Assembly (NCBI GenBank): GCA_021730225.1
Contig: CP072532.1
Span: forward strand, 83,230 to 147,229
Direction of reading: 5' to 3'
Length of the DNA stretch: 64,000 nucleotides
Source: Candidatus Vesicomyidisocius sp. Agig_15_S12
GTDB lineage: Bacteria > Pseudomonadota > Gammaproteobacteria > PS1 > Pseudothioglobaceae
A program made the translations under genes and the position numbers. This document shows positions 1-64,000 of the stretch, one piece after another (positions within the stretch are counted from its first letter, which is position 1; each line of letters opens with the position of its first letter). The notes beneath the pieces are model-generated. The model saw nothing but the letters and a program-made list of their open reading frames with translations, searched no databases and was not told where the DNA came from.

Positions 1-497
1 AAAAAGTTGGCAAGTCTAAAGGTTTAATTTGCTATACCTCCTTAGCTGAGATGAAATTTAACAAGTCAGTTAAGGTGTTTTATAAACGCCCAAGGGTTAT
101 TATTTATGCTTCAGTATTATCATTATCATTATCAATATTGGTTTATGGTATCTTAAATCTTGCACCAATGGATTTAAAAGTACTACATGATAGACAACCA
201 TTATTTGTACAGCTCTCTGATGGCTCTATTCGCAATAAATACGAACTTAAAGTTATGAATAAGACAGATAAAATCATGCCAATTAGTATTAGTTTTAGCA
301 GTAAAATTAAAAATCTAAAGTCTAAAAAATCGTTCAAGACAGTGATGATTCCAAGTGGTAATGTTAAATCTATTTATGTTTATTTAATAGCTTTAGAAAG
401 TGATGTAGGTTCTGATAATAACGTTATATTTGTGGTTAAAAGCAAACAGGCTACTTTAGAATATAAAACTTTATTTTTCACTTCTAAGAGTATGTAA
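1..497 (+). CDS. ccoG: CcoG (FixG/RdxA) cbb3 oxidase accessory protein, C-terminal part
   Basis: The gene is cut by the window edge; its frame is open from base 3, upstream of the first ATG at 51. The residues before that ATG (GKSKGLICYTS) match the conserved segment that follows the ferredoxin-like cysteines in CcoG. What remains is a membrane helix (about residues 17-37 counted from the ATG at 51) and the C-terminal Ig-like domain that CcoG/FixG proteins carry. The family acts in copper handling during assembly of cbb3 cytochrome oxidase at the inner membrane. The stop overlaps the start of ccoH (TAATG), so the two are translationally coupled. Confidence 0.88.
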   Translation, partial: KVGKSKGLICYTSLAEMKFNKSVKVFYKRPRVIIYASVLSLSLSILVYGILNLAPMDLKVLHDRQPLFVQLSDGSIRNKYELKVMNKTDKIMPISISFSSKIKNLKSKKSFKTVMIPSGNVKSIYVYLIALESDVGSDNNVIFVVKSKQATLEYKTLFFTSKSM

Positions 498-976
498 TGA
501 GTATTTATAAAAGCCCAATCATGATGGTTATGTTAATGCTTTTTATCATTTTAGTGGGTGCAACTGTTTATCGAATTATTATTGCATTTGAGACTCATCC
601 AGGTTTGGTGGTAGAAGATGCGTATTCAAGTGGTCAACGTTATGCAATAACATTAAATCACAAAAATCAATTAGCACAACTTGGCTGGGCATTAAATCTT
701 GTTACTCCAGAAGTAGTGATTCATAATATCAAACAAATTTACACGGTTAATAGCACAAAGCATGGCAAGATTTTGTCAGATGCTTTGGTTACAGCATATT
801 TTTATCGTCCTTTAGAAAAAGAACACGATTTTTCTATTAATATGTTATTTCATCAAGAAATTGATCGATATCAAGCATATATAATATTACCTTTGAAAGG
901 ACGTTGGGATTTAGTGGTTGAAGTGGTTAAAGAGGGGTTAGTACAAAGAGTTTCTAAAAAACTATTTGCTCAATAG
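497..976 (+). CDS. ccoH: CcoH (FixH) cbb3 oxidase assembly protein
   Basis: A 159-residue protein with one N-terminal membrane helix (about residues 8-29) followed by a periplasmic domain containing the FixH signature GLVVEDAYSSG near residues 35-45. FixH/CcoH is a membrane protein needed for stable assembly of cbb3 oxidase. The ATG shares a base with the ccoG stop codon, which fixes the start and implies an operon. The third small assembly gene, ccoS, lies 54 kb away at 54798. Confidence 0.88.
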   Translation: MSIYKSPIMMVMLMLFIILVGATVYRIIIAFETHPGLVVEDAYSSGQRYAITLNHKNQLAQLGWALNLVTPEVVIHNIKQIYTVNSTKHGKILSDALVTAYFYRPLEKEHDFSINMLFHQEIDRYQAYIILPLKGRWDLVVEVVKEGLVQRVSKKLFAQ

Positions 977-1446
977 TTTTAATTTTATTAGGTTGTAATT
1001 AGTTAAGAGATTCTTTTTTTAAATTCTTTTAATCAAAACTTTAGAAGATGGAATTACTAATAATATGTATTATTATGGTTGATTTACATTTAAGAGTATT
1101 TATTTTCATAAATTATCGTTATTTGTTCTTATTAGTATCGTTTTTTGCTATTTTTTTTATTCAAAGCGATATAGAATATATCAATATTTTTTCTATTGTT
1201 ACTAAAATAGTAACCCAATAATTCTTTCATTTGTATTATAAACAGCAAACTTGTTGACTATAAACAACACTATTACGTATTCAATTATTGTTGTAGGCCA
1301 TGAAAAATTATCATTAAAAATGTTATTTAAACCTTTAAAAATACTATTATCGCTTTTTTATTAGCTATAATAATCATAGTAGTAACAATAACAAAGGAAA
1401 TAAGTGAGAGCTATCCTTTATATGAGCTTCCTTTTACTTGTTATAA
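977..1446. other. Non-coding gap, probably eroded sequence
   Basis: This stretch of 470 bases between ccoH and the 3' end of znuC is extremely AT-rich and has stops in every frame. I see no tRNA and no clear terminator. A permease gene (znuB) often follows znuC in this direction, so this could be its remnant, but I could not align any recognisable ZnuB segment. Confidence 0.4.
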
Positions 1447-2166
1447 TTAATATTTATGTTCATGATTATGATGATGTTCATAAGTAGCCATTAGTTCATC
1501 TATCTGGTCAGCAAATAAATCATTAAATTGTGCATCTTTTAAAATAGTATCTGGTCTCCCTATGCAACAAATATGATGGTATAGGCATAAGACTTGTGTT
1601 GATTCTTTCATTACTCTATGAAGGTCATGTGATACCATGAGTACAGCACAATTTTGTTGTTTATGAATATCTTGAATAAGTTTATACAGATGCATTTGAC
1701 CGCTTACATCAAGGTTTTGAGTAGGTTCATCAAGAATTAAGACATTTGGTTTTGCAAGCAAGGCACGTGTCAGTAATACGCGTTGTATTTCACCACCAGA
1801 TAAATTTTTTAATGCTAAATGTAGTATTGTTTCAATACCTGTGAGTATGGTTGTATTTTTTAAGAACTTGGCATCAATCTTTTGGTTAAGTTTGAGAAAA
1901 TCAACCACTGAAATTGGGATAAATTCATTAGGAATGAATTGTTGTGGTGTGTAGCTTAGTCTGATATGTTTAGATTTTTTAATCTTACCATTGTCAGGAG
2001 TAATAAGTCCAAGTAGAATTTTAATTAACGAACTCTTTCCAGCACCATTGGGGCCAATTAAGGTAATAAATTCTCCTATTTTTAATTCAAAGCTAACGTC
2101 ATCAAGCACTTTTTTACCATGATGACTAAGACTAATATGATTTGCACTAATAAGGATTTTTGACAT
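1447..2166 (-). CDS. znuC: ZnuC-like zinc ABC transporter ATP-binding protein
   Basis: A 239-residue ABC ATPase with Walker A GPNGAGKSS (about residue 38), signature LSGGEIQR, Walker B VLILDEPT and the switch histidine in VSHDLH. The sequence around the signature (NLSGGEIQRVLLTRALL) and the His-rich tail (HHHNHEHKY) are typical of ZnuC, which energises zinc import at the inner membrane. No znuA or znuB is visible in the window and the downstream DNA is eroded, so the gene stands alone here. The start is the first ATG; no strong ribosome binding site is visible. Mn or Fe specificity cannot be excluded. Confidence 0.85.
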   Translation of the reverse strand: MSKILISANHISLSHHGKKVLDDVSFELKIGEFITLIGPNGAGKSSLIKILLGLITPDNGKIKKSKHIRLSYTPQQFIPNEFIPISVVDFLKLNQKIDAKFLKNTTILTGIETILHLALKNLSGGEIQRVLLTRALLAKPNVLILDEPTQNLDVSGQMHLYKLIQDIHKQQNCAVLMVSHDLHRVMKESTQVLCLYHHICCIGRPDTILKDAQFNDLFADQIDELMATYEHHHNHEHKY

Positions 2167-2257
2167 GGAATAATAAGGATTACTAATTAATTTTTATTTT
2201 ATACGTATAATCTTATACCTGTGTTTATGTTTAAAAATTGATAAAACATGGAACTTT

Positions 2258-4987
2258 ATGCCACATAAACTAATTTTAATGGACGGCTCTGCTTTTCTAT
2301 TCAGAGCTTATTTTTCTACGTTAAAGCAGAATTTAACTAACCAAAATGGGTTCCCTACAGGCGCTATGTTTGGTGTTATTAATGCTATGAAAAGTCTTCA
2401 AAGGAAGTACCAAGAGGCTAGAATAATTATTATATTTGATGCTAGAGGTAAAAACTTTAGGCATGATATTTATCCACAATATAAAGCGAATAGAAAACCA
2501 ACCGATAGTGGATTAGTGGTACAAATTGAACCTTTGTATGAGATGATTCAAGCCATGGGAATTCATCTTATATGTGTGTCTAAGGTTGAGGCAGATGATG
2601 TAATTGCTACTTTAAGCTGTTGTGCTAATCAAAATAATATTAAGACTGTTATTGCAAGTGGCGATAAAGATTTAATGCAGTTAGTGGGTACGAATATTTC
2701 GCAATTAGATATGAAAGGTATTTTGTATGATCGTCAAAGTGTGATTGAAAAAATTGGTGTTGCACCAGAGAAAATTTTAGATTTTTTAGCCTTGACTGGT
2801 GATAGTGCAGATAATATTCCTGGTGTACCTAGTGTTGGTCCTAAAACAGCTATTAAATGGCTACAAATTTATAGTGATATCTTAGGAATTAAGGAAAATG
2901 CAATGCATATTAAAGGAAAAGTAGGTGAAAAACTACGTGATAATTTTGATCTTTTAGATTTATCTTATCAACTAGTTAAACTTAAATTTGATGTAGTGTT
3001 GTCTTGTAATATTTTAGATGATGAGCCAGTGAGAAATATTAATAAACTGGCTGATTTATATCAGCAATATGGGTTTTTTATGTGGTTAAAACAATTAGAT
3101 AATGCATTTGTATTAAAGCAAAAAAGTATCCAGGTTATTGGAACAGATACAGGAATTAATAATTCGGTTGATATTCTTAAAGGTTATTCACAGACATTAG
3201 TATTAGATTTGGATATATTTAATACAATGGTTAATCGTCTTAAAATCTTAAAGACATTTGTATTTAGTTTAGAAGCTACTTCGTTAGATTATATGAATGC
3301 TTCTATTGTTGGTTGGGTATTTTTAATTGATAAGGATAGTTTTTATGTGCCTGTTAGTCATGATTATTTAGATGCACCAAATCAGTTGAATTTTCATGAT
3401 GTACTTAATCAACTAAAGCCAATTTTAGAGGATGTGTCTATTAGCAAAATTGGGCACAATTTAAAATATGATGCACATATTTTGTCTAATTATAAAATTG
3501 ATTTGCAAGGCATTAGTGATGATATTATAGTGAAATCTTATTGTTTAAATTCAGTTGCTACAAGACATAATATGCATGATTTGAGTGAATATTATTTGAA
3601 CTATCAAACCATTCATTTTATTGATATATTAGGTAAAGGTAAAAAACAAGTTACTTTTAATCAAGTTAATATAGAAATTGCTCTTTTTTATGCTTGTGAA
3701 AATGTGATAGTGACAAGTTTATTAAATTATATTCTAGATGAAGAAATTGCTCAATATCCTAGATTAGTTAAATTGTATCAAAACCTAGAATTGCCATTGA
3801 TTAAAGTTTTGTTATGCATGGAGCGTAATGGTGTTGAATTAGATGTGAAGGTACTAAGTACTCAGCAATTAGATATTATGCAACAAATGGAGGATATTCA
3901 GAATCAAGTATTTGAACTGGTAGACAATGTGTTTAACCTTGAATCTCCTAAACAAATTCAACGAATTTTATTTGAATCTGAAGGTTTGGGTCTAATCCCT
4001 TTGAGAAAAACCCCTAAAGGTGTACCTTCCACTAATGAGGAGGCTTTAAAACTTTTAGACCATCCGGTGGTAGATCTAATATTAAGTTATCGAACATTAG
4101 CTAAACTTAATTCTACTTATCTTGAAGCACTTCCCAGGAAAATTGATTTAAATACGCATAGACTTCATACTTCTTATAATCAGGTAGTAACTGCTACAGG
4201 TCGGTTATCATCAAGTAATCCAAATTTGCAAAATATTCCTATTTTCTCTGAACAAGGTTCGTGTATTCGTGGTGCGTTCATTACAGGTAAAGGTAATGTT
4301 ATTATTTCCGCTGATTACTCACAGATTGAATTAAGGATTATGACACAACTATCCAAAGATAAAAATTTATTAGAAGCTTTTAATCATGATAAAGATATAC
4401 ATAGCGAAACCGCATCAACTATGTTTAATGTACCAATTGATGAAGTAACATCAGAATATCGTAGGCGTGCTAAAGTGATTAATTTTGGTTTGATTTATGG
4501 TATGAGTGCATTTGGATTAGCAAAGCAAATTGGTGTATCTAGAACCAAAGCAAAGCAATATATGGATACTTATTTTGATAACTATCCTAGTGTGCTACAT
4601 TACATGGAAAATATCAAAGAAATTGCAAAAATACAAGGTTATGTTGAAACTATTATGGGTAGACGTTTGTATTTACCACAAATTAATGCCAAAAATAAAA
4701 TGTTACAACAACATGCACTTAGAACTGCTATTAATGCTCCCATGCAAGGTTCTTCAGCAGATATCATTAAAAAATCCATGCTTGATGTTTACACATGGAT
4801 TGGACAAGATAATCCAGATATTAGAATGATTATGCAAGTACATGATGAGTTGGTATTTGAGGTGAGTGCGTCAAAAGCTGATAAATTTTCCCGTAAAATA
4901 CAAGCTTTAATGGCCAATGCTTATTCATTGGATATTCCTCTTAAAGTAGATGTAGGGATTGGTCACTCTTGGAAAGATGCACATTAG
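2258..4987 (+). CDS. polA: DNA polymerase I, with a degenerate proofreading site
   Basis: A 909-residue Pol I of near-normal length with three domains. The 5'-3' exonuclease (1-290) keeps the metal-binding segments VEADDVI and TGDSADNIPG. The 3'-5' exonuclease fold (310-500) is recognisable. The polymerase domain keeps motif A (DYSQIELRIM), motif B (RRRAKVINFGLIYG) and motif C (QVHDELVFEV). In the proofreading site the E. coli D355-x-E357 motif reads S337-L-E339 and the Y497-x3-D501 motif reads Y478-A-C-E-N482; only the KYD aspartate (D405) and one glutamate persist. Polymerase and flap activity should be intact, but proofreading is probably lost. The gene stands alone between two non-coding gaps. 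Confidence 0.96.
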   Translation: MPHKLILMDGSAFLFRAYFSTLKQNLTNQNGFPTGAMFGVINAMKSLQRKYQEARIIIIFDARGKNFRHDIYPQYKANRKPTDSGLVVQIEPLYEMIQAMGIHLICVSKVEADDVIATLSCCANQNNIKTVIASGDKDLMQLVGTNISQLDMKGILYDRQSVIEKIGVAPEKILDFLALTGDSADNIPGVPSVGPKTAIKWLQIYSDILGIKENAMHIKGKVGEKLRDNFDLLDLSYQLVKLKFDVVLSCNILDDEPVRNINKLADLYQQYGFFMWLKQLDNAFVLKQKSIQVIGTDTGINNSVDILKGYSQTLVLDLDIFNTMVNRLKILKTFVFSLEATSLDYMNASIVGWVFLIDKDSFYVPVSHDYLDAPNQLNFHDVLNQLKPILEDVSISKIGHNLKYDAHILSNYKIDLQGISDDIIVKSYCLNSVATRHNMHDLSEYYLNYQTIHFIDILGKGKKQVTFNQVNIEIALFYACENVIVTSLLNYILDEEIAQYPRLVKLYQNLELPLIKVLLCMERNGVELDVKVLSTQQLDIMQQMEDIQNQVFELVDNVFNLESPKQIQRILFESEGLGLIPLRKTPKGVPSTNEEALKLLDHPVVDLILSYRTLAKLNSTYLEALPRKIDLNTHRLHTSYNQVVTATGRLSSSNPNLQNIPIFSEQGSCIRGAFITGKGNVIISADYSQIELRIMTQLSKDKNLLEAFNHDKDIHSETASTMFNVPIDEVTSEYRRRAKVINFGLIYGMSAFGLAKQIGVSRTKAKQYMDTYFDNYPSVLHYMENIKEIAKIQGYVETIMGRRLYLPQINAKNKMLQQHALRTAINAPMQGSSADIIKKSMLDVYTWIGQDNPDIRMIMQVHDELVFEVSASKADKFSRKIQALMANAYSLDIPLKVDVGIGHSWKDAH

Positions 4988-5877
4988 TGATTTAACTTAC
5001 AAATTTTGTTTTGATTTGTTAGATTCCTTTGTAAAAAAAGATGTCTTGAAAAATAAAAATTTTCCAATCATAGATTTAGAGTTGGTATTAAAACAGAAAA
5101 CAATAATTGTATTTTGGTAGAGTATAGAGAAATATCTATTATGGATCAATTATTACTCTTGTAATATCAAAAATGAGAATGAGTACAACAGTCGCTATAA
5201 CTAAATATTATTGATATTTTTAATAAAGTGAACAAAATTATATATAGTAATCTTTGGATTTTTATATTAAAACAGAATTAGATCTGTATATAAAAAATAG
5301 GTATATTTAAATTTTTTTAGATATATTGCAAGATAAATAAAGATTAAATTTATGTATCTTATACAGATATACGATAAATTAGATGTTTAACATTTGATTT
5401 TAAAGAATCAATTGTATAAAAATAGTAAATTAGCGGGGTTCTTGTAAAAATATCAATTGACTTATTTATTAAATCAAATAATTATTCTAATTTAGAAGGT
5501 GAATTTTTAGGGTTAGATGTCGAAAAGGTTTTGAGATAAGAAACATAATTATCATTCACACAAATGACAGTTTTACATCAAAGAAATAGAAATATATATA
5601 AAATCAATTAAAATAAGTAAAAATATTACCCTGTCAGATAAAATAACTTTAAAAATATTAATAACTTTTGCTTAAATTAGTATTGATCTATTTGAAAAAT
5701 GATAATTTTTTCTATTGTATTGTATGGCTTATTTTTTTTGTAGTTTATCTGATGTTTATAATGCATAATATTGAAAGGATTAGTTATATTTTCTAAATCT
5801 AACATATAAAGCAGAATTTATAGCAAAAGAATGCTGAAGCGATTGATTTTTGCATTTAGAAAATACAGAAGATAATT
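4988..5877. other. Non-coding gap of 890 bases, decayed DNA
   Basis: The stretch between polA and argS is AT-rich with stops in all frames. Short runs of coding-like sequence occur around 5085-5140 and 5430-5530, but none can be tied to a family. I found no tRNA, repeat or convincing terminator. The likeliest reading is a fully eroded gene; the promoter of argS should lie in its last 100 bases. Confidence 0.5.
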
Positions 5878-7596
5878 ATGAAACAACGATTACAACAATT
5901 GTTAATACAATCTTTAGAAGTATTAATTGACGATAATATACTGGAAAGTATGCCTAAGAATATTCGTATTGATCATTCTAAAGATAAAGTTCAAGGAGAT
6001 TTTGCTTCTAATATTGCGATGTTATTGTCTAAACAAGTACAGTGTTCCTCTAAAGTATTGGCACAAAAAATTAAAGCTAATTTTCCAGATTCTGTTGATG
6101 TGGAAAAGATTGAGATTGTAGGTCCTGGTTTTATTAATTTTTTTATTTCTCAGAGTTCAAATGCTTTAGTGGTGGAGGATATTATTAAGCAAGGTGGGAA
6201 TTATGGTTTATCTAAAATTGGTATAGGACAACGAGTTTTGTTGGAATTTGTCTCTGCTAATCCAACAGGTCCGCTTCATGTAGGACATGGTCGTAGTGTA
6301 GCGTATGGTTCAGCGGTTGCTCATCTTCTACGTGCATCAGGTTTTGAAGTTGATTGTGAATATTATGTGAATGATGCGGGTCGGCAGATGGATATTTTGG
6401 CGATTTCGGTTTATTTACGATATGTTGAAACTGAACAATTTCCAGATAACGGCTATAAAGGAGATTATATTTTTGATATTGCTAAAAAAATTAAGGGCGT
6501 TAAAAAACTTGATATTTTTACTAATACTTGTAAAGATACATTTAAATGGAAGATTCAAAAAAATAGTATCGATAAAGAAAGACATATTGATGATTTGATT
6601 GCTAATTGTAAGCTTCAATTAGGAAATGATTATAGAAAAGTCTTTGATTTTGCGATTAATAGTATTTTGAGTGGCATTAAGATTGATTTAGCTGATTTTG
6701 GAGTTGAATATCAGCAATGGTTTTCTGAACAGTCTTTAGTGGATAGTGGCTTGAGTAAAGAAATTGTTAAAAAATTACAAGACTTAGGATATATTTATAA
6801 AAAAGAAGGTGCTCTTTGGTTTAGAACCACTGATTTTGGTGATGATTTAGACCGTGTAGTAGTTCGTGAGAATGGAATACATACTTATTTTTCTTATGAT
6901 ATTGCTTATCATCTTGGAAAGTTTGAACGGGGTTATGATAGGATTATCAATATTTGGGGTGCTGACCATCATGGTTATATTGCAAGGGTTAAGGCATCAA
7001 TTAAGGCGCTTAATTACAATCCTGATAAGTTGGAAATCTTATTGGTACAGTTTGTTAATCTTTTTAGGGGTGGTGAAAAGGTTTCCATGTCAACCCGTAG
7101 TGGTTCGTTTATTACTTTAAAAGAATTGCGTGAAGAAGTGGGTAATGATGCAGCACGTTTTTTTTATATTTTGCATAAATCAACACAGCACATGGATTTT
7201 AACCTAGATTTAGCCAAATCAAAAAGTAATGAAAATCCAGTATTTTATATTCAATATGCTTATGTACGTATTTGTTCAGTTTTGAAACAAGGTAAGCCTT
7301 TTATGGCAGATATTGATTTATTGGTATTAAATAATGAGTTAGAAACTTTATTAATTAAAGAACTTAATCGCTATAAAGATATCTTACAATCATCTGCACT
7401 TAATTATGAGCCACATGTATTAGCTTGTTATTTACGTAAATTAGCTGGCTATTTTCACAGCTATTATAATAATAGTGAGTTTTTGGTAGATGACGATAAA
7501 TTGAGGAATTCAAGGTTATTGCTCATTACAGCAGTTCAGCAAATATTGGAGAATGGTTTAAACTTATTGGGAATTAGTACACCTAATTCAATGTGA
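5878..7596 (+). CDS. argS: Arginyl-tRNA synthetase
   Basis: A 572-residue class I synthetase, close to the usual 577. It has the N-terminal Arg-tRNA binding domain (about 1-90), the HIGH box as HVGH at 134-137 in the typical context [15 protein letters not shown], a KMSKS-equivalent VSMSTR at 402-407, and the all-helical anticodon-binding (DALR) domain at the C-terminus. It charges tRNA-Arg in the cytosol. The gene overlaps the following helicase gene by 4 bases, suggesting cotranscription. Confidence 0.96.
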
Positions 7597-10500
7597 ATGA
7601 CCAAAAACAAAGGCGACAAGCATTAGACGTTAGTCAATCTTTTATTATTCAAGCTCCTGCTGGTTCAGGGAAAACAGAGTTATTAACGCAACGTTATTTG
7701 AAATTGTTATCAGTCAGCATTTCGCCTGAGAGTGTGATTGTGATGACCTTTACTAAAAAAGCGGTGAGTGAGTTGATCACTCGAGTGATTGAATCATTAG
7801 AGTTGGCTCAAGGAAATCGACCAAAAGATCCGCATAAACAAATTATTTATGATTTAGCTTTTCAAGTATTAGAAAGATCTAAGACGCTTGATTGGCATTT
7901 ATTAAATACACCTGAGCGATTTAAGATTTTAACGATTGATAGTTTGTCAAGTTTGATTACTAGTCGTTATCCAAGTAAAAATCAATTAGTGCCTAAGAAG
8001 GTTATATCGCAAATTTGGGCACAATATTGTATGTATTTTCAGGCCGCTAAGCAAACTTTATTAGCAATTAATGAACTTGAATATCAAGATAGTGTTGAGT
8101 CGATTCTTTTATATTTGGATAATAATGTTGATAGATTTTATCAGTTGGTTACGGATATGCTATCTAAAAGAGATCAGTGGATTTTGAAATTGTATCAACA
8201 TGGTACGCTTAATATTGAAACTTTGCGGTTAAGTTCTGAAAAGGTTATCATTCAACATTTATTTTTGTTAAAAAATGAAGTAGAATATTATTTTGATCCA
8301 ACTTTTTTTAAATTGTTAAAGTATAACTCTAAGCTAGAACTTTCTCAGATTAAAGGTGTGCCAGATGCCACTATTAAATCGTTAGAAGTTTGGAAAAATT
8401 TGAGTAGGTTATGTTTGACGGTACAAGGTAAGTGGCGTTCATCATTGAATAAAAATAATGGTTTTCCTGCAGAGTTAAAAATGCAAAAGCGAGCTATTAT
8501 TAAAATCTTTCAATCTTTATCTAGTCATCAACAATTAAGAGAGTTATTAGCAGGGGTCGAACATTTACCTGATATTAATTTTTCCACTGATCAAATAAAT
8601 GTTCTGCAAGATATTGCACAAGTATTAAAGTTGGCTGTTTCTCAATTAAAAATTTTATTTGATGTTAATCAAACGCATGATTTTATTCAAGTTTCCTTGG
8701 ATGCAGACCAGGCTTTAGATGAATATCATGTTAATGATATAGCGTTATTCTTGGATAGTAAAATCCAGCATATTTTGATTGATGAGTTTCAAGATACTTC
8801 AGTTATACAGTTTTCCTTATTAGAAAAATTAATTGTTAACTGGCGCTTAGGTGATGGGAAAACACTATTTTTAGTAGGTGATCCTATGCAGTCTATTTAC
8901 TTGTTTAGACAATCTCAGGTAGGTTTATTTTTACAGGTTAGAGCGCGAGGAATTGCTAATATTAAGCCTGAATTCTTACAACTTTGTACTAATTTTCGTT
9001 CTTCTCAATCTGTGGTTGAGGGAAATAATGAAATATTCTCAAAGATATTTCCTAATCAAGAAGAGGCTTATAAGGGTGCAATTAAGTATGAATATTCAAA
9101 GGCCTATTCTACTACTGAAAGTAAAAGAGCTATTAATTTTTATCCATTTGCATATAAACGTTATGATTTTGAGGCACAACAAGTGTTAAAAATAATTCAG
9201 AATAATCCAACCAAAGAGATTGCTATTTTAGTTAGAAATCGTTCACATTTAAACAATATTGTACCTATTTTAAAACAGGCTAAAATTAAATTTGAGGCAG
9301 TGAAAATACTTCCATTAAAAGATGATTTATTTACCCGTGATTTGCTTAGCTTAACTCGGGCGTTAAGATATTTAGGTGATAAACTTGCCTGGTTAGCTAT
9401 TTTAAGAGCTCCTTGGTGCGGATTGTTGTTAGAAGATTTACTTGTATTATCACAAAATAATGAACGTGTTATCTTTGATCTTATTCGGGATGATCAGATA
9501 TTACAAGATCTGAGTTCAGATGGACGTATTCGTGTGGATAATTTTGCCCATGTTTTAGGTGATATTGTTAATCAACAATCTAGATTTAGTTTTACTCAAG
9601 TACTTGAATTTACGATTAATCAATTAGTATCTCCAAATTCTTTATCTGTTAAGCAGTCTATGATTAAAACTCAGTTCTTGCAAATTATTTATGACTGTGA
9701 GTTTGAGCAACAGTTGGATATTGAAACTATTAATCAAATGTTAGATGAATTGTATACTCCTAGCGTGAATATATTAAATGCACGAATTAAGTTAATGACT
9801 ATTCATGAAGCGAAAGGTTTGGAATTTGAGTTGGTTATTATTCCTGGGTTGGGAAGAACATCACAAAATAATAAATCACCTATCATTCACTTACAAGAAT
9901 TTAGTAATCAGTCTTTATTATTAGCGCCGATAAGGTCTTATACGCAATTAAATGATAGTTGTACTTATGTTTATTTAAAGTATATTAAATCACAACAAGA
10001 TAGGTTTGAAACCATGCGTTTATTATATGTAGCTATGACACGCGCAAAATATAAAATTCATTTATTAGCAACATTAAGTCAAAGTAATCAAGCTATTAGA
10101 AATACTTTTTTAAAATTATTAGAACCTATATTTCAGAACCAGTTTGACCAGCTCAAGCCGTCAGTCATTGAGGATAATAAACAACCTATCCTAGCTCCAG
10201 AGTTAGTACGTTATATTAAACCTATAGAATATAATAATTTGCCTGATAGAAGTAAGAAAGAAATGAACTTTCAGCTTAATGTTGATTTGCAATATAAAAG
10301 CTTACTTGGTACTTTATTACATCAATATTATGCAGATGAATTGTTTGCGCCAGATAGGCAAAATATAAGAGTAAGATTGGTTGAATGCGGTATTGGTAAT
10401 ATGGATATAGATGATTCTATAGACTTTATTATTAATATGCTTAATTTAACGAAACAAGATAAATACTTTTCGTGGTTGTTTAAACAAAGAATATCAACCC

Positions 10501-10763
10501 AGGTTGAAGTAGAATTTATTAATGAAAAACGTAACATTATTATTGATCGATTATTTATTGATGAAGGCATTTTGTGGGTTATTGATTTTAAAACTGAAAG
10601 ACAAGCAAATAATGAGTCAATAGTACAATTTATACAAAGACAAAAAATTAAACATAGCCATCAATTATTATTTTATAAAGCGACTTTATCAGAGTGTTAT
10701 TCAATGGAGGTAAAGTGCGCTTTATACTGTCCAGCAGTACAAGAATTGATTAGAATTGGTTAA
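7593..10763 (+). CDS. AddA-like UvrD-family helicase with C-terminal RecB-type nuclease
   Basis: This 1056-residue protein is an SF1A helicase. Motifs are Walker A APAGSGKT (21-28), motif II DEFQD (397-401), motif [20 protein letters not shown], motif [14 protein letters not shown] and motif [13 protein letters not shown]. The C-terminus holds a PD-(D/E)XK nuclease of RecB type: GTLLHQYY, then IDRL, then IDFKTE near 997-1002. This architecture matches AddA-like double-strand-break processing enzymes; RecB is the alternative. No addB, recC or recD is visible in the window. The start is GTG, overlapping the argS stop by 4 bases, so expression is probably coupled to argS. Confidence 0.85.
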
Positions 10764-11681
10764 ATATTTTTTCTTTTATTTTTTAAAATTACTTAGTTAA
10801 TATGAAATTTATATTGTATTTTTTGACTAAATGTAGAGGAGATTCTCCAATACGGAGAACATAATTTAACGGTTTTTATATTGGTTTTTAATGAATTTGT
10901 TTAGTTTTTTTTAATATTGTTTTTACTGATGATAAGTTTATGGCTTATGTTATGGTGTCATACTTAACAATACTTTTATTAAACACATTGCTAGTAATTT
11001 GTAATAAATTTGTGTAGATAACATTATTTAATAAGATATAATAATAGTTCTGGTTATGCCATCTATCAATATCGATAATCATATGTTCAAATTACTTTTC
11101 AATTTTATGATAGTATTTTCAATCAAAGAAATACATTATTTGTACTTAATTTAATAGCGTATTCTTTAATTAATCAGTGTTTTACCTGGATAACGCTATA
11201 AAAACACAAATTAAAACATGAGAAAGTATAAAGTCTGATATTTAATGAATAAATTGTTTCAATATTTTCTTGCTAATATTGAAATTAGCAATTATATTGC
11301 TTTTATTGTGTGAGTGACGCGAATAGGGCCAGGTGTTTTATAGAGAATATTTTTAGTTTTTTACTAAAATCAATCATTTTTTTTATGAACTACTGTAAGT
11401 GATTATTTATTTAGAGTTAACTTATTATTTATTTAGAGTTAACTTATTATTTAGATAAATGAGTGTGTTAATTTGTATCCAAGTTAATTGAAATGTTTTT
11501 TGGTTTAAATAGTTTGAAGATAGATATCCTAAGTTATATTTTGTTTTGTATTCGGTTTTTAATTTAAACCTAATATTTATTTAAAGAGATGAGACACAAT
11601 GTTAAGTTGTTGATATTAAATCAGACTTTAAGTTTAGGCATTTCGTACTAATCTAAATTTATATGAAAGAGTTGATGATTC
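10764..11681. other. Non-coding gap of 918 bases
   Basis: The 3' ends of the helicase gene and of thiE (reverse strand) face each other across this stretch. It is AT-rich with no open frame worth reporting. It contains a small hairpin at 10843-10859 (TTCTCC, 5-base loop, GGAGAA), a run of higher-GC sequence near 11310-11335 that may be a gene relic, and a 22-bp tandem repeat at 11402-11453. Confidence 0.5.
11402..11453. repeat. 22-bp tandem repeat, about 2.4 copies
   Basis: The unit ATTATTTATTTAGAGTTAAC (plus TT) occurs at 11402-11423 and again, identical, at 11424-11445, followed by a partial third copy that ends at about 11453. It lies in non-coding DNA and looks like simple slippage. Confidence 0.85.
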
Positions 11682-12263
11682 CTAATAATTTTTTTTAAAT
11701 AGAGCATTAATCATTGCTACTGCATCACATCCAGCATCAAATGCTTGTTGTTGGTTATAAAGGTTAATACCACCAATGCCAACAATTGGTATGTGTAATA
11801 TTTGTTTTGCTTTAGTAATTACATTAAGTGGGCAATATGGTGCATTAGGTTTGGTTTTAGAATCGAATAGTGCGCCAAAGGCTACATAATTAGCACCTTG
11901 TTTTTGAGCTTGAAACGCTAAATTAATATCATTATAGCAAGATATACCAATGATAGAATCAACACCTAATTGTTGTCTTGCTTGTTGTATTGAACCATCA
12001 TCTTTTCCTAAATGTACACCATCAGCATGGACTTTTTCTGTTAGATTAATATCGTCATTTATGATAAATAAAGTATTATGCACTAAACATAGTTGACGCA
12101 ATGCATATGCTTCTTTGAGTTTCATATTGTCGTTATTAGTTTTGTGTCGATATTGGAGTATACTAATCTGATGTTTGGTAATGACCCATCTTATTAGAAT
12201 AGAATTAAGTGAAGCATCTGGGGTTATTGCATATATATGGCTAATTTTTTTATTAAATACCAT
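11682..12263 (-). CDS. thiE: Thiamine-phosphate synthase ThiE
   Basis: A 193-residue TIM-barrel enzyme that joins HMP-pyrophosphate and thiazole phosphate to give thiamine monophosphate. Recognisable segments are the start YAITPD, the QYRHK strand, FIINDD, the phosphate-binding ADGVHLGKDD, the FGALFDSKTKP loop and the closing VGIGGI. It is slightly short for the family (about 210). Its ATG (plus-strand 12261-12263) overlaps that of the divergent lptC within one CATG. Confidence 0.92.
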   Translation of the reverse strand: MVFNKKISHIYAITPDASLNSILIRWVITKHQISILQYRHKTNNDNMKLKEAYALRQLCLVHNTLFIINDDINLTEKVHADGVHLGKDDGSIQQARQQLGVDSIIGISCYNDINLAFQAQKQGANYVAFGALFDSKTKPNAPYCPLNVITKAKQILHIPIVGIGGINLYNQQQAFDAGCDAVAMINALFKKNY

Positions 12264-13218
12264 GTTTGATTCTCAGTTAAGATATAGTTTATTAAGTGTA
12301 GTTTTTATTATAGTAAAAATTGGTATTATATGGTTTTTTATAGGATTATTTTTGTTTTCATGTTCCGTACAGGAAGATAAACAGAAAGCACTATTAATAC
12401 ATAATCAAACTTCTTTTGAAGAAGCGACTTATCTTGAAAGAATTGATAATTTTTCTTTGCAGGTGTTTGATACTAAAGCGAAATTGTCATATTTTGTTAA
12501 AGCTAAAAGCTATTTTAGTTTTAACAACTTCCCAGCATTATTAATAGAACCGGAAGTAACATTTTATAATGCAAAAGGTATTAAAAATTATGTATTAAAT
12601 TCTAAACGTGCTCACTATGTTGAGAATAGTGGAATTAAGTTTAAAGGGAAAGTTGGTATTTATTCCAGCAATGGATTCAATCATAAGATAAATACAGAAG
12701 AATTATTAGTTGGTTTTGAGACTAGAGACTTGATGAGTAAGAAACAAGTTACTTATTTAGGCGAAACTGTCAATATTATATCTCAAGGTATACAGATACG
12801 GGCTAAAGATAATATAATAAAGTTAATAGGTAATATTAGGATCAATCAAAGTGATGGTCAACAAATATTGACTAAAGACTTGTATATTGATCAAATTGAA
12901 GGTCAAAAACATTTTTTTTCAAAAAATAAAATTGTTTACATGTTTCAGAAAGATAAAATTTATGCTGATGGTATAGATATAAATGAACAAGAACAAATGA
13001 TAGAATTATTAGGAAAGGTAAAAATTATGAAAGACTCTAGTTCTAAGATTAGTACTAAAAATTTGTCTATTGATCAATCAAATGGTTTGGAAATATATAG
13101 AACTAAAGAAAAAGTACACTACCAATCTAATATTGCTGATATTCATGCTGTTGGTATGATTTATGATGTAATTAAGCAAAAAATAAAGTTGATAAGTGAT
13201 GTGGCGGGGATACTATAA
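12262..13218 (+). CDS. lptC: LptC-like LPS export protein, enlarged (two OstA-type modules)
   Basis: The frame is open from 12175, but the ATG at 12262 is the sensible start because earlier codons lie inside thiE. The 318-residue product has an N-terminal membrane helix (about 17-35) and then a beta-rich periplasmic region. The first module (PEVTFYNAKG through LIGNIRINQSDG) is LptC-like. A second, similar module follows (IYADGIDINEQEQMIELLGKVKI), ending in GMIYDVIKQKIKLISDVAG. LptC is normally about 190 residues, so this may be an LptC duplication or an LptC-LptA fusion. It would link the LptBFG transporter to LptA in LPS export. The CATG shared with thiE leaves no separate promoter space. 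Confidence 0.72.
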   Translation: MFDSQLRYSLLSVVFIIVKIGIIWFFIGLFLFSCSVQEDKQKALLIHNQTSFEEATYLERIDNFSLQVFDTKAKLSYFVKAKSYFSFNNFPALLIEPEVTFYNAKGIKNYVLNSKRAHYVENSGIKFKGKVGIYSSNGFNHKINTEELLVGFETRDLMSKKQVTYLGETVNIISQGIQIRAKDNIIKLIGNIRINQSDGQQILTKDLYIDQIEGQKHFFSKNKIVYMFQKDKIYADGIDINEQEQMIELLGKVKIMKDSSSKISTKNLSIDQSNGLEIYRTKEKVHYQSNIADIHAVGMIYDVIKQKIKLISDVAGIL

Positions 13219-13537
13219 ATAAGATTAATTTTGAATTAAAAGTCTTTGTAAATAATTTTTATATTATCAATAATCCTAACTAAATTAGTCCTACTTTAAG
13301 GGCTTTAGTGTTTATAAATATAATATATATGACTAAACAAGAACCTATACATATTAAAGACAAAGTACATCTCGTGTAAGATTGGTACTAAATATAGTTA
13401 TATTTTTTATTATTCCTGCTTAGATATTCTTAATTCATATATCTATGGGGATATGTTGAAATATCCCCATAGAGTGATATAGGTTAAAATGACCATAGGT
13501 ATAATTTTTGGTTTTATATTAAGTATAGGATTGTAAT
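13219..13537. other. Gap upstream of sat with a perfect hairpin
   Basis: The 319 bases between lptC and sat carry no open frame. The promoter of the sulfate adenylyltransferase gene must be here. The only structured element I see is the 12-bp perfect inverted repeat at 13443-13472, listed separately. Confidence 0.5.
13443..13472. promoter_or_regulatory. 12-bp perfect stem-loop in the sat leader
   Basis: CTATGGGGATAT (13443-13454), loop GTTGAA, then ATATCCCCATAG (13461-13472) form a perfect hairpin about 65 bases before the sat ATG. No T-run follows on the plus strand, so it is not a classical terminator of lptC. It could be an mRNA leader structure, a processing or stability element, or an operator. 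Confidence 0.6.
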
Positions 13538-14746
13538 ATGTCAAAACTGGTTCCACCACATGGAAGTGACAAATTAAAGCCTTTAGCTTTAGAAGGTGAT
13601 TCTCTAACGGCTGAATTAGAAAAAGCAAAATTACTATTAAAAGTTAGCTGTTCTTCAAGAGAAGTTGGTGACATTATTATGATGGGTATTGGGGGTTTTA
13701 CGCCATTAGAAGGCTTTATGGATAATGTAAATTGGCAGAGTGTATGTGATAATATGACCATGTTAAATGGTCTATTCTGGCCAATCCCTATTACTTTGTC
13801 TACTAATAGTGAAGATATTAAGCAGGGTGATGAAGTTGCTTTGGTTAATGGAGAAACGGATGACATTATTGCTACTATGGTTGTCAGTGAAAAGTATTCG
13901 ATTGATAAATCTCATGAGTGTAATACTGTTTATAAAACAACTGAAATGGCGCATCCAGGAGTTGTAATGGTAATGGCTCAAGGAAAATACAATCTTGCTG
14001 GTTCTATCAAGGTGTTATCAGATGGTAACTTTCCTAAAAAATATGGTAGTTTATACATGACTCCCATGGAAACTCGTGCTTATTTTGATGATAAAGGTTG
14101 GAATACAATTGCAGCATTTCAAACACGTAACCCAATGCACCGTTCACATGAATATTTAGCTAAGATTGCAGTTGAAATTTGTGATGGTGTTATGATTCAT
14201 TCAGTATTAGGCGGTCTTAAGGATGGAGATATTCCTGCTGATGTACGTTCAGAAGCAATTGCAGTATTAATTGAAAATTATTTTGTAGATAACACAATCT
14301 TACAATCTGGTTATCCATTAGATATGCGTTATGCAGGCCCTCGTGAGGCATTATTACATGCATTATTTAGACAAAATTATGGCTGTTCACATCTTATCGT
14401 TGGTCGTGATCATGCTGGTGTTAATGATTATTATGGTCCATTTGATGCACATAATATCTTTGATGTGATTTCTAATGATGCGTTAGTAATAAAGGTATTA
14501 AAGTTTGATTGGACATTTTGGTGTTATAAATGTGGCGGTATATCTTCAATGAGAACTTGTCCTCATAGTTCAGAAGATCGCGTATTACTATCAGGTACTG
14601 AAGTTCGTAAGATACTTTCTGAGAATAAAGAGTTGCCAGAGACTTTTTCTCGTCCTGAAGTAGCTAAAGTGTTACAAGTATATTATGCTAGCATTAAGAA
14701 TGAAGATAAGGTAGAAATTAAATTGAATGATCATTCTACTAAATAG
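13538..14746 (+). CDS. sat: Sulfate adenylyltransferase (ATP sulfurylase), dissimilatory type
   Basis: A 402-residue homo-oligomeric ATP sulfurylase. The nucleotide-binding motifs are [10 protein letters not shown] (195-204, QxRN and HxxH) and GRDHAG (289-294). A WCYKCGG...TCPH cysteine cluster (C329, C332, C341), probably binding zinc, is seen in the Sat of sulfur oxidisers. In this setting it runs in the energy-yielding direction, APS + PPi to ATP + sulfate. The aprMBA genes follow after 213 bases, which supports the dissimilatory role. The ATG at 13538 gives the expected N-terminus. Confidence 0.97.
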
Positions 14747-14959
14747 TGTTGAATATCTTAACTTTATATATCTAAAGAGATACACTATAATATTACCATA
14801 AAACAATAGGTTTGATTTTGTGAGCTAACTTTATGCAAGTATAATAAGTCGAATTTTGACAAAATGCCATTAAGAGTTTGAAACAAACATAGGGAATGCT
14901 AATTAAAAAAAGTTGGCACAATTTAGGATGAGAGTGATTTAACTTAAGGAGAAGAACTA

Positions 14960-15829
14960 ATGATCGATATCAATTCAACACCAATTGCTAGTTTATTAGC
15001 AGAAGGTATTTCATATGCAAATATGCAAATGTATGTAGTTATTATGATTTCCTTAGTGGTTATTATGACAGTGTTAGATTTGTTGCATAAGAAAAGTTCA
15101 GTCTACTTTTTTAATGCATCAGCAAAATCTGAAAAGGATTTATCTGCAGGCAATGCACCATGTTCATTGGGTAAAGAAGAAGATAGACTTAAGATATTAA
15201 GTGTTGGTGATAAAGTAAATATATTGGCAAGTACGGTTGTAGTAGATATTTCAACAGCTGGTGAATTTAGTAATGGACTTCGTAGATTGGTGCATATTTT
15301 AACTATGTGGGGTTTTATTTTTTTTAATGCAGCAACTATAATTATTATTTTTGGTGCACAAGAAACTCAGATGTTAGCACAAGTGTGGAATATGGGTGCA
15401 ATAATGTTATTTATTGGCACATTTTGGTATTGGTTTGGGTTTAAAGTAGACAGTCAAGCAGAAGGTTATTCGTGGACAAGAGTGGTTATTAGAAGAGATA
15501 TGTTTAGTTTGTCATTAATGGCAACTTCGGTATCTGCGCTAGGTTGGAATGTATATGGTGGTGGTACCGGTGTATGGTTTATTTTAGTTCTTTTAGCCAC
15601 TATATCACTATTTGGTGGTGTGTATTGGTCTAAATTTTCTCATATGTTTTTTAAGCCTATTGCTGCATATAATAAGCGAATTATTAAAGCTAATGGTACA
15701 AATGAGAATTTACCTCATGAGACAAGAAATGATGTGTGGCAACAAAATAGACATTCAATGGAGCTTCTAAAAGATGCTCCTATGGATATGGGCCTTGGCA
15801 TTAAGCGTGAAGCGCCTAAGCATTATTAA
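14960..15829 (+). CDS. aprM: AprM, membrane anchor of APS reductase
   Basis: A 289-residue membrane protein with about five hydrophobic helices (near residues 25-40, 105-125, 132-152, 175-195 and 205-225), resembling the AprM family that accompanies aprBA in many sulfur oxidisers. It is thought to anchor AprBA and pass electrons towards quinone. A strong AAGGAGAAG ribosome binding site precedes the ATG. It lies 31 bases ahead of aprB in the same operon, and its hydrophilic C-terminus (230-289) is probably cytoplasmic. Confidence 0.9.
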   Translation: MIDINSTPIASLLAEGISYANMQMYVVIMISLVVIMTVLDLLHKKSSVYFFNASAKSEKDLSAGNAPCSLGKEEDRLKILSVGDKVNILASTVVVDISTAGEFSNGLRRLVHILTMWGFIFFNAATIIIIFGAQETQMLAQVWNMGAIMLFIGTFWYWFGFKVDSQAEGYSWTRVVIRRDMFSLSLMATSVSALGWNVYGGGTGVWFILVLLATISLFGGVYWSKFSHMFFKPIAAYNKRIIKANGTNENLPHETRNDVWQQNRHSMELLKDAPMDMGLGIKREAPKHY

Positions 15830-15860
15830 TATTAATTAAATAAGAAGAGAGGAAAATAAT

Positions 15861-16340
15861 ATGCCAACTTTTGTATATATGACTCGTTGTGATGGTTGTG
15901 GACATTGTGTAGATATCTGCCCATCTGATATTATGCACATTGATGATAAATATCGTCGTGCTTATAATATTGAACCAAACATGTGCTGGGAATGTTATTC
16001 ATGTGTGAAAGCATGTCCACATCAAGCAATTGATGTACGTGGTTATGCAGATTTTGCGCCATTAGGGCACAGTGTTCGTGTTATTCGTGATGAAGAGAAA
16101 GGCACTATTGCGTGGAGAGTTAAATTTCGTGATGGACGTGTAAAGAATTTCTTATCACCGATTACGACTCAGCCATGGGGAACTAAGATTCCTGATCTTA
16201 GAAATGAGCCTGAGCCTAGTGATGATATGCGTAACTCACAGTTATTAGCATTTGAACCTAAATATATTCGCATGGATGATGGTGATATTCATACATTAGA
16301 ATCTAATGGCTTAAAATTTAAAGAAGGAGTGTACTACTAA
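15861..16340 (+). CDS. aprB: Adenylylsulfate reductase beta subunit AprB
   Basis: A 159-residue iron-sulfur subunit. Two [4Fe-4S] ligand sets are visible: C10, C13, C16, C20 (CDGCGHCVDIC) and C42, C45, C48, C52 (CWECYSCVKAC). The C-terminal tail is the arm that wraps around AprA in known structures. It transfers electrons from the flavin of AprA. Its stop codon overlaps the ATG of aprA by one base. An AGAGAGGAAAA ribosome binding site precedes the start. Confidence 0.96.
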   Translation: MPTFVYMTRCDGCGHCVDICPSDIMHIDDKYRRAYNIEPNMCWECYSCVKACPHQAIDVRGYADFAPLGHSVRVIRDEEKGTIAWRVKFRDGRVKNFLSPITTQPWGTKIPDLRNEPEPSDDMRNSQLLAFEPKYIRMDDGDIHTLESNGLKFKEGVYY

Positions 16341-18232
16341 TGGGTATTAAAACAATTGTAGAAGACAACATTGATATTTTAGTTGTTGGTGCTGGTTTAG
16401 GCGGTACAGGCGCTGCTTATGAGGCTAGATATTGGGGTCGTAATAAAAAAATTATTATTGCAGAAAAAGCAAATATTAATCGTTCAGGTGCTGTTGCTCA
16501 AGGTTTGTATGCGATTAACTGTTATATGGGAACTCGTTTTGGTGAGAATAATCCTGAAGACCATGTTCGTTATGCGCGTATGGATTTAATGGGTATGGTT
16601 CGTGAAGATTTATTGTTTGACATGGCTCGCCATGTTGACTCTGCAGTACATAAGTTTGAAGAGTGGGGTCTCCCATTAATGAAGGATCCTAAGAGAGAAG
16701 ATATAGGCGCTTATATGCGTGAAGGTCGTTGGCAGATTATGATTCATGGTGAATCATATAAGCCTATTGTTGCTGAAGCTGCAACTAAGCAAGCTGATAA
16801 AGTTTACAATCGTATTATGGTTACCCATTTATTAATGGATGACAAGAAAAAGAATCGTGTTGCTGGCGCTGTAGGTTTTAATGTACGTACCGGTAATTAC
16901 CATGTGTTTAAGTCTAAGACTACTATTGTTGGTGCTGGTGGCGCGTCTAATATTTTTAAGCCTCGTTCAGTCGGTGAAGGTATGGGTCGTGTATGGTATG
17001 CACCATGGTCTTCTGGTTCTGCTTATGGCTTATTGATCGAAGCTGGTGCAAAAATGACACAAATGGAAAATCGTATTGTTCTTGCCAGATTTAAAGATGG
17101 TTATGGTCCTGTTGGCGCATACTTTTTACATCTTAAGACTTATACCCAAAATGGTTATGGTGATGAGTACGAGTCTAAGTGGTTTCCAGAATTATCAAAA
17201 ATGGTAGGTAAAGAATATTTAGATACAGAAGGCCAGCATTTATCTCATAAACCAATTCCAACTTGTTTGCGTAATCATGCATTTATTAGTGAGGTAAATG
17301 CTGGTCGTGGTCCAATTCATATGGTAACAATGGAAGCATTTAAAGATCCTCATCTAGAAGAAGTTGGTTGGGAAAATTTCTTAGGTATGACTGTTGGTCA
17401 AGCAGTACTTTGGGCTGCAACAGATGTTGATCCTAAATACGAAAATCCTGAGTTAACAACTTCTGAGCCATATGTAATGGGTTCACACGCTACTGGTTGT
17501 GGTGCATGGTGCTCAGGTCCTGAAGATATCTCTCCTGATGAATATTTTTGGGGCTATAATCGTATGACGACGGTAGATGGTTTGTTTGGTGCTGGAGATA
17601 CTGTTGGTGGTACACCACATGCGTTCTCATCAGGTTCATTTACAGAAGGTCGTTTAGCTGCTAAGGCTGCTTGTAAGTATATTGATGATGGTAAAGCAGA
17701 AGGTATTGTTGTATCTAACAAGCAAATTGCTGAGCGTAAAGAGCAAATTTATAAGCCTTTAGAGAATTATACGATTGGTCGTAATGAAATTGTTGCTGGT
17801 ACAGTATCTCCAAGTTACATTCTTCCATTGAGTGGATTGCAACGTTTGCAAAAGATTATGGATGAGTATTGTGGTGGTGTTACTGTTTCTTATGTAACTA
17901 ATGATAAGTTGCTTAGTATAGGTTTGAAGAAGTTAGCTATTTTAGAAGAAGATTTAGAACATATTGGTGCAGAAGATTTTCATCAGTTGATGCGTGGATG
18001 GGAATTAAGACACCGTCATCGAACTTCTGAATGTGTGACTCAGCATACACTATTTCGTAAGGAAACTCGTTGGCCTGGATATTATTATCGTGGAGATGCT
18101 ATGAAATTAGATGATAAAAATTGGCATGTATTAACAGTTTCTCATCGTAATCGTATTACTGGTGAATATACATTAGAGAAGGCACCTTGTTATCATTTAG
18201 TTGGTGAAGGGGATGAAAAAGTAGAGGTTTAA
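16340..18232 (+). CDS. aprA: Adenylylsulfate reductase alpha subunit AprA
   Basis: A 630-residue flavoprotein of the fumarate reductase/succinate dehydrogenase fold. The FAD-binding VVGAGLGGTGAA lies at about 15-26, followed by NRSGAVAQGLYAINCYMG. Later segments include GAGDTVGGTPHAFSSGS and the C-terminal ELRHRHRTSE, which matches the conserved active-site region. In a sulfur oxidiser it works in reverse, making APS from sulfite and AMP. It is the last gene of the apr operon; a strong rho-independent terminator follows about 20 bases after the stop. Confidence 0.97.
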   Translation: MGIKTIVEDNIDILVVGAGLGGTGAAYEARYWGRNKKIIIAEKANINRSGAVAQGLYAINCYMGTRFGENNPEDHVRYARMDLMGMVREDLLFDMARHVDSAVHKFEEWGLPLMKDPKREDIGAYMREGRWQIMIHGESYKPIVAEAATKQADKVYNRIMVTHLLMDDKKKNRVAGAVGFNVRTGNYHVFKSKTTIVGAGGASNIFKPRSVGEGMGRVWYAPWSSGSAYGLLIEAGAKMTQMENRIVLARFKDGYGPVGAYFLHLKTYTQNGYGDEYESKWFPELSKMVGKEYLDTEGQHLSHKPIPTCLRNHAFISEVNAGRGPIHMVTMEAFKDPHLEEVGWENFLGMTVGQAVLWAATDVDPKYENPELTTSEPYVMGSHATGCGAWCSGPEDISPDEYFWGYNRMTTVDGLFGAGDTVGGTPHAFSSGSFTEGRLAAKAACKYIDDGKAEGIVVSNKQIAERKEQIYKPLENYTIGRNEIVAGTVSPSYILPLSGLQRLQKIMDEYCGGVTVSYVTNDKLLSIGLKKLAILEEDLEHIGAEDFHQLMRGWELRHRHRTSECVTQHTLFRKETRWPGYYYRGDAMKLDDKNWHVLTVSHRNRITGEYTLEKAPCYHLVGEGDEKVEV

Positions 18233-18254
18233 TTAAAATTTATATTTTAATAAG

Positions 18255-18285
18255 AAGACCAATATTTATATGTTGGTCTTTTTTT
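18255..18285 (+). terminator. Rho-independent terminator after aprA
   Basis: AAGACCAA (18255-18262), a 10-base loop and TTGGTCTT (18273-18280) form a perfect 8-bp stem, followed by an unbroken T-run to 18285. It separates the apr operon from the next small genes. Confidence 0.88.
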
Positions 18286-18334
18286 ATTTATTGTGTTTTT
18301 TAATAAAAAACGTTTTATTGGAGTTATTGAATCA

Positions 18335-18685
18335 ATGAACATTATTGACAAAACAGATGAGGAAATTTTAGCAATTGCAAATCCAATGTGGAATAACTTA
18401 GTTAAATATTCTAATAATGGTAATTACGGTGCTTTTAGTCGTCATTTTTCAGAGGATTTTTTGCGCGGTGCTAATGAAATTGAAATGGGAAAGCAATTTG
18501 CTCGTAGTGAACTAACTAAAGGTCTTGAAAAAGGTGCAGGATACTTAGGCATAATTCGCCGTGGTCAATATGTAACTGTGTTGTATAAACAAACCCATTC
18601 TAAAAAAGAAGGCGAGTATTTAGGAAGATTAGTGCTTGGTTATGAAGATGATGTGGTCAAAATTTTTGGTACAACAATTTTTTAG
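18335..18685 (+). CDS. Conserved small protein of unknown function downstream of apr
   Basis: The frame opens at 18293 (GTG), but the ATG at 18335 is preceded by TTGGAGTT and gives a plausible 116-residue protein, so I prefer it. I do not recognise the family. The N-terminus (EEILAIANPMWNNLVKYSNN) and the later antiparallel-strand pattern (YLGIIRRGQYVTVLYK, then YLGRLVLGYEDD) would fit a small alpha+beta NTF2-like fold, but this is only an impression. There is no signal peptide or membrane helix. It is the first of three close genes (gaps of 5 bases each) behind the apr terminator. Confidence 0.75.
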   Translation: MNIIDKTDEEILAIANPMWNNLVKYSNNGNYGAFSRHFSEDFLRGANEIEMGKQFARSELTKGLEKGAGYLGIIRRGQYVTVLYKQTHSKKEGEYLGRLVLGYEDDVVKIFGTTIF

Positions 18686-18690
18686 AAATT

Positions 18691-19197
18691 GTGGATAATA
18701 TTATTAAAGAGTTTAAATATGTTGAGCTGATCTATAAAGTTATTGATAAAAAAACTGGTAATATTTTTTTATCAATTGAGTATCCAGTCGGCTATGTACA
18801 TGGTATTAATGATACATTAGGTAAAGAGGTTATTAATAAATTAGAGGGTAAAAGGCAAGGAGATGTTATTGAGGTTGAGATTGATGTAGATAAACTCTAT
18901 GGGATTCGTGACGAATCTTTAGTTTTTATTGATAAAATAGAAAATATTCCCCAGAAATATCAGAAAGTTGGTACTAAGATTGTTATGGAGAATTCTAAAG
19001 GAGAGGCTAAGGATTTTTTGGTAACTAAAGTGGATGATAAAACAGTTACTATTGATGGTAATAATCCTCTTTGTGGTCGTGAGGTTAAGTTTATTCTTGA
19101 CATTCATTTGGTTCGTGATGCAACAGATGGAGAGATGGAAGTAGGTGGTATGACAGACGAACAGCCAGATATAGAACAATTATTATCGGTGAATTAA
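18691..19197 (+). CDS. SlyD/FKBP-like peptidyl-prolyl isomerase
   Basis: A 168-residue protein. The C-terminal signature DGNNPLCGREVKFILDIH corresponds to the DGNHPLAGK-type motif of SlyD/FkpA-like FKBP proteins, and GKEVINKLEGKRQGD matches the helix before it. This points to a peptidyl-prolyl isomerase or chaperone in the cytosol. SlyD's His-rich metal-binding tail is absent; the protein ends EVGGMTDEQPDIEQLL. The start is a GTG 5 bases after the preceding stop. Its place between two unknown genes behind aprA suggests a folding role linked to that locus, which is inference. Confidence 0.75.
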   Translation: MDNIIKEFKYVELIYKVIDKKTGNIFLSIEYPVGYVHGINDTLGKEVINKLEGKRQGDVIEVEIDVDKLYGIRDESLVFIDKIENIPQKYQKVGTKIVMENSKGEAKDFLVTKVDDKTVTIDGNNPLCGREVKFILDIHLVRDATDGEMEVGGMTDEQPDIEQLLSVN

Positions 19198-19202
19198 TAA
19201 TC

Positions 19203-19556
19203 ATGAGTATTGATTTTTTAGAGTCAGAAATAAAGACCATTCAGAATGCAGTTAATCAGCGTTGGAAAAAAGAAAATATTGATGTTAATTTAGCTGATAT
19301 TGAAATTACTAAAGAAGGTGAATTAACACTTGTTCCAGCAGTTGTTTGGGAAGATAAAAATTCAACTTTTATTATTTTAAAGATGGGTATATTCTCTTAC
19401 AAAAGTTTTTTTTATTATTTAACTGATAAGCGTTTTGATACTGGTGTTTCTGAGTATAACGATTTGTATGAATGTGCGAATACCTTGTTAAAAGCGCAAG
19501 CGGATTTTATTTTAAGTAAACATACCAAAGACTTGAATTTAAATAGTCTTAAATAA
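19203..19556 (+). CDS. Small protein of unknown function, third gene of post-apr cluster
   Basis: A 117-residue soluble protein that I do not recognise. It begins with a helical segment (FLESEIKTIQNAVNQRWKKE), then a likely beta region (IEITKEGELTLVPAVVWED), and ends in a helix (YECANTLLKAQADFILSK). It has no cysteine motif beyond a single Cys and no membrane helix. The ATG follows the previous stop by 5 bases, so the three genes are probably one transcript, ended by the hairpin at 19545-19571. Confidence 0.75.
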   Translation: MSIDFLESEIKTIQNAVNQRWKKENIDVNLADIEITKEGELTLVPAVVWEDKNSTFIILKMGIFSYKSFFYYLTDKRFDTGVSEYNDLYECANTLLKAQADFILSKHTKDLNLNSLK

Positions 19557-19571
19557 ATATTATTTAAGACT
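19545..19571. terminator. Bidirectional terminator-like hairpin between convergent genes
   Basis: AGTCTTAAAT (19545-19554) and ATTTAAGACT (19562-19571) form a perfect 10-bp stem with a 7-base loop, overlapping the last codons of the upstream gene. It sits between the convergent post-apr cluster and hppA, with A- and T-rich flanks on both sides. Confidence 0.65.
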
Positions 19572-19629
19572 CAAATTTTAAAAAAAGTATACTATATACT
19601 ATGCATATCTTTTTTAGGAAAATTAATTT

Positions 19630-21627
19630 TTATAAAAGGGGGATAATCATGATTGCAACGATATTGATAATTTTGATTAATGGATTGATTGCAGGTCCAG
19701 CTGTATCTTTATATGGGTCTCCTACCGTATCACCAGTAATAGCAGCTTTATGGGCGTCTGAACCCTTTCCACCAAAGTGACCGTCTTCGATATATTTTTT
19801 AGCATTATCCCATGCTCCACCACCTGTGGTCATTGATATTGCAACAAAAATACCAGTTGTGATAGAACCAATCAATAATCCCCCTAACGCTTCAGCACCT
19901 AATAATAAACCAACCACAACTGGAAATATGATTGGTAGGATAGAAGGTAATATCATTTCCTTAATGGCTGATTTGGTTAACATATCAACTGCTTTAGAAT
20001 AATCAGGTTTTTGTGTGTAATTCATAATACCTGGTATTTCTTTAAATTGACGACGTACTTCGTTAACAATTCCACCTGCAGCACGACCAACAGCTTCCAT
20101 TGCCATTGAGCCAAATAAATAAGGTACCAACCCACCTAGGAATAAGCCAATAATAACCTTGTGATCTGAGAGGTCAAATGGTATATTACTACCAAATTTA
20201 ATTGAAATTTCATTGGTAAAATCTGCAAATAAAACTAGTGTTGCTAAACCGGCAGAGCCAATTGCATAACCTTTAGTTACTGCTTTAGTAGTATTACCAA
20301 CAGCATCTAAAGGATCAGTAATATTGCGAATTTTTTCTGGAAGTTTAGCCATTTCTGCTATACCTCCAGCATTGTCCGTAATTGGACCATAAGCATCCAG
20401 AGCAACAATAACGCCTGTCATTGATAACATAGCGGTTGCTGAAATTGCAATAGCATATAATCCGCCTAGTTCATATGCCCCCCAAATACTTGCGCATACT
20501 GCAAGGATAGGGAGAGCAGTGGATTTCATGCTTAGGCCAATGCCAGCAATAACGTTAGTGCCATCACCTGTGAGTGACGCTTCTGCAACATGTTGTACAG
20601 GACTATATTGAGTTGACGTGTAATACTCTGTTACTACAACCATAATAGCTGTTAGTGCTAAACCAATGAGTGATGCGTAGAATACATTCATTCCCATGTT
20701 CATGTTATTGGTAATAAAGTAGAAAGTAATTGCGGCTAGTACTGCTGAAACGGTTAAGCCTTTATATAAAGCACCCATGATAGAACCACTATCAGAGACT
20801 TTCACAAAAAAAGTACCTATAATGGATGCAATGATTGAAATTGCTCCTAGAGCTAACGGGTATAAAATAGCATTATTACCTAAGCCTAAAACACCTGCAA
20901 GCATCATAGTTGCAATAATAGTTACTGCATAAGTTTCAAATAAGTCAGCAGCCATACCCGCACAATCACCAACATTATCACCAACGTTATCAGCGATTAC
21001 TGCAGGATTGCGTGGATCGTCTTCTGGGATACCAGCTTCAACTTTACCAACAATATCAGCACCAACGTCAGCACCTTTAGTGAAGATACCACCTCCTAAA
21101 CGCGCGAAAATTGAAATGAGCGAACCACCAAATGCAAGACCAATTAATGCGTGTAATGCGTCTTTTTGTGCAATGCCGTATTCAATCATACTGGCGTAGT
21201 AACCAGAGACACCTAATAATGCTAAGCCAACGACTAACATACCTGTAACAGTACCACCTTTAAAGGCAACTTGAAAAGCAGCATTTATACCATTATTAGC
21301 TGCTTGTGCTGTTCTAGCATTAGATTTAACTGATACATTCATTCCAATATAACCTGTTATACCTGATAATACTGCACCAACTAAAAATCCAAGACCAACT
21401 GTATATCCTAAAAAGTAAGTAATAATGATAAGTAAGATAATACCTACTATAGCAATGGTTGAATATTGACGGTTTAAGTAAGCACTTGCTCCTTGTGCGA
21501 TTGCGTTTGAAATTTCTTTCATTTTTTCATTACCTAAAGGTTGTTTGTTAATCCAGGTAATTGTTAATAAGCCATATAAAACAGCGACAGTTGATGCTGA
21601 AATGGCAAGGATAAGAATTATGTCCAT
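19630..21627 (-). CDS. hppA: Membrane-bound proton-translocating pyrophosphatase
   Basis: A 665-residue polytopic protein of the H+-PPase family. The catalytic loops [18 protein letters not shown] and [12 protein letters not shown] and the C-terminal [15 protein letters not shown] are intact. The segment [10 protein letters not shown] carries the lysine that marks the K+-independent subfamily (the K+-dependent type has alanine there). It couples PPi hydrolysis to proton export, or PPi synthesis to proton entry, at the inner membrane. It lies upstream of neither adk nor pfp in an obvious operon (458-base gap), yet all three share strand and theme. Confidence 0.96.
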
Positions 21628-22085
21628 TATTTTAATTTCTCCTTTTTAGTTATGTGTGTGAATTTTATTTAAGGTTGATTATAGTTAATAATTTCCTATA
21701 TAGTAAAATGATAATTAAAATAATTTTATAGAATTATTTTATTTTTAATTATCATTTAGAGTCTTAATAAATGCTAGTATTTGTTTCAGTATGTGGTTTT
21801 GATATTATGATCAAAACCCCCTTATTTAAATATAATCTAAGTTTTAAGTAGTTTTTTAATAAAAAAAGGTTTAGCTTGTTTAACCGAAAATATTTGAGGT
21901 GTAATTATAGAAGTAATGCTGATTGAGTTTTGGGAAATAGCATCATTTTGCAATTAGGTGTTATCTAATGGATTTAAGATGCTATTTGATAAAACAGTAA
22001 ATTTTAATTGTTGGTTAATAAACTATTATTGAAACAGTATGTTAATTTCTCTTGTACTAGTTTTAATCATAAGAAATTAAACTGC
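21628..22085. other. Gap between adk and hppA with two inverted repeats
   Basis: The 458 bases hold no gene. An interrupted AT-only inverted repeat occupies 21708-21755 (ATGATAATT ... AATTATCAT), and a 10-bp perfect repeat AAATAGCATC / GATGCTATTT is at 21935-21944 and 21978-21987. Either could end adk transcription or shape the hppA leader. An AGGAGAAATT ribosome binding site for hppA lies at about 21629-21640 on the reverse strand. Confidence 0.5.
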
Positions 22086-22829
<744 letters not shown>

Positions 22830-22842
22830 TTAGGAATAAGAT

Positions 22843-24087
22843 TTAAACTTTAAATGGAGGTAATTTTTTATCCGCCATTAATTTTTTCATTACTACATAA
22901 TCAGGTAAACCATTTTTGTATGGTGGATAGTCTTCACCTTCGATAAGTGGTTGTAAATATTCACGACAAGCCTCAGTAATGCCAAATCCGTCATTAGAAA
23001 TATAGTTCATAAGCATCATTTTTTCAATGTTGGCAATATCCTTTAACTTGCCTGAACCAATTTTCCAAGTATAAGGATTATTTGATGTTCGAATAATAGC
23101 AGGCATGACTGAGTTTTTACCTTCAAGCGCCATGTTAACAGCTGCCTGACCTAATGCATAAGCTTGCTTAACATCGGATTTTGAGGCTAAGTGACGAGCA
23201 GCACGTTGCAAGTAATCTGCAACTGCCCAGTGGTATTTATAACCTAAGGTATTTTTAATTAATTTAGCAATAATGGGTGCTACGCCACCAAGTTGAGCAT
23301 GACCAAAATCATCGTGTGTATTTTGCTCTGATAGGAAACGACCATCTGGCCATTTTGCACCTTCGGATACAACAATTGTGCAGTAGCCAAATTCTTTGAC
23401 ATTTTTATCAACTTTAGTTAAGAATTTTTTTTCATCAAAACCAACTTCTGGGAATAAAATCACGACAGGGATGGAATTATCAACTAAACCACCTGCTGAT
23501 GCAATCCAACCTGCATGACGACCCATAACTTCAAGGACAAATATTTTAGTTGAAGTTGCTGCCATTGAGGCGACGTCAAAACTAGCTTCCATGGTAGAAA
23601 CAGCAATATATTTAGCTACTGATCCAAAACCTGGAGAATTGTCTGTAATTGGTAAGTCGTTATCAACTGTTTTAGGTATATGAATAGCTTGAATTGGGTA
23701 GCCCATTGATTCAGATATTTGGGAAACTTTTAAACAAGTATCTGCTGAATCGCCACCACCGTTGTAAAAAAAATAACAAATATTATGCGCTTTAAAAACT
23801 TCGATTAGTCTTTCGTATTCTGCTTTGTTTGTTTCTAAAGATTTCATTTTATAACGACAAGAGCCAAAGCCACCAGAAGGTGTGTGTTTTAAGGCTTTAA
23901 TATCGTCACTAGATTCTTTTGAAGTATCTATTAAATTTTCAGTTAACGCACCAATAATGCCGTTTTTACCTGCATAAACTGTACCGATTTTATTTGAATG
24001 TTTACGCGCTGTTTCAATTACACCACAAGCTGATGCGTTAATTACAGCAGTAACACCTCCTGATTGTGCATAAAAAGCATTTTTCAT
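22843..24087 (-). CDS. pfp: PPi-dependent 6-phosphofructokinase
   Basis: A 414-residue phosphofructokinase. In the donor site the ATP-enzyme motif GGDG is replaced by N-G-G-G-D113-S, which places Asp at the position that blocks the ATP alpha-phosphate, and the following PKTVDND (138-144) has the lysine typical of PPi-dependent enzymes. MGRHAGWIA is the substrate-binding motif. The reaction is reversible: fructose-6-P + PPi to fructose-1,6-bisP + Pi. In autotrophic relatives this enzyme has been proposed also to act on sedoheptulose phosphates in a modified Calvin cycle. Confidence 0.93.
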   Translation of the reverse strand: MKNAFYAQSGGVTAVINASACGVIETARKHSNKIGTVYAGKNGIIGALTENLIDTSKESSDDIKALKHTPSGGFGSCRYKMKSLETNKAEYERLIEVFKAHNICYFFYNGGGDSADTCLKVSQISESMGYPIQAIHIPKTVDNDLPITDNSPGFGSVAKYIAVSTMEASFDVASMAATSTKIFVLEVMGRHAGWIASAGGLVDNSIPVVILFPEVGFDEKKFLTKVDKNVKEFGYCTIVVSEGAKWPDGRFLSEQNTHDDFGHAQLGGVAPIIAKLIKNTLGYKYHWAVADYLQRAARHLASKSDVKQAYALGQAAVNMALEGKNSVMPAIIRTSNNPYTWKIGSGKLKDIANIEKMMLMNYISNDGFGITEACREYLQPLIEGEDYPPYKNGLPDYVVMKKLMADKKLPPFKV

Positions 24088-24140
24088 TGTTTTTCCTTAA
24101 TTTCTTAAATTTCAATAATTATACCTTTAAATTATTGAAT

Positions 24141-24623
24141 TTAATTGAAAATGTAAGGAGTAATTTTCCATTTTTGGAAGTGGTTAATTTTAAGAATAAA
24201 GCATTTTGAACCACCATGATTGCGTATTTTCCCAGCAGCACCAGGGTTGATAATCCAAGGTGTTTTTATTTTATCTATGACTTGTTTGTGAGTATGTCCA
24301 TAAATGATAATTTTTGAATTGGGATAGGCGGCTCTTAACGAATTATGAGAAGGTTGATGATGTCCATGTTTGTGTCCATGTTCGATTATGATGTTCCCAC
24401 TTGAAAAACTTAATTTTTCTATTAGATTTAGATGAGTTATGTGTGTGTCATTATTGCCTTGAATAGCAATTAATTTTTGTTTAGGTCTAAGTACTTGAAG
24501 GGTTTTTTCATCAATAATATCACCAGCATGAATAATAATATCGCATTGGTTCATTAACTTAACAATATTGGGATGAATAAATCCATGCGTGTCTGAGAGA
24601 ATGCCAATTGATGTATTCATCAT
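24141..24623 (-). CDS. YfcE/MJ0936-family metallophosphoesterase
   Basis: A 160-residue calcineurin-like phosphoesterase. The metal-binding motifs appear in order: SDTHG, HAGDI, GNND, HGH and GHTH. This is the compact YfcE/MJ0936 architecture; those enzymes hydrolyse phosphodiesters, but the physiological substrate is unknown. Two ATGs are adjacent; an AAGGA lies 10 bases before the first. It is 53 bases upstream of the pfp start on the same strand. Confidence 0.9.
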   Translation of the reverse strand: MMNTSIGILSDTHGFIHPNIVKLMNQCDIIIHAGDIIDEKTLQVLRPKQKLIAIQGNNDTHITHLNLIEKLSFSSGNIIIEHGHKHGHHQPSHNSLRAAYPNSKIIIYGHTHKQVIDKIKTPWIINPGAAGKIRNHGGSKCFILKINHFQKWKITPYIFN

Positions 24624-25267
24624 ATGTTAATATTCCTTGATAGGTCACAAGCTTGTTTAAAATTTTTGATATTAGTAAGTTCTTTTGTTGATTTTATATT
24701 ATATATGCGAGTTGATTTTATTAATGGCAATGGATAGTGTTAGTGTTAATGCCATATTATTTAGAGGAATTTAGTACAGATAAAGAGTTGTCAAAAGAAG
24801 ATATTCTTGTTTGTTAAGCTTATTTGAATTTTTTAATTTGTACCAAAATCACTGTTCTTTACTGTTCTTTTTTGTATTTTAGTTATACTATAAAACAATA
24901 AAACAATTGCATTAAAAGATTGTATCAAATAAGTCGTTTGTGTTTTCAATTAAATGGTGTTTCTATGAATGTTAATAACTAAATATATGTACTTTTTGTG
25001 TCTTTTGTTCTATAGTCTATCATAAAAGGATGTTAGTCGTATGAACTATATCTTTTTATGTTTTGATAAAATCCAGTTTAAGTACTTTTTGTCAATAAGT
25101 CAAACAATACGAATGCAACTTTCATAGATTCTCTTAGGTGTATTAGGCTGGGTTTATTATCAAATACTAATGGAGTATGTAATATTTTCATTTAAAAATT
25201 CTAGTTTAGCAAAGTATTGCTTATGTTTAATAAAATTAAAATAGTGCCTATTGAAGATTAATTAATA
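24624..25267. other. Non-coding gap of 644 bases
   Basis: It lies between the end of cysS and the phosphoesterase start, all on the reverse strand. It is AT-rich with stops in all frames. A short direct repeat (ACTGTTCTTT twice, near 24850-24870) is the only structure I noticed. No relic could be assigned. Confidence 0.45.
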
Positions 25268-26656
25268 CTATTTTTTACGCCAAGTTGTACCATTGATATT
25301 ATCCTCCAGTATAATATCAAATTTAGTTAGTTCATCTCTAATGTAGTCACTTAGTGTAAAATCTTTATTAATTCTGGCTTTATTTCTATTGGTGATTTTT
25401 GTGTTAATTTGTTCATCAGATAAAGAAATACCTTGTTTTAAAAATTTATCTGCATTCATCTGTAAAATACCAATATAACCACCGAGTTTTTTTAATAATT
25501 GTGCCAAGGTGTTAGCTTGGTCAGTATTATTTTCACGTTGTATATTGACTGTTTTTGCCAATTCAAATAAAACACTTAAAGCAATAGGTGTGTTAAAGTC
25601 ATCGTCAAGTGCTTCATTAAATCGAACTGAATAATCAAAATGTATAGATATTCCCTCAGTTCTTATATTAGAAGTATTTAAGCCACGAATAGTGGTATAT
25701 AAACGAGACAGTGATGATTTTGCTTTATTAAGATTTTCATCTGAGAAGTTGAGTGGACTGTGGTAATGAGAACTCATGATGAAATAACGCAAGATTTCGC
25801 CATTATATTTTTTTAATACATTACGAATTGTGAAAAAATTATTCAGCGATTTGCTCATTTTTTTATTATTAATATTTACAAAACCAACATGCATCCAGAT
25901 ATTAACAAAAGTGCAATTGTTTGCACCTTCAGATTGTGCAATTTCGTTTTCATGATGGGGGAAGGTTAAGTCCATTCCACCACCATGAATATCAAAATGA
26001 TTACCTAAGTGATGTGTGGACATAGCAGAGCATTCAATATGCCAACCAGGTCGACCCTTTCCCCAAGGAGATGACCAACTTGGTTCGTTAGGTTTGGACA
26101 TTTTCCAGAGGACAAAATCTAGCGGGTCTTTTTTGGCATTTTCCACCTTAATTCTAGCTCCTACTTCAAGTTTATTAAGGTTTTTCCTTGAAAATTTTCC
26201 ATAATTTTTAAAATGTCGTACTGAATAATAAACATCACCATTATGAGCTTGATAGGCAAAGCCTTTCTCAATTAACGACTTAATCATACAAAATATTTGT
26301 TCCATTGTATTGGTTGCACGTGGTTCAATATCAGGTGGTAGTATGCCAAGTGCATGTTCATCCTCGTGCATAGCGTCAATAAAGCGATTGGTCAATGTGT
26401 GTATATCTTCTTTATTTTCAACGGCACGTTTGATAATTTTGTCATCAATATCGGTAATATTGCGTACATATTCAACATTTGAGAAATGTCGTCTAAGATG
26501 GCGGGTGATGACATCAAACATCACCAATACTCGTGCATGACCCATATGACAATAATCATAAACTGTCATTCCACAAACATAAATACCCACTTTATTATTA
26601 TTAATTGGGAGAAAAATCTCTTTTTGTTTACTGAGGGTATTGTAAATTTTAAGCAT
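25268..26656 (-). CDS. cysS: Cysteinyl-tRNA synthetase
   Basis: A 462-residue class I synthetase of normal length. It has the HIGH box H37-M-G-H40, the KMSKS loop at 266-270, and the zinc ligands C28, C209, H234 and E238 (GGGMDLTFPHHENE). It charges tRNA-Cys. The N-terminus MLKIYNTLSKQKEIF is typical, so the first ATG is kept. It is divergent from the peroxiredoxin gene, with 141 bases between the starts. Confidence 0.96.
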   Translation of the reverse strand: MLKIYNTLSKQKEIFLPINNNKVGIYVCGMTVYDYCHMGHARVLVMFDVITRHLRRHFSNVEYVRNITDIDDKIIKRAVENKEDIHTLTNRFIDAMHEDEHALGILPPDIEPRATNTMEQIFCMIKSLIEKGFAYQAHNGDVYYSVRHFKNYGKFSRKNLNKLEVGARIKVENAKKDPLDFVLWKMSKPNEPSWSSPWGKGRPGWHIECSAMSTHHLGNHFDIHGGGMDLTFPHHENEIAQSEGANNCTFVNIWMHVGFVNINNKKMSKSLNNFFTIRNVLKKYNGEILRYFIMSSHYHSPLNFSDENLNKAKSSLSRLYTTIRGLNTSNIRTEGISIHFDYSVRFNEALDDDFNTPIALSVLFELAKTVNIQRENNTDQANTLAQLLKKLGGYIGILQMNADKFLKQGISLSDEQINTKITNRNKARINKDFTLSDYIRDELTKFDIILEDNINGTTWRKK

Positions 26657-26797
26657 AAGTAGTATTTTACGTAAGTATTTATCAAGTTTTGTCTTGTCAA
26701 TAAAATATAAACCCTTACTTTCTGAATTATGATTTATTAGTATAAGTAACTGTATAATTGATTAAAAATTTTTTTAAATTATATATAGGACAAATAT

Positions 26798-27397
26798 ATG
26801 AATGTTTTAGTAACACAACAAGCTCCAGATTTTAAAGCTGCTGCTGTTTTAGCAGATAGTACTATTGTTAATAATTTTCAACTTTCTGACTTTAAAGGCA
26901 AGAAGATTGTATTATTTTTTTATCCATTAGATTTTACTTTTGTTTGTCCTTCAGAAATTTTAGCGCATCATCATAGAATGAAGCAGTTTAATGACAAAGG
27001 TGTTAAAGTGGTTGGTGTTTCAGTAGATTCACAATTTACGCATAATGCGTGGCGTAAGATCGCTCCAATGGATGGTGGGTTAGGCGTTATTGATTTTCCA
27101 TTGGTGGCTGATACTAATCATTCTATTATGAAGTCTTATGGTATTGCGCATCCAACAGGTGTTGCATTGCGTGCGTCGTTTTTAATTGATGAGAATTTTG
27201 ATATTCGTCATCAAGTAGTGAATGATTTACCACTAGGACGTAATGTTGATGAAATGTTGCGGATGGTTGATGCACTTAATTTTCATAGTAAGTATGGCGA
27301 AGTTTGCCCCGCAGGTTGGAATGATGGTGATGAAGGTATGAAAGATACACCTGCAGGTGTAGCTAATTATTTATCACAATATGCTGATAAATTGTAA
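26798..27397 (+). CDS. Typical 2-Cys peroxiredoxin (AhpC/Prx1 type)
   Basis: A 199-residue peroxidase with the peroxidatic cysteine C50 in FVCPSE and the resolving cysteine C170 in GEVCPAGW, the usual spacing for Prx1/AhpC. It reduces hydrogen peroxide and organic peroxides in the cytosol. A TAGGA ribosome binding site precedes the ATG. A rubredoxin gene follows after 47 bases, suggesting that the rubredoxin may supply electrons; no AhpF is visible. Confidence 0.94.
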   Translation: MNVLVTQQAPDFKAAAVLADSTIVNNFQLSDFKGKKIVLFFYPLDFTFVCPSEILAHHHRMKQFNDKGVKVVGVSVDSQFTHNAWRKIAPMDGGLGVIDFPLVADTNHSIMKSYGIAHPTGVALRASFLIDENFDIRHQVVNDLPLGRNVDEMLRMVDALNFHSKYGEVCPAGWNDGDEGMKDTPAGVANYLSQYADKL

Positions 27398-27444
27398 GTG
27401 AATAAGTTTCATTTTCTTGTAATCTTATGCAGGGAGAATTGGTA

Positions 27445-27615
27445 ATGGTAATGAAGAAGTATAAATGTATTGTGTGTGGTTGGGTATATGATGAATCTTT
27501 GGGTGCACCTAAAGAGGGAGCTGAGTTAGCCCAAAAATGGGAAAATATTCCTGAGGATTGGGTGTGTCCGGATTGTGGTGCTAGTAAGTCTGAGTTTGAA
27601 ATTGTTGAAATCTAG
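27445..27615 (+). CDS. Rubredoxin
   Basis: A 56-residue one-iron electron carrier with both CxxCG motifs, CIVCGW and CPDCGAS, spaced as in the family. Three candidate ATGs are in frame (27427, 27445, 27451). I chose 27445 because AGGGAGA at 27431-27437 sits 7 bases before it. It lies between the peroxiredoxin and leuB, all on the plus strand. Confidence 0.93.
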   Translation: MVMKKYKCIVCGWVYDESLGAPKEGAELAQKWENIPEDWVCPDCGASKSEFEIVEI

Positions 27616-27649
27616 TTAAATACTGTTTAAAGATTAATATAAAGAAAGA

Positions 27650-28732
27650 ATGTCAAAAGTATTAATATTACCAGGTGATGGCATTGGTCAAGAGGTGATA
27701 ATACAAGCACTTAAAGTGATTGATTTTCTTAATGTAAATTTTAATCTTGGTATGACGCTTGAACATGGCCTGATTGGTGGTAGTGCTTATGATGCAACTG
27801 GTTATCCTTTGCCACAAGATACATTGGATGTTGCGCGTAAATGTGATTCTATTTTATTAGGTGCTGTGGGCGGTTATAAGTGGGAATCTTTATTACGTGA
27901 TTTTCGGCCAGAGCAAGGTTTATTAAGACTACGTGCAGAAATGGATTTGTTTTCTAATTTACGTCCTGCAATTCTATATTCACAACTCATTAGTGCTTCT
28001 ACATTAAAAAAAGAAGTTGTATTAGGACTTGATTTGATGATTGTTCGTGAGTTGATTTCCGGTATTTATTTTGGCAAACCACGAGGTATAGAGATACGTA
28101 ACGGACAAAGATATGGCTTTAACACAGCCACTTATTCTGAGTCAGAAATTAGGCGTATTGGGCATTCAGCTTTTGAAATTGCACAACTCCGTAATAAGCG
28201 TATTTGTTCTGTAGATAAAGCAAACGTGTTAGAGGTATGTGAATTATGGCGTAAGGTTATGATAGATCTGGGTAAAGATTACCCAGATGTTGAGCTGTCA
28301 CATATGTATGTAGATAATGTTGCAATGCAATTAGTTAGAGCGCCTAAGCAATTTGATGTAATAGTTACCTCAAATCTATTTGGTGACGTATTGAGTGATT
28401 GTGCAGCAATGTTGACTGGTTCAATTGGTATGTTGCCATCAGCTTCACTTAATCAATATGGGTTTGGTATGTATGAACCTATTCATGGTTCAGCGCCTGA
28501 TATTGAAGGCAAAGATATTGCTAATCCATTGGCGGCTATTTTATCGGTTGCTATGATGTTGCGTTATTCACTTAATCAAGTGCATTTAGCGCTTAAAATT
28601 GAAGGGGCAGTTAATGCTGTATTGGATAAAGGTTATCGCACGCTGGATATTTTAACGGAAGGTGGCATGGTTGTTGGTACGAACGAAATGGGTAATTTGG
28701 TTGTAGAGGCATTAGAAGATTTTAGTCTATGA
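27650..28732 (+). CDS. leuB: 3-isopropylmalate dehydrogenase
   Basis: A 360-residue NAD-dependent decarboxylating dehydrogenase in leucine synthesis. The N-terminus has [10 protein letters not shown]; the substrate arginines lie in [15 protein letters not shown] and in the [10 protein letters not shown] region. The metal-binding [10 protein letters not shown] and [14 protein letters not shown] are present. The ATG follows AAAGAA. The stop overlaps a 12-codon open frame (28729-28767) that may be the stub of a lost downstream gene. Confidence 0.95.
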
Positions 28733-28767
28733 ATCCAAATGTTTTAGAGTTTGATGATTATCTATAA
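28729..28767 (+). pseudogene. 12-codon stub coupled to leuB, possible remnant of a lost gene
   Basis: An ATGA overlap with the leuB stop starts a frame reading [12 protein letters not shown] and then TAA. The tight coupling is what one expects of a real downstream gene, but nothing continues afterwards. I cannot name the ancestor. The peptide could also be meaningless. Confidence 0.3.
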
Positions 28768-29771
28768 AGTTATTGTTTGATAAGATTTATCATCGAATAG
28801 TAAGACATTATTTAGCTATATAGTTTTGTCAAAAGATTTTTATCTATCTTATAGAAAGATACTCTTGTTTAACTGTAGATATAATTTTAATTATGGGTAA
28901 GAAGTCTTAACATTTTTTAAAATAAAATTGTACAAGCTGCTACTATTATTTATCTTTATTTGAGTCTTTAATTCTTAAAATGATACAAGATTATCTTAAA
29001 AATTAGTTTGATTTTACAAAAGCAAAAGACTATGTATTTATATGAATAATTATATTGTTGAGAATGAATACTTAAGAAAAATAGGAAAATATAGAAATTT
29101 CAGTGGCCATTAATGAAATTTATAGAAATTAGTATATTTATTATTTATTAAGATAAATCAATTGATAGTTATCAACTATTTATACTAAGAATTTTGCATA
29201 TTATTTTGATTATTTAATATTATATGTTAATGTTAATCCAATATACAAGCCTTTTTCCTTGACTTAATTTATTAAGTTTTGTGGTGCTACTTTTTAGTTT
29301 TTTATTTAAGTTTTGTTAATATCTAGTAGAGATTATTTTTATTCTATCATTGACAATTTATGTCACGATTAAAAAAGTATTTTAATAGTATAACTTTTTG
29401 TATTTAACTCATAAAAAATACAAAAAGTTTAATTAGAATTAAATTCTATTATAGATACTACTGCATTAAGTCTTGTGAATGATCTATAAATTACGCTAAA
29501 ATTTAGCAATGAATAAAAGAAGGTTTAACTATGTAGCCAATGCTTGCTAGATTCGTGTTAAAAATAAAGAGTTGTTCAATAAATGGAATTTACTATTTGA
29601 ATAAAATATCATTTGATGAAATTTGTGTATTTGTAGTATTTTTTTTTAAAAATAACGACGTTAACATAGCAACAAAGATTGTTATCGATTATCAACATAT
29701 AAATAGATTGATTAATCTAACTAAGCTGCATAAATAATAACTTTTATCTATTTTGTTGCATAAGTTAAGTT
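28768..29771. other. Non-coding gap of about 1 kb
   Basis: This is the longest clearly empty region in the window. It is AT-rich, has stops in all frames and no detectable tRNA, repeat or terminator. One open frame of 65 codons (29540-29737) has no ribosome binding site and a composition like the surrounding DNA, so I do not count it. The stretch probably represents one or more completely eroded genes. Confidence 0.5.
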
Positions 29772-30650
29772 TTACAACTCTAGTGCTTCAACTTCAAGTA
29801 GTACTTTACTAATGTGATTACCAAGTTGGTAATCAAACCCATACCAATTTTTATAGGGATTTAATTTTTTAATGGCGATAGGTTTAATTTCATAGTCAGT
29901 AAAATCTTTTTCATAATCTTTTTTAACTTCAGATTGAATGATTAGCAGATAATCTAAAAATGGCTTAACAGCATGGTTTACATTGCCTGATGAACCATGG
30001 CCAGGTACGTAATAATTTAGACTTAAGTTTGTTGCATATTGCAATACTTTGATGTTGTCATGTATGCTAGAGCTATTGTCAAAATGACCCATACGATTAA
30101 CAAAACTATTATCTCCTAAGAATAGAGTTTTACTGTTAATATGTTCAATCATAATATCTATATTAGTGTGTGATTTGATGGTGGGGTTATGAATTTTAAA
30201 TTGTTCTGAGTCTAATCTGATTACTTGTAAATGTTGGGTTGGATTAGTCGGGTAAGTGGCAATCGTGTCTTTTGCTAAACCGTTAGTTAGTGTGGTCATT
30301 AGATTAATCCATTTATTGTCTTTTCCATTTTTAGCCTCAATAATCATTTGTGGATGGGCATAAATCTTAGTATTTGGATATTTTTTGATAATTGCATGAT
30401 TACCTAACCAGTGGTCGCCATGAATATGTGTATTAAAGACAGAAATAATATGTTTTTAGTAATTTTTTCAACTTCTTTAATTATTTTTTACCAATATCAT
30501 AAGTACTACCTGGGTCAATAATAATAACACCTTTTTTCTCAATAATAATGCCATGGTTGTTTATAAACCCTTGGTTTTGAATATTCTGATCCCCAAATGG
30601 ACCATGAATGACAAGTAGATTATTTTTAATATTTACCCAACAAAAATTGT
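29772..30650 (-). pseudogene. MBL-fold metallo-hydrolase pseudogene (two frameshifts)
   Basis: Reading the reverse strand, recognisable sequence begins near 30650 (NNLLVIHGPFGDQN), passes through the zinc motif HIHGDHW (30408-30428) and continues in an intact 191-codon frame to YYVPGHGSSG and beyond. Two single-base deletions break it, one in an A-run at 30481-30492 and one at 30440-30457. No start codon is available upstream, where an in-frame stop occurs. The family is the broad metallo-beta-lactamase fold; the closest relatives seem to be secreted MBL hydrolases of sulfur-oxidising or methylotrophic bacteria, but the substrate is unknown. Confidence 0.85.
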
Positions 30651-31125
30651 TGTATCTTATCAGATTTATAGGTATAATGTATTAAACAGAGTTGTTCTTT
30701 TTTATTGTATAAAGTTAAACATATAACAGTTAAGAGGAGTTTAATTTTGTTGATATAATAAGTCATACTTGGGAATAAATCATAAATCATAAATTATTTT
30801 TAATGAATACAATTTTTCTTGTAGAGCTTTTTATGAGCATTACGAGAGTAGTTATTCCTAGTTTAGTAGATGCAGAATTTCATTTAGGTAAGTAATAATG
30901 CTTATTGTTAATTTCCTTTGTTGTATTTGGCGTGATTTTGTTTATACTGCGATGGCATGAATATTGGATATAGTTGTGCAAATAATTTAAGTATTAATAG
31001 CGTTAATTTTTATTAGCATATATTGATATGATTGTATCTAAACTATGCGTTTTAATGATGATGCTAAATCGTAAGATTTATGTTTGGCATTAATCAATGG
31101 CATTAATCAATGGCATAATCTGACT
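30651..31125. other. Gap before nudE with possible relic and a 13-bp repeat
   Basis: No gene is intact. A 20-codon frame at 30833-30895 starts MSITRVVIPSLVDAEF and ends at TAA; it vaguely recalls the start of a lipoyl-domain protein, but this is too short to claim. Directly before nudE, GGCATTAATCAAT is repeated in tandem at 31086-31098 and 31099-31111. Confidence 0.4.
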
Positions 31126-31671
31126 ATGCGCAAGAAACCAACAGTATTAAATATTAAAACTATTGCTACAACTAATTTTTTCAATATTGAGGAAATGGAT
31201 ATTAAGTTCTCAAATGGTGAAAAAAGAATATATGAACGTTTAAGACCATTTAAAAATGGTGCAGTATTGATTGTTCCTATGTTGGATGATGAAACTGTGC
31301 TTATGATTTATGAATATTCTGGCGGTACAGATAAATATGAGCTTGTATTAACCAAGGGAAAAATTGATGATAATGAAATACTTATTGAGGCCGCTAATAG
31401 AGAGTTAATTGAAGAAATTGGTTTTGGCGCTAATAAATTAACCTTTATTAAAGAAATGACCATTGCACCTAGTTATCAATCTAGTATTACTTATATTGTA
31501 TTAGCACAAGATTTATATAAAGCAAACGCACAAGGCGATGAGCCAGAATTATTAGAGGTGGTTACATTTAGGATGGCTGATTTGGAAAATTTGGTTTACA
31601 ACGAACATTTAACTGAAGCTAGAAGTATTGCAGCTTTATACATGGCGAGAGATATGATCAATAATCAATAA
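31126..31671 (+). CDS. nudE: ADP compounds hydrolase NudE
   Basis: The frame is open from a TTG at 31084, but the upstream part lies in a 13-bp tandem repeat, and the ATG at 31126 gives the family N-terminus (KPTVLNIKTIATTNFF). The 181-residue Nudix hydrolase has the box GKIDDNEILIEAANRELIEEIG, with the REUxEE core intact. The flanking sequence (VYERLRP-like, APSYQSS, GDEPE) matches NudE, which hydrolyses ADP-ribose, NADH and similar compounds to AMP. Confidence 0.92.
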   Translation: MRKKPTVLNIKTIATTNFFNIEEMDIKFSNGEKRIYERLRPFKNGAVLIVPMLDDETVLMIYEYSGGTDKYELVLTKGKIDDNEILIEAANRELIEEIGFGANKLTFIKEMTIAPSYQSSITYIVLAQDLYKANAQGDEPELLEVVTFRMADLENLVYNEHLTEARSIAALYMARDMINNQ

Positions 31672-32281
31672 TATAATAGTATTAGTTGTTGAAATATTGT
31701 TGAAATATCTAAGAATTTTTGTCATTTACTGACGTTAAAAAGCCTGATAGTTTTGATTGTATTAAGTGTGTTAATTAAAGTCTTATCAACGAGGAACTTT
31801 ATTTTGATCTATCGGATTAAAGCTAGTATATTAGCATTTTCTATATTTAGAAGTAGTGACTATTTTAGAGTGATTTTTTATTTTAAACAGTTTAAATAAA
31901 ATGATTCAGCGTAAAAATTGAAATGGTACTTGGATTTATAATGATATGGTGCCTGTTTATAGCAAACTTCACAAGCAAGGATTTACGTATTTAGTTGATG
32001 TGTGTTAAGATTTTAAATTGGCAGGTGGATTTTATAGTATTGTTTTTTTTAGGTTAAGTATTTTTTATGAATCTTTTTTTTGATAAGTAATGTTTATAAG
32101 TCTGTATTGTATATCTGTTTATGACTATATTTTATAAATTTGGTTGATTATCAAGTCGAGAGCTTGTATTTAAAATACTTTGGTATTTTAATATACAGTG
32201 TTATGTGTTAACGCAGTTATTAACAAAATTATTGTAAAATAGCCTGTGTTTTAAATATAAAAAAACAGGCAAGGAAGTAAT
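31672..32281. other. Gap of 610 bases containing a gene relic
   Basis: It is mostly AT-rich filler. At 31925-32045 the plus strand reads GTWIYNDMVPVYSKLHKQGF and, after an in-frame TAA, DFKLAGGFYSI, which looks like genuine former protein sequence. I do not recognise the family. The end of the gap carries AAGGAAG, the ribosome binding site of the lipoprotein gene that follows. Confidence 0.5.
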
Positions 32282-32413
32282 ATGAAAAAGATAACCATAC
32301 TTATAGTATTAGCCTTTATTGTTATTATTATTACTGCTTGTGGAAAGATGGGTGAATTGGAACGTATTAAGTCATCATCATTAGGTATATCAAGTATTAC
32401 CCAAATGGTATAA
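32282..32413 (+). CDS. lptM: LptM (YifL)-like small lipoprotein
   Basis: A 43-residue protein with a positively charged start, a hydrophobic stretch and the lipobox ITAC followed by GKMGELE. This resembles the CGxxGPL start of mature YifL/LptM, a lipoprotein that helps LptD-LptE mature in the outer membrane. Its position directly before lysA is the conserved location of yifL in many gammaproteobacteria. AAGGAAG lies 5 bases before the ATG. Its stop overlaps the lysA start (TAATG). The tail after the lipobox is very short. Confidence 0.75.
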   Translation: MKKITILIVLAFIVIIITACGKMGELERIKSSSLGISSITQMV

Positions 32414-33654
32414 TGGGTTTCTCTTATCAAAATCACATATTACACGCTGAGTCTGTTGCTATAGCGGATTTGATGAAAACCTATGGATCACCTCTTTATG
32501 TCTATTCAAGGACAGATATTGAGTATAATTGGCATTTATTTAGTCATGCTTTTGGTATTCATCCACATTTAGTTTGTTATGCGGTTAAAGCTAATTCTAA
32601 TTTAGCAGTTCTTAGTGTATTGGCAAAAATAGGTTCTGGTTTTGATGTTGTATCTAACGGAGAATTAGAACGTATTTTACTTGCTGGGGCGGATGCATCT
32701 CGTTGTGTTTTTTCAGGTGTGGCCAAAACAAATGTTGAGATTAAACGTGCTTTGGAAGTTGGTATTTTTTGTTTTAATGTTGAATCTATGGCAGAGATGA
32801 GTCGTATTGAACAAGTAGCAAAAGAAATGAGTATGCAAGCACCAATTTCATTACGAGTTAATCCTGATGTCGATGCAAAAACACATCCGTATATTTCAAC
32901 AGGACTTAAGGAGAATAAATTTGGCGTTGATATCGATGATGCTATTCCTATCTATAAAATGGCATATAACTCCCCTTATTTAAAGGTTAAAGGAATAGAT
33001 TGCCATATTGGCTCACAATTAACAAAAATATCTCCTTTTCTAGATGCGCTGGATAAAGTACTTGAACTGGTTGCTAAACTTGGTAGGCTTAATATTCATG
33101 TTACTCATTTAGATTTGGGCGGAGGTGTTGGTATTAAGTATGACAATGAACAAACAATTGATATTAATGCTTATATTTCTTCCATTCTTGATAAAGTAGG
33201 TAGTCTAAAAATTATTTTAGAACCAGGTCGGGCAATTGTTGGTAATGCTGGTATATTTGTTACCAAAGTTGAGTTTTTGAAACAAAATTCAGATAAGTCA
33301 TTTGCGATTATTGATGGTGCAATGAATGACTTATTGCGACCTTCTTTTTATCAAGCTTATCATCAAGTGTTGCCTATTGATGAGAATGCCGAAGGCATTG
33401 ATGCTCATTGGGATTTAGTGGGGCCAATTTGTGAAACAGGTGATTTTTTGGCTAAAAATAGAAGACTTTCTTTATCGGAAGGGGACTATTTAGCGCTAAT
33501 GTCTGCTGGTGCTTATGGCTCTACTATGAGTTCAAATTATAATTCTCGTCCTAGGGTAGCGGAAGTGATGGTATTAGGTAGTCAATACACATTAGTACGA
33601 GAACGTGAAACTATTCAGGATTTGTTTAATAAAGAATATATGATTAATGACTAA
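32413..33654 (+). CDS. lysA: Diaminopimelate decarboxylase
   Basis: A 413-residue PLP enzyme catalysing the last step of lysine synthesis. The PLP lysine is in CYAVKANSN, with HIGSQ and GGGVGI for phosphate binding, EPGRAIVGNAG, and the active-site cysteine segment GPICETGDF. The length matches the family. It overlaps the preceding lipoprotein gene by one base and the following yhbY by 8 bases, so it is part of a tight operon. Confidence 0.96.
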   Translation: MGFSYQNHILHAESVAIADLMKTYGSPLYVYSRTDIEYNWHLFSHAFGIHPHLVCYAVKANSNLAVLSVLAKIGSGFDVVSNGELERILLAGADASRCVFSGVAKTNVEIKRALEVGIFCFNVESMAEMSRIEQVAKEMSMQAPISLRVNPDVDAKTHPYISTGLKENKFGVDIDDAIPIYKMAYNSPYLKVKGIDCHIGSQLTKISPFLDALDKVLELVAKLGRLNIHVTHLDLGGGVGIKYDNEQTIDINAYISSILDKVGSLKIILEPGRAIVGNAGIFVTKVEFLKQNSDKSFAIIDGAMNDLLRPSFYQAYHQVLPIDENAEGIDAHWDLVGPICETGDFLAKNRRLSLSEGDYLALMSAGAYGSTMSSNYNSRPRVAEVMVLGSQYTLVRERETIQDLFNKEYMIND

Positions 33655-33949
33655 ACTAACCAATAATCAAAAAAAGTTTCTTAGATCAAAAAGCCATAAT
33701 TTAAAACCTGTTGTGATGGTAGGACAACATGGATTGAATGAGTCTGTTTTAGCAGAGCTTAAAATAACTATGGATAAACATGAATTGTTAAAAATCAAGA
33801 TACGTATGGATAAAAAAATGGAAAAGCAAAAAATAATTAATAGAATTATTAATACTTATCATGCCCATTTGGTGCAAGTTATTGGCAATATTGTGGTTAT
33901 TTATCGTGCATTTGATGAAGACCTACAAATCATTCTGCCAAGAAAATAA
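33647..33949 (+). CDS. yhbY: YhbY-type CRM-domain RNA-binding protein
   Basis: A 100-residue protein made almost wholly of one CRM (CRS1-YhbY) domain: LTNNQKKFLRSKSHNLKPVV followed by MVGQHGLNESVL and HELLKIKI. YhbY associates with the pre-50S ribosomal subunit. The start overlaps the lysA stop by 8 bases. Confidence 0.92.
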   Translation: MTKLTNNQKKFLRSKSHNLKPVVMVGQHGLNESVLAELKITMDKHELLKIKIRMDKKMEKQKIINRIINTYHAHLVQVIGNIVVIYRAFDEDLQIILPRK

Positions 33950-33955
33950 AGTTCA

Positions 33956-35041
33956 ATGAGGATTGCAATTAGTGCAACAGAAGCTTCAGGTGATTTAATC
34001 GGTTCTAAATTGGTTGAATCTTTAAGAAAGCAAAACTCCAATATTATCATTGAAGGATTGGCTGGGGATAAAATGTTTGCTGCTGGTTGTATACAGGATT
34101 GGGATCAAAGACAAGTAAATGTGATGGGATTTAGTGAAATTTTAAAGAAATTACCTTTTTTATTTATTTTGCGTAAACGTATTATTGCTTATTTTTCTAG
34201 TCAAAAACCTGATGTTTTTATTGGTGTTGATGCGCCAGATTTTAACCTTGTGATTGAGAGAAAACTTAAATCTAAAGGTATTAGAACTATACATTTTATT
34301 TCTCCTTCGATTTGGGCTTGGCGTCAATCACGAGTTAAAAAAATTAAACAATCAACAGATTTAGTGCTGTGTTTATTTCCATTTGAAGTAGATTTTTATC
34401 AAGCGTATGATCAAAGATCATTGTTTATTGGGCATCCATTGGCACAGATCTTACGCCCTAGAAAATCACATATTAAGACAAAAAATATTCTCCTAATGCC
34501 AGGTTCTAGACAAAGTGAAATCAAGCGATTGTTACCTGAGATGTTGTTGGCAGTTAAAATAATGTCCTTACAAGATAGAATGTTAACCTTTAATTTGGTT
34601 CTAGTTAATGATGAATTATTGGATTGGGTAACTATCCAAGTAGGGAATATTCCAGTTGAAATTTCATTTGATGATGCGCATATGCGTATGTTAAGAGCAG
34701 ATTTGGCGTTAGTTGCATCAGGTACTGCGGCGTTAGAGTTGAGTTTGGTTGGTGTGCCTATGGTAGTTATGTATAAACTGTCTCGTTTTAGTTATTTTAT
34801 TGCTTCAAGATTAGTTAAAAGTAAATATATTAGTTTGCCAAATATAATTGTTAATAAAAATCTAGTACCAGAATTGATACAAAATAGTGCTAATGGTGAT
34901 AATATTGCCAAACATGCTATGATAATTATGAGTCGTGATAATAAATCATTAATTAAAGAGTTTAATGCAATTCATCAACAATTAGACTTAGATGCTAGTG
35001 ATGAATCAGCACGTATTATTTATGAGTTTATCAACGAATAA
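33956..35041 (+). CDS. lpxB: Lipid-A-disaccharide synthase
   Basis: A 361-residue glycosyltransferase (GT19), slightly shorter than the usual 380. It begins with RIAISATEASGDLIGS and contains the characteristic FIGVDAPDFNL, SPSIWAWRQ, LMPGSRQSEIKRLLP, ASGTAALE and VPMVVMYK segments. It joins UDP-2,3-diacylglucosamine and lipid X at the inner membrane. With lptC, lptE and lptM in this window it indicates that LPS synthesis and export are kept. Its 3' end overlaps nadC. Confidence 0.95.
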   Translation: MRIAISATEASGDLIGSKLVESLRKQNSNIIIEGLAGDKMFAAGCIQDWDQRQVNVMGFSEILKKLPFLFILRKRIIAYFSSQKPDVFIGVDAPDFNLVIERKLKSKGIRTIHFISPSIWAWRQSRVKKIKQSTDLVLCLFPFEVDFYQAYDQRSLFIGHPLAQILRPRKSHIKTKNILLMPGSRQSEIKRLLPEMLLAVKIMSLQDRMLTFNLVLVNDELLDWVTIQVGNIPVEISFDDAHMRMLRADLALVASGTAALELSLVGVPMVVMYKLSRFSYFIASRLVKSKYISLPNIIVNKNLVPELIQNSANGDNIAKHAMIIMSRDNKSLIKEFNAIHQQLDLDASDESARIIYEFINE

Positions 35042-35855
35042 GTACATTTTTAATAGTGTAGTATTAGCTTTAAACGAGGATCTTGGTACTGGTGATGTTT
35101 CTGCTGATTTATTATTAGATAAAATAAGTACAGCTGAGATTATCTCAAGAGAATCAGGTATTATTTGTGGTATAGAATATGCACAGAGTACATTTTTATT
35201 GCTTAATGATAACCTTAAACTAGATTGGAAAGTTAAAGATGGTGAGTACATTAATCCAGGGCAGGTCTTGTGTGTCCTAATAGGTTCTTCCAAGGCTATT
35301 ATTAGTGCTGAAAGAGTGGCGCTTAACTTTTTACAGATGTTAAGTTCTGTGGCAACAAGAACTCGTTACTTAGTAAATAAAATTAATCATACTAATACAC
35401 AGTTACTAGATACTAGAAAAACTATTATTGGATTAAGATTGGCACAAAAATATGCCGTAAAATGTGGGGGTGGTGTTAACCATCGTATGGGTTTGTATGA
35501 TTGTATTATACTAAAAGAGAATCATATTATTGCTTCAGGTTCAATTGCTTCGTCAGTTAAAATAGCAATAGAAAAATATCCAAATCTACCTTTAATTGTT
35601 GAAGTTGAGGGTTTAAATCAATTACAAGAGGTGCTTAAACTTAGCGGTATAACTAGAGTATTATGCGATAATTTTCTCATAAGTGATTTAATACAAGCAG
35701 TTGTTATGGCTAAAGATAAATTACCATTAGAGGCTTCTGGTAATATTAATGAAAGTACTATTGTAGAAGTGGCTAATACTGGTGTTGACTTTATTTCTAT
35801 AGGTAGTATCACTAAGAATATTCAAGCAATAGATTTATCTTTAAGGTTTATTTGA
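35022..35855 (+). CDS. nadC: Nicotinate-nucleotide pyrophosphorylase (quinolinate phosphoribosyltransferase)
   Basis: The frame is open from the ATG at 34992, inside lpxB; the ATG at 35022 is preferred because it gives the usual N-terminus and a 20-base overlap. The 277-residue enzyme has NEDLGTGDVSAD, the active-site TRKTIIGLRLAQKYAVKCGGG, NHRMGLYD and the phosphate-binding VDFISIGSIT. It makes nicotinate mononucleotide from quinolinate and PRPP. It converges on cysQ with a 15-base overlap of coding ends. Confidence 0.94.
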   Translation: MSLSTNKYIFNSVVLALNEDLGTGDVSADLLLDKISTAEIISRESGIICGIEYAQSTFLLLNDNLKLDWKVKDGEYINPGQVLCVLIGSSKAIISAERVALNFLQMLSSVATRTRYLVNKINHTNTQLLDTRKTIIGLRLAQKYAVKCGGGVNHRMGLYDCIILKENHIIASGSIASSVKIAIEKYPNLPLIVEVEGLNQLQEVLKLSGITRVLCDNFLISDLIQAVVMAKDKLPLEASGNINESTIVEVANTGVDFISIGSITKNIQAIDLSLRFI

Positions 35856-36623
35856 GGCAAAGAAGATAGGGCTAGTTAAATCATCTTTAGTATTGTAACT
35901 GAGAGGCTTTTCATTTTGGTTAACAACACTTCCTCCGGCATTTTGCAGAATGCACACGCCAGCAGCAGTATCCCATTCAGAACAAGGGCCAAATTTTGGG
36001 TAATAGTCATATTTACCTTCTGCGATAGCACAAAATTTTAGTGCACTACCTAATTGCGATACCTTATAGGCGCTGTATTTTTTTAAATGGTCTTTTAATT
36101 GTTTATTATGTGATGACCAATGACCAATGACAATTCTTAAAGGGCTGTGATTAGGGTGTACATTTAACGGTTGAATAATATTCTTTTGTTGTTTGAATAC
36201 TTTGTTTGCATCTGTTGTATAGTAGTGTGTTTTTCTTGGTGGTGCGTAAATCATACCAAATATTGGTTTGTGTTGTTTAATATAAGCAATACAAATACAA
36301 AACTCATCTGTTTGTTTAAGAAAATCACGAGTACCGTCAAGTGGATCAATTATCCAGTATTCATGCCATTTAGAGCGCTCAGAAAATTCAATTATTTCAG
36401 ATTCCTCTGAAAGTATAGGTGTATTTGGTGTAAGTTTTGATAGTGTTTTAACAATGAGTTTATGTGCGTTTTTATCAGCAATGGTAAATGGTGTTTTGTT
36501 TGATTTGATTTTAATATTAAGCTCATTCTCGTATAGCGACATAATCATATCGCCAACTTTTGTTGTCATTCTAATTAGTTTTGGTATGAGTAAATCAAAC
36601 ATAGCTATATTATCATATCCCAT
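35841..36623 (-). CDS. cysQ: 3'(2'),5'-bisphosphate nucleotidase CysQ
   Basis: A 260-residue inositol-monophosphatase-fold enzyme. It has the metal motif EESE (in PILSEESEIIEF), WIIDPLDGTRDF and the C-terminal SEWDTAAGVCIL. CysQ hydrolyses 3'-phosphoadenosine 5'-phosphate, left from sulfation and assimilatory PAPS use, to AMP. The start is either the first ATG or the one seven codons later (MFDLLIPK). The coding end overlaps the convergent nadC by 15 bases, so there is no terminator between them. Confidence 0.92.
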   Translation of the reverse strand: MGYDNIAMFDLLIPKLIRMTTKVGDMIMSLYENELNIKIKSNKTPFTIADKNAHKLIVKTLSKLTPNTPILSEESEIIEFSERSKWHEYWIIDPLDGTRDFLKQTDEFCICIAYIKQHKPIFGMIYAPPRKTHYYTTDANKVFKQQKNIIQPLNVHPNHSPLRIVIGHWSSHNKQLKDHLKKYSAYKVSQLGSALKFCAIAEGKYDYYPKFGPCSEWDTAAGVCILQNAGGSVVNQNEKPLSYNTKDDLTSPIFFASNKP

Positions 36624-36649
36624 TAAGTATGATAAGTATTGATGGAAAT

Positions 36650-36690
36650 GATAGGTCTACTTGGACTTTAACCAAGAATTAATAGAAGAA
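36650..36690 (-). pseudogene. Decayed 3' fragment of a tRNA similar to the CAU tRNA at 37553
   Basis: The plus-strand sequence GTCTACTTGGACTTTAACCA near 36654-36673 differs from the acceptor/T-arm of the tRNA at 37556-37580 at only a few positions, including a shared run CTACTTGGACTT and then AACCAAG. The D-arm, the anticodon arm and the rest do not align. It looks like a partial duplicate or a second tRNA gene that has eroded. Confidence 0.6.
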
Positions 36691-37552
36691 AATATTAAAA
36701 GTAGAGTAATGTATGATATTGTAAATAAAACTATTAAAGTTTTTCATCGTGATTGATCTAATTATGATAGAGAATATATATTTATTAATTCACTAAATTA
36801 GAATTATAATCTTGTACAAGTTAGTAACAATAATTAGAGTGTTATTTTTGTAAAAATTACAGGGCAATTAAAGATATACAAACTTTATTATATCTAGTCG
36901 AATATAAATTTTTATTATTTGTTATATTATCATATTTTAAACGGGTATAAAATAAAGTAAATAAATTTTACAGAAATTGTATTAACTAATAAAAACCTGT
37001 TATATTTAACAGTTTTCTGTGTAATAGTTGTTCTATACATGTGTCAATTTTATCAAAATTGTTATTAAATATGTAATTAGAAACAGAATAATAATTATGA
37101 TTTTTAAGTTTTAATTCATAGATTTTTACTTTTATTTGTTAAATTATATTTCTAATATTGTAATGTAGGATATTGTTATTTCTTTAATAACGTTTATCAT
37201 AAGTGTCAACATAATTTGTATTATATAGAAAATATAAAAACTCCTGTATTTGGCAGGTAAAGGATTATCGTAATACTACGTATTAGTAGTTTTTTGTTTT
37301 ATATTTGGTTTTTAGTGTTATCAGTTTTTTAATTCAAAATAGCGACTACTTTTTGGTTTCTTAAGTTTTTTATTTTGATAAATACTAACTTTTAAAAGGG
37401 GAGATGATGTTGTTGATAAAATTAAAAAATTATCCTGCAATTAACAGTAATTAGTAATCTTATAAAATTCTTATGATTTTGTAAATACTTACTAAATAGT
37501 CAGTTGTTGTAAATAATGATTATAAGTAACTAAGTAAATAACTTCTTTAATA
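36691..37552. other. Non-coding gap of about 860 bases
   Basis: It lies downstream of the tRNA on the reverse strand. It is AT-rich with stops in all frames. A short coding-like piece (plus strand around 36735-36785) cannot be assigned. No other RNA gene was recognised. Confidence 0.45.
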
Positions 37553-37629
37553 TGGTGGGCCTACTTGGACTTGAACCAAGGACCAATCGATTATGAGTCG
37601 ATTGCTCTAACCAACTGAGCTATAGGCCC
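37553..37629 (-). tRNA. tRNA with CAU anticodon, probably tRNA-Ile2
   Basis: On the reverse strand the gene starts GGGCCTATAGCTCAGTTGG, has an anticodon stem ATCGA/TCGAT around the loop CTCATAA (anticodon CAT), the T-arm GGTTCAAGTCC and an encoded CCA end (77 bases). The acceptor GGGCCTA and the post-anticodon TTGGTC resemble tRNA-Ile2, whose C34 is changed to lysidine by TilS (tilS is at 52467). Elongator tRNA-Met is the alternative. It lies 13 bases after the rpoD stop on the same strand. Confidence 0.9.
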
Positions 37630-37642
37630 TTAAAGTAAAAGA

Positions 37643-39454
37643 TTATTCTAAAAAGCTTTGTAATTTATGCGCACGAGAAGGATGTCTTAACTTGCGTAGT
37701 GCTTTAGCCTCAATCTGACGAATACGCTCACGCGTGACATCAAATTGGCGACCAACTTCTTCTAAAGTATGATCAGTATTCATGTTAATACCAAAACGCA
37801 TTTTTAATACTTTGGCTTCACGAGGAGACAAGTTAGAAAGTAAATCACCTGTAGTTTCTCTTAAGCTCTCTTTAGTGGTTATTTCAACAGGTGAAGATAA
37901 ATTAGTGTCTTCAATAAAATCACCAATATTAGAATCCTCATCATCTCCAACTGGAGTTTCCATTGATAATGGTTCTTTAGCAATTTTTAAGATTTTAATA
38001 ATTTTGTATTCTGGTAATTCCATTTCAGTTGCTAGTTCTTCAGAAGAAGCCTCTCGACCAAATTTTTGCAAGAGTTGGCGACGTACACGATTAAGTTTAT
38101 TAATGGTTTCAATCATATGAACTGGGATACGAATAGTGCGTGCTTGGTCTGCAATAGAGCGAGTAATAGCTTGACGAATCCACCAAGTGGCATAAGTAGA
38201 AAACTTATAACCACGACGATATTCAAATTTATCAACTGCTTTCATTAAGCCAACATTTCCTTCTTGTATTAAGTCTAGAAATTGCAATCCACGGTTGGCA
38301 TATTTTTTAGCAATTGAAATCACTAATCTAAGATTAGCCTCGATCATTTGAGATTTTGCTTTTTTAGCACGACGATCACCACGACGATACATTTTATTTA
38401 GCTTTTTAAGTTCAACAATAGTTAGTTGCATTTCCTCTTCGAACTGTTGAAGATTTTTTTGAGCATAGTAAATTTTATCTTTACTATTTTTTAGATTCTT
38501 TTCAATTTTTTCATCTAATTTGACGGTATCAAGCCAATTGAAATTAGTTTCATTATTAGAAAATAATTCAAAAAAATGTAATCGATTCATTCCTGCGTCT
38601 AGGCAGGTATTTTTAATGATTTTTTCTTGTTCTTTGACTTGACTTACACGATTACAAATAACTTCTATCATAGTATTGACTAGTTTAGGAGCTAGGCGTA
38701 AATCTGATAATCCTTTAGATAACTGTTGACGTGTTTTAATTGTTTTGTTATGGCGAAATCCAAGTTGTTCAGTGGTTTTGTTGTAAGTTTCAGAGTATTT
38801 TAGAACTGTGTCAAAACGGCTATATACTTGATTTTTATCGGGTCCTGTGTATTCCATTTCTTCAATTTCTTCATATTCTTCATCGTTATCAAACTCACCT
38901 GCATCAAAGGCTACTTTCTTATTAGCGAAATCTTCTGCATCACCTTGATAACCGATAATTACATCAGTCATTTTACATTTTCCCTCTTCTAAACGGGTGT
39001 GTGCTTTAAAGAAAAAATCTGTAATAACAGGATATAAAGTGATACTTTGCATAATTTCAAATACGCCAGCTTCAATTTCTTTAGCAATACGAATTTCGTC
39101 TTCTTGCTCTAATAAATCTACAACACCCATTTCACGCATATACATTCTAACTGGATCTGTTGTTCTTCCAAACTCTGAATCAAGAGCTGCTAGCGCTGCT
39201 ATTGCGGCTTCTGCTGAAGTTGACTGTGCTTTGGCGCCAGATTCAACCACTAAGGTGTCTGCATCCGGTACTGTATCAGAAACGGTAATATCTAATTCTT
39301 CAAGAATTGTAACAATAGGTTCTACTTGTTCTTGAGTCAATAGGTCTTCTGGCAAGATGTCATTAATTTCAGAGTAGGTTAAGTAGCCTTTTTCTTTCCC
39401 TACCATGATGAGTTTTTGTAGTGCTTGCTTGTGTGCTTTAGTTGTGGATTTCAT
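37643..39454 (-). CDS. rpoD: RNA polymerase sigma-70 factor RpoD
   Basis: A 603-residue primary sigma factor. It has region 1.1 at the N-terminus ([18 protein letters not shown]), region 1.2 ([11 protein letters not shown]), a long non-conserved insert (about 150-320), region 2 ([34 protein letters not shown]), region 3 and the region 4 helix-turn-helix ([20 protein letters not shown]). It directs core polymerase to housekeeping promoters. No other sigma factor is seen in the window. Confidence 0.97.
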
Positions 39455-39553
39455 AAATTAAAATTATTATATTTGAAAAGCCAAATGATGGATTATACCC
39501 AAAGTTATTAGTTAGAAATCATAGCCTTGTATTACGATGTTTTTATTATACTA

Positions 39554-40507
39554 TTATGTAAAAATAGTACTAATAGATTGTTCTTCGCTAATTCTTTTGA
39601 TAACTTCAGCCATTGTTGGCGCAATGGATAATTGTCTAATTTTAAAACAGTTAGCAACATCAGTATTGAGCGGAATAGTATTAGTTGTTATTAATTCATT
39701 TAGTTGAGAATTGTTAATATTGTTAATTGCATTACCAGAAAGTACTGCATGAGTGGCATAGGCTACTACTTCTTTGGCGCCTCGTTGTTTTAAAATACTA
39801 GCAGCTTGGCAGAGTGTACCAGCGGTATCAACCATATCATCAATTAAAATACAACTTCTATCCTTAACATCACCAATAACATTCATTATCTTAACCATGT
39901 TAGGTGCTGGTCGTCGTTTGTCAATAATGGCAAGATCTGCATCATTTAAGCGTTTTGCAGCAGAGCGTGCCCTTACTACACCACCTACATCAGGAGATAC
40001 AACAACAATATCTTTGTAATTTTTAGATAAAATATCTTCAATTAGAACGGGCTGGGCATAAATATTGTCAATTGGAATATTGAAAAATCCTTGAATTTGG
40101 TCTGCATGTAGATCAACGGTTAATATTCGGTCAACGCCTGCAGATTCAATTAATTTTGCTGCAAGTTTTGCTGTAATGGGTACACGAGTCAAGCGTGATC
40201 TACGGTCTTGTCTTGAATAACCAAAATACGGCACAACAGCAGTAATTCTTGTAGCTGATGAGCGTTTAAGTGCATCAACGATAATTAAAAGTTCCATTAG
40301 GGTTTCAGCTGGAGAAGGTCCGCAAGTAGGTTGAATGATAAATACATCACAACCACGTACATTTTCTAATATTTCAATTTGAGGTTCGCCATCGCTAAAT
40401 CTACTTACAAGTGCTTTACCTTGTACGACATTTAAACTAGAAATAATTTCTCTAGAAAGTTCAGGATTAGCATTACCGCTAAAGATTTTAATTTTGTCAA
40501 GAGACAT
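39554..40507 (-). CDS. prs: Ribose-phosphate pyrophosphokinase
   Basis: A 317-residue PRPP synthetase. It has the ATP-binding segment SRQDRRSR, the flexible-loop lysine and arginine in KRRPAPNMVK, and the PRPP-binding CILIDDMVDTAGTL. It makes PRPP for purines, pyrimidines, histidine, tryptophan (trpD nearby) and NAD (nadC nearby). The conserved order ispE, tRNA-Gln, prs on one strand is seen in several gammaproteobacteria and supports the call. Confidence 0.96.
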   Translation of the reverse strand: MSLDKIKIFSGNANPELSREIISSLNVVQGKALVSRFSDGEPQIEILENVRGCDVFIIQPTCGPSPAETLMELLIIVDALKRSSATRITAVVPYFGYSRQDRRSRLTRVPITAKLAAKLIESAGVDRILTVDLHADQIQGFFNIPIDNIYAQPVLIEDILSKNYKDIVVVSPDVGGVVRARSAAKRLNDADLAIIDKRRPAPNMVKIMNVIGDVKDRSCILIDDMVDTAGTLCQAASILKQRGAKEVVAYATHAVLSGNAINNINNSQLNELITTNTIPLNTDVANCFKIRQLSIAPTMAEVIKRISEEQSISTIFT

Positions 40508-40575
40508 AGAGGTTGACCAATACTATTAAAGTGGGTAAATTATACTCTTATAAAATATAAAATATAAAAATAAGT

Positions 40576-40650
40576 TGGCTGGGCTGGCAGGATTTGAACC
40601 TGCGTATGACGGGATCAAAACCCGTTGCCTTACCGCTTGGCGACAGCCCA
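40576..40650 (-). tRNA. tRNA-Gln (UUG)
   Basis: On the reverse strand the gene reads TGGGCTGTCGCCAAGCGGT..., with the anticodon stem ACGGG/CCCGT around loop TTTTGAT (anticodon TTG), the T-arm GGTTCAAATCC and an encoded CCA (75 bases). The 5' 21 bases are also the end of ispE: its stop codon TAA lies in the D-loop. It sits between ispE and prs. Confidence 0.95.
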
Positions 40651-41487
40651 ATTGTAAATGGGAGAATTATTGATTGCACGTGTTACAAAACTCATCCATT
40701 TTTTTGGCACTTTTTTAGCCGCTGCCAAGGCATCTTCTTCAGTTAAGAATTCATTAAAAACACAGCTTCCTGTGCCACTCATTCTAGCTTGTCCAACACG
40801 ATTATAGCAAGTATTTAGGTGTTCTAGTGCAACACCAATTTCTGCTTCTAATGCTATAGCCACCTGTAAACAATCATTATGAGCGTTTATAAGTTCAGAG
40901 AAGTTGGCTATTCTCCCTTGAGGTTCACTTATTGTCAATGCATAATGAGAAAAAATTTCTTTAGTTGAAATGTGTTTGTTAATAAAAACTACTAGAAAGT
41001 AATGATTCGGTGTATTAACAGGGCTTAGAATATTTCCTATACCTTCTGCCCAAGCACTTTGAGCAAAAATGAATACGGGTACATCTGCACCTAAATTTAA
41101 ACCTAATTTCATAAGTTGTGCCTGAGTTAATTTTGTATCCCAAAGTTGATTAAGTGCTACTAACGTAGTTGCTGCATCTGAAGAACCCCCACCTAACCCC
41201 CCACCAATTGGAATATTTTTAACGATTGAGAGATTGGCACCTAATGTTGTTCCAGTATATTGTTGAAGTGCTTTGGCTGCTTTAATGATTAAATCTTGAT
41301 CTTGTTTTACACTTTTATTACCACTAGTACGTTTAATGACACCATTATTAGTTATTGTGCAAGTTAATTTATCACAATAATCCAGTAGTTGAAAGATGGT
41401 TTGTAAGTTATGGTAATTATCTTTCCTTCTTTTGTTAATGTGCAAAAATAAGTTAATTTTTGCAGGTGCAAGCCAAGTACTAGGCAT
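40630..41487 (-). CDS. ispE: 4-diphosphocytidyl-2-C-methyl-D-erythritol kinase IspE
   Basis: A 285-residue GHMP kinase of the MEP isoprenoid pathway. It starts [13 protein letters not shown], has the ATP-binding [14 protein letters not shown], and [16 protein letters not shown] near the C-terminus. The last seven residues (NWAVAKR) are encoded by the 5' part of tRNA-Gln, and the stop lies in that tRNA's D-loop. Family members usually end soon after the residues aligned with INNSP, so the tail looks like a read-through extension. The start overlaps orn by 8 bases. Confidence 0.93.
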
Positions 41488-42025
41488 TAATGAAGACGTT
41501 TCGGTAGTGTTTTAATTCATCAATTGAATCTTGGATATCAGAAAGAGCCAAGTGTGCTGAGTCTTTTTTAAATACCATTTTTTCATTAGGTTTCCAGTGC
41601 ATAATTAATTCTTTAAGAGTAGAAACATCAATATGTCTGTAGTGGAAAAATTGTTCTAGTGTCGGCATGTAGTTGTATAAAAAACGTCTATCTTGACAAA
41701 TAGTATTACCACACATAGGTGAGGCTCCTTTGTTTACATGTTTTTTTAAAAATTTTAAGGTATGAATTTCTGCTTCCTTGCAAGATATATTACTTTTTCT
41801 AACACGTTCTAGAAGTCCAGAATTAGTATGGTGTTCAGTATTCCATTGGTCCATATTAGTCAAAATTTTATCATTTTGATAAATGGCTAGTGAGGGGCCT
41901 TGTGCAATAATATGGAGCTGCGCATCGGTAACAATGGTAGCAATTTCAATAATAACATTTTTTTCAGGCGTAAGACCTGTCATTTCTAAATCAATCCAAA
42001 TTAGGTTATTATCTTTATTCATCAT
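41480..42025 (-). CDS. orn: Oligoribonuclease
   Basis: A 181-residue DEDDh 3'-5' exonuclease that degrades 2-5 nt RNAs. The catalytic residues are seen in [10 protein letters not shown] (D-x-E), [16 protein letters not shown] (D) and the final [14 protein letters not shown] (H-x4-D). The second of two adjacent ATGs may be the true start. It lies between trpD and ispE, overlapping ispE by 8 bases. Confidence 0.95.
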
Positions 42026-42037
42026 AAAAATCTATAA

Positions 42038-43057
42038 TTAACAACCAGTTGATTCACGGACAAAATCATCTAATTTTTGATGGGCTATCCCACTATTTAA
42101 TATTTTTAACGCTTTACTAACACCTTCTTGTAGTGAGTTTGCAAGCCCACACACATAAATAGCTGCGCCTGAATTAAGTGCAATAATGTTTTTAGCTGCG
42201 CCATCTTTGCCATCAAGAGCTTGTTGAATTAGTATTAATGACTCATCTGCATTGTTAGCTTTAATATCATCTAAATTACCTAGTGGTAAACTAAAATCGG
42301 TAGGACCGATAGTATCAGTCTTGATTTTACCATTCTTTAATTCAGCTATAAATGTATCATCTGCAATTGAAATCTCATCTAAGCCATCTTTAGAATGCAC
42401 AACTATAATATGTCTAGAACCTAAATTTTTTAAAACATGAGCAATAGGTTCAACTAAAGATTGAGTATAGACTCCAATTATTTGATTAGGCACTTTAGCA
42501 GGATTAGTTAGTGGTCCTACAATATTAAAAATGGTTCTAATAGCAAGGTCTTTGCGCACATCAGTGATATATTTTATTGCATGGTGATGAAAAGGTGCAA
42601 ACATAAATCCGATGCCAATTTTTTCAATACATTTGCTAATTCTTTCAATATTCATATTAAGATTAACGCCTGCTGCCTTTAATACGTCAGCACTACCCGA
42701 TTTTGAAGAAACGCTACTATTACCATGTTTGGCAACTGATCCGCCAGCAGCTGCTACAACAAAGGCACATGCGGTTGAAATATTAAACAAACCTAGTCCA
42801 TCACCACCTGTACCACAAGTATCTACCAGGTGTTTGGTATTCTTAATTGTAACACTTTTGGTAAAAGAACGAATGATTTTGGTAACAGCAGTAATTTCAT
42901 CAATACTTTCACCTTTTGTTGCAAGTCCAACTAAGAAACCACCAGTTTGTGCATCGGTAGTTTTACCAGTTATGATGTCACTTATTACTTTTTGCATCTC
43001 ATTTTGATTAAGATCTTGTTTTTTAACAATTTGTTTAATAGCTTGTTGTATGTTCAT
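42038..43057 (-). CDS. trpD: Anthranilate phosphoribosyltransferase
   Basis: A 339-residue enzyme of tryptophan synthesis that joins anthranilate and PRPP. The PRPP-binding motif CGTGGDG and the following KHGNSSVSSKSGSADVLKAAG are intact, as are IRTIFNIVGPLTNP and the metal-binding DGLDEIS. No other trp gene is in the window. The start lies 23 bases inside the end of pepP. Confidence 0.95.
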   Translation of the reverse strand: MNIQQAIKQIVKKQDLNQNEMQKVISDIITGKTTDAQTGGFLVGLATKGESIDEITAVTKIIRSFTKSVTIKNTKHLVDTCGTGGDGLGLFNISTACAFVVAAAGGSVAKHGNSSVSSKSGSADVLKAAGVNLNMNIERISKCIEKIGIGFMFAPFHHHAIKYITDVRKDLAIRTIFNIVGPLTNPAKVPNQIIGVYTQSLVEPIAHVLKNLGSRHIIVVHSKDGLDEISIADDTFIAELKNGKIKTDTIGPTDFSLPLGNLDDIKANNADESLILIQQALDGKDGAAKNIIALNSGAAIYVCGLANSLQEGVSKALKILNSGIAHQKLDDFVRESTGC

Positions 43058-44279
43058 AGTATTGTCGGCTCATAAGTAATTCAATATCGTTGATTTCTTT
43101 AGCGAGAGATTTAGTTAGTACTACATTTCCTGATGTTGTTATTAAGATAATGTCTTCAATTCTAATGCCAATGTTGTGATAAATTGGATTAATTTTATCA
43201 TTTTTACGGATATAAATACCAGGTTCGATAGTGGTTATCATGCCAGCTACAAATTTTTTGTGATGACCATTTTTTTTGTATTGACCTACATCATGTACAT
43301 CAAGACCAAGCCAGTGTCCTGTGCTATGCATATAAAACTGCGATAAGTTGTCACCTATTTGCAATATACCAAGACCAATTAAACCTTTTTTAATTGTATT
43401 AGTTGCAACTTTATGAGGTTTATTGATTTTTATCCCAGGTTTGATGGTATTAATAGCATCAATTTGAGCATTAAGAACAATTTGATAAATTTGTTTTTGT
43501 GCAGAAGAAAATTGACCATCAACTGGGAAAGTTCGTGTGATGTCTGAGGCGTAGCAGTCAATTTCAGCACCAGCGTCAATCAAAATTAAATCACCTTTAT
43601 TGAGTTTTTTGTTATTTTCTATATAGTGTAGTGAACAAGAGTTTACCCCTCCTGCAACAATGGGAGTATAGGCATGTTGAGCATTATTTTTGGTAAAAAA
43701 TCCGTCAAAAATACTTTGAATTTCAAATTCAAACATATCTGGTTTGATAGTTTGCATCGCTATTTGGTGTGCTTTGATTGAGATATTGGCTGCTTTTTGC
43801 ATGGTGCTTATTTCAAGTTTGTCCTTAATAAGACGCATCTCATGTAAAGTTGGGACGAATGATTTGAGTTTATAGCTCAAGAGTAAGTGCTCAATATCAT
43901 GATCTATTTGACAATTTGTTGTATCAAAGTAAACTTGATTATTCAATATTAATTGAGGTATTTTTTCTTTTAACAAATCTATAGAAAAAGCATTATCTGA
44001 TTTTAAAATATTAGATGCATCATTAATTCCTAGGCGTTTTTCACCCCAGATTTCACATGTTTTGTTTTTAGGACGTAAAAATATTGTGTAGTTGTTTCTA
44101 GAAAAAATTGCTAGCGCTTTAGGCTCTTGTAAGCCAGTTAGATAGTAAAAATCACTATGCACTCGGAATGGGTAATTGACATCACCAGAACGATTCTGTT
44201 CAGAATTGCTACTTATAATAACTACTGCATTGTTATCCAGCTGGTTTAGCAACGACAGTCTTCTTTTTTGAAAGATCAT
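43035..44279 (-). CDS. pepP: Xaa-Pro aminopeptidase
   Basis: A 414-residue pita-bread metallopeptidase of the AMPM family. The N-terminal domain (1-150) has the PepP pattern DFYYLTGLQEP. The C-terminal catalytic domain supplies the metal ligands: DAGAEIDCYASDITRTFP, HSTGHWLGLDVHDVG, TIEPGIYI and the final RIEDIIL. It is slightly short of the usual 440. It removes N-terminal residues before proline. Its upstream region carries the long palindrome at 44327-44413. Confidence 0.95.
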   Translation of the reverse strand: MIFQKRRLSLLNQLDNNAVVIISSNSEQNRSGDVNYPFRVHSDFYYLTGLQEPKALAIFSRNNYTIFLRPKNKTCEIWGEKRLGINDASNILKSDNAFSIDLLKEKIPQLILNNQVYFDTTNCQIDHDIEHLLLSYKLKSFVPTLHEMRLIKDKLEISTMQKAANISIKAHQIAMQTIKPDMFEFEIQSIFDGFFTKNNAQHAYTPIVAGGVNSCSLHYIENNKKLNKGDLILIDAGAEIDCYASDITRTFPVDGQFSSAQKQIYQIVLNAQIDAINTIKPGIKINKPHKVATNTIKKGLIGLGILQIGDNLSQFYMHSTGHWLGLDVHDVGQYKKNGHHKKFVAGMITTIEPGIYIRKNDKINPIYHNIGIRIEDIILITTSGNVVLTKSLAKEINDIELLMSRQYYEHTTSY

Positions 44280-44326
44280 TTTATCAAATAAAGTTTAATT
44301 ATTATTTACTATTTAATAAATATAAG

Positions 44327-44413
44327 AATACCATGAAACATGCTCATCAAATACCAATTTCTTCTTAAATTTTAAGAAGAAATTGGTATTTGATGAGCAT
44401 GTTTCATGGTATT
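44327..44413. repeat. 43-bp perfect inverted repeat with a 1-base centre
   Basis: The left arm 44327-44369 (starting AATACCATGAAACATGCTCA) is the exact reverse complement of the right arm 44371-44413, with a single T between. The right arm is the first recognisable stretch of the rsmE pseudogene (frame LVFDEHVSWY), so the left arm is an inverted copy of rsmE coding sequence. As RNA it would fold into a hairpin of roughly 40 bp. It sits 47 bases upstream of the pepP start. Confidence 0.97.
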
Positions 44414-45055
44414 TGGCAAAAGTATTGTGATTTTTACAATGGCAAGAGATTACTTTATTTAGTGGTTATGGTAGTAATTATTTAAGCGATGATTGCACGA
44501 GTCAAAAACTATTGTGATGTTAAAATACACATGTGCACTTACAATAATTCATAGTTTCAGTTAAACATTGCTTTGGTTTAAGGCATTGCCAAAGGTGAAA
44601 AAATGGATTTTTTAACACAAAAATCGGTTGAATTAGGAGTGAATAGAATAATATCTATTTTTTAGTGAGTGCTACGTGATTCATCATCCAAGATGAGAAA
44701 TTACAGAAGCGTATAGAGTGAGCATTGGCAAAAGATTGTCATTGGTACTTGTGAACAATCAGGCAGATCTGTGATGCCAGGTTTGTCATTAGCTATGAAT
44801 TTTGAGGATTTTGTTAATACCAAGTTTTGTAATGGGGTTGTATTGCATTATCGTGCCGAATATTCATTATTAGAAATGAATAAGGCTAATTAAGCAACTA
44901 TTATTATCGGATTGGAAAGGTGACTGAGTTACCAATAAATAGTAAATGCAGGTAAATAAGAAGCTCAAAACTTGTTATTAGACTCGAGAATATTAAGGGC
45001 TGAAACCGCTTCGTTGGTAACCATTGCTAATATGTAGTTATTATGGGGTGGTTAA
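44371..45055 (+). pseudogene. rsmE: Decayed rsmE (16S rRNA m3U1498 methyltransferase)
   Basis: Three plus-strand segments align in order to RsmE: LVFDEHVSWYLAKVL and EITLFSGYGSNYLS near the start; GIAKGEKMDFLTQKSVELGV in the middle; HWQKIVIGTCEQSGRSVMPG, MNFEDFV and the SAM-site end SRILRAETASLVTIANM. At least six in-frame stops (several readable as CAA/CAG to TAA/TAG) and some frameshifts break it. The normal 5' end is missing: sequence stops at the palindrome centre. It ends against the tail of the dsrS-like gene. Confidence 0.92.
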
Positions 45056-46099
45056 TATATTTAAGGCTTTTTGAATAGGTCTTAATACATTTATAAGTTT
45101 TTTACGAATAGCAGAACCTGTTAAACGATGTGCTGAAATGGTGCTAACGACTAAACGTTCACTTACACCTGCTAATAACATTCTAGCAAAGAGCTTTTCT
45201 CTTTCATCTTTAATATCATAAATCATAATATTAGCTTAGTTAGTAATATCGACAATAGATTCTTTACAAGTTATTGAGGGATGATATAGATATTGTCCGA
45301 GTACATCTAGTGTACGATACAAAATAGTTTCTTGATTGATTTTTTTTAAAATATTAATTGTGGTTTTTAATAGTAATTGTGTTTGTTTATCTGAAATAAG
45401 TTGTAAATCTTTATGTCTGAAATTAAATGATATTATGTTAATATCAATATTAATCTCAAAGTAAATATTTTTAAGATTAATACGCTCAATAAAACCAACT
45501 AAAAATGCTGTTTTTTTTTGACCTTGTTCCCACAGTTTAGCTTTTTCTTTTTTGTTGATTAGGTCTTTCTGTAATATCAAATTAGTGGTATCGATTAGTT
45601 GTTCTATATCATGTATAAAAGGTAATAATTCTAGTAAATATTTGGCGATATTTTTACCAATGTTGGTGTTAATAACAAAATCTTTAGTGAGTAATAAACG
45701 TCCAATTTCAGCTTGATTAGCAGTATTAGTAGCGCACCACCAAGTTAGTTTGAGTAAATCTTTATCAAATTTGATTGCATTTGATACTGCTATAACAGCT
45801 TCAACCTCGCCCAGTTTGAGTAGTAATGAAAGGTTTGATAATGTCGCTTGTCCTATTTTTGACCAGGGCTTTAAATATGATAGATATTTTTCCTTTATTG
45901 TTCCCATAACTTGATTGATAAGAAGTTTTTTAACTTCTTTGATATAGGCGTCACTATTACTTGTTAGGCTTAAATCAATCACTTGTTCTTTAAATTGTGT
46001 GTTAAGTCCAACAACTATTAGTTTATAAGTATCAATACGAATTGCGATCGAAGTCTTAATAAGAACATTTAGCTTAAGAATATCTTCAGTGTTTAGCAT
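45041..46099 (-). pseudogene. dsrS: DsrS-like sulfur-oxidation protein, interrupted by an in-frame TAA
   Basis: The first 287 codons (ATG at 46099, stop TAA at 45236-45238) and a further frame of 61 codons to 45041 are in the same reading frame, separated by that single stop and three codons. Joined they give about 352 residues. Segments such as RIDTYKLIVVGLN, WWCATNTANQAEIGRLL, KTAFLVGFIERI and the basic C-terminus GSAIRKKLINVLRP recall DsrS, a cytoplasmic protein encoded with dsr genes in purple sulfur bacteria. I recall that similarity only moderately well. Either a truncated protein is made, or the gene is a young pseudogene. Confidence 0.6.
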
Positions 46100-46408
46100 T
46101 TAGAAGTTTATTGGGTTTTTTTTTGATATAATAGAACTTATTAAAAAATAACTAGCTCTTGTTTGTTAATGTTGATTATTATTAAAGATCTAGAATGGTA
46201 TGTATGAGTTTAATGGTAGTTATTTATTATTTTAACTATATTCTTAATATAATTTATTTTAGATAGCGTTGTTTTTATACCTATTTTTAATAGACTAAAA
46301 GTGTGTAAATTCAACATGAGCCTCAAAATTAATAATTAAATTTAATAAGTGTAATAATATTTTTTAATAAAAAAACTGTTTAAGTATTGAAGTTTGCTGC
46401 TTAATGAC
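46100..46408. other. Non-coding gap of 309 bases
   Basis: It separates proC (3' end) from the start of the dsrS-like gene, both on the reverse strand. It is AT-rich with no gene. The dsrS promoter should lie near 46100-46160 (reverse-strand TATTAT-type boxes are present), but no convincing -35 could be fixed. Confidence 0.4.
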
Positions 46409-47236
46409 TTATTCATCATTGCTCAATTCTATACCTATCTTATTTGCTCTATCAGAAGCAGCATGTATTGCATGAGTCATAATAACTTCAAAGTCTTGGT
46501 TTTGTAAATACTCAATTGCTGCTTGAGTTGTTCCATTTTTTGAGGTGACTTTATTGCGAAGTTGTCGTGGTGAATCTTTAGAACAACTTGCCATCATACT
46601 TGCACCTAGTGAAGTTTTAATACTTAACTTTTGTGCTACTACTTCATCCAAACCTAATGTTACACCGGCTTTAGTCATCGATTCAAGCATTAAGAAAAAA
46701 TACGCAGGGCCACTACCAGAAACTGCTGTGATTGCATTCAATAAATTTTCATCATTTACCCATAAGCATTCACCTACAGAATTTAGTATGTTTTCTGCTA
46801 GAAATTTTTGTTTGTTTGATACTTGTTTGTTAGCAAATAAACCTGTTATGCCTTGGTTGATCAATGCAGGTGTATTAGGCATAGTACGTACAATAGCTTG
46901 GTTACCACCTAGCCAGCGTTCAATATCATGTGATCTTACTCCCGCAGCAATGGATATAATTAGTGTATTGGTTGTAAGTTTGTCTTTTAAATCTTTACAG
47001 ACCGAGGATAATACTTGTGGTTTAACAGCAAAAATAATAGTGCTACATTGAGTTGCAAGTTTGGTATTATCCGTAAAAACTTCAATATTAAATTCGGTTT
47101 CTCGAAGGAGTAATAATGCTTCGTTAGTATCACTTATTTTGATTTGGTTATGGTTAGTGTTATTGTTAATAAGCCCAGAAATAATAGCATGAGCCATATT
47201 ACCAGCGCCGATAAAACCGATAAGTGAGTTTTGCAT
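46409..47236 (-). CDS. proC: Pyrroline-5-carboxylate reductase
   Basis: A 275-residue NAD(P)H-dependent enzyme making proline. It has the Rossmann motif IGFIGAGNMAHAIISGL, FAVKPQVL, RTMPNTPALINQGITGL, and the C-terminal signature AVSGSGPAYFFLMLESMTKAGVTLGL. It completes the pathway with proA at 61244. It is divergent from gph, with 75 bases between the starts. Confidence 0.96.
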   Translation of the reverse strand: MQNSLIGFIGAGNMAHAIISGLINNNTNHNQIKISDTNEALLLLRETEFNIEVFTDNTKLATQCSTIIFAVKPQVLSSVCKDLKDKLTTNTLIISIAAGVRSHDIERWLGGNQAIVRTMPNTPALINQGITGLFANKQVSNKQKFLAENILNSVGECLWVNDENLLNAITAVSGSGPAYFFLMLESMTKAGVTLGLDEVVAQKLSIKTSLGASMMASCSKDSPRQLRNKVTSKNGTTQAAIEYLQNQDFEVIMTHAIHAASDRANKIGIELSNDE

Positions 47237-47311
47237 AACGAATATTATAAAGTATTAATATACTGTGTATTTTACCAAAATAGTGTTTATTTAAAAAATA
47301 AAAGGACGTCA

Positions 47312-47980
47312 ATGAAAAAATTTAATCCAAAATTAATTATTATTGATGTAGATGGGACTTTGGTGGATAGTGTTCCAGATTTAGCTTATTGTATTGATGA
47401 ATTAATGAAAGCAATGAATAGGACGCCATGGGGCGAGGCGAAAGTTCGTGACTGGGTTGGTAATGGTGTACTAAAGTTAGTAGAAAGGTCATTAACTGGT
47501 AAACTTGAGGCGAATGTTAATAAACAAGATTTTGACAAAGCTTATTCAATTTTTTTGGAGTTGTATAGCATTAATACTTCCGTGCGTTCATGTTTATACG
47601 ACGGTGTAAAAGAAGGTTTGGATTACTTAAAACGACAAGGTTATTTGTTAGGCTGTGTGACCAATAAAGACGAACAATTTACCTTACCAATTTTAAAAGA
47701 TTTGGATATTTTTAATTATTTTGGATTGGTAGTTTCGGGCGATACTTTAGTAAAGAAAAAACCAGACCCATTGCCATTATTACACAGTGCTGAATTTTTT
47801 AATATCCCTCCACAAAATTGTTTAATGCTTGGTGATTCAATTAGCGATGTAATTGCTTCACGTGTTGCTGGTTTTGATATTATTTGCATGTCGTATGGAT
47901 ATAATCATGGCAAGGATATCCAAGATGCCAATCCAGATTTAGTTATTGATTCAATGATTGAACTTAAAGATTATTTGTAA
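47312..47980 (+). CDS. gph: Phosphoglycolate phosphatase Gph
   Basis: The frame is open further upstream, but ATG 47312 follows AAAGGA and gives the family N-terminus. The 222-residue HAD phosphatase has DVDGTLVDS (motif I), VTNK (motif II) and KKKPDPLPLL ... MLGDSISDV (motifs III/IV). It dephosphorylates 2-phosphoglycolate, the product of RuBisCO oxygenation, which fits an autotroph. bioA follows after 27 bases. Confidence 0.9.
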   Translation: MKKFNPKLIIIDVDGTLVDSVPDLAYCIDELMKAMNRTPWGEAKVRDWVGNGVLKLVERSLTGKLEANVNKQDFDKAYSIFLELYSINTSVRSCLYDGVKEGLDYLKRQGYLLGCVTNKDEQFTLPILKDLDIFNYFGLVVSGDTLVKKKPDPLPLLHSAEFFNIPPQNCLMLGDSISDVIASRVAGFDIICMSYGYNHGKDIQDANPDLVIDSMIELKDYL

Positions 47981-48007
47981 TAGCTAGTATCAGTAAAATG
48001 TATTCAT

Positions 48008-49246
48008 ATGGATACATTTGACAACCAACATATTTGGCATCCATATGCCAAAATTCCCAACGAAGTTCCTACTTATTTAGTTGAATCAGCCGAAGGTGTT
48101 TATTTAATTCTAGAAGGCGGTAATCGCGTTATTGATGGTATGAGTTCATGGTGGTCAGCAATTCATGGTTACAATCATCCAGTACTTAATAAAGCTATTA
48201 AAACTCAACTCAGGAAGATGTCCCATGTTATGTTTGGTGGATTGACACACCAACCTGCAATTGACCTTACTAAAACATTATTGAGTGTTACACCTGATAA
48301 TTTAACTAAGGTATTTTTCATTGATTCTGGTTCACTGTCAGTAGAAGTTGCACTTAAAATGGCTCTACAATATTGGAATAATAAACATCAAGCTAATAAG
48401 CAAAAATTTATTACTATCCGTGGCGGATATCATGGAGATACATTTGGGGCTATGAGCGTGTGTGATCCAGATAATGGCATGCATCATTTATTTTCAGGTG
48501 TATTACCACAACACTTTTTTGTTAAAAGTCCATCTATTGTGCCTATGAATGAGGCTCTGGAAGATTTAAGAGTGACATTAAAACAAAATTCTAATAAAAT
48601 TGCCGCTATGATTTTAGAACCTGTTATACAAAATGCAGGAGGTATTCGGACATACAACCCTCAATATTTGCTTAAAGCTAAAAAGCTTTGTAAACAAAAT
48701 AATATTTTATTCGTTTTAGATGAAATTGCAACTGGTTTTGGCCGTACTGGAGAATTATTTGCACTTGAATACGCTAATGTTGAACCTGATATTTTATGTT
48801 TAGGTAAAGCATTAACAGGTGGTTATATAACTTTAGCAGCTACATTAACAACTGATGATGTTTCAAATGTAGTGGGCACACTTATGCATGGCCCTACTTT
48901 TATGGCCAACCCCTTAGCTTGCGCTGTCGCTAATGCTAGTATTGAATTATTACTTAGTTCTTCTTGGAAAAATAGTATTGCCAATATCGGAAAGATATTA
49001 AGTACAGAATTATTGCCTCTTAAAAATCATGATAAAGTTAAAGATGTACGAATCTTAGGTGCTATTGGTGTAATAGAGATTACTCATGAAATTGACATAC
49101 AAATAGTTCAAAAGTATTTGATTGATTTGGGTGTTTGGCTAAGACCTTATGGAAAATTACTTTACACTATGCCACCATTTATAATTACCGATGATGAACT
49201 TTTAACAATTACTAGTGCTATTAAAGCTATAGTTAGTAGATTGTAA
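48008..49246 (+). CDS. bioA: Adenosylmethionine-8-amino-7-oxononanoate aminotransferase
   Basis: A 412-residue class III aminotransferase. The start HIWHPYAKIPNEVPTYLVE and the active-site DGMSSWWSAIHGYNHP are characteristic of BioA. FVLDEIATGFGRTG binds PLP and the catalytic lysine is in LCLGKALTGGY. It makes 7,8-diaminopelargonate in biotin synthesis. No other bio gene is in the window. A hairpin at 49254-49285 follows the stop. Confidence 0.95.
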   Translation: MDTFDNQHIWHPYAKIPNEVPTYLVESAEGVYLILEGGNRVIDGMSSWWSAIHGYNHPVLNKAIKTQLRKMSHVMFGGLTHQPAIDLTKTLLSVTPDNLTKVFFIDSGSLSVEVALKMALQYWNNKHQANKQKFITIRGGYHGDTFGAMSVCDPDNGMHHLFSGVLPQHFFVKSPSIVPMNEALEDLRVTLKQNSNKIAAMILEPVIQNAGGIRTYNPQYLLKAKKLCKQNNILFVLDEIATGFGRTGELFALEYANVEPDILCLGKALTGGYITLAATLTTDDVSNVVGTLMHGPTFMANPLACAVANASIELLLSSSWKNSIANIGKILSTELLPLKNHDKVKDVRILGAIGVIEITHEIDIQIVQKYLIDLGVWLRPYGKLLYTMPPFIITDDELLTITSAIKAIVSRL

Positions 49247-49253
49247 CCTTAAT

Positions 49254-49285
49254 ATAATAGACATTTAGATGGAATAGTCTATTAT
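49254..49285 (+). terminator. Terminator-like hairpin after bioA
   Basis: ATAATAGAC (49254-49262) and GTCTATTAT (49277-49285) form a perfect 9-bp stem with a 14-base loop, beginning 8 bases after the bioA stop. The following sequence is T-rich but has no long T-run, so this is moderately supported. Confidence 0.55.
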
Positions 49286-49906
49286 CATTATTTGTTTTAG
49301 ACAGTTCTAATTTAGAAACAATTTTATAAGTGATTTCCAATAAAAATATCAATTTTATATCTCGATTCACTTAGTAACTTAAAATTGATAGTGTAGAAAT
49401 TATCGAAAAGACATCTAGGTGTAAGTTTTTTGGATTTTTGACAATGTAGTATTTGTATCTTTGTACATCTTTTATTTTTTAAGTAATGGTAAAGATGTGT
49501 CGAGTAGTAGATAGCTAAGAGTAATAATTTTTACTTACTTAGTTTATCTATTTTTAGTATATTAGAGGGTATGTTTGTTAAAAAATATATAAGGATGATT
49601 GTTAGATACTATGTCGATATATTTATAGAAAGTGAAATATTCTATATAATGATACACTAATATGAATGGTGTTTCTAACAAACGTATTAAAGACTAGTAT
49701 CTACAAGATTTCCTAACTTGTAGAAAGATAGATAATAATGACAAATAAATATTAGATTAGTCTAAAAATCTTTTTTTAAGTCATTAATATATTATAGAAT
49801 ATATATATTATAACAACTAACTTTTTATTTTATTTAAGAGTTGTAAATTTACGCAATAAAATTGCTTTTGAAATTGATAACTCAATGATTAATAACTTTA
49901 TTTATG
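49286..49906. other. Non-coding gap of 620 bases
   Basis: It lies between the convergent bioA and priA and is AT-rich with stops in all frames. No gene relic, tRNA or strong terminator for priA was recognised. Confidence 0.45.
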
Positions 49907-51949
49907 TTATTCAATTGGATCAATATCTAAATACCAACGTACTTTGTTTTTGAGTTTGAGTGTATTAATATGTTGACTGAAAGTGGATAATATTTGGTGG
50001 AGCGTTACTCGATTATTAGATTGTAGGTATAGGTTAAAGTAGTAGTAGTCTGACTTTTTTTCAATAGTATTAGCAATGGGTCCCCAAATTTCTACTGAAT
50101 TCATTTGTATGCTTTTTAACAAAATAGCTGCTTCATGTAAGAAATTTTCAGCATTTTGTTTGTTTTTTGCATTAGCACATAATAATGCTTGGTGTGAAAA
50201 AGGCGGCATCATTGCGCTTAAACGCTGTTTTAGAAGTTGACTAGCAAATTGTGTATAGCGTGACGACAAAACAAAATTAAAAATTGGATGATCAGGATAG
50301 CGAGTTTGTATAATAACTTCACCTCTTTCTTTGTGTCTACCAGCACGACCAGATACTTGGATAAGGAGTTGAGCTAAATATTCAGTTGCTCGAAAATTTG
50401 TTGATAAGAATCCAGTATCAACATCTAGAATACCGACCATTGCAAGGTTGGAAAAATCGTGTCCTTTGGTTAACATTTGTGTACCAATAATAATACAAGA
50501 TTTGCCAGTGTTGATTTGTTCTAAGTGTTGTGCAAATGATTTCTTACGTCGTGTAGTGTCACGATCAATGCGGATAATAGGAATGTTTACAAAGTATGAA
50601 GATAGAGTTTCTTCTAATTTTTCTGTGCCATATCCTAATATTTTAAGGCTTTGTTCAGTACAGTTTGGGCAGATGTGTTCTGGTATTTTTTCGTCGCCAC
50701 AATGATGGCATTTAAGACGATTGATATGGCGGTGATAAACCATGGTTAAATCACAATGATTACATTGTGCCTTCCAGTTACATTGTGTACAGTAATAGAT
50801 AGGTGCATAACCCCGGCGGTTAACAAACAACATAACTTGTTTGTTAATGGATAAATATTGCTTGATTTTTTCAATTAGCATTTTAGATAATATACCATTA
50901 GTATTACTGCGCATATCAATCAGACTTACCTTGGGTAAAGTTGCATCACCTGCGCGTTTAGTTAGTGTGATGCGTGTGATTTTCTTATCCATCGCATTTT
51001 TTAATAATTCTAACGAAGGTGTTGCTGTACCTAATACCAAAGGGATTTTAGATTGTTGAGCGCGGATAAAACCTAAATTTCTAGCAGAGTACCGAAAACT
51101 TGATTGCTGTTTAAACGAGTTGTCATGCTCCTCATCAATAATAATTAAACCAAAATTTGATATAGGTGTGAAAATAGCACTTCTTGTACCGAGTATTACG
51201 CCAGCATCACCGTTTTTAGCCATAAGATAGGCATCTAATTTTTGATTTTCGTTAAGTTGTGAATGGATTGTTATTACGCGTGTTTTTAGGCGTGTTTTAA
51301 AATGTGTAATCATTTGTGGCGTTAGACCAATTTCCGGAACTAATACCAATACTTGTTTTTTTTGGTCAATCATTGATTGGATGATGTGTAAATATACTTC
51401 AGTTTTGCCACTACCAGTCACACCATGAAGTAAAAAAGCGTGATATTGATTGGTTGATTTCAAAATTTGTTTGATAGCAATATTTTGTTCATCTGTTGGT
51501 TGAAAGTTTGGTTGTTGTAGTTCATTTGTTAAATCTATAATTTTTTTAATTTTTGCCTCTTTACCTAAAAGTAAGTTTTTAGGTAAAGTATATGAAATAA
51601 CTTTGCTAATTGGATAGTGGTAATACTTGGCCGACCAGAACAAGAGGTCTAAAATTGATTTGTCTAAAATTGGTATTTTATCTAGCACTTCTTCAACAGA
51701 TTTAAGTTTATACCCCAGTGTATCTTCTCTTTTTTCTCGGAAATTTGTTTCGTTATATCTACTTTTATCTTTAATAGCTAGTACAATACCAATTACTTTT
51801 TTTCGTGCAAGTGGTACTTTAACACGTACGCCAACAGAAACCTCGTTATCACATAGGTAGTTAAAGGTTTTGCTTAATGGTATAGATATAGCAACTTCAA
51901 TAATTAATGACAAAGTAATAGAGTTTTGATAAAATAAATATTTTATCAA
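49907..51949 (-). CDS. priA: Primosomal protein N' (replication restart helicase PriA)
   Basis: A 680-residue helicase, shorter than E. coli PriA (732). It has Walker A GVTGSGKTEVYL, the DEEH box in LIIIDEEHDNSFKQ, TRSAIFTP, and the zinc-binding cysteines CTQCNWKAQCNHC ... CHHCG ... CPNC. The C-terminal helicase motifs GTEKLEE, GTQMLTKGHDF and QVSGRAGR are intact. It reloads the replisome at stalled forks. The first ATG adds about 15 residues compared with typical PriA; a TTG at residue 13 is an alternative start. It is divergent from ybeY. Confidence 0.94.
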   Translation of the reverse strand: MIKYLFYQNSITLSLIIEVAISIPLSKTFNYLCDNEVSVGVRVKVPLARKKVIGIVLAIKDKSRYNETNFREKREDTLGYKLKSVEEVLDKIPILDKSILDLLFWSAKYYHYPISKVISYTLPKNLLLGKEAKIKKIIDLTNELQQPNFQPTDEQNIAIKQILKSTNQYHAFLLHGVTGSGKTEVYLHIIQSMIDQKKQVLVLVPEIGLTPQMITHFKTRLKTRVITIHSQLNENQKLDAYLMAKNGDAGVILGTRSAIFTPISNFGLIIIDEEHDNSFKQQSSFRYSARNLGFIRAQQSKIPLVLGTATPSLELLKNAMDKKITRITLTKRAGDATLPKVSLIDMRSNTNGILSKMLIEKIKQYLSINKQVMLFVNRRGYAPIYYCTQCNWKAQCNHCDLTMVYHRHINRLKCHHCGDEKIPEHICPNCTEQSLKILGYGTEKLEETLSSYFVNIPIIRIDRDTTRRKKSFAQHLEQINTGKSCIIIGTQMLTKGHDFSNLAMVGILDVDTGFLSTNFRATEYLAQLLIQVSGRAGRHKERGEVIIQTRYPDHPIFNFVLSSRYTQFASQLLKQRLSAMMPPFSHQALLCANAKNKQNAENFLHEAAILLKSIQMNSVEIWGPIANTIEKKSDYYYFNLYLQSNNRVTLHQILSTFSQHINTLKLKNKVRWYLDIDPIE

Positions 51950-51976
51950 AAAATATCATTTAATCTAATATTAAGT

Positions 51977-52414
51977 ATGGTGATTATACAAAATAGTATT
52001 CACGATTTATCTGTTAATGAAGATGATTTAAGTTGTATTTTACAAAATGTGGTTAAAGAGTATGGAAAGGGTGAAAGTGAGTTGTTAGTTCGATTAGTTG
52101 ATGAATCGGAGATTCAAAATCTTAATAAAGTTTATCGATACAAGGATAAATCTACCAATGTATTATCATTCTTAAGTGATTTGCCTATTGAGATTGATGA
52201 AAATATTTTAGGAGATGTTGTAATCTGTACACAAGTAGTTTTAAAAGAGTCTATTGAACAGCATAAATCTTTTAATAATCATTTAATGCATATGGCAGTT
52301 CATGGTACATTGCATTTATTGGGTTATGATCATATTGATACTAAAGATGCACAAAAGATGGCAAACTTAGAAAGAAAAATTCTAGCAAAAATTGGGATTA
52401 ATAATCCTTATTAA
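51977..52414 (+). CDS. ybeY: Endoribonuclease YbeY
   Basis: A 145-residue metal-dependent RNase of the UPF0054 family. The zinc motif HGTLHLLGYDH (H-x3-H-x5-H) is intact, with the conserved RYKDKSTNVLSF before it. YbeY matures 16S rRNA and takes part in ribosome quality control. It converges on tilS with a shared terminator at 52421-52463. Confidence 0.95.
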   Translation: MVIIQNSIHDLSVNEDDLSCILQNVVKEYGKGESELLVRLVDESEIQNLNKVYRYKDKSTNVLSFLSDLPIEIDENILGDVVICTQVVLKESIEQHKSFNNHLMHMAVHGTLHLLGYDHIDTKDAQKMANLERKILAKIGINNPY

Positions 52415-52420
52415 ATTAGT

Positions 52421-52463
52421 AAGGATTGCCACTATTTATTTAAAACTGGCAATTCTTGTTTTT
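52421..52463. terminator. Bidirectional terminator between ybeY and tilS
   Basis: AAGGATTGCCA (52421-52431) pairs with TGGCAATTCTT (52447-52457) over 11 positions with one G-T pair and a 15-base loop. T-rich sequence (TTGTTTTTA) follows on the plus strand. Confidence 0.7.
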
Positions 52464-52466
52464 ATA

Positions 52467-53639
52467 TTAAGCATTATAAGTCTTACCAATACGTTCAATG
52501 GCATATAATGTATTATTAATGTAATACATTTTTAACTGGTTCCGTTCCCAAGGTGGAATATTAGCTTCTTGTAATATTTTTTTTAACGATTTGGTGTGTT
52601 TTTTTTCTAGTAATTTAATACGTTGACCTTTTTGTCGATAACGAATTGAAAAATTTGGAAAGTGTTTAAATTCCTCATAAAACGGGCAAGGCTTTTTCTT
52701 CTTTGGTAGGGATTTATTTATGAAATATAATTCATTTTGGTAGCGTCTAACCTCGTACTCATTCCAACATACCAGTGGATTAGTATCCTCTTTTGCGTGC
52801 AGTAGTTTAATAATTTGTTGCATTATTTTATCGCTGGGAGTTAAAAAATTAAGCAAGTTTAGATGATGGCGGAGAATGTTTTTAATTCTATGGATTTCAA
52901 GTTTAATAAGCTGATTTATATTGATGCGATTGGTATGATTGATAATATAATATGTCTTAATATCAATATGGGCTAGTTCATGTGTAAGTTTTAAGGTTTC
53001 TGATTGGTGTTGTGCACTTCTGGCAAGTGTTTCTGTTAAATTTTTATATACCTTAGATAATTTTGGTAGAATTTTTAAACGTAAGAAATTACGCCTAAAA
53101 TAAGTATTTTTATTGCTGTCATCTTCTATCCAATTTAGTTTGTGATTATTAGCATAATCACAAACTTGAGATTTATTAATTGTTAAAAAAGGGCGATAGT
53201 GAATACCTTTTCCTAGAGACTTCTTTTTAGGCATAGCAGCTAATCCAGCACTACCACTACCACGGAATAGTTGCAGAAGTAATGTTTCTGCTTGGTCGTT
53301 TTTATGGTGTGCTGTGCAGAGTATTTCATTTTCTTTTAATAAGTTAGATAATGAACGATAACGTTTCTTACGTGCATTTTCTTCGATATTAGATGTATTA
53401 TCAAAAGATAAATTAATGCTTAAGTAGACAATATTAAGATTTAAACATGTTGTTTTACAAAATTTATCCCATTTGTTACAAAATTGAGATAAATGATGAT
53501 TATAGTGAATAACTCTTATTTTATTGGGATAGTGTGTGTTTAAATAATGCAAAAGTACGATAGAATCAATGCCACCACTGAGACCAAGGACAATATTTTT
53601 GCCTTCAAGAAATAAATCTTTAGTCTTTAAATTTTCCAA
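52467..53639 (-). CDS. tilS: tRNA-Ile lysidine synthetase TilS
   Basis: A 390-residue N-type ATP pyrophosphatase. The PP-loop SGGIDS is near the start ([15 protein letters not shown]), followed by HYNHHL and [21 protein letters not shown]. The C-terminal TilS domain is present. It makes lysidine at C34 of the CAU tRNA-Ile so that it reads AUA; the likely substrate tRNA is at 37553. It overlaps accA by 20 bases. Confidence 0.94.
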
Positions 53640-54570
53640 AACCTAAGAGTTTTTTTTGTCTATTTTGTAACAATTGTTCTATTGGTAATTGTTTAATTTT
53701 ATTGAGTTGTTGCGTTAACACTTCTTTTAAAAGTGTTTTTGCTTGTGAAGGATTACGATGGATGCCGCCTAATGGTTCATTAATAACTACATCAATTAAT
53801 CTTTCTTTTTTAAGATGGATTGAAGTTAATTTTAAAGATTCTGCTGCAAGGTTTGCTTTGGTTACGTCTTTGTATAAAATAGAGGCACAACCTTCTGGAG
53901 AAATTACAGAATAAATACTGTATTCAAACATCATAATTGTATCTGCTACACCAATAGCTAGTGCACCGCCAGAGCCACCTTCACCAATAACTATTGAAAT
54001 AATAGGTGTTGCTAGGGTTGACATTTCAAATAGATTTTTGGCAATTGCTTCGCTTTGTCCACGTTCTTCAGCACCAATACCTGGATAGGCACCAGGCGTG
54101 TCAATAAAAGTAACAATAGGCATTGAAAATTTTTCAGCAAGTTTCATTAAGCGTAAGGCTTTTCGGTAACCTTCAGGTCTAGGCATGCCAAAATTGTATT
54201 TTATCTTTTCTTGGGTGGTTCGTCCTTTTTGTTGACCAATAAACATCACTGGTTGTTTATTTAATGTAGCAATACCACCAATAATAGCATGGTCATCACC
54301 ATAAGTACGATCACCATGTAATTCTGTGAATTCATCAAATACATCAGAAATATAATCAAGTGTATAAAGGCGTTTTGGGTGGCGTGCTAGTTGAGATATC
54401 TGCCAATCGCTTAAAGATGAGAATATTTTTTTGGTTAAAGCATTACTCTTGGATTTGAGTGCTTTTATCTCATTAATAATATCTGCTTTGTCTTTAATAT
54501 TGTCAAGTGCTTGTATTTTTTCCTCTAGTTCGGCAATAGGTTGTTCAAAATCAAGATAATCTAAGTTCAT
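53620..54570 (-). CDS. accA: Acetyl-CoA carboxylase carboxyltransferase subunit alpha
   Basis: A 316-residue subunit, the usual length. It starts [17 protein letters not shown] and has the crotonase-fold segments [36 protein letters not shown] and [12 protein letters not shown]. With AccD it transfers carboxyl from biotin-BCCP to acetyl-CoA, starting fatty-acid synthesis. accBCD are not in the window. Confidence 0.97.
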
Positions 54571-54717
54571 ACTCTAGTTTAAAATTTGTTTACATACAAT
54601 GTTTAAAATTATAGCAGAAATACTAGCATTTCTAACTTTTGCTACCTTATATTAAGTTAGTTTTATAAATAAACTTAAATGAGTAAGATTTGATGTACTA
54701 TTATTAATAATGAGTGA

Positions 54718-54733
54718 AATTAATGCATTAATT
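54718..54733. promoter_or_regulatory. 16-bp perfect palindrome upstream of ccoS
   Basis: AATTAATGCATTAATT is self-complementary and lies 65 bases before the ccoS ATG, within a region where TGTACT (54694) and AGTACA (54740) also mirror each other. It does not match the FNR box (TTGAT-N4-ATCAA). It may be an operator or chance in AT-rich DNA. Confidence 0.3.
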
Positions 54734-54797
54734 ATTATCAGTACATTAAAAAATGAAAGACAATTTAATATTTTTTTGATAAAAATAAGGAAGAAAT

Positions 54798-54995
54798 ATG
54801 GATGTAATTTATTGGCTTGTACCAAGTATGATTTTTGTTGGCACTGTTCTTGTTATTATTTTAATAATAGGGGTTAAGAATGGTCAGTTTGATGATTTAG
54901 AAGGAGAAGGGCAACGTATCTTATATGATGAAGAACAGATAAATTTAGCACCTATAAAAAATATTAAAAACAAGGCTGACAATTCGGTTTTTTAA
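54798..54995 (+). CDS. ccoS: CcoS, cbb3 oxidase assembly protein
   Basis: A 65-residue protein with one membrane helix (about 5-26) followed by GQFDDLEGEGQRILYDEE, the hallmark of CcoS. The family is needed for cofactor insertion into cbb3 oxidase. AAGGAAGAA precedes the ATG. It is separated from ccoGH (window start) and stands first in a run with the DUF47 protein, pit and a BolA protein. Confidence 0.9.
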   Translation: MDVIYWLVPSMIFVGTVLVIILIIGVKNGQFDDLEGEGQRILYDEEQINLAPIKNIKNKADNSVF

Positions 54996-55032
54996 TAGAA
55001 AATTCGCATCTAAAGATGTTAGAAAAAATAAA

Positions 55033-55710
55033 ATGGCTCAAAATATAATAGATGGTCTATTTGGTAAATCACCCATTAGCTCATTACAGAAACACATGAC
55101 ACAAGTGCATTCTTGCATTTCAGAACTTAATGGTTTTATGATTGCCATGTATACTCAAAATTGGGCGAAAGCTGAAATAATTAAAAGTGATATAGGTATT
55201 AAAGAAGGCAAAGCAGATATTCTTAAAAAGAATCTACGTTTAAGTTTGTCTTCAACGTTTATGATGCCTTTTTCACGTAGAGATTTACTTGATTTATTGC
55301 TTATTCAAGATTCTATTGCCAATATCTCTAAGGATGTTTCGGGTTTAATGATTAATCGTAAGATGATATTTCCAGACAAGATTCTTCATGATGTTATAAA
55401 ATTAACTAAGGTTTGTATCAAAACATCAGCTATGGCACTTAAAGCCGTTAATGAATTAGATGAATTATTAGAAACTGCATTTGGTAGTCGTGAGCGTAAG
55501 ATTATTAGTTATATTATTGAAGATGTTAATGTACTTGAAAATAAATCTGATACAATTCAGCACGAAATTAGTGCTGAATTGTTCCTGTTAGAATCTAGTT
55601 TTCCACCTGTGGATATTATGTTTTATTATCGTACTGTAGAATGGTTGGGTGAGCTTGCAGATGCAGCTCAAAAAGTTGGCTCAAGACTAGAAGTGCTGTT
55701 AGCAAGATAA
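55033..55710 (+). CDS. DUF47/TIGR00153 PhoU-like protein paired with Pit
   Basis: A 225-residue, largely helical cytoplasmic protein with PhoU-like alternating charged helices. The first helical part includes KSPISSLQKHMTQVHSCISEL and the last ends WLGELADAAQKVGSRLEVLLAR, typical of DUF47. These proteins are encoded directly before Pit-type phosphate transporters and are thought to modulate them. pit follows after 10 bases. Confidence 0.9.
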   Translation: MAQNIIDGLFGKSPISSLQKHMTQVHSCISELNGFMIAMYTQNWAKAEIIKSDIGIKEGKADILKKNLRLSLSSTFMMPFSRRDLLDLLLIQDSIANISKDVSGLMINRKMIFPDKILHDVIKLTKVCIKTSAMALKAVNELDELLETAFGSRERKIISYIIEDVNVLENKSDTIQHEISAELFLLESSFPPVDIMFYYRTVEWLGELADAAQKVGSRLEVLLAR

Positions 55711-55720
55711 GGGAGCTATT

Positions 55721-57001
55721 ATGGATATAATTGCAAATTATGCTGATATTTTTATTATGCTAGCAATTGGGTTTGGTTTGTTTATGGCTTGGGGTATTGG
55801 TGCTAATGATGTTTCTAATGCCATGGGTACTTCGGTGGGTTCTGCCGCTATTACCTTTAAACAAGCAGTTGTTATTGCGGTTATTTTTGAGTTTTCTGGT
55901 GCCATTCTTGCAGGCGGAGAAGTAACTGATACTGTTCGTAAGGGTATTTTAGATGCAGTATTATTTACTAATAATCCACACTTATTAGTGTATGGTATGC
56001 TTGCTTCGCTTTTGGCAGCGGGTGCGTGGTTATTGATTGCCTCATCTTTAGGATGGCCAGTTTCTACGACACATTCAATTGTTGGTGCTATTGTTGGTTT
56101 TGGTGCAGTAGGTGTTGGTATTGATGCGGTTGCTTGGGATAAAGTAATTAAAATTGTGATGAGTTGGGTAGTATCTCCAGTACTTGCTGGCACACTTGCT
56201 GTTTTTATTTTTAAAAGTTTACAATTCTTAGTGATTGATACTAAAGATCCGTTGATAAATGCCAAGAGATACTTGCCATTTTATGTATTTTTTGTTGGTT
56301 TTATCATTGCGTTGGTTACGCAATTTAAAGGTCTTAAACATATTGACTCTTTAAAATATATCTCTAAAGATGTTTCTTTAAGTTTGATAATTGCAATTAT
56401 AGTTGGTATTTTAGCAGCTGTTATTGCTGCGTTTATTATGAGAAGTATTAAGATAAATCCTAAGGATGATAAAGATTTTCATTATGCTAATATGGAAAAG
56501 CTTTTTGCTGTTCTTATGGTGATTACCGCATCTGCTATGGCATTTGCACATGGTTCTAATGATGTTGCTAATGCCATCGGTCCACTGGCTGCGGTTTATA
56601 GTATTGTAGAATCTGGGGGTGATATTACCTCAAGGAGCACTATACCTTCATGGGTTTTGCTGGTTGGTGGTGGTGGTATTATATTTGGTTTTATGACTTA
56701 TGGATTTAAAGTTATGAAAACTATTGGAAAAGGAATTACAGAACTTACCCCTTCTCGTGGTTTTGCTGCTGAATTAGCTGCTGCAACAACGGTAGTTTTA
56801 GCCTCATCAACAGGTATTCCTGTATCAACTACACAGGTCTTGGTAGGGGCGGTGTTGGGTGTTGGTATTGCTAGGGGTGTGGTCGCACTTAATATGCGAG
56901 TTATAAATACAATTTTCTTATCTTGGTTAATTACTTTACCAGCAGGTGCAGTCATGTCTATTCTATTTTTCTTTGCACTTAAGGGAGTATTTGGAGCATA
57001 A
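55721..57001 (+). CDS. pit: Low-affinity inorganic phosphate transporter Pit
   Basis: A 426-residue membrane protein of the PiT family, with about ten helices and the two PHO4 repeats marked by GANDVSNAMGTSVGS (near the N-terminus) and GSNDVANAIGPLAA (in the C-terminal half). The STTHSIVGAIVG and STTQVLVGAVLG loops mirror each other. It imports metal-phosphate with protons. An AAGGGAGC ribosome binding site precedes the ATG. The pairing with a DUF47 gene supports phosphate rather than sulfate transport. Confidence 0.93.
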   Translation: MDIIANYADIFIMLAIGFGLFMAWGIGANDVSNAMGTSVGSAAITFKQAVVIAVIFEFSGAILAGGEVTDTVRKGILDAVLFTNNPHLLVYGMLASLLAAGAWLLIASSLGWPVSTTHSIVGAIVGFGAVGVGIDAVAWDKVIKIVMSWVVSPVLAGTLAVFIFKSLQFLVIDTKDPLINAKRYLPFYVFFVGFIIALVTQFKGLKHIDSLKYISKDVSLSLIIAIIVGILAAVIAAFIMRSIKINPKDDKDFHYANMEKLFAVLMVITASAMAFAHGSNDVANAIGPLAAVYSIVESGGDITSRSTIPSWVLLVGGGGIIFGFMTYGFKVMKTIGKGITELTPSRGFAAELAAATTVVLASSTGIPVSTTQVLVGAVLGVGIARGVVALNMRVINTIFLSWLITLPAGAVMSILFFFALKGVFGA

Positions 57002-57004
57002 GTT

Positions 57005-57235
57005 ATGACATTAGAAGAAATTAAAGAAAAAATTGAATCAGGCATAGAAAATTCAATAGTTATTATGGAAGGCGATGGTTGTAGTTGTTCAACAAAGGTT
57101 GTTTCACCAATTTTTGAAGGTATGTCGCTGTTAGCTAGGCAAAAAATGGTACTTGCGGTTATGAATAAAGAAATTATAAATGGTACACTTCATGCACTTA
57201 GCATTAAAACACGTACACCAGAAGAAGATACTTAA
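57005..57235 (+). CDS. BolA-family protein (IbaG type) with a cysteine-rich loop
   Basis: A 76-residue BolA fold. GDG is followed by C26-S-C28-S where IbaG has the conserved SHF; the rest (FEGMSLLARQKMVLAVMNKEI ... LHALSIKTRTP) matches IbaG/YrbA well. BolA proteins partner monothiol glutaredoxins in [2Fe-2S] handling and use that histidine region as a ligand. The start lies 3 bases after the pit stop, so it is probably in the same operon. Confidence 0.88.
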   Translation: MTLEEIKEKIESGIENSIVIMEGDGCSCSTKVVSPIFEGMSLLARQKMVLAVMNKEIINGTLHALSIKTRTPEEDT

Positions 57236-57462
57236 GGTGTATTTATTTTTATATACAATTTGTTCAATACTGTGTTATTAGTATTTGTCAATATGGTGGT
57301 TGGTTTTTCGTATTTGTACGTGAATAATTAATTTAGTGCATAATTTTATTATTATAGTGATATGAAGTAGTTTAGATTAATTTTTAATAGTTTGATATTT
57401 ATTCATATATCTATCATAGGATGCTCATGTAAAATTTCTATCTTTGGATATAAAATATTTGT

Positions 57463-58731
57463 ATGAGTTTTTCTAAATTAGGTTTATCTGATTCAATTCT
57501 TAAAGCTATTAAGCAGAAAGGGTATAGTAAGCCATCACCAATACAGAATCAATCAATACCTGCTATTTTAAATGGTAAAGATGTTATGGCAGCTGCTCAA
57601 ACGGGAACGGGAAAAACAGCATGTTTTGCCTTGCCTATTCTTGAAATATTATCCAAAAAAAAACCTACAAAATCCAATCAGGTTCGTACATTGATTTTAA
57701 CGCCTACACGTGAATTAGCTATACAAGTTAGTGATAGTGTAACGACTTATGGTAAATATTTACCTCTTAAATCAAGCGTGGTGTTTGGTGGTGTGAAGAT
57801 TAATCCACAAATGCAAAAATTGTGTTCAGGTGTCGATATTTTAGTCGCTACGCCAGGCAGGTTATTAGATTTGTATTCTCAAAATTCCGTGAAATTTGAC
57901 ATGTTAGAAATAGTTGTATTTGATGAGGCAGATAGAATGCTAGATATGGGTTTTATTAACGATATTAAGAGAATTTTAAAGATTTTACCGTCAAAAAAGC
58001 AAACACTTATGTTTTCAGCTACTTTTTCTAATAAAATTTTAACATTAGCAAAAAGTTTGGTTAACAATCCTGTAGAAATATCAGTTTCTCCGAGAAATTC
58101 TACCGTTAAAGCAATAAAGCAATGGATTCATCCTGTTGATAAATCCAAAAAACATGCGTTATTAACTCATCTTATTCAAGAACATAATTGGCATCAGGTT
58201 TTAGTATTTAGTCGCACGAAATATGGTGCAAATCGTATTGTAAATCAATTAGAAAAGAAAAAGATTAGAGCAACTGCGATTCATAGCAATAAAAGTCAAG
58301 GTGCGCGTACAAGAGCTTTGTTAGATTTTAAAAATCACGCAGTTAACGTATTAGTGGCAACCGATATTGCTGCAAGAGGTATTGAAATTAATCAATTACC
58401 ACATGTTATTAATTTTGATTTACCATATGTGCCAGAAGATTATGTACATCGTATTGGTCGTACAGGCCGTGCTGGCTCAAAAGGTGAGGCAATTTCATTA
58501 GTTAGTGCTGATGAAGCTAAGCAATTATTTGATGTTGAACGCTTAATTCAAAATAAATTAGATCGTATAATGGTAGAAGGTTTTGTTCCAGATCACAATT
58601 TGCCAGAGTCAGGTAAAAAATTATTGCCACCAAAAAATAGAAGTTTTAAGAATTCCAAAAGTCGCAATCAACTCAGATATAGCAAAAATAGTAGTTTCAA
58701 GAAAATAAACTTAACAATGAAAAATTCATAA
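57463..58731 (+). CDS. rhlE: DEAD-box RNA helicase, RhlE type
   Basis: A 422-residue SF2 helicase. The Q motif region is [14 protein letters not shown], followed by AQTGTGKT (motif I), PTRELA, TPGR, DEAD, SAT and, in the second domain, [11 protein letters not shown] and [10 protein letters not shown]. The basic tail ([17 protein letters not shown]...) could bind RNA. RhlE helicases act in ribosome assembly and RNA turnover. The small secreted protein gene starts 10 bases after it. Confidence 0.92.
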
Positions 58732-58741
58732 GGAAAATAAC

Positions 58742-58987
58742 ATGAGAATTAAATTAATAACGTTTATCATCGTGCTACTTTTAACCCCTGTTCATGCTGG
58801 ATTGTGGGAGAAAATAACTACAATAGGTGCTAAAATAGTAACACCAACTTCAGAATACTTAATTGAAACATCAGGCTGGAATATTCGAGTGTATGAATGG
58901 ATTCCAGCTGATAACCCTAATACACGTTGCTTATTTGCAGCTGGTTCACAAAAAGGTGGAGTGGCTTGTTACTCAATTAATGATTGA
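58742..58987 (+). CDS. Small secreted protein of unknown function
   Basis: An 81-residue protein with a clear signal peptide (residues 1-19, ending VHA-G) and a mature part of about 62 residues with two cysteines (C63 and C76) that could form a disulfide. The middle is ETSGWNIRVYEWIPADNPNT. I do not recognise the family. AAGGAAAA lies 6 bases before the ATG, so it is well expressed in principle. The stop overlaps an 8-bp inverted repeat at 58984-59010. Confidence 0.8.
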   Translation: MRIKLITFIIVLLLTPVHAGLWEKITTIGAKIVTPTSEYLIETSGWNIRVYEWIPADNPNTRCLFAAGSQKGGVACYSIND

Positions 58988-59010
58988 TAAATAATCAATT
59001 TGTTTATCAA
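58984..59010 (+). terminator. Terminator-like inverted repeat after the secreted protein gene
   Basis: TTGATAAA (58984-58991) and TTTATCAA (59003-59010) form an 8-bp stem overlapping the stop codon. It is AT-only apart from one G-C pair and has no T-run, so support is modest. Confidence 0.4.
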
Positions 59011-59684
59011 AAAGCTAATTTATTGTAGGTGACTAGAACTGGATTTAATTTTTAATTTTTTTATAAATATATTTATCCTACATTTACTTAAGTCATAGTA
59101 TATTTGTTTGTAAAACTTGTTTTTTATAATTATCTATCTTTTTTATACTGATTAACATAATCTATAATATCATTTTTATATTAAATTTATATTTGTTTTG
59201 GATAAGCTTTGATTTAATGCATAATTTAAATACCTAATTATATTATTCTTAGTATATATTAGTAATGATTATGTTTTTTTAAACTAATTATTTTTCATAA
59301 ATATAAAAATGATATTTGATATATTATTGTGATTATATTTCGATTATAAATATATGGTGATAAGTGCTTCTTATTTAGTTTTATTATAAGTTCAAATCTA
59401 TTTTTGGATAGTGATATTAGATTTTATCTTTTGTTGTTTTATGGTGTGTAGTAGTATCAATTCATTAATTAAGTAGGGCAAATGACCCTATTGTATCAGT
59501 GTTTTTTTAAGTATCATAATTATATTTAAGTTGTTTTCATTGTTTAGATGGCATTATGAATAACAATCATTTGTAATTTATTTATAATTCTATATTCATT
59601 TTTGTATAAGAATTTATAGAAAGTAGTGTTAATACTAGTGATTTTTATTAAACAGTAATATGATATATTTCTAATAAATATATG
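59011..59684. other. Non-coding gap of about 670 bases
   Basis: It lies between the secreted protein gene and the 3' end of the tmRNA. It is among the most AT-rich stretches of the window, with no gene or relic that I recognise. A small hairpin TAGGG/CCCTA near 59474-59490 precedes a T-run. Confidence 0.45.
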
Positions 59685-60031
59685 TGGTGGAGATGGCGGG
59701 AATTGAACCCGCGTCCGAAAACTTTCAAACAAGAAGTCTACATGCTTAGCTTGATCTATTTTTGTTAACTGCTTACCACCCGACCATCAGGGATGTAAGT
59801 AGCGATTTTCAACAAGTTTTAACCGAATTACGTGAAAAGAATAATCCTAGCGAGTCTGTGAGCGACCGTCATTCTAAAAATACAGACAATTTTCAGGTGA
59901 CGGCTAGCTATGCAGCTAGAGCGTAGTTGTTTTCGTTTTCAACTATATTTTAAAGTATATTTTAACGAGTTATCTTAATCCTCGGCATGCATCCTTGAGA
60001 TCCAACTCCTCGTCGAAGCCATGTCATCCCC
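59685..60031 (-). ncRNA. ssrA: tmRNA (SsrA)
   Basis: On the reverse strand the RNA begins GGGGATGACATGGCTTCGAC at 60031 and ends with the tRNA-like GGCGGGAATTGAACCCGCG complement and an encoded CCA at 59685 (347 bases). The tag frame is at 59911-59940 and encodes ENENNYALAA, followed by TAG at 59908. It rescues stalled ribosomes together with SmpB. It lies just downstream of tyrS on the same strand. Confidence 0.95.
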
Positions 60032-60053
60032 AAAACTGCATTATAACACTTTT

Positions 60054-61238
60054 TTATTGAATTGTCACTCTTGCGAATTTTCGTTTTCCTACTTGATAAA
60101 CGTTTGTGCTAGTTGTTGGTTCAAAGTTTTTATTTGTGATTTTAATGTTATTGATTTTAACACCACCTTGTTCAATCATTTGGTATGCGTTTGAGGTGCT
60201 AAAGCAAAGTCCAGTATCTTTGAGTAAATTAGCAATTTTTATGCCAGCTTTAAAGCTAAATTCATTCATTTTATTAGGAATCTGATTTTTACTAAAACGA
60301 TTAATAAAATTTTGTTGTGCTTGTTTAGCGACATCGGCCTTATAGAAGCGAGTAACAATCTCATTAGCTAGGACAAATTTAATATCTCTTGGATTTTTAC
60401 CATGTACTATTGTTTGTTTTAAATCGGTAATTGCTTCTAAACTTTGGAAACTTAATAATTCAAAATAACGCCACATTAAATCATCAGAAATTGACATAAT
60501 TTTGCCAAACATTTCATCAGGTAAAGCATTAATACCAATGTAGTTATCTAATGATTTTGACATTTTTTGTACGCCGTCTAGTCCTTCTAAAATTGGCATG
60601 GTAAGTATGACCTGCTGCTCTTGTCCTGCTTGTTTTTGTAGTTCTCTACCTACTAATAAGTTAAATTTTTGGTCAGTGCCGCCTATTTCTACATCACTTT
60701 GTAATTCAACAGAATCATTACCTTGAATTAAAGGATATAAAAATTCGTGTGTAGAAATGGATTGTCCTGATTTGTAACGTTTGGAAAAGTCATCACGTTC
60801 TAATATTCTGGCAATTGTTTGTTTACTTGCGAGTTGGATAAATTCTATTGGTTTCATTTTATCCATCCACTGAAAGTTAAAAACAATCTTAGTTTTATTT
60901 TTATCTAAGATTTTGAATATTTGCTTGGTGTAGCTTTTGGCGTTTTCTTGAACCTGTTTTTTTGAGAGTGGTGGGCGAGTTTTACTTTTACCTGTTGGAT
61001 CTCCAATCATGGCAGTGAAATCACCAATTAAAAATAATATTTCATGACCTAAATTTTGTAATTGTTTGAGTTTATTGATTATAACGGTATGCCCCAAATG
61101 TAAGTCAGGTGTGGTTGGGTCAAAACCTGCTTTGATACGTAGTGGTTTGTCTTTTTTGAGTTTTTCCTTGAGCTCGTGAAATGGTAATATCTCATCAGTG
61201 CCACGTGTAAAAATGGTTAGTGTTTGTTCTATGTTCAA
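60054..61238 (-). CDS. tyrS: Tyrosyl-tRNA synthetase
   Basis: A 394-residue class I synthetase. H47-L-G-H50 is the HIGH box in [11 protein letters not shown], and KMSKS lies in [12 protein letters not shown]; the C-terminal S4-like domain ([12 protein letters not shown]) is present. The motif LHLGHTV and overall length fit the TyrRZ type. It overlaps nothing but starts 5 bases after proA ends. Confidence 0.96.
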
Positions 61239-61243
61239 ATCTT

Positions 61244-62503
61244 TTATTGTCTGATATGCCCGTCACCTAGGACGATAAACTTTTGTGAAGTCAAGCCTTC
61301 TAAACCAACAGGGCCGCGTACATGGAGTTTATCAGTACTAATGCCGATTTCTCCACCTAGTCCATACTCAAAACCATCAGCAAAGCTAGTGGAAGCGTTA
61401 ATCATAACCGATGAGGAGTTTACTTCTGTAATAAAACGACGTGAACGAGTATAGTTTTCACTCACAATTGATTCGGTGTGATTTGAACTATATTTATCAA
61501 TATGTTTAATGGCCTCGCTCATTGATTTAACTATACGAATAGATAAAATTGCATCTAAATATTCTGTCTTCCAATCTTCTGCAGTGGCTGAAATGATTGT
61601 ATTTGATAGTTTTACAGTTTCTGTACAGCCTCGTAATTCCACTCCTTTTGCTAAGTATTGTGTAATTAGTTCTGGCAATATTTTATCTGCTACTGAGCTG
61701 TGTACCAATAATGTCTCAGTAGCATTGCACACACCATAACGGCGAGTCTTGGCATTAAAGGCAATGCTAATAGCTTTTTGTTTATCAGCATCTTTATCAA
61801 TATAAGTATGACAAATACCGTCCAAATGTTTGATAATAGGTATTTTAGCGCTGTTACTAATGGCCTTAAGTAGGCCTTTACCACCTCTAGGGATAATAGC
61901 ATCAACATAATCACTTGCTTTGACTAGCTCAATAACAGCTTTACGATCTTGAGTGTTAATAAGTTGAGCACAATTTTCATTAAGTCCTGCTTGTGTTATA
62001 CTTTGTTTGACACAGGTATACAGAGCATGATTAGAGTGAACAGTTTCTGATCCGCCACGTAGGATAATGCTATTTCCTGATTTTAAACAAAGCGCTACTG
62101 CATCAATTGTAACATTAGGCCTAGATTCATAAATAACACCTATCACACCAAGTGATACGCGCATTTTACCCACTTGGATGCCACTTGCTTGGTATTTTAA
62201 ATCTGTAATTTCACCAATAGGGTCCGGTAGATTAGCAATTTGATTTAAGCTTTTAATAATGTTATTAAGACGTATATTATCAAGCATCAGTCTATCAAGT
62301 AGTGCTATGTTTAGTCCTATATTTTTACCATTAGTAAGGTCTTTTTCATTAGCTTTCAGAATACTCGTTCTATTTTGGTCAATTTGATTGGCGATATTGA
62401 TTAGTGCATTATTCTTAGCTACTGTTGTAGTACCACGTAATGTTTTTGCAGCGTTTTTTGCATTTTTACCTAATAAGGTAATTAGATTTTTTATTGAGTC
62501 CAT
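61244..62503 (-). CDS. proA: Glutamate-5-semialdehyde dehydrogenase (gamma-glutamyl phosphate reductase)
   Basis: A 419-residue aldehyde-dehydrogenase-fold enzyme of proline synthesis. It has [35 protein letters not shown], the cysteine segment HLDGICHTY, and [21 protein letters not shown] near the C-terminus. It works before proC (46409); proB is not in the window. It overlaps holA by 13 bases. Confidence 0.96.
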
Positions 62504-63510
62504 TGTATTTCCCCAGCTAAACTTAGTAATAATGTATGTAGTTCATCAATTACATTAAGATTATCCATGTTTTTGATTGAACGGTCAATACATCCTAGTG
62601 ATAATAATATTTTTTGAAAGTATTGATAAGAATGGTGCTTTAATGCATTGGTAATAATAGGTTTTCTTGTGTTCCAAACTTGATGGTTTTGCAAAACTAT
62701 ATTAGTGTCTTTAACTTGTCTAAGTTCAATTGACATTTTAGTTATTAATTTAATTTCTAAGTATAAAGCATGGCTTAGTTGAATTGGCATGATTGTATTA
62801 GAGATTAAGGTTTGATAAATTTTATTAACTTGATTACTTTTACCAAATAAAGCTGCATCAATTAAATCATAAATGGTGTATTTAGATTGTTGATTAGCTT
62901 GTTTAAGATATTCTTGAGTATTAATTTTGCCATTTGGGTAGGCTATTTTTAGTTTTTGAATTTCTTGCATAGAGGCAGTCAAATTACCCTCCGTGTGAAA
63001 AGCGATATTTTGTGCAATTTCTGTATTATTCTTAAGCCCTAATTCTGTCATTTGTTTTGTAATCCAACCAACTAAATGATTATTTTGTACTTCAAAATGC
63101 TGGATAAGACTACTAGTTTGTTCTAGTATTTTGAACCATTTGCTTTTTTGTTGTGCTATGTTTAATTTTTCAGTAGATATAATTAATAAAATATCATTGG
63201 GTAAAGTGCTGATAATTTCAACTAGGTTATTAGTACCTTTAACACCAATTTTACCTGTTTTTAATCGGCATTCAATAATACGTTTTGGTGAAAAAAGTGA
63301 GGAAGTTGAGACTTCTTCAAAAATCTGATTCCAATCAAAGTTACTATCAATTTCAAAACTTATTTTTTCATCAAACTGTTTTTGTTTTGCTGCTTTCTTT
63401 ATTTGTTCTAAACTTTGTTCAATGAGCAATATTTCAGCGCCAAAAACAAAATAAATAGCATCAAGTTTGTTGGCTAATTGAGTATTAAGTTGTTGAGGTC
63501 TAATTTTCAT
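62491..63510 (-). CDS. holA: DNA polymerase III subunit delta
   Basis: A 339-residue clamp-loader subunit. The N-terminus [26 protein letters not shown] and the middle segment [16 protein letters not shown] (GNLLAxxQE-type) are typical of HolA; the rest is divergent as usual. It opens the beta clamp. The gene lies between lptE and proA, and the lptE-holA order is conserved in many gammaproteobacteria. Confidence 0.93.
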
Positions 63511-63952
63511 TAAGCTTGTATAAGATTCTCAATAATTGTCTGATAATTAAACGACGTAATTGTTGGTAACCTTCTTCAATTTGAATTCTATTTGCTTGGT
63601 ATGCGCCCATTTTACTTAAGTATGTGTTAGCACTGAAAGTTTTAGATAGCAATAGTTTTTTGTTATGATTAAAGACTTTAATAGGTATGTTTAGGTTTAA
63701 TGTATAACTACTAGCTTCATTACTTGAAGTATATGAAATAGTTCGTTGATTTTGAATTTCATTATCCACCTGAATAACTAGAATTTTATGCATACTTTGA
63801 TTAAAATGTTTTTGCAATTCATTAGCAAAAATATTATTACGGTTACTGGTGATAGAGGCATTTATTGTTAAACTTGTATATGGTGTATGAAATCCACAAG
63901 AACTAAGGATCGTTACCATAATCATAGTAGCTAATAAGTTGATTTTTAACAT
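63500..63952 (-). CDS. lptE: LPS-assembly lipoprotein LptE
   Basis: A 150-residue lipoprotein: hydrophobic start, lipobox LSSC at about 16-19, then GFHTPY, which matches the CGFHLRG start of mature LptE. The beta-rich body (YTLNLNIPIKVFNHNKKLL) also fits. LptE plugs the LptD barrel in the outer membrane. Its end overlaps holA by 11 bases. The gene usually preceding it, leuS, should lie beyond the window edge, but I could not see its end. Confidence 0.88.
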   Translation of the reverse strand: MLKINLLATMIMVTILSSCGFHTPYTSLTINASITSNRNNIFANELQKHFNQSMHKILVIQVDNEIQNQRTISYTSSNEASSYTLNLNIPIKVFNHNKKLLLSKTFSANTYLSKMGAYQANRIQIEEGYQQLRRLIIRQLLRILYKLNEN

Positions 63953-64000
63953 GATTCAAAAGTACTTATTTAATGTAAATTAAGAATTATGGCAGAATTT

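Follow-up and report, generated by a model that had tools for sequence, protein, structure and literature searches.

A long perfect palindrome at the start of an rsmE pseudogene, probably made by quasipalindrome-associated template switching

Introduction

Three known systems come closest to the palindrome described here. In Escherichia coli, quasipalindrome mutations convert an imperfect repeat into a perfect one in a single cluster of linked changes, by intra-strand fold-back or a strand switch during replication (PMC7202029, PMC6357072), and a strand bias has been reported for them, as the citation of Rosche et al. 1997 in PMC8794818 indicates. In RNA stems, short template-switch mutations can create or repair the pairing; they follow a four-point switch model, in which one event gives a perfect stem, and are detected by comparison with relatives or ancestors (PMC8794818). 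In the mitochondria of Nematomorpha, long and perfect palindromes lie in the coding sequences of AT-rich, reduced genomes, and template switching has been discussed as their possible origin (PMC6649704).

Here we describe a palindrome that has traits in common with each of them, found at the start of a pseudogene, rsmE, in Candidatus Vesicomyidisocius sp. Agig_15_S12. It differs from the E. coli mutations in being a natural, evolutionary case that was not selected with a reporter, in having both arms partly rewritten, and in its length (arms of 43 bp, versus 18 bp in the E. coli reporter quasipalindrome). Unlike the RNA-stem switches, it lies at the start of a pseudogene instead of an RNA gene, and nothing points to a function as RNA. 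The Nematomorpha palindromes are many, with 110 of at least 15 bp in four genomes, and occupy functional genes, whereas here a pseudogene holds the long palindrome and all others are short. The class of mutation is already known, and among its natural cases the one in rsmE stands out by its unusual length. Read in this way, it offers a clean natural example, with its ancestral state, of a long perfect hairpin arising by replication error, without selection or inserted DNA. It also cautions against taking such hairpins for regulatory elements.

The DNA analysed (the window, 64,000 nucleotides) comprises bases 83230–147229 of a single-contig genome of 1,033,397 bases (CP072532.1), here called G000. 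Coordinates without a prefix refer to the window. Those same-genus relatives that have names belong to Vesicomyosocius and Ruthia, symbionts of vesicomyid clams.

Results and discussion

The palindrome and its locus

A repeat search placed the perfect palindrome at 44327–44413 (87 nt), with the left arm at 44327–44369 (+), a single central nucleotide at 44370 and the right arm at 44371–44413 (+). The two 43-nt arms are 100% complementary, in agreement with an earlier note on this DNA, which had described a near-perfect 87-nt palindrome around one central base. The arm is the longest perfect one in the 1.03-Mb genome, the next being 26, 24 and 22 bp (spacer up to 20). The longest perfect arms reached 27 bp in the close relatives G001 (complete genome) and G006 (first 720 kb surveyed), also with spacers up to 20, and 12 bp in one order-2 Markov surrogate genome. 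A dispersed repeat or mobile element (REP/MITE-like) was ruled out: the palindrome is single-copy in G000, matching itself alone on its own strand and in reverse.

Folded as single-stranded DNA, the palindrome reached −45.7 kcal/mol (z = −17.5), and the homologous segments in relatives −5.4 to −8.7 kcal/mol, near shuffle level. On the pepP strand, the predicted RNA fold was −64.3 kcal/mol (z = −16.8), so that the very strong RNA hairpin proposed in the earlier note stands as a prediction.

The pepP(−)/rsmE(+) locus is syntenic across the same-genus genomes. The divergent neighbour pepP, encoding a Xaa-Pro aminopeptidase (PF00557 and PF05195), is intact at 43035–44279 (−). From the pepP ATG it is 48 bp upstream to the start of the palindrome. 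The 47 bp in between could hold a promoter, so that the hairpin would belong to the pepP leader, where the earlier note placed it, only if transcription starts beyond it. The remainder of rsmE lies at 44504–45034 (+), where a TIGR00046 match carries nine stops in the matched frame, consistent with the heavy decay noted before. In G001, G004 and G009 the matched frame is free of stops, the G001 protein matching PF04452 and PF20260; the gene is broken or lost in the others, including G000. Adjoining the pseudogene is a minus-strand ORF of 287 aa (45236–46099), with no Pfam match.

Comparison with related genomes

The palindrome was absent from all aligned same-genus relatives at the syntenic pepP–rsmE loci. 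Alignment to these relatives showed that it is built from the 5′ sequence of rsmE. The segment measures 87 nt in the window and 88 nt in the relatives, including G001, whose intact rsmE has an ordinary 5′ end. Nothing was therefore inserted, and the old sequence was overwritten in place.

The ancestral parts are distributed over both arms. The outer left segment (44327–44342, +), which reads AATACCATGAAACATG in the window, is identical to the relatives’ consensus and includes the original rsmE ATG (44333–44335, +). The inner right part, AAGAAATTGGTATTTGATGAGCATG, agrees with the relatives except for two substitutions. The inner left segment (44343–44370, +) and the outer right part (about 44397–44410) differ from the relatives, whose outer right end is another sequence, and agree with the other arm in reverse complement. 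A plain duplication of the right arm therefore does not explain the left one; each arm served in part as a source for the other.

An inverted duplication by insertion, with the right arm as original rsmE and the left arm as an added copy displacing the 5′ end, would account for the inner left arm matching the reverse complement of the right arm. It is contradicted by the alignment and we regard it as extremely improbable: the segment did not grow, the outer left arm, ATG included, is ancestral, and it is the outer right arm that was rewritten. Two statements of the earlier note were not sustained by these results, namely that the left arm is an inverted duplicate and that the true 5′ end of rsmE is gone. 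The comparison with related symbionts that it had proposed upheld an rsmE-derived and recent palindrome, and gave a nearly length-preserving overwrite in place of the inverted-duplicate origin.

The consensus of the small-genome clade has a weak quasipalindrome at this site (z = 3.2; G001 3.3, G006 3.5, G005 2.4), and none was found at the homologous segment in G002, G004 and G009. The motif CATG occurs near the first switch point of the reconstruction given below, so that some inverted homology, if weak, was in place there before the event. The earlier note had held that the same palindrome with diverged arms in a species with intact rsmE would speak against a recent duplication. This was found weakly, as the poor quasipalindrome of G001, and not in the more distant G004 and G009. 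We do not count it against a template switch, because such a switch needs that substrate.

Reconstruction of the proposed template switch

We parsed the segment by dynamic programming against a consensus ancestor, allowing forward copying, copying of the ancestor’s reverse complement and copying of the descendant’s own reverse complement. The ancestor was the consensus of three relatives of the small-genome clade and not an inferred node; the minus-strand loci L006 and L010 were left out of it. The parse consisted of a forward piece of 16 nt without mismatches (the outer left segment), a reverse piece of 28 nt with three mismatches (the inner left segment), a self-templated fold-back piece of 40 nt without mismatches in the right arm (44371–44410, +), and then forward sequence again. 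It was identical at switch costs from 2 to 6.

A history by switching needed three switches and three substitutions, versus 17–21 substitutions plus indels for a linear one. Its cost was 9–15 (switch costs 2–4), and that of forward-only histories 20–25. With a parse model chosen after the alignment had been seen, the saving over forward-only at switch cost 3 was 11 units, versus 0 in all 150 simulated random histories (each with 19 substitutions and one deletion).

An ordinary build-up of compensating point substitutions, in a stem that was already present, could draw on the weak quasipalindrome of the clade ancestor and on the fast change of rsmE as a pseudogene. The 87 nt, however, hold 17–19 aligned differences (20–22%), all ending in perfect pairing, against 12–14% in the rest of the pseudogene. 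Position-preserving nulls gave 0–2 palindrome gains genome-wide, and no arms of at least 16 bp in the G001-to-G000 runs. The probability of this explanation is close to nil.

At one and the same site, then, an imperfect inverted repeat in the relatives corresponds to a perfect one in G000, as in quasipalindrome template switches; the clustered changes are explained by copying of the partner arm’s reverse complement, with three residual mismatches, and arm sequence was replaced without net insertion (87 vs 88 nt). We conclude that a quasipalindrome-associated template-switch mutation very probably made the palindrome, as a by-product of replication to which no function is assigned. Template switching, one of the causes considered in the earlier note, is the best one after the comparison with relatives and the parse. 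The comparison supports it well as the cause; the order of the switches, the strand and any role of ExoVII are inferences.

In the recent past of the lineage, the nascent strand would have left its template inside the weak quasipalindrome at the 5′ end of the rsmE pseudogene. In the proposed order of steps, it would first have copied the ancestral left end up to ...CATGAAACATG. It would then have used the opposite arm as template for ~28 nt, writing the reverse complement of the right side. Next, it may have folded back and copied its own new sequence outwards for ~40 nt, by which the right outer end was rewritten. Realignment at ATTTGG would have returned it to normal copying. An identical product would result from two ordinary quasipalindrome corrections in succession. 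No intermediate sequence was found among the genomes compared, so that one event and two are indistinguishable. A point against the proposed path is the 1-nt centre: for a self-templated turn there, the AT-rich middle would have to open into a larger loop.

The plus-strand reading of the parse was cheaper than the minus-strand one. Cumulative GC skew has its minimum near 0/1033 kb and its maximum near 461 kb, which mark the origin and the terminus, respectively. Together, the better-scoring plus strand and the skew would place the event in leading-strand synthesis, a placement in line with what Rosche et al. 1997 (cited in PMC8794818) state in their title.

Age of the event

The absence of mismatches among the 43 pairs limits the divergence since the event to at most about 0.035 substitutions per site (95%), provided that the arms were not re-homogenised. 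The rest of the rsmE pseudogene differs by 12% from G001 and by 14% from G006. Each arm contains the three residual substitutions of the copied segment, which must therefore have arisen before the event or with it. These shared lineage substitutions, with no mismatch between the arms, place the copying late. The event is recent relative to the decay of rsmE, one of the possibilities that the earlier note had drawn from the identity of the arms.

The retained rsmE frame reads MKHAHQIPISS from the ATG and then stops at codon 12, an in-frame TAA at the palindrome centre (44366–44368, +). The late date of the event suggests that this TAA was not the first inactivating lesion of rsmE.

Search for a function

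A hairpin in the pepP leader could be a terminator, an attenuator or a small RNA kept perfect by selection, and both its predicted stability and its position, 48 bp upstream of an intact pepP, would suit such a role. The terminator scan found no intrinsic terminator (G + C-rich stem followed by a T run) at the palindrome. The promoter scan likewise gave nothing there, promoter-like counts being equal to those of shuffles. All Rfam matches were below gathering scores, the best with 62.7 bits against a gathering score of 90, and nearly all were generic microRNA-precursor hairpins. The palindrome is also missing from all aligned relatives that keep pepP, and palindrome gains at unrelated places in the genome point to mutation and not to local selection. 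Neither conservation nor terminator-like signals nor RNA families thus support a function, and a selected hairpin is very improbable.

Palindrome gains across the genome

When the G000 substitutions were projected onto G001, 11 perfect palindromes had gained at least three pairs (arms of at least 13 bp, spacer of at most 10), versus 0–2 in 14 nulls that kept the mutated positions and the substitution spectrum. Some of the gains were inside large ORFs, for example in the Omp85/BamA-type gene described below. In the territory shared with G006, lineage-specific gains numbered 11 in G000 and 4 in G001, a difference that was not significant; the branch lengths from identities were similar (about 0.028 and 0.024, respectively).

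These gains also bear on a sequencing or assembly artefact, that is, fold-back (hairpin) chimeric reads or a hairpin mis-resolved in the consensus. Long hairpins are hard to sequence, the verdict here comes from the assembled sequence, and the genome collection, which omits the window’s own record, gave no other assembly of this species. Single-read fold-back chimeras usually truncate or duplicate sequence. The arms here, however, are a mosaic copied both ways, with the length nearly preserved and both flanks intact; the chimeras would have had to win the consensus, and shorter events of the same type occur genome-wide, also within intact ORFs. An artefact is improbable, and we retain template switching as the origin of the palindrome.

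Repair genes

MutS gave no match in any of the 12 same-genus genomes, in a search whose control matched in 11 of 14 genomes. For SbcC and SbcD nothing was over the cut-off in these 12 genomes. Weak SbcD matches (20–26 bits) to a 235-aa ORF were far below the cut-off and were therefore not counted as SbcD; the ORF is probably another metallophosphatase. No RecA match was obtained in G000, G001, G005 and G006, and G003 has a remnant, in agreement with its published loss in clade I symbionts (PMC3202245). ExoI was present in all 12 genomes, and a RecB-like protein was found, below cut-off, in all of them. XseA, the large subunit of exonuclease VII (ExoVII), was over the cut-off in 11 of the 12 genomes, and G000 alone had no match. 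Relative to G001, ~1.85 kb with most of the gene is missing at G000:242083-242468 (L044:2083-2468).

The lineage has thus lost several enzymes thought to limit template-switch accidents. Laranjo et al. 2017 (listed in PMC6357072) state in their title that ExoI aborts template switching. The dead gene and the absence of both MutS and SbcCD probably helped the palindrome to persist, and ExoVII loss possibly did so too. ExoVII reportedly acts together with ExoI in E. coli, according to the Lovett group. A broader and more tentative idea is that this symbiont lineage acts in nature as a template-switch mutator: after MutS, SbcCD and RecA had gone, the additional loss of ExoVII (xseA) would have raised the rate at which quasipalindromes become perfect palindromes throughout the genome, including in genes such as bamA, and the rsmE palindrome would be its extreme product. 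We consider this possible, though rather unlikely. The link between xseA loss and the rsmE palindrome is a correlation in one genome and only suggestive. A point against template switching as the cause is that G000 still encodes ExoI, an opponent of such switching in E. coli, and the RecB-like protein.

The genus amounts to a natural experiment on ExoVII, with xseA lacking in one of 12 genomes, in pieces in one (G009) and whole in ten, and genome comparison could test its role in limiting template switching over evolutionary time. The xseA fragments of G009 lie at G009:C1:842520-843766 and could offer a second, independent case on which to test the ExoVII idea.

Other palindromes in G000

A perfect palindrome with 17-bp arms lies at G000:436194-436231 (L089:16194-16231), in an intact gene for a 781-aa protein of the Omp85/BamA type. 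One of its arms has five to six differences from both relatives and the other has one, a pattern like template-switch rewriting. Lineage-specific perfect palindromes with changes mostly in one arm were also seen at G000:700397-700432 (L103:397-432) and G000:112621-112658 (L037:12621-12658). At G000:427104-427158 and its counterparts G001:543361-543418 and G006:542293-542350 there are terminator-like stems common to the relatives, with perfect arms of 24–27 bp that reach far past the terminator core. Selection on terminator stems may account for some of the excess of palindrome gains between genes.
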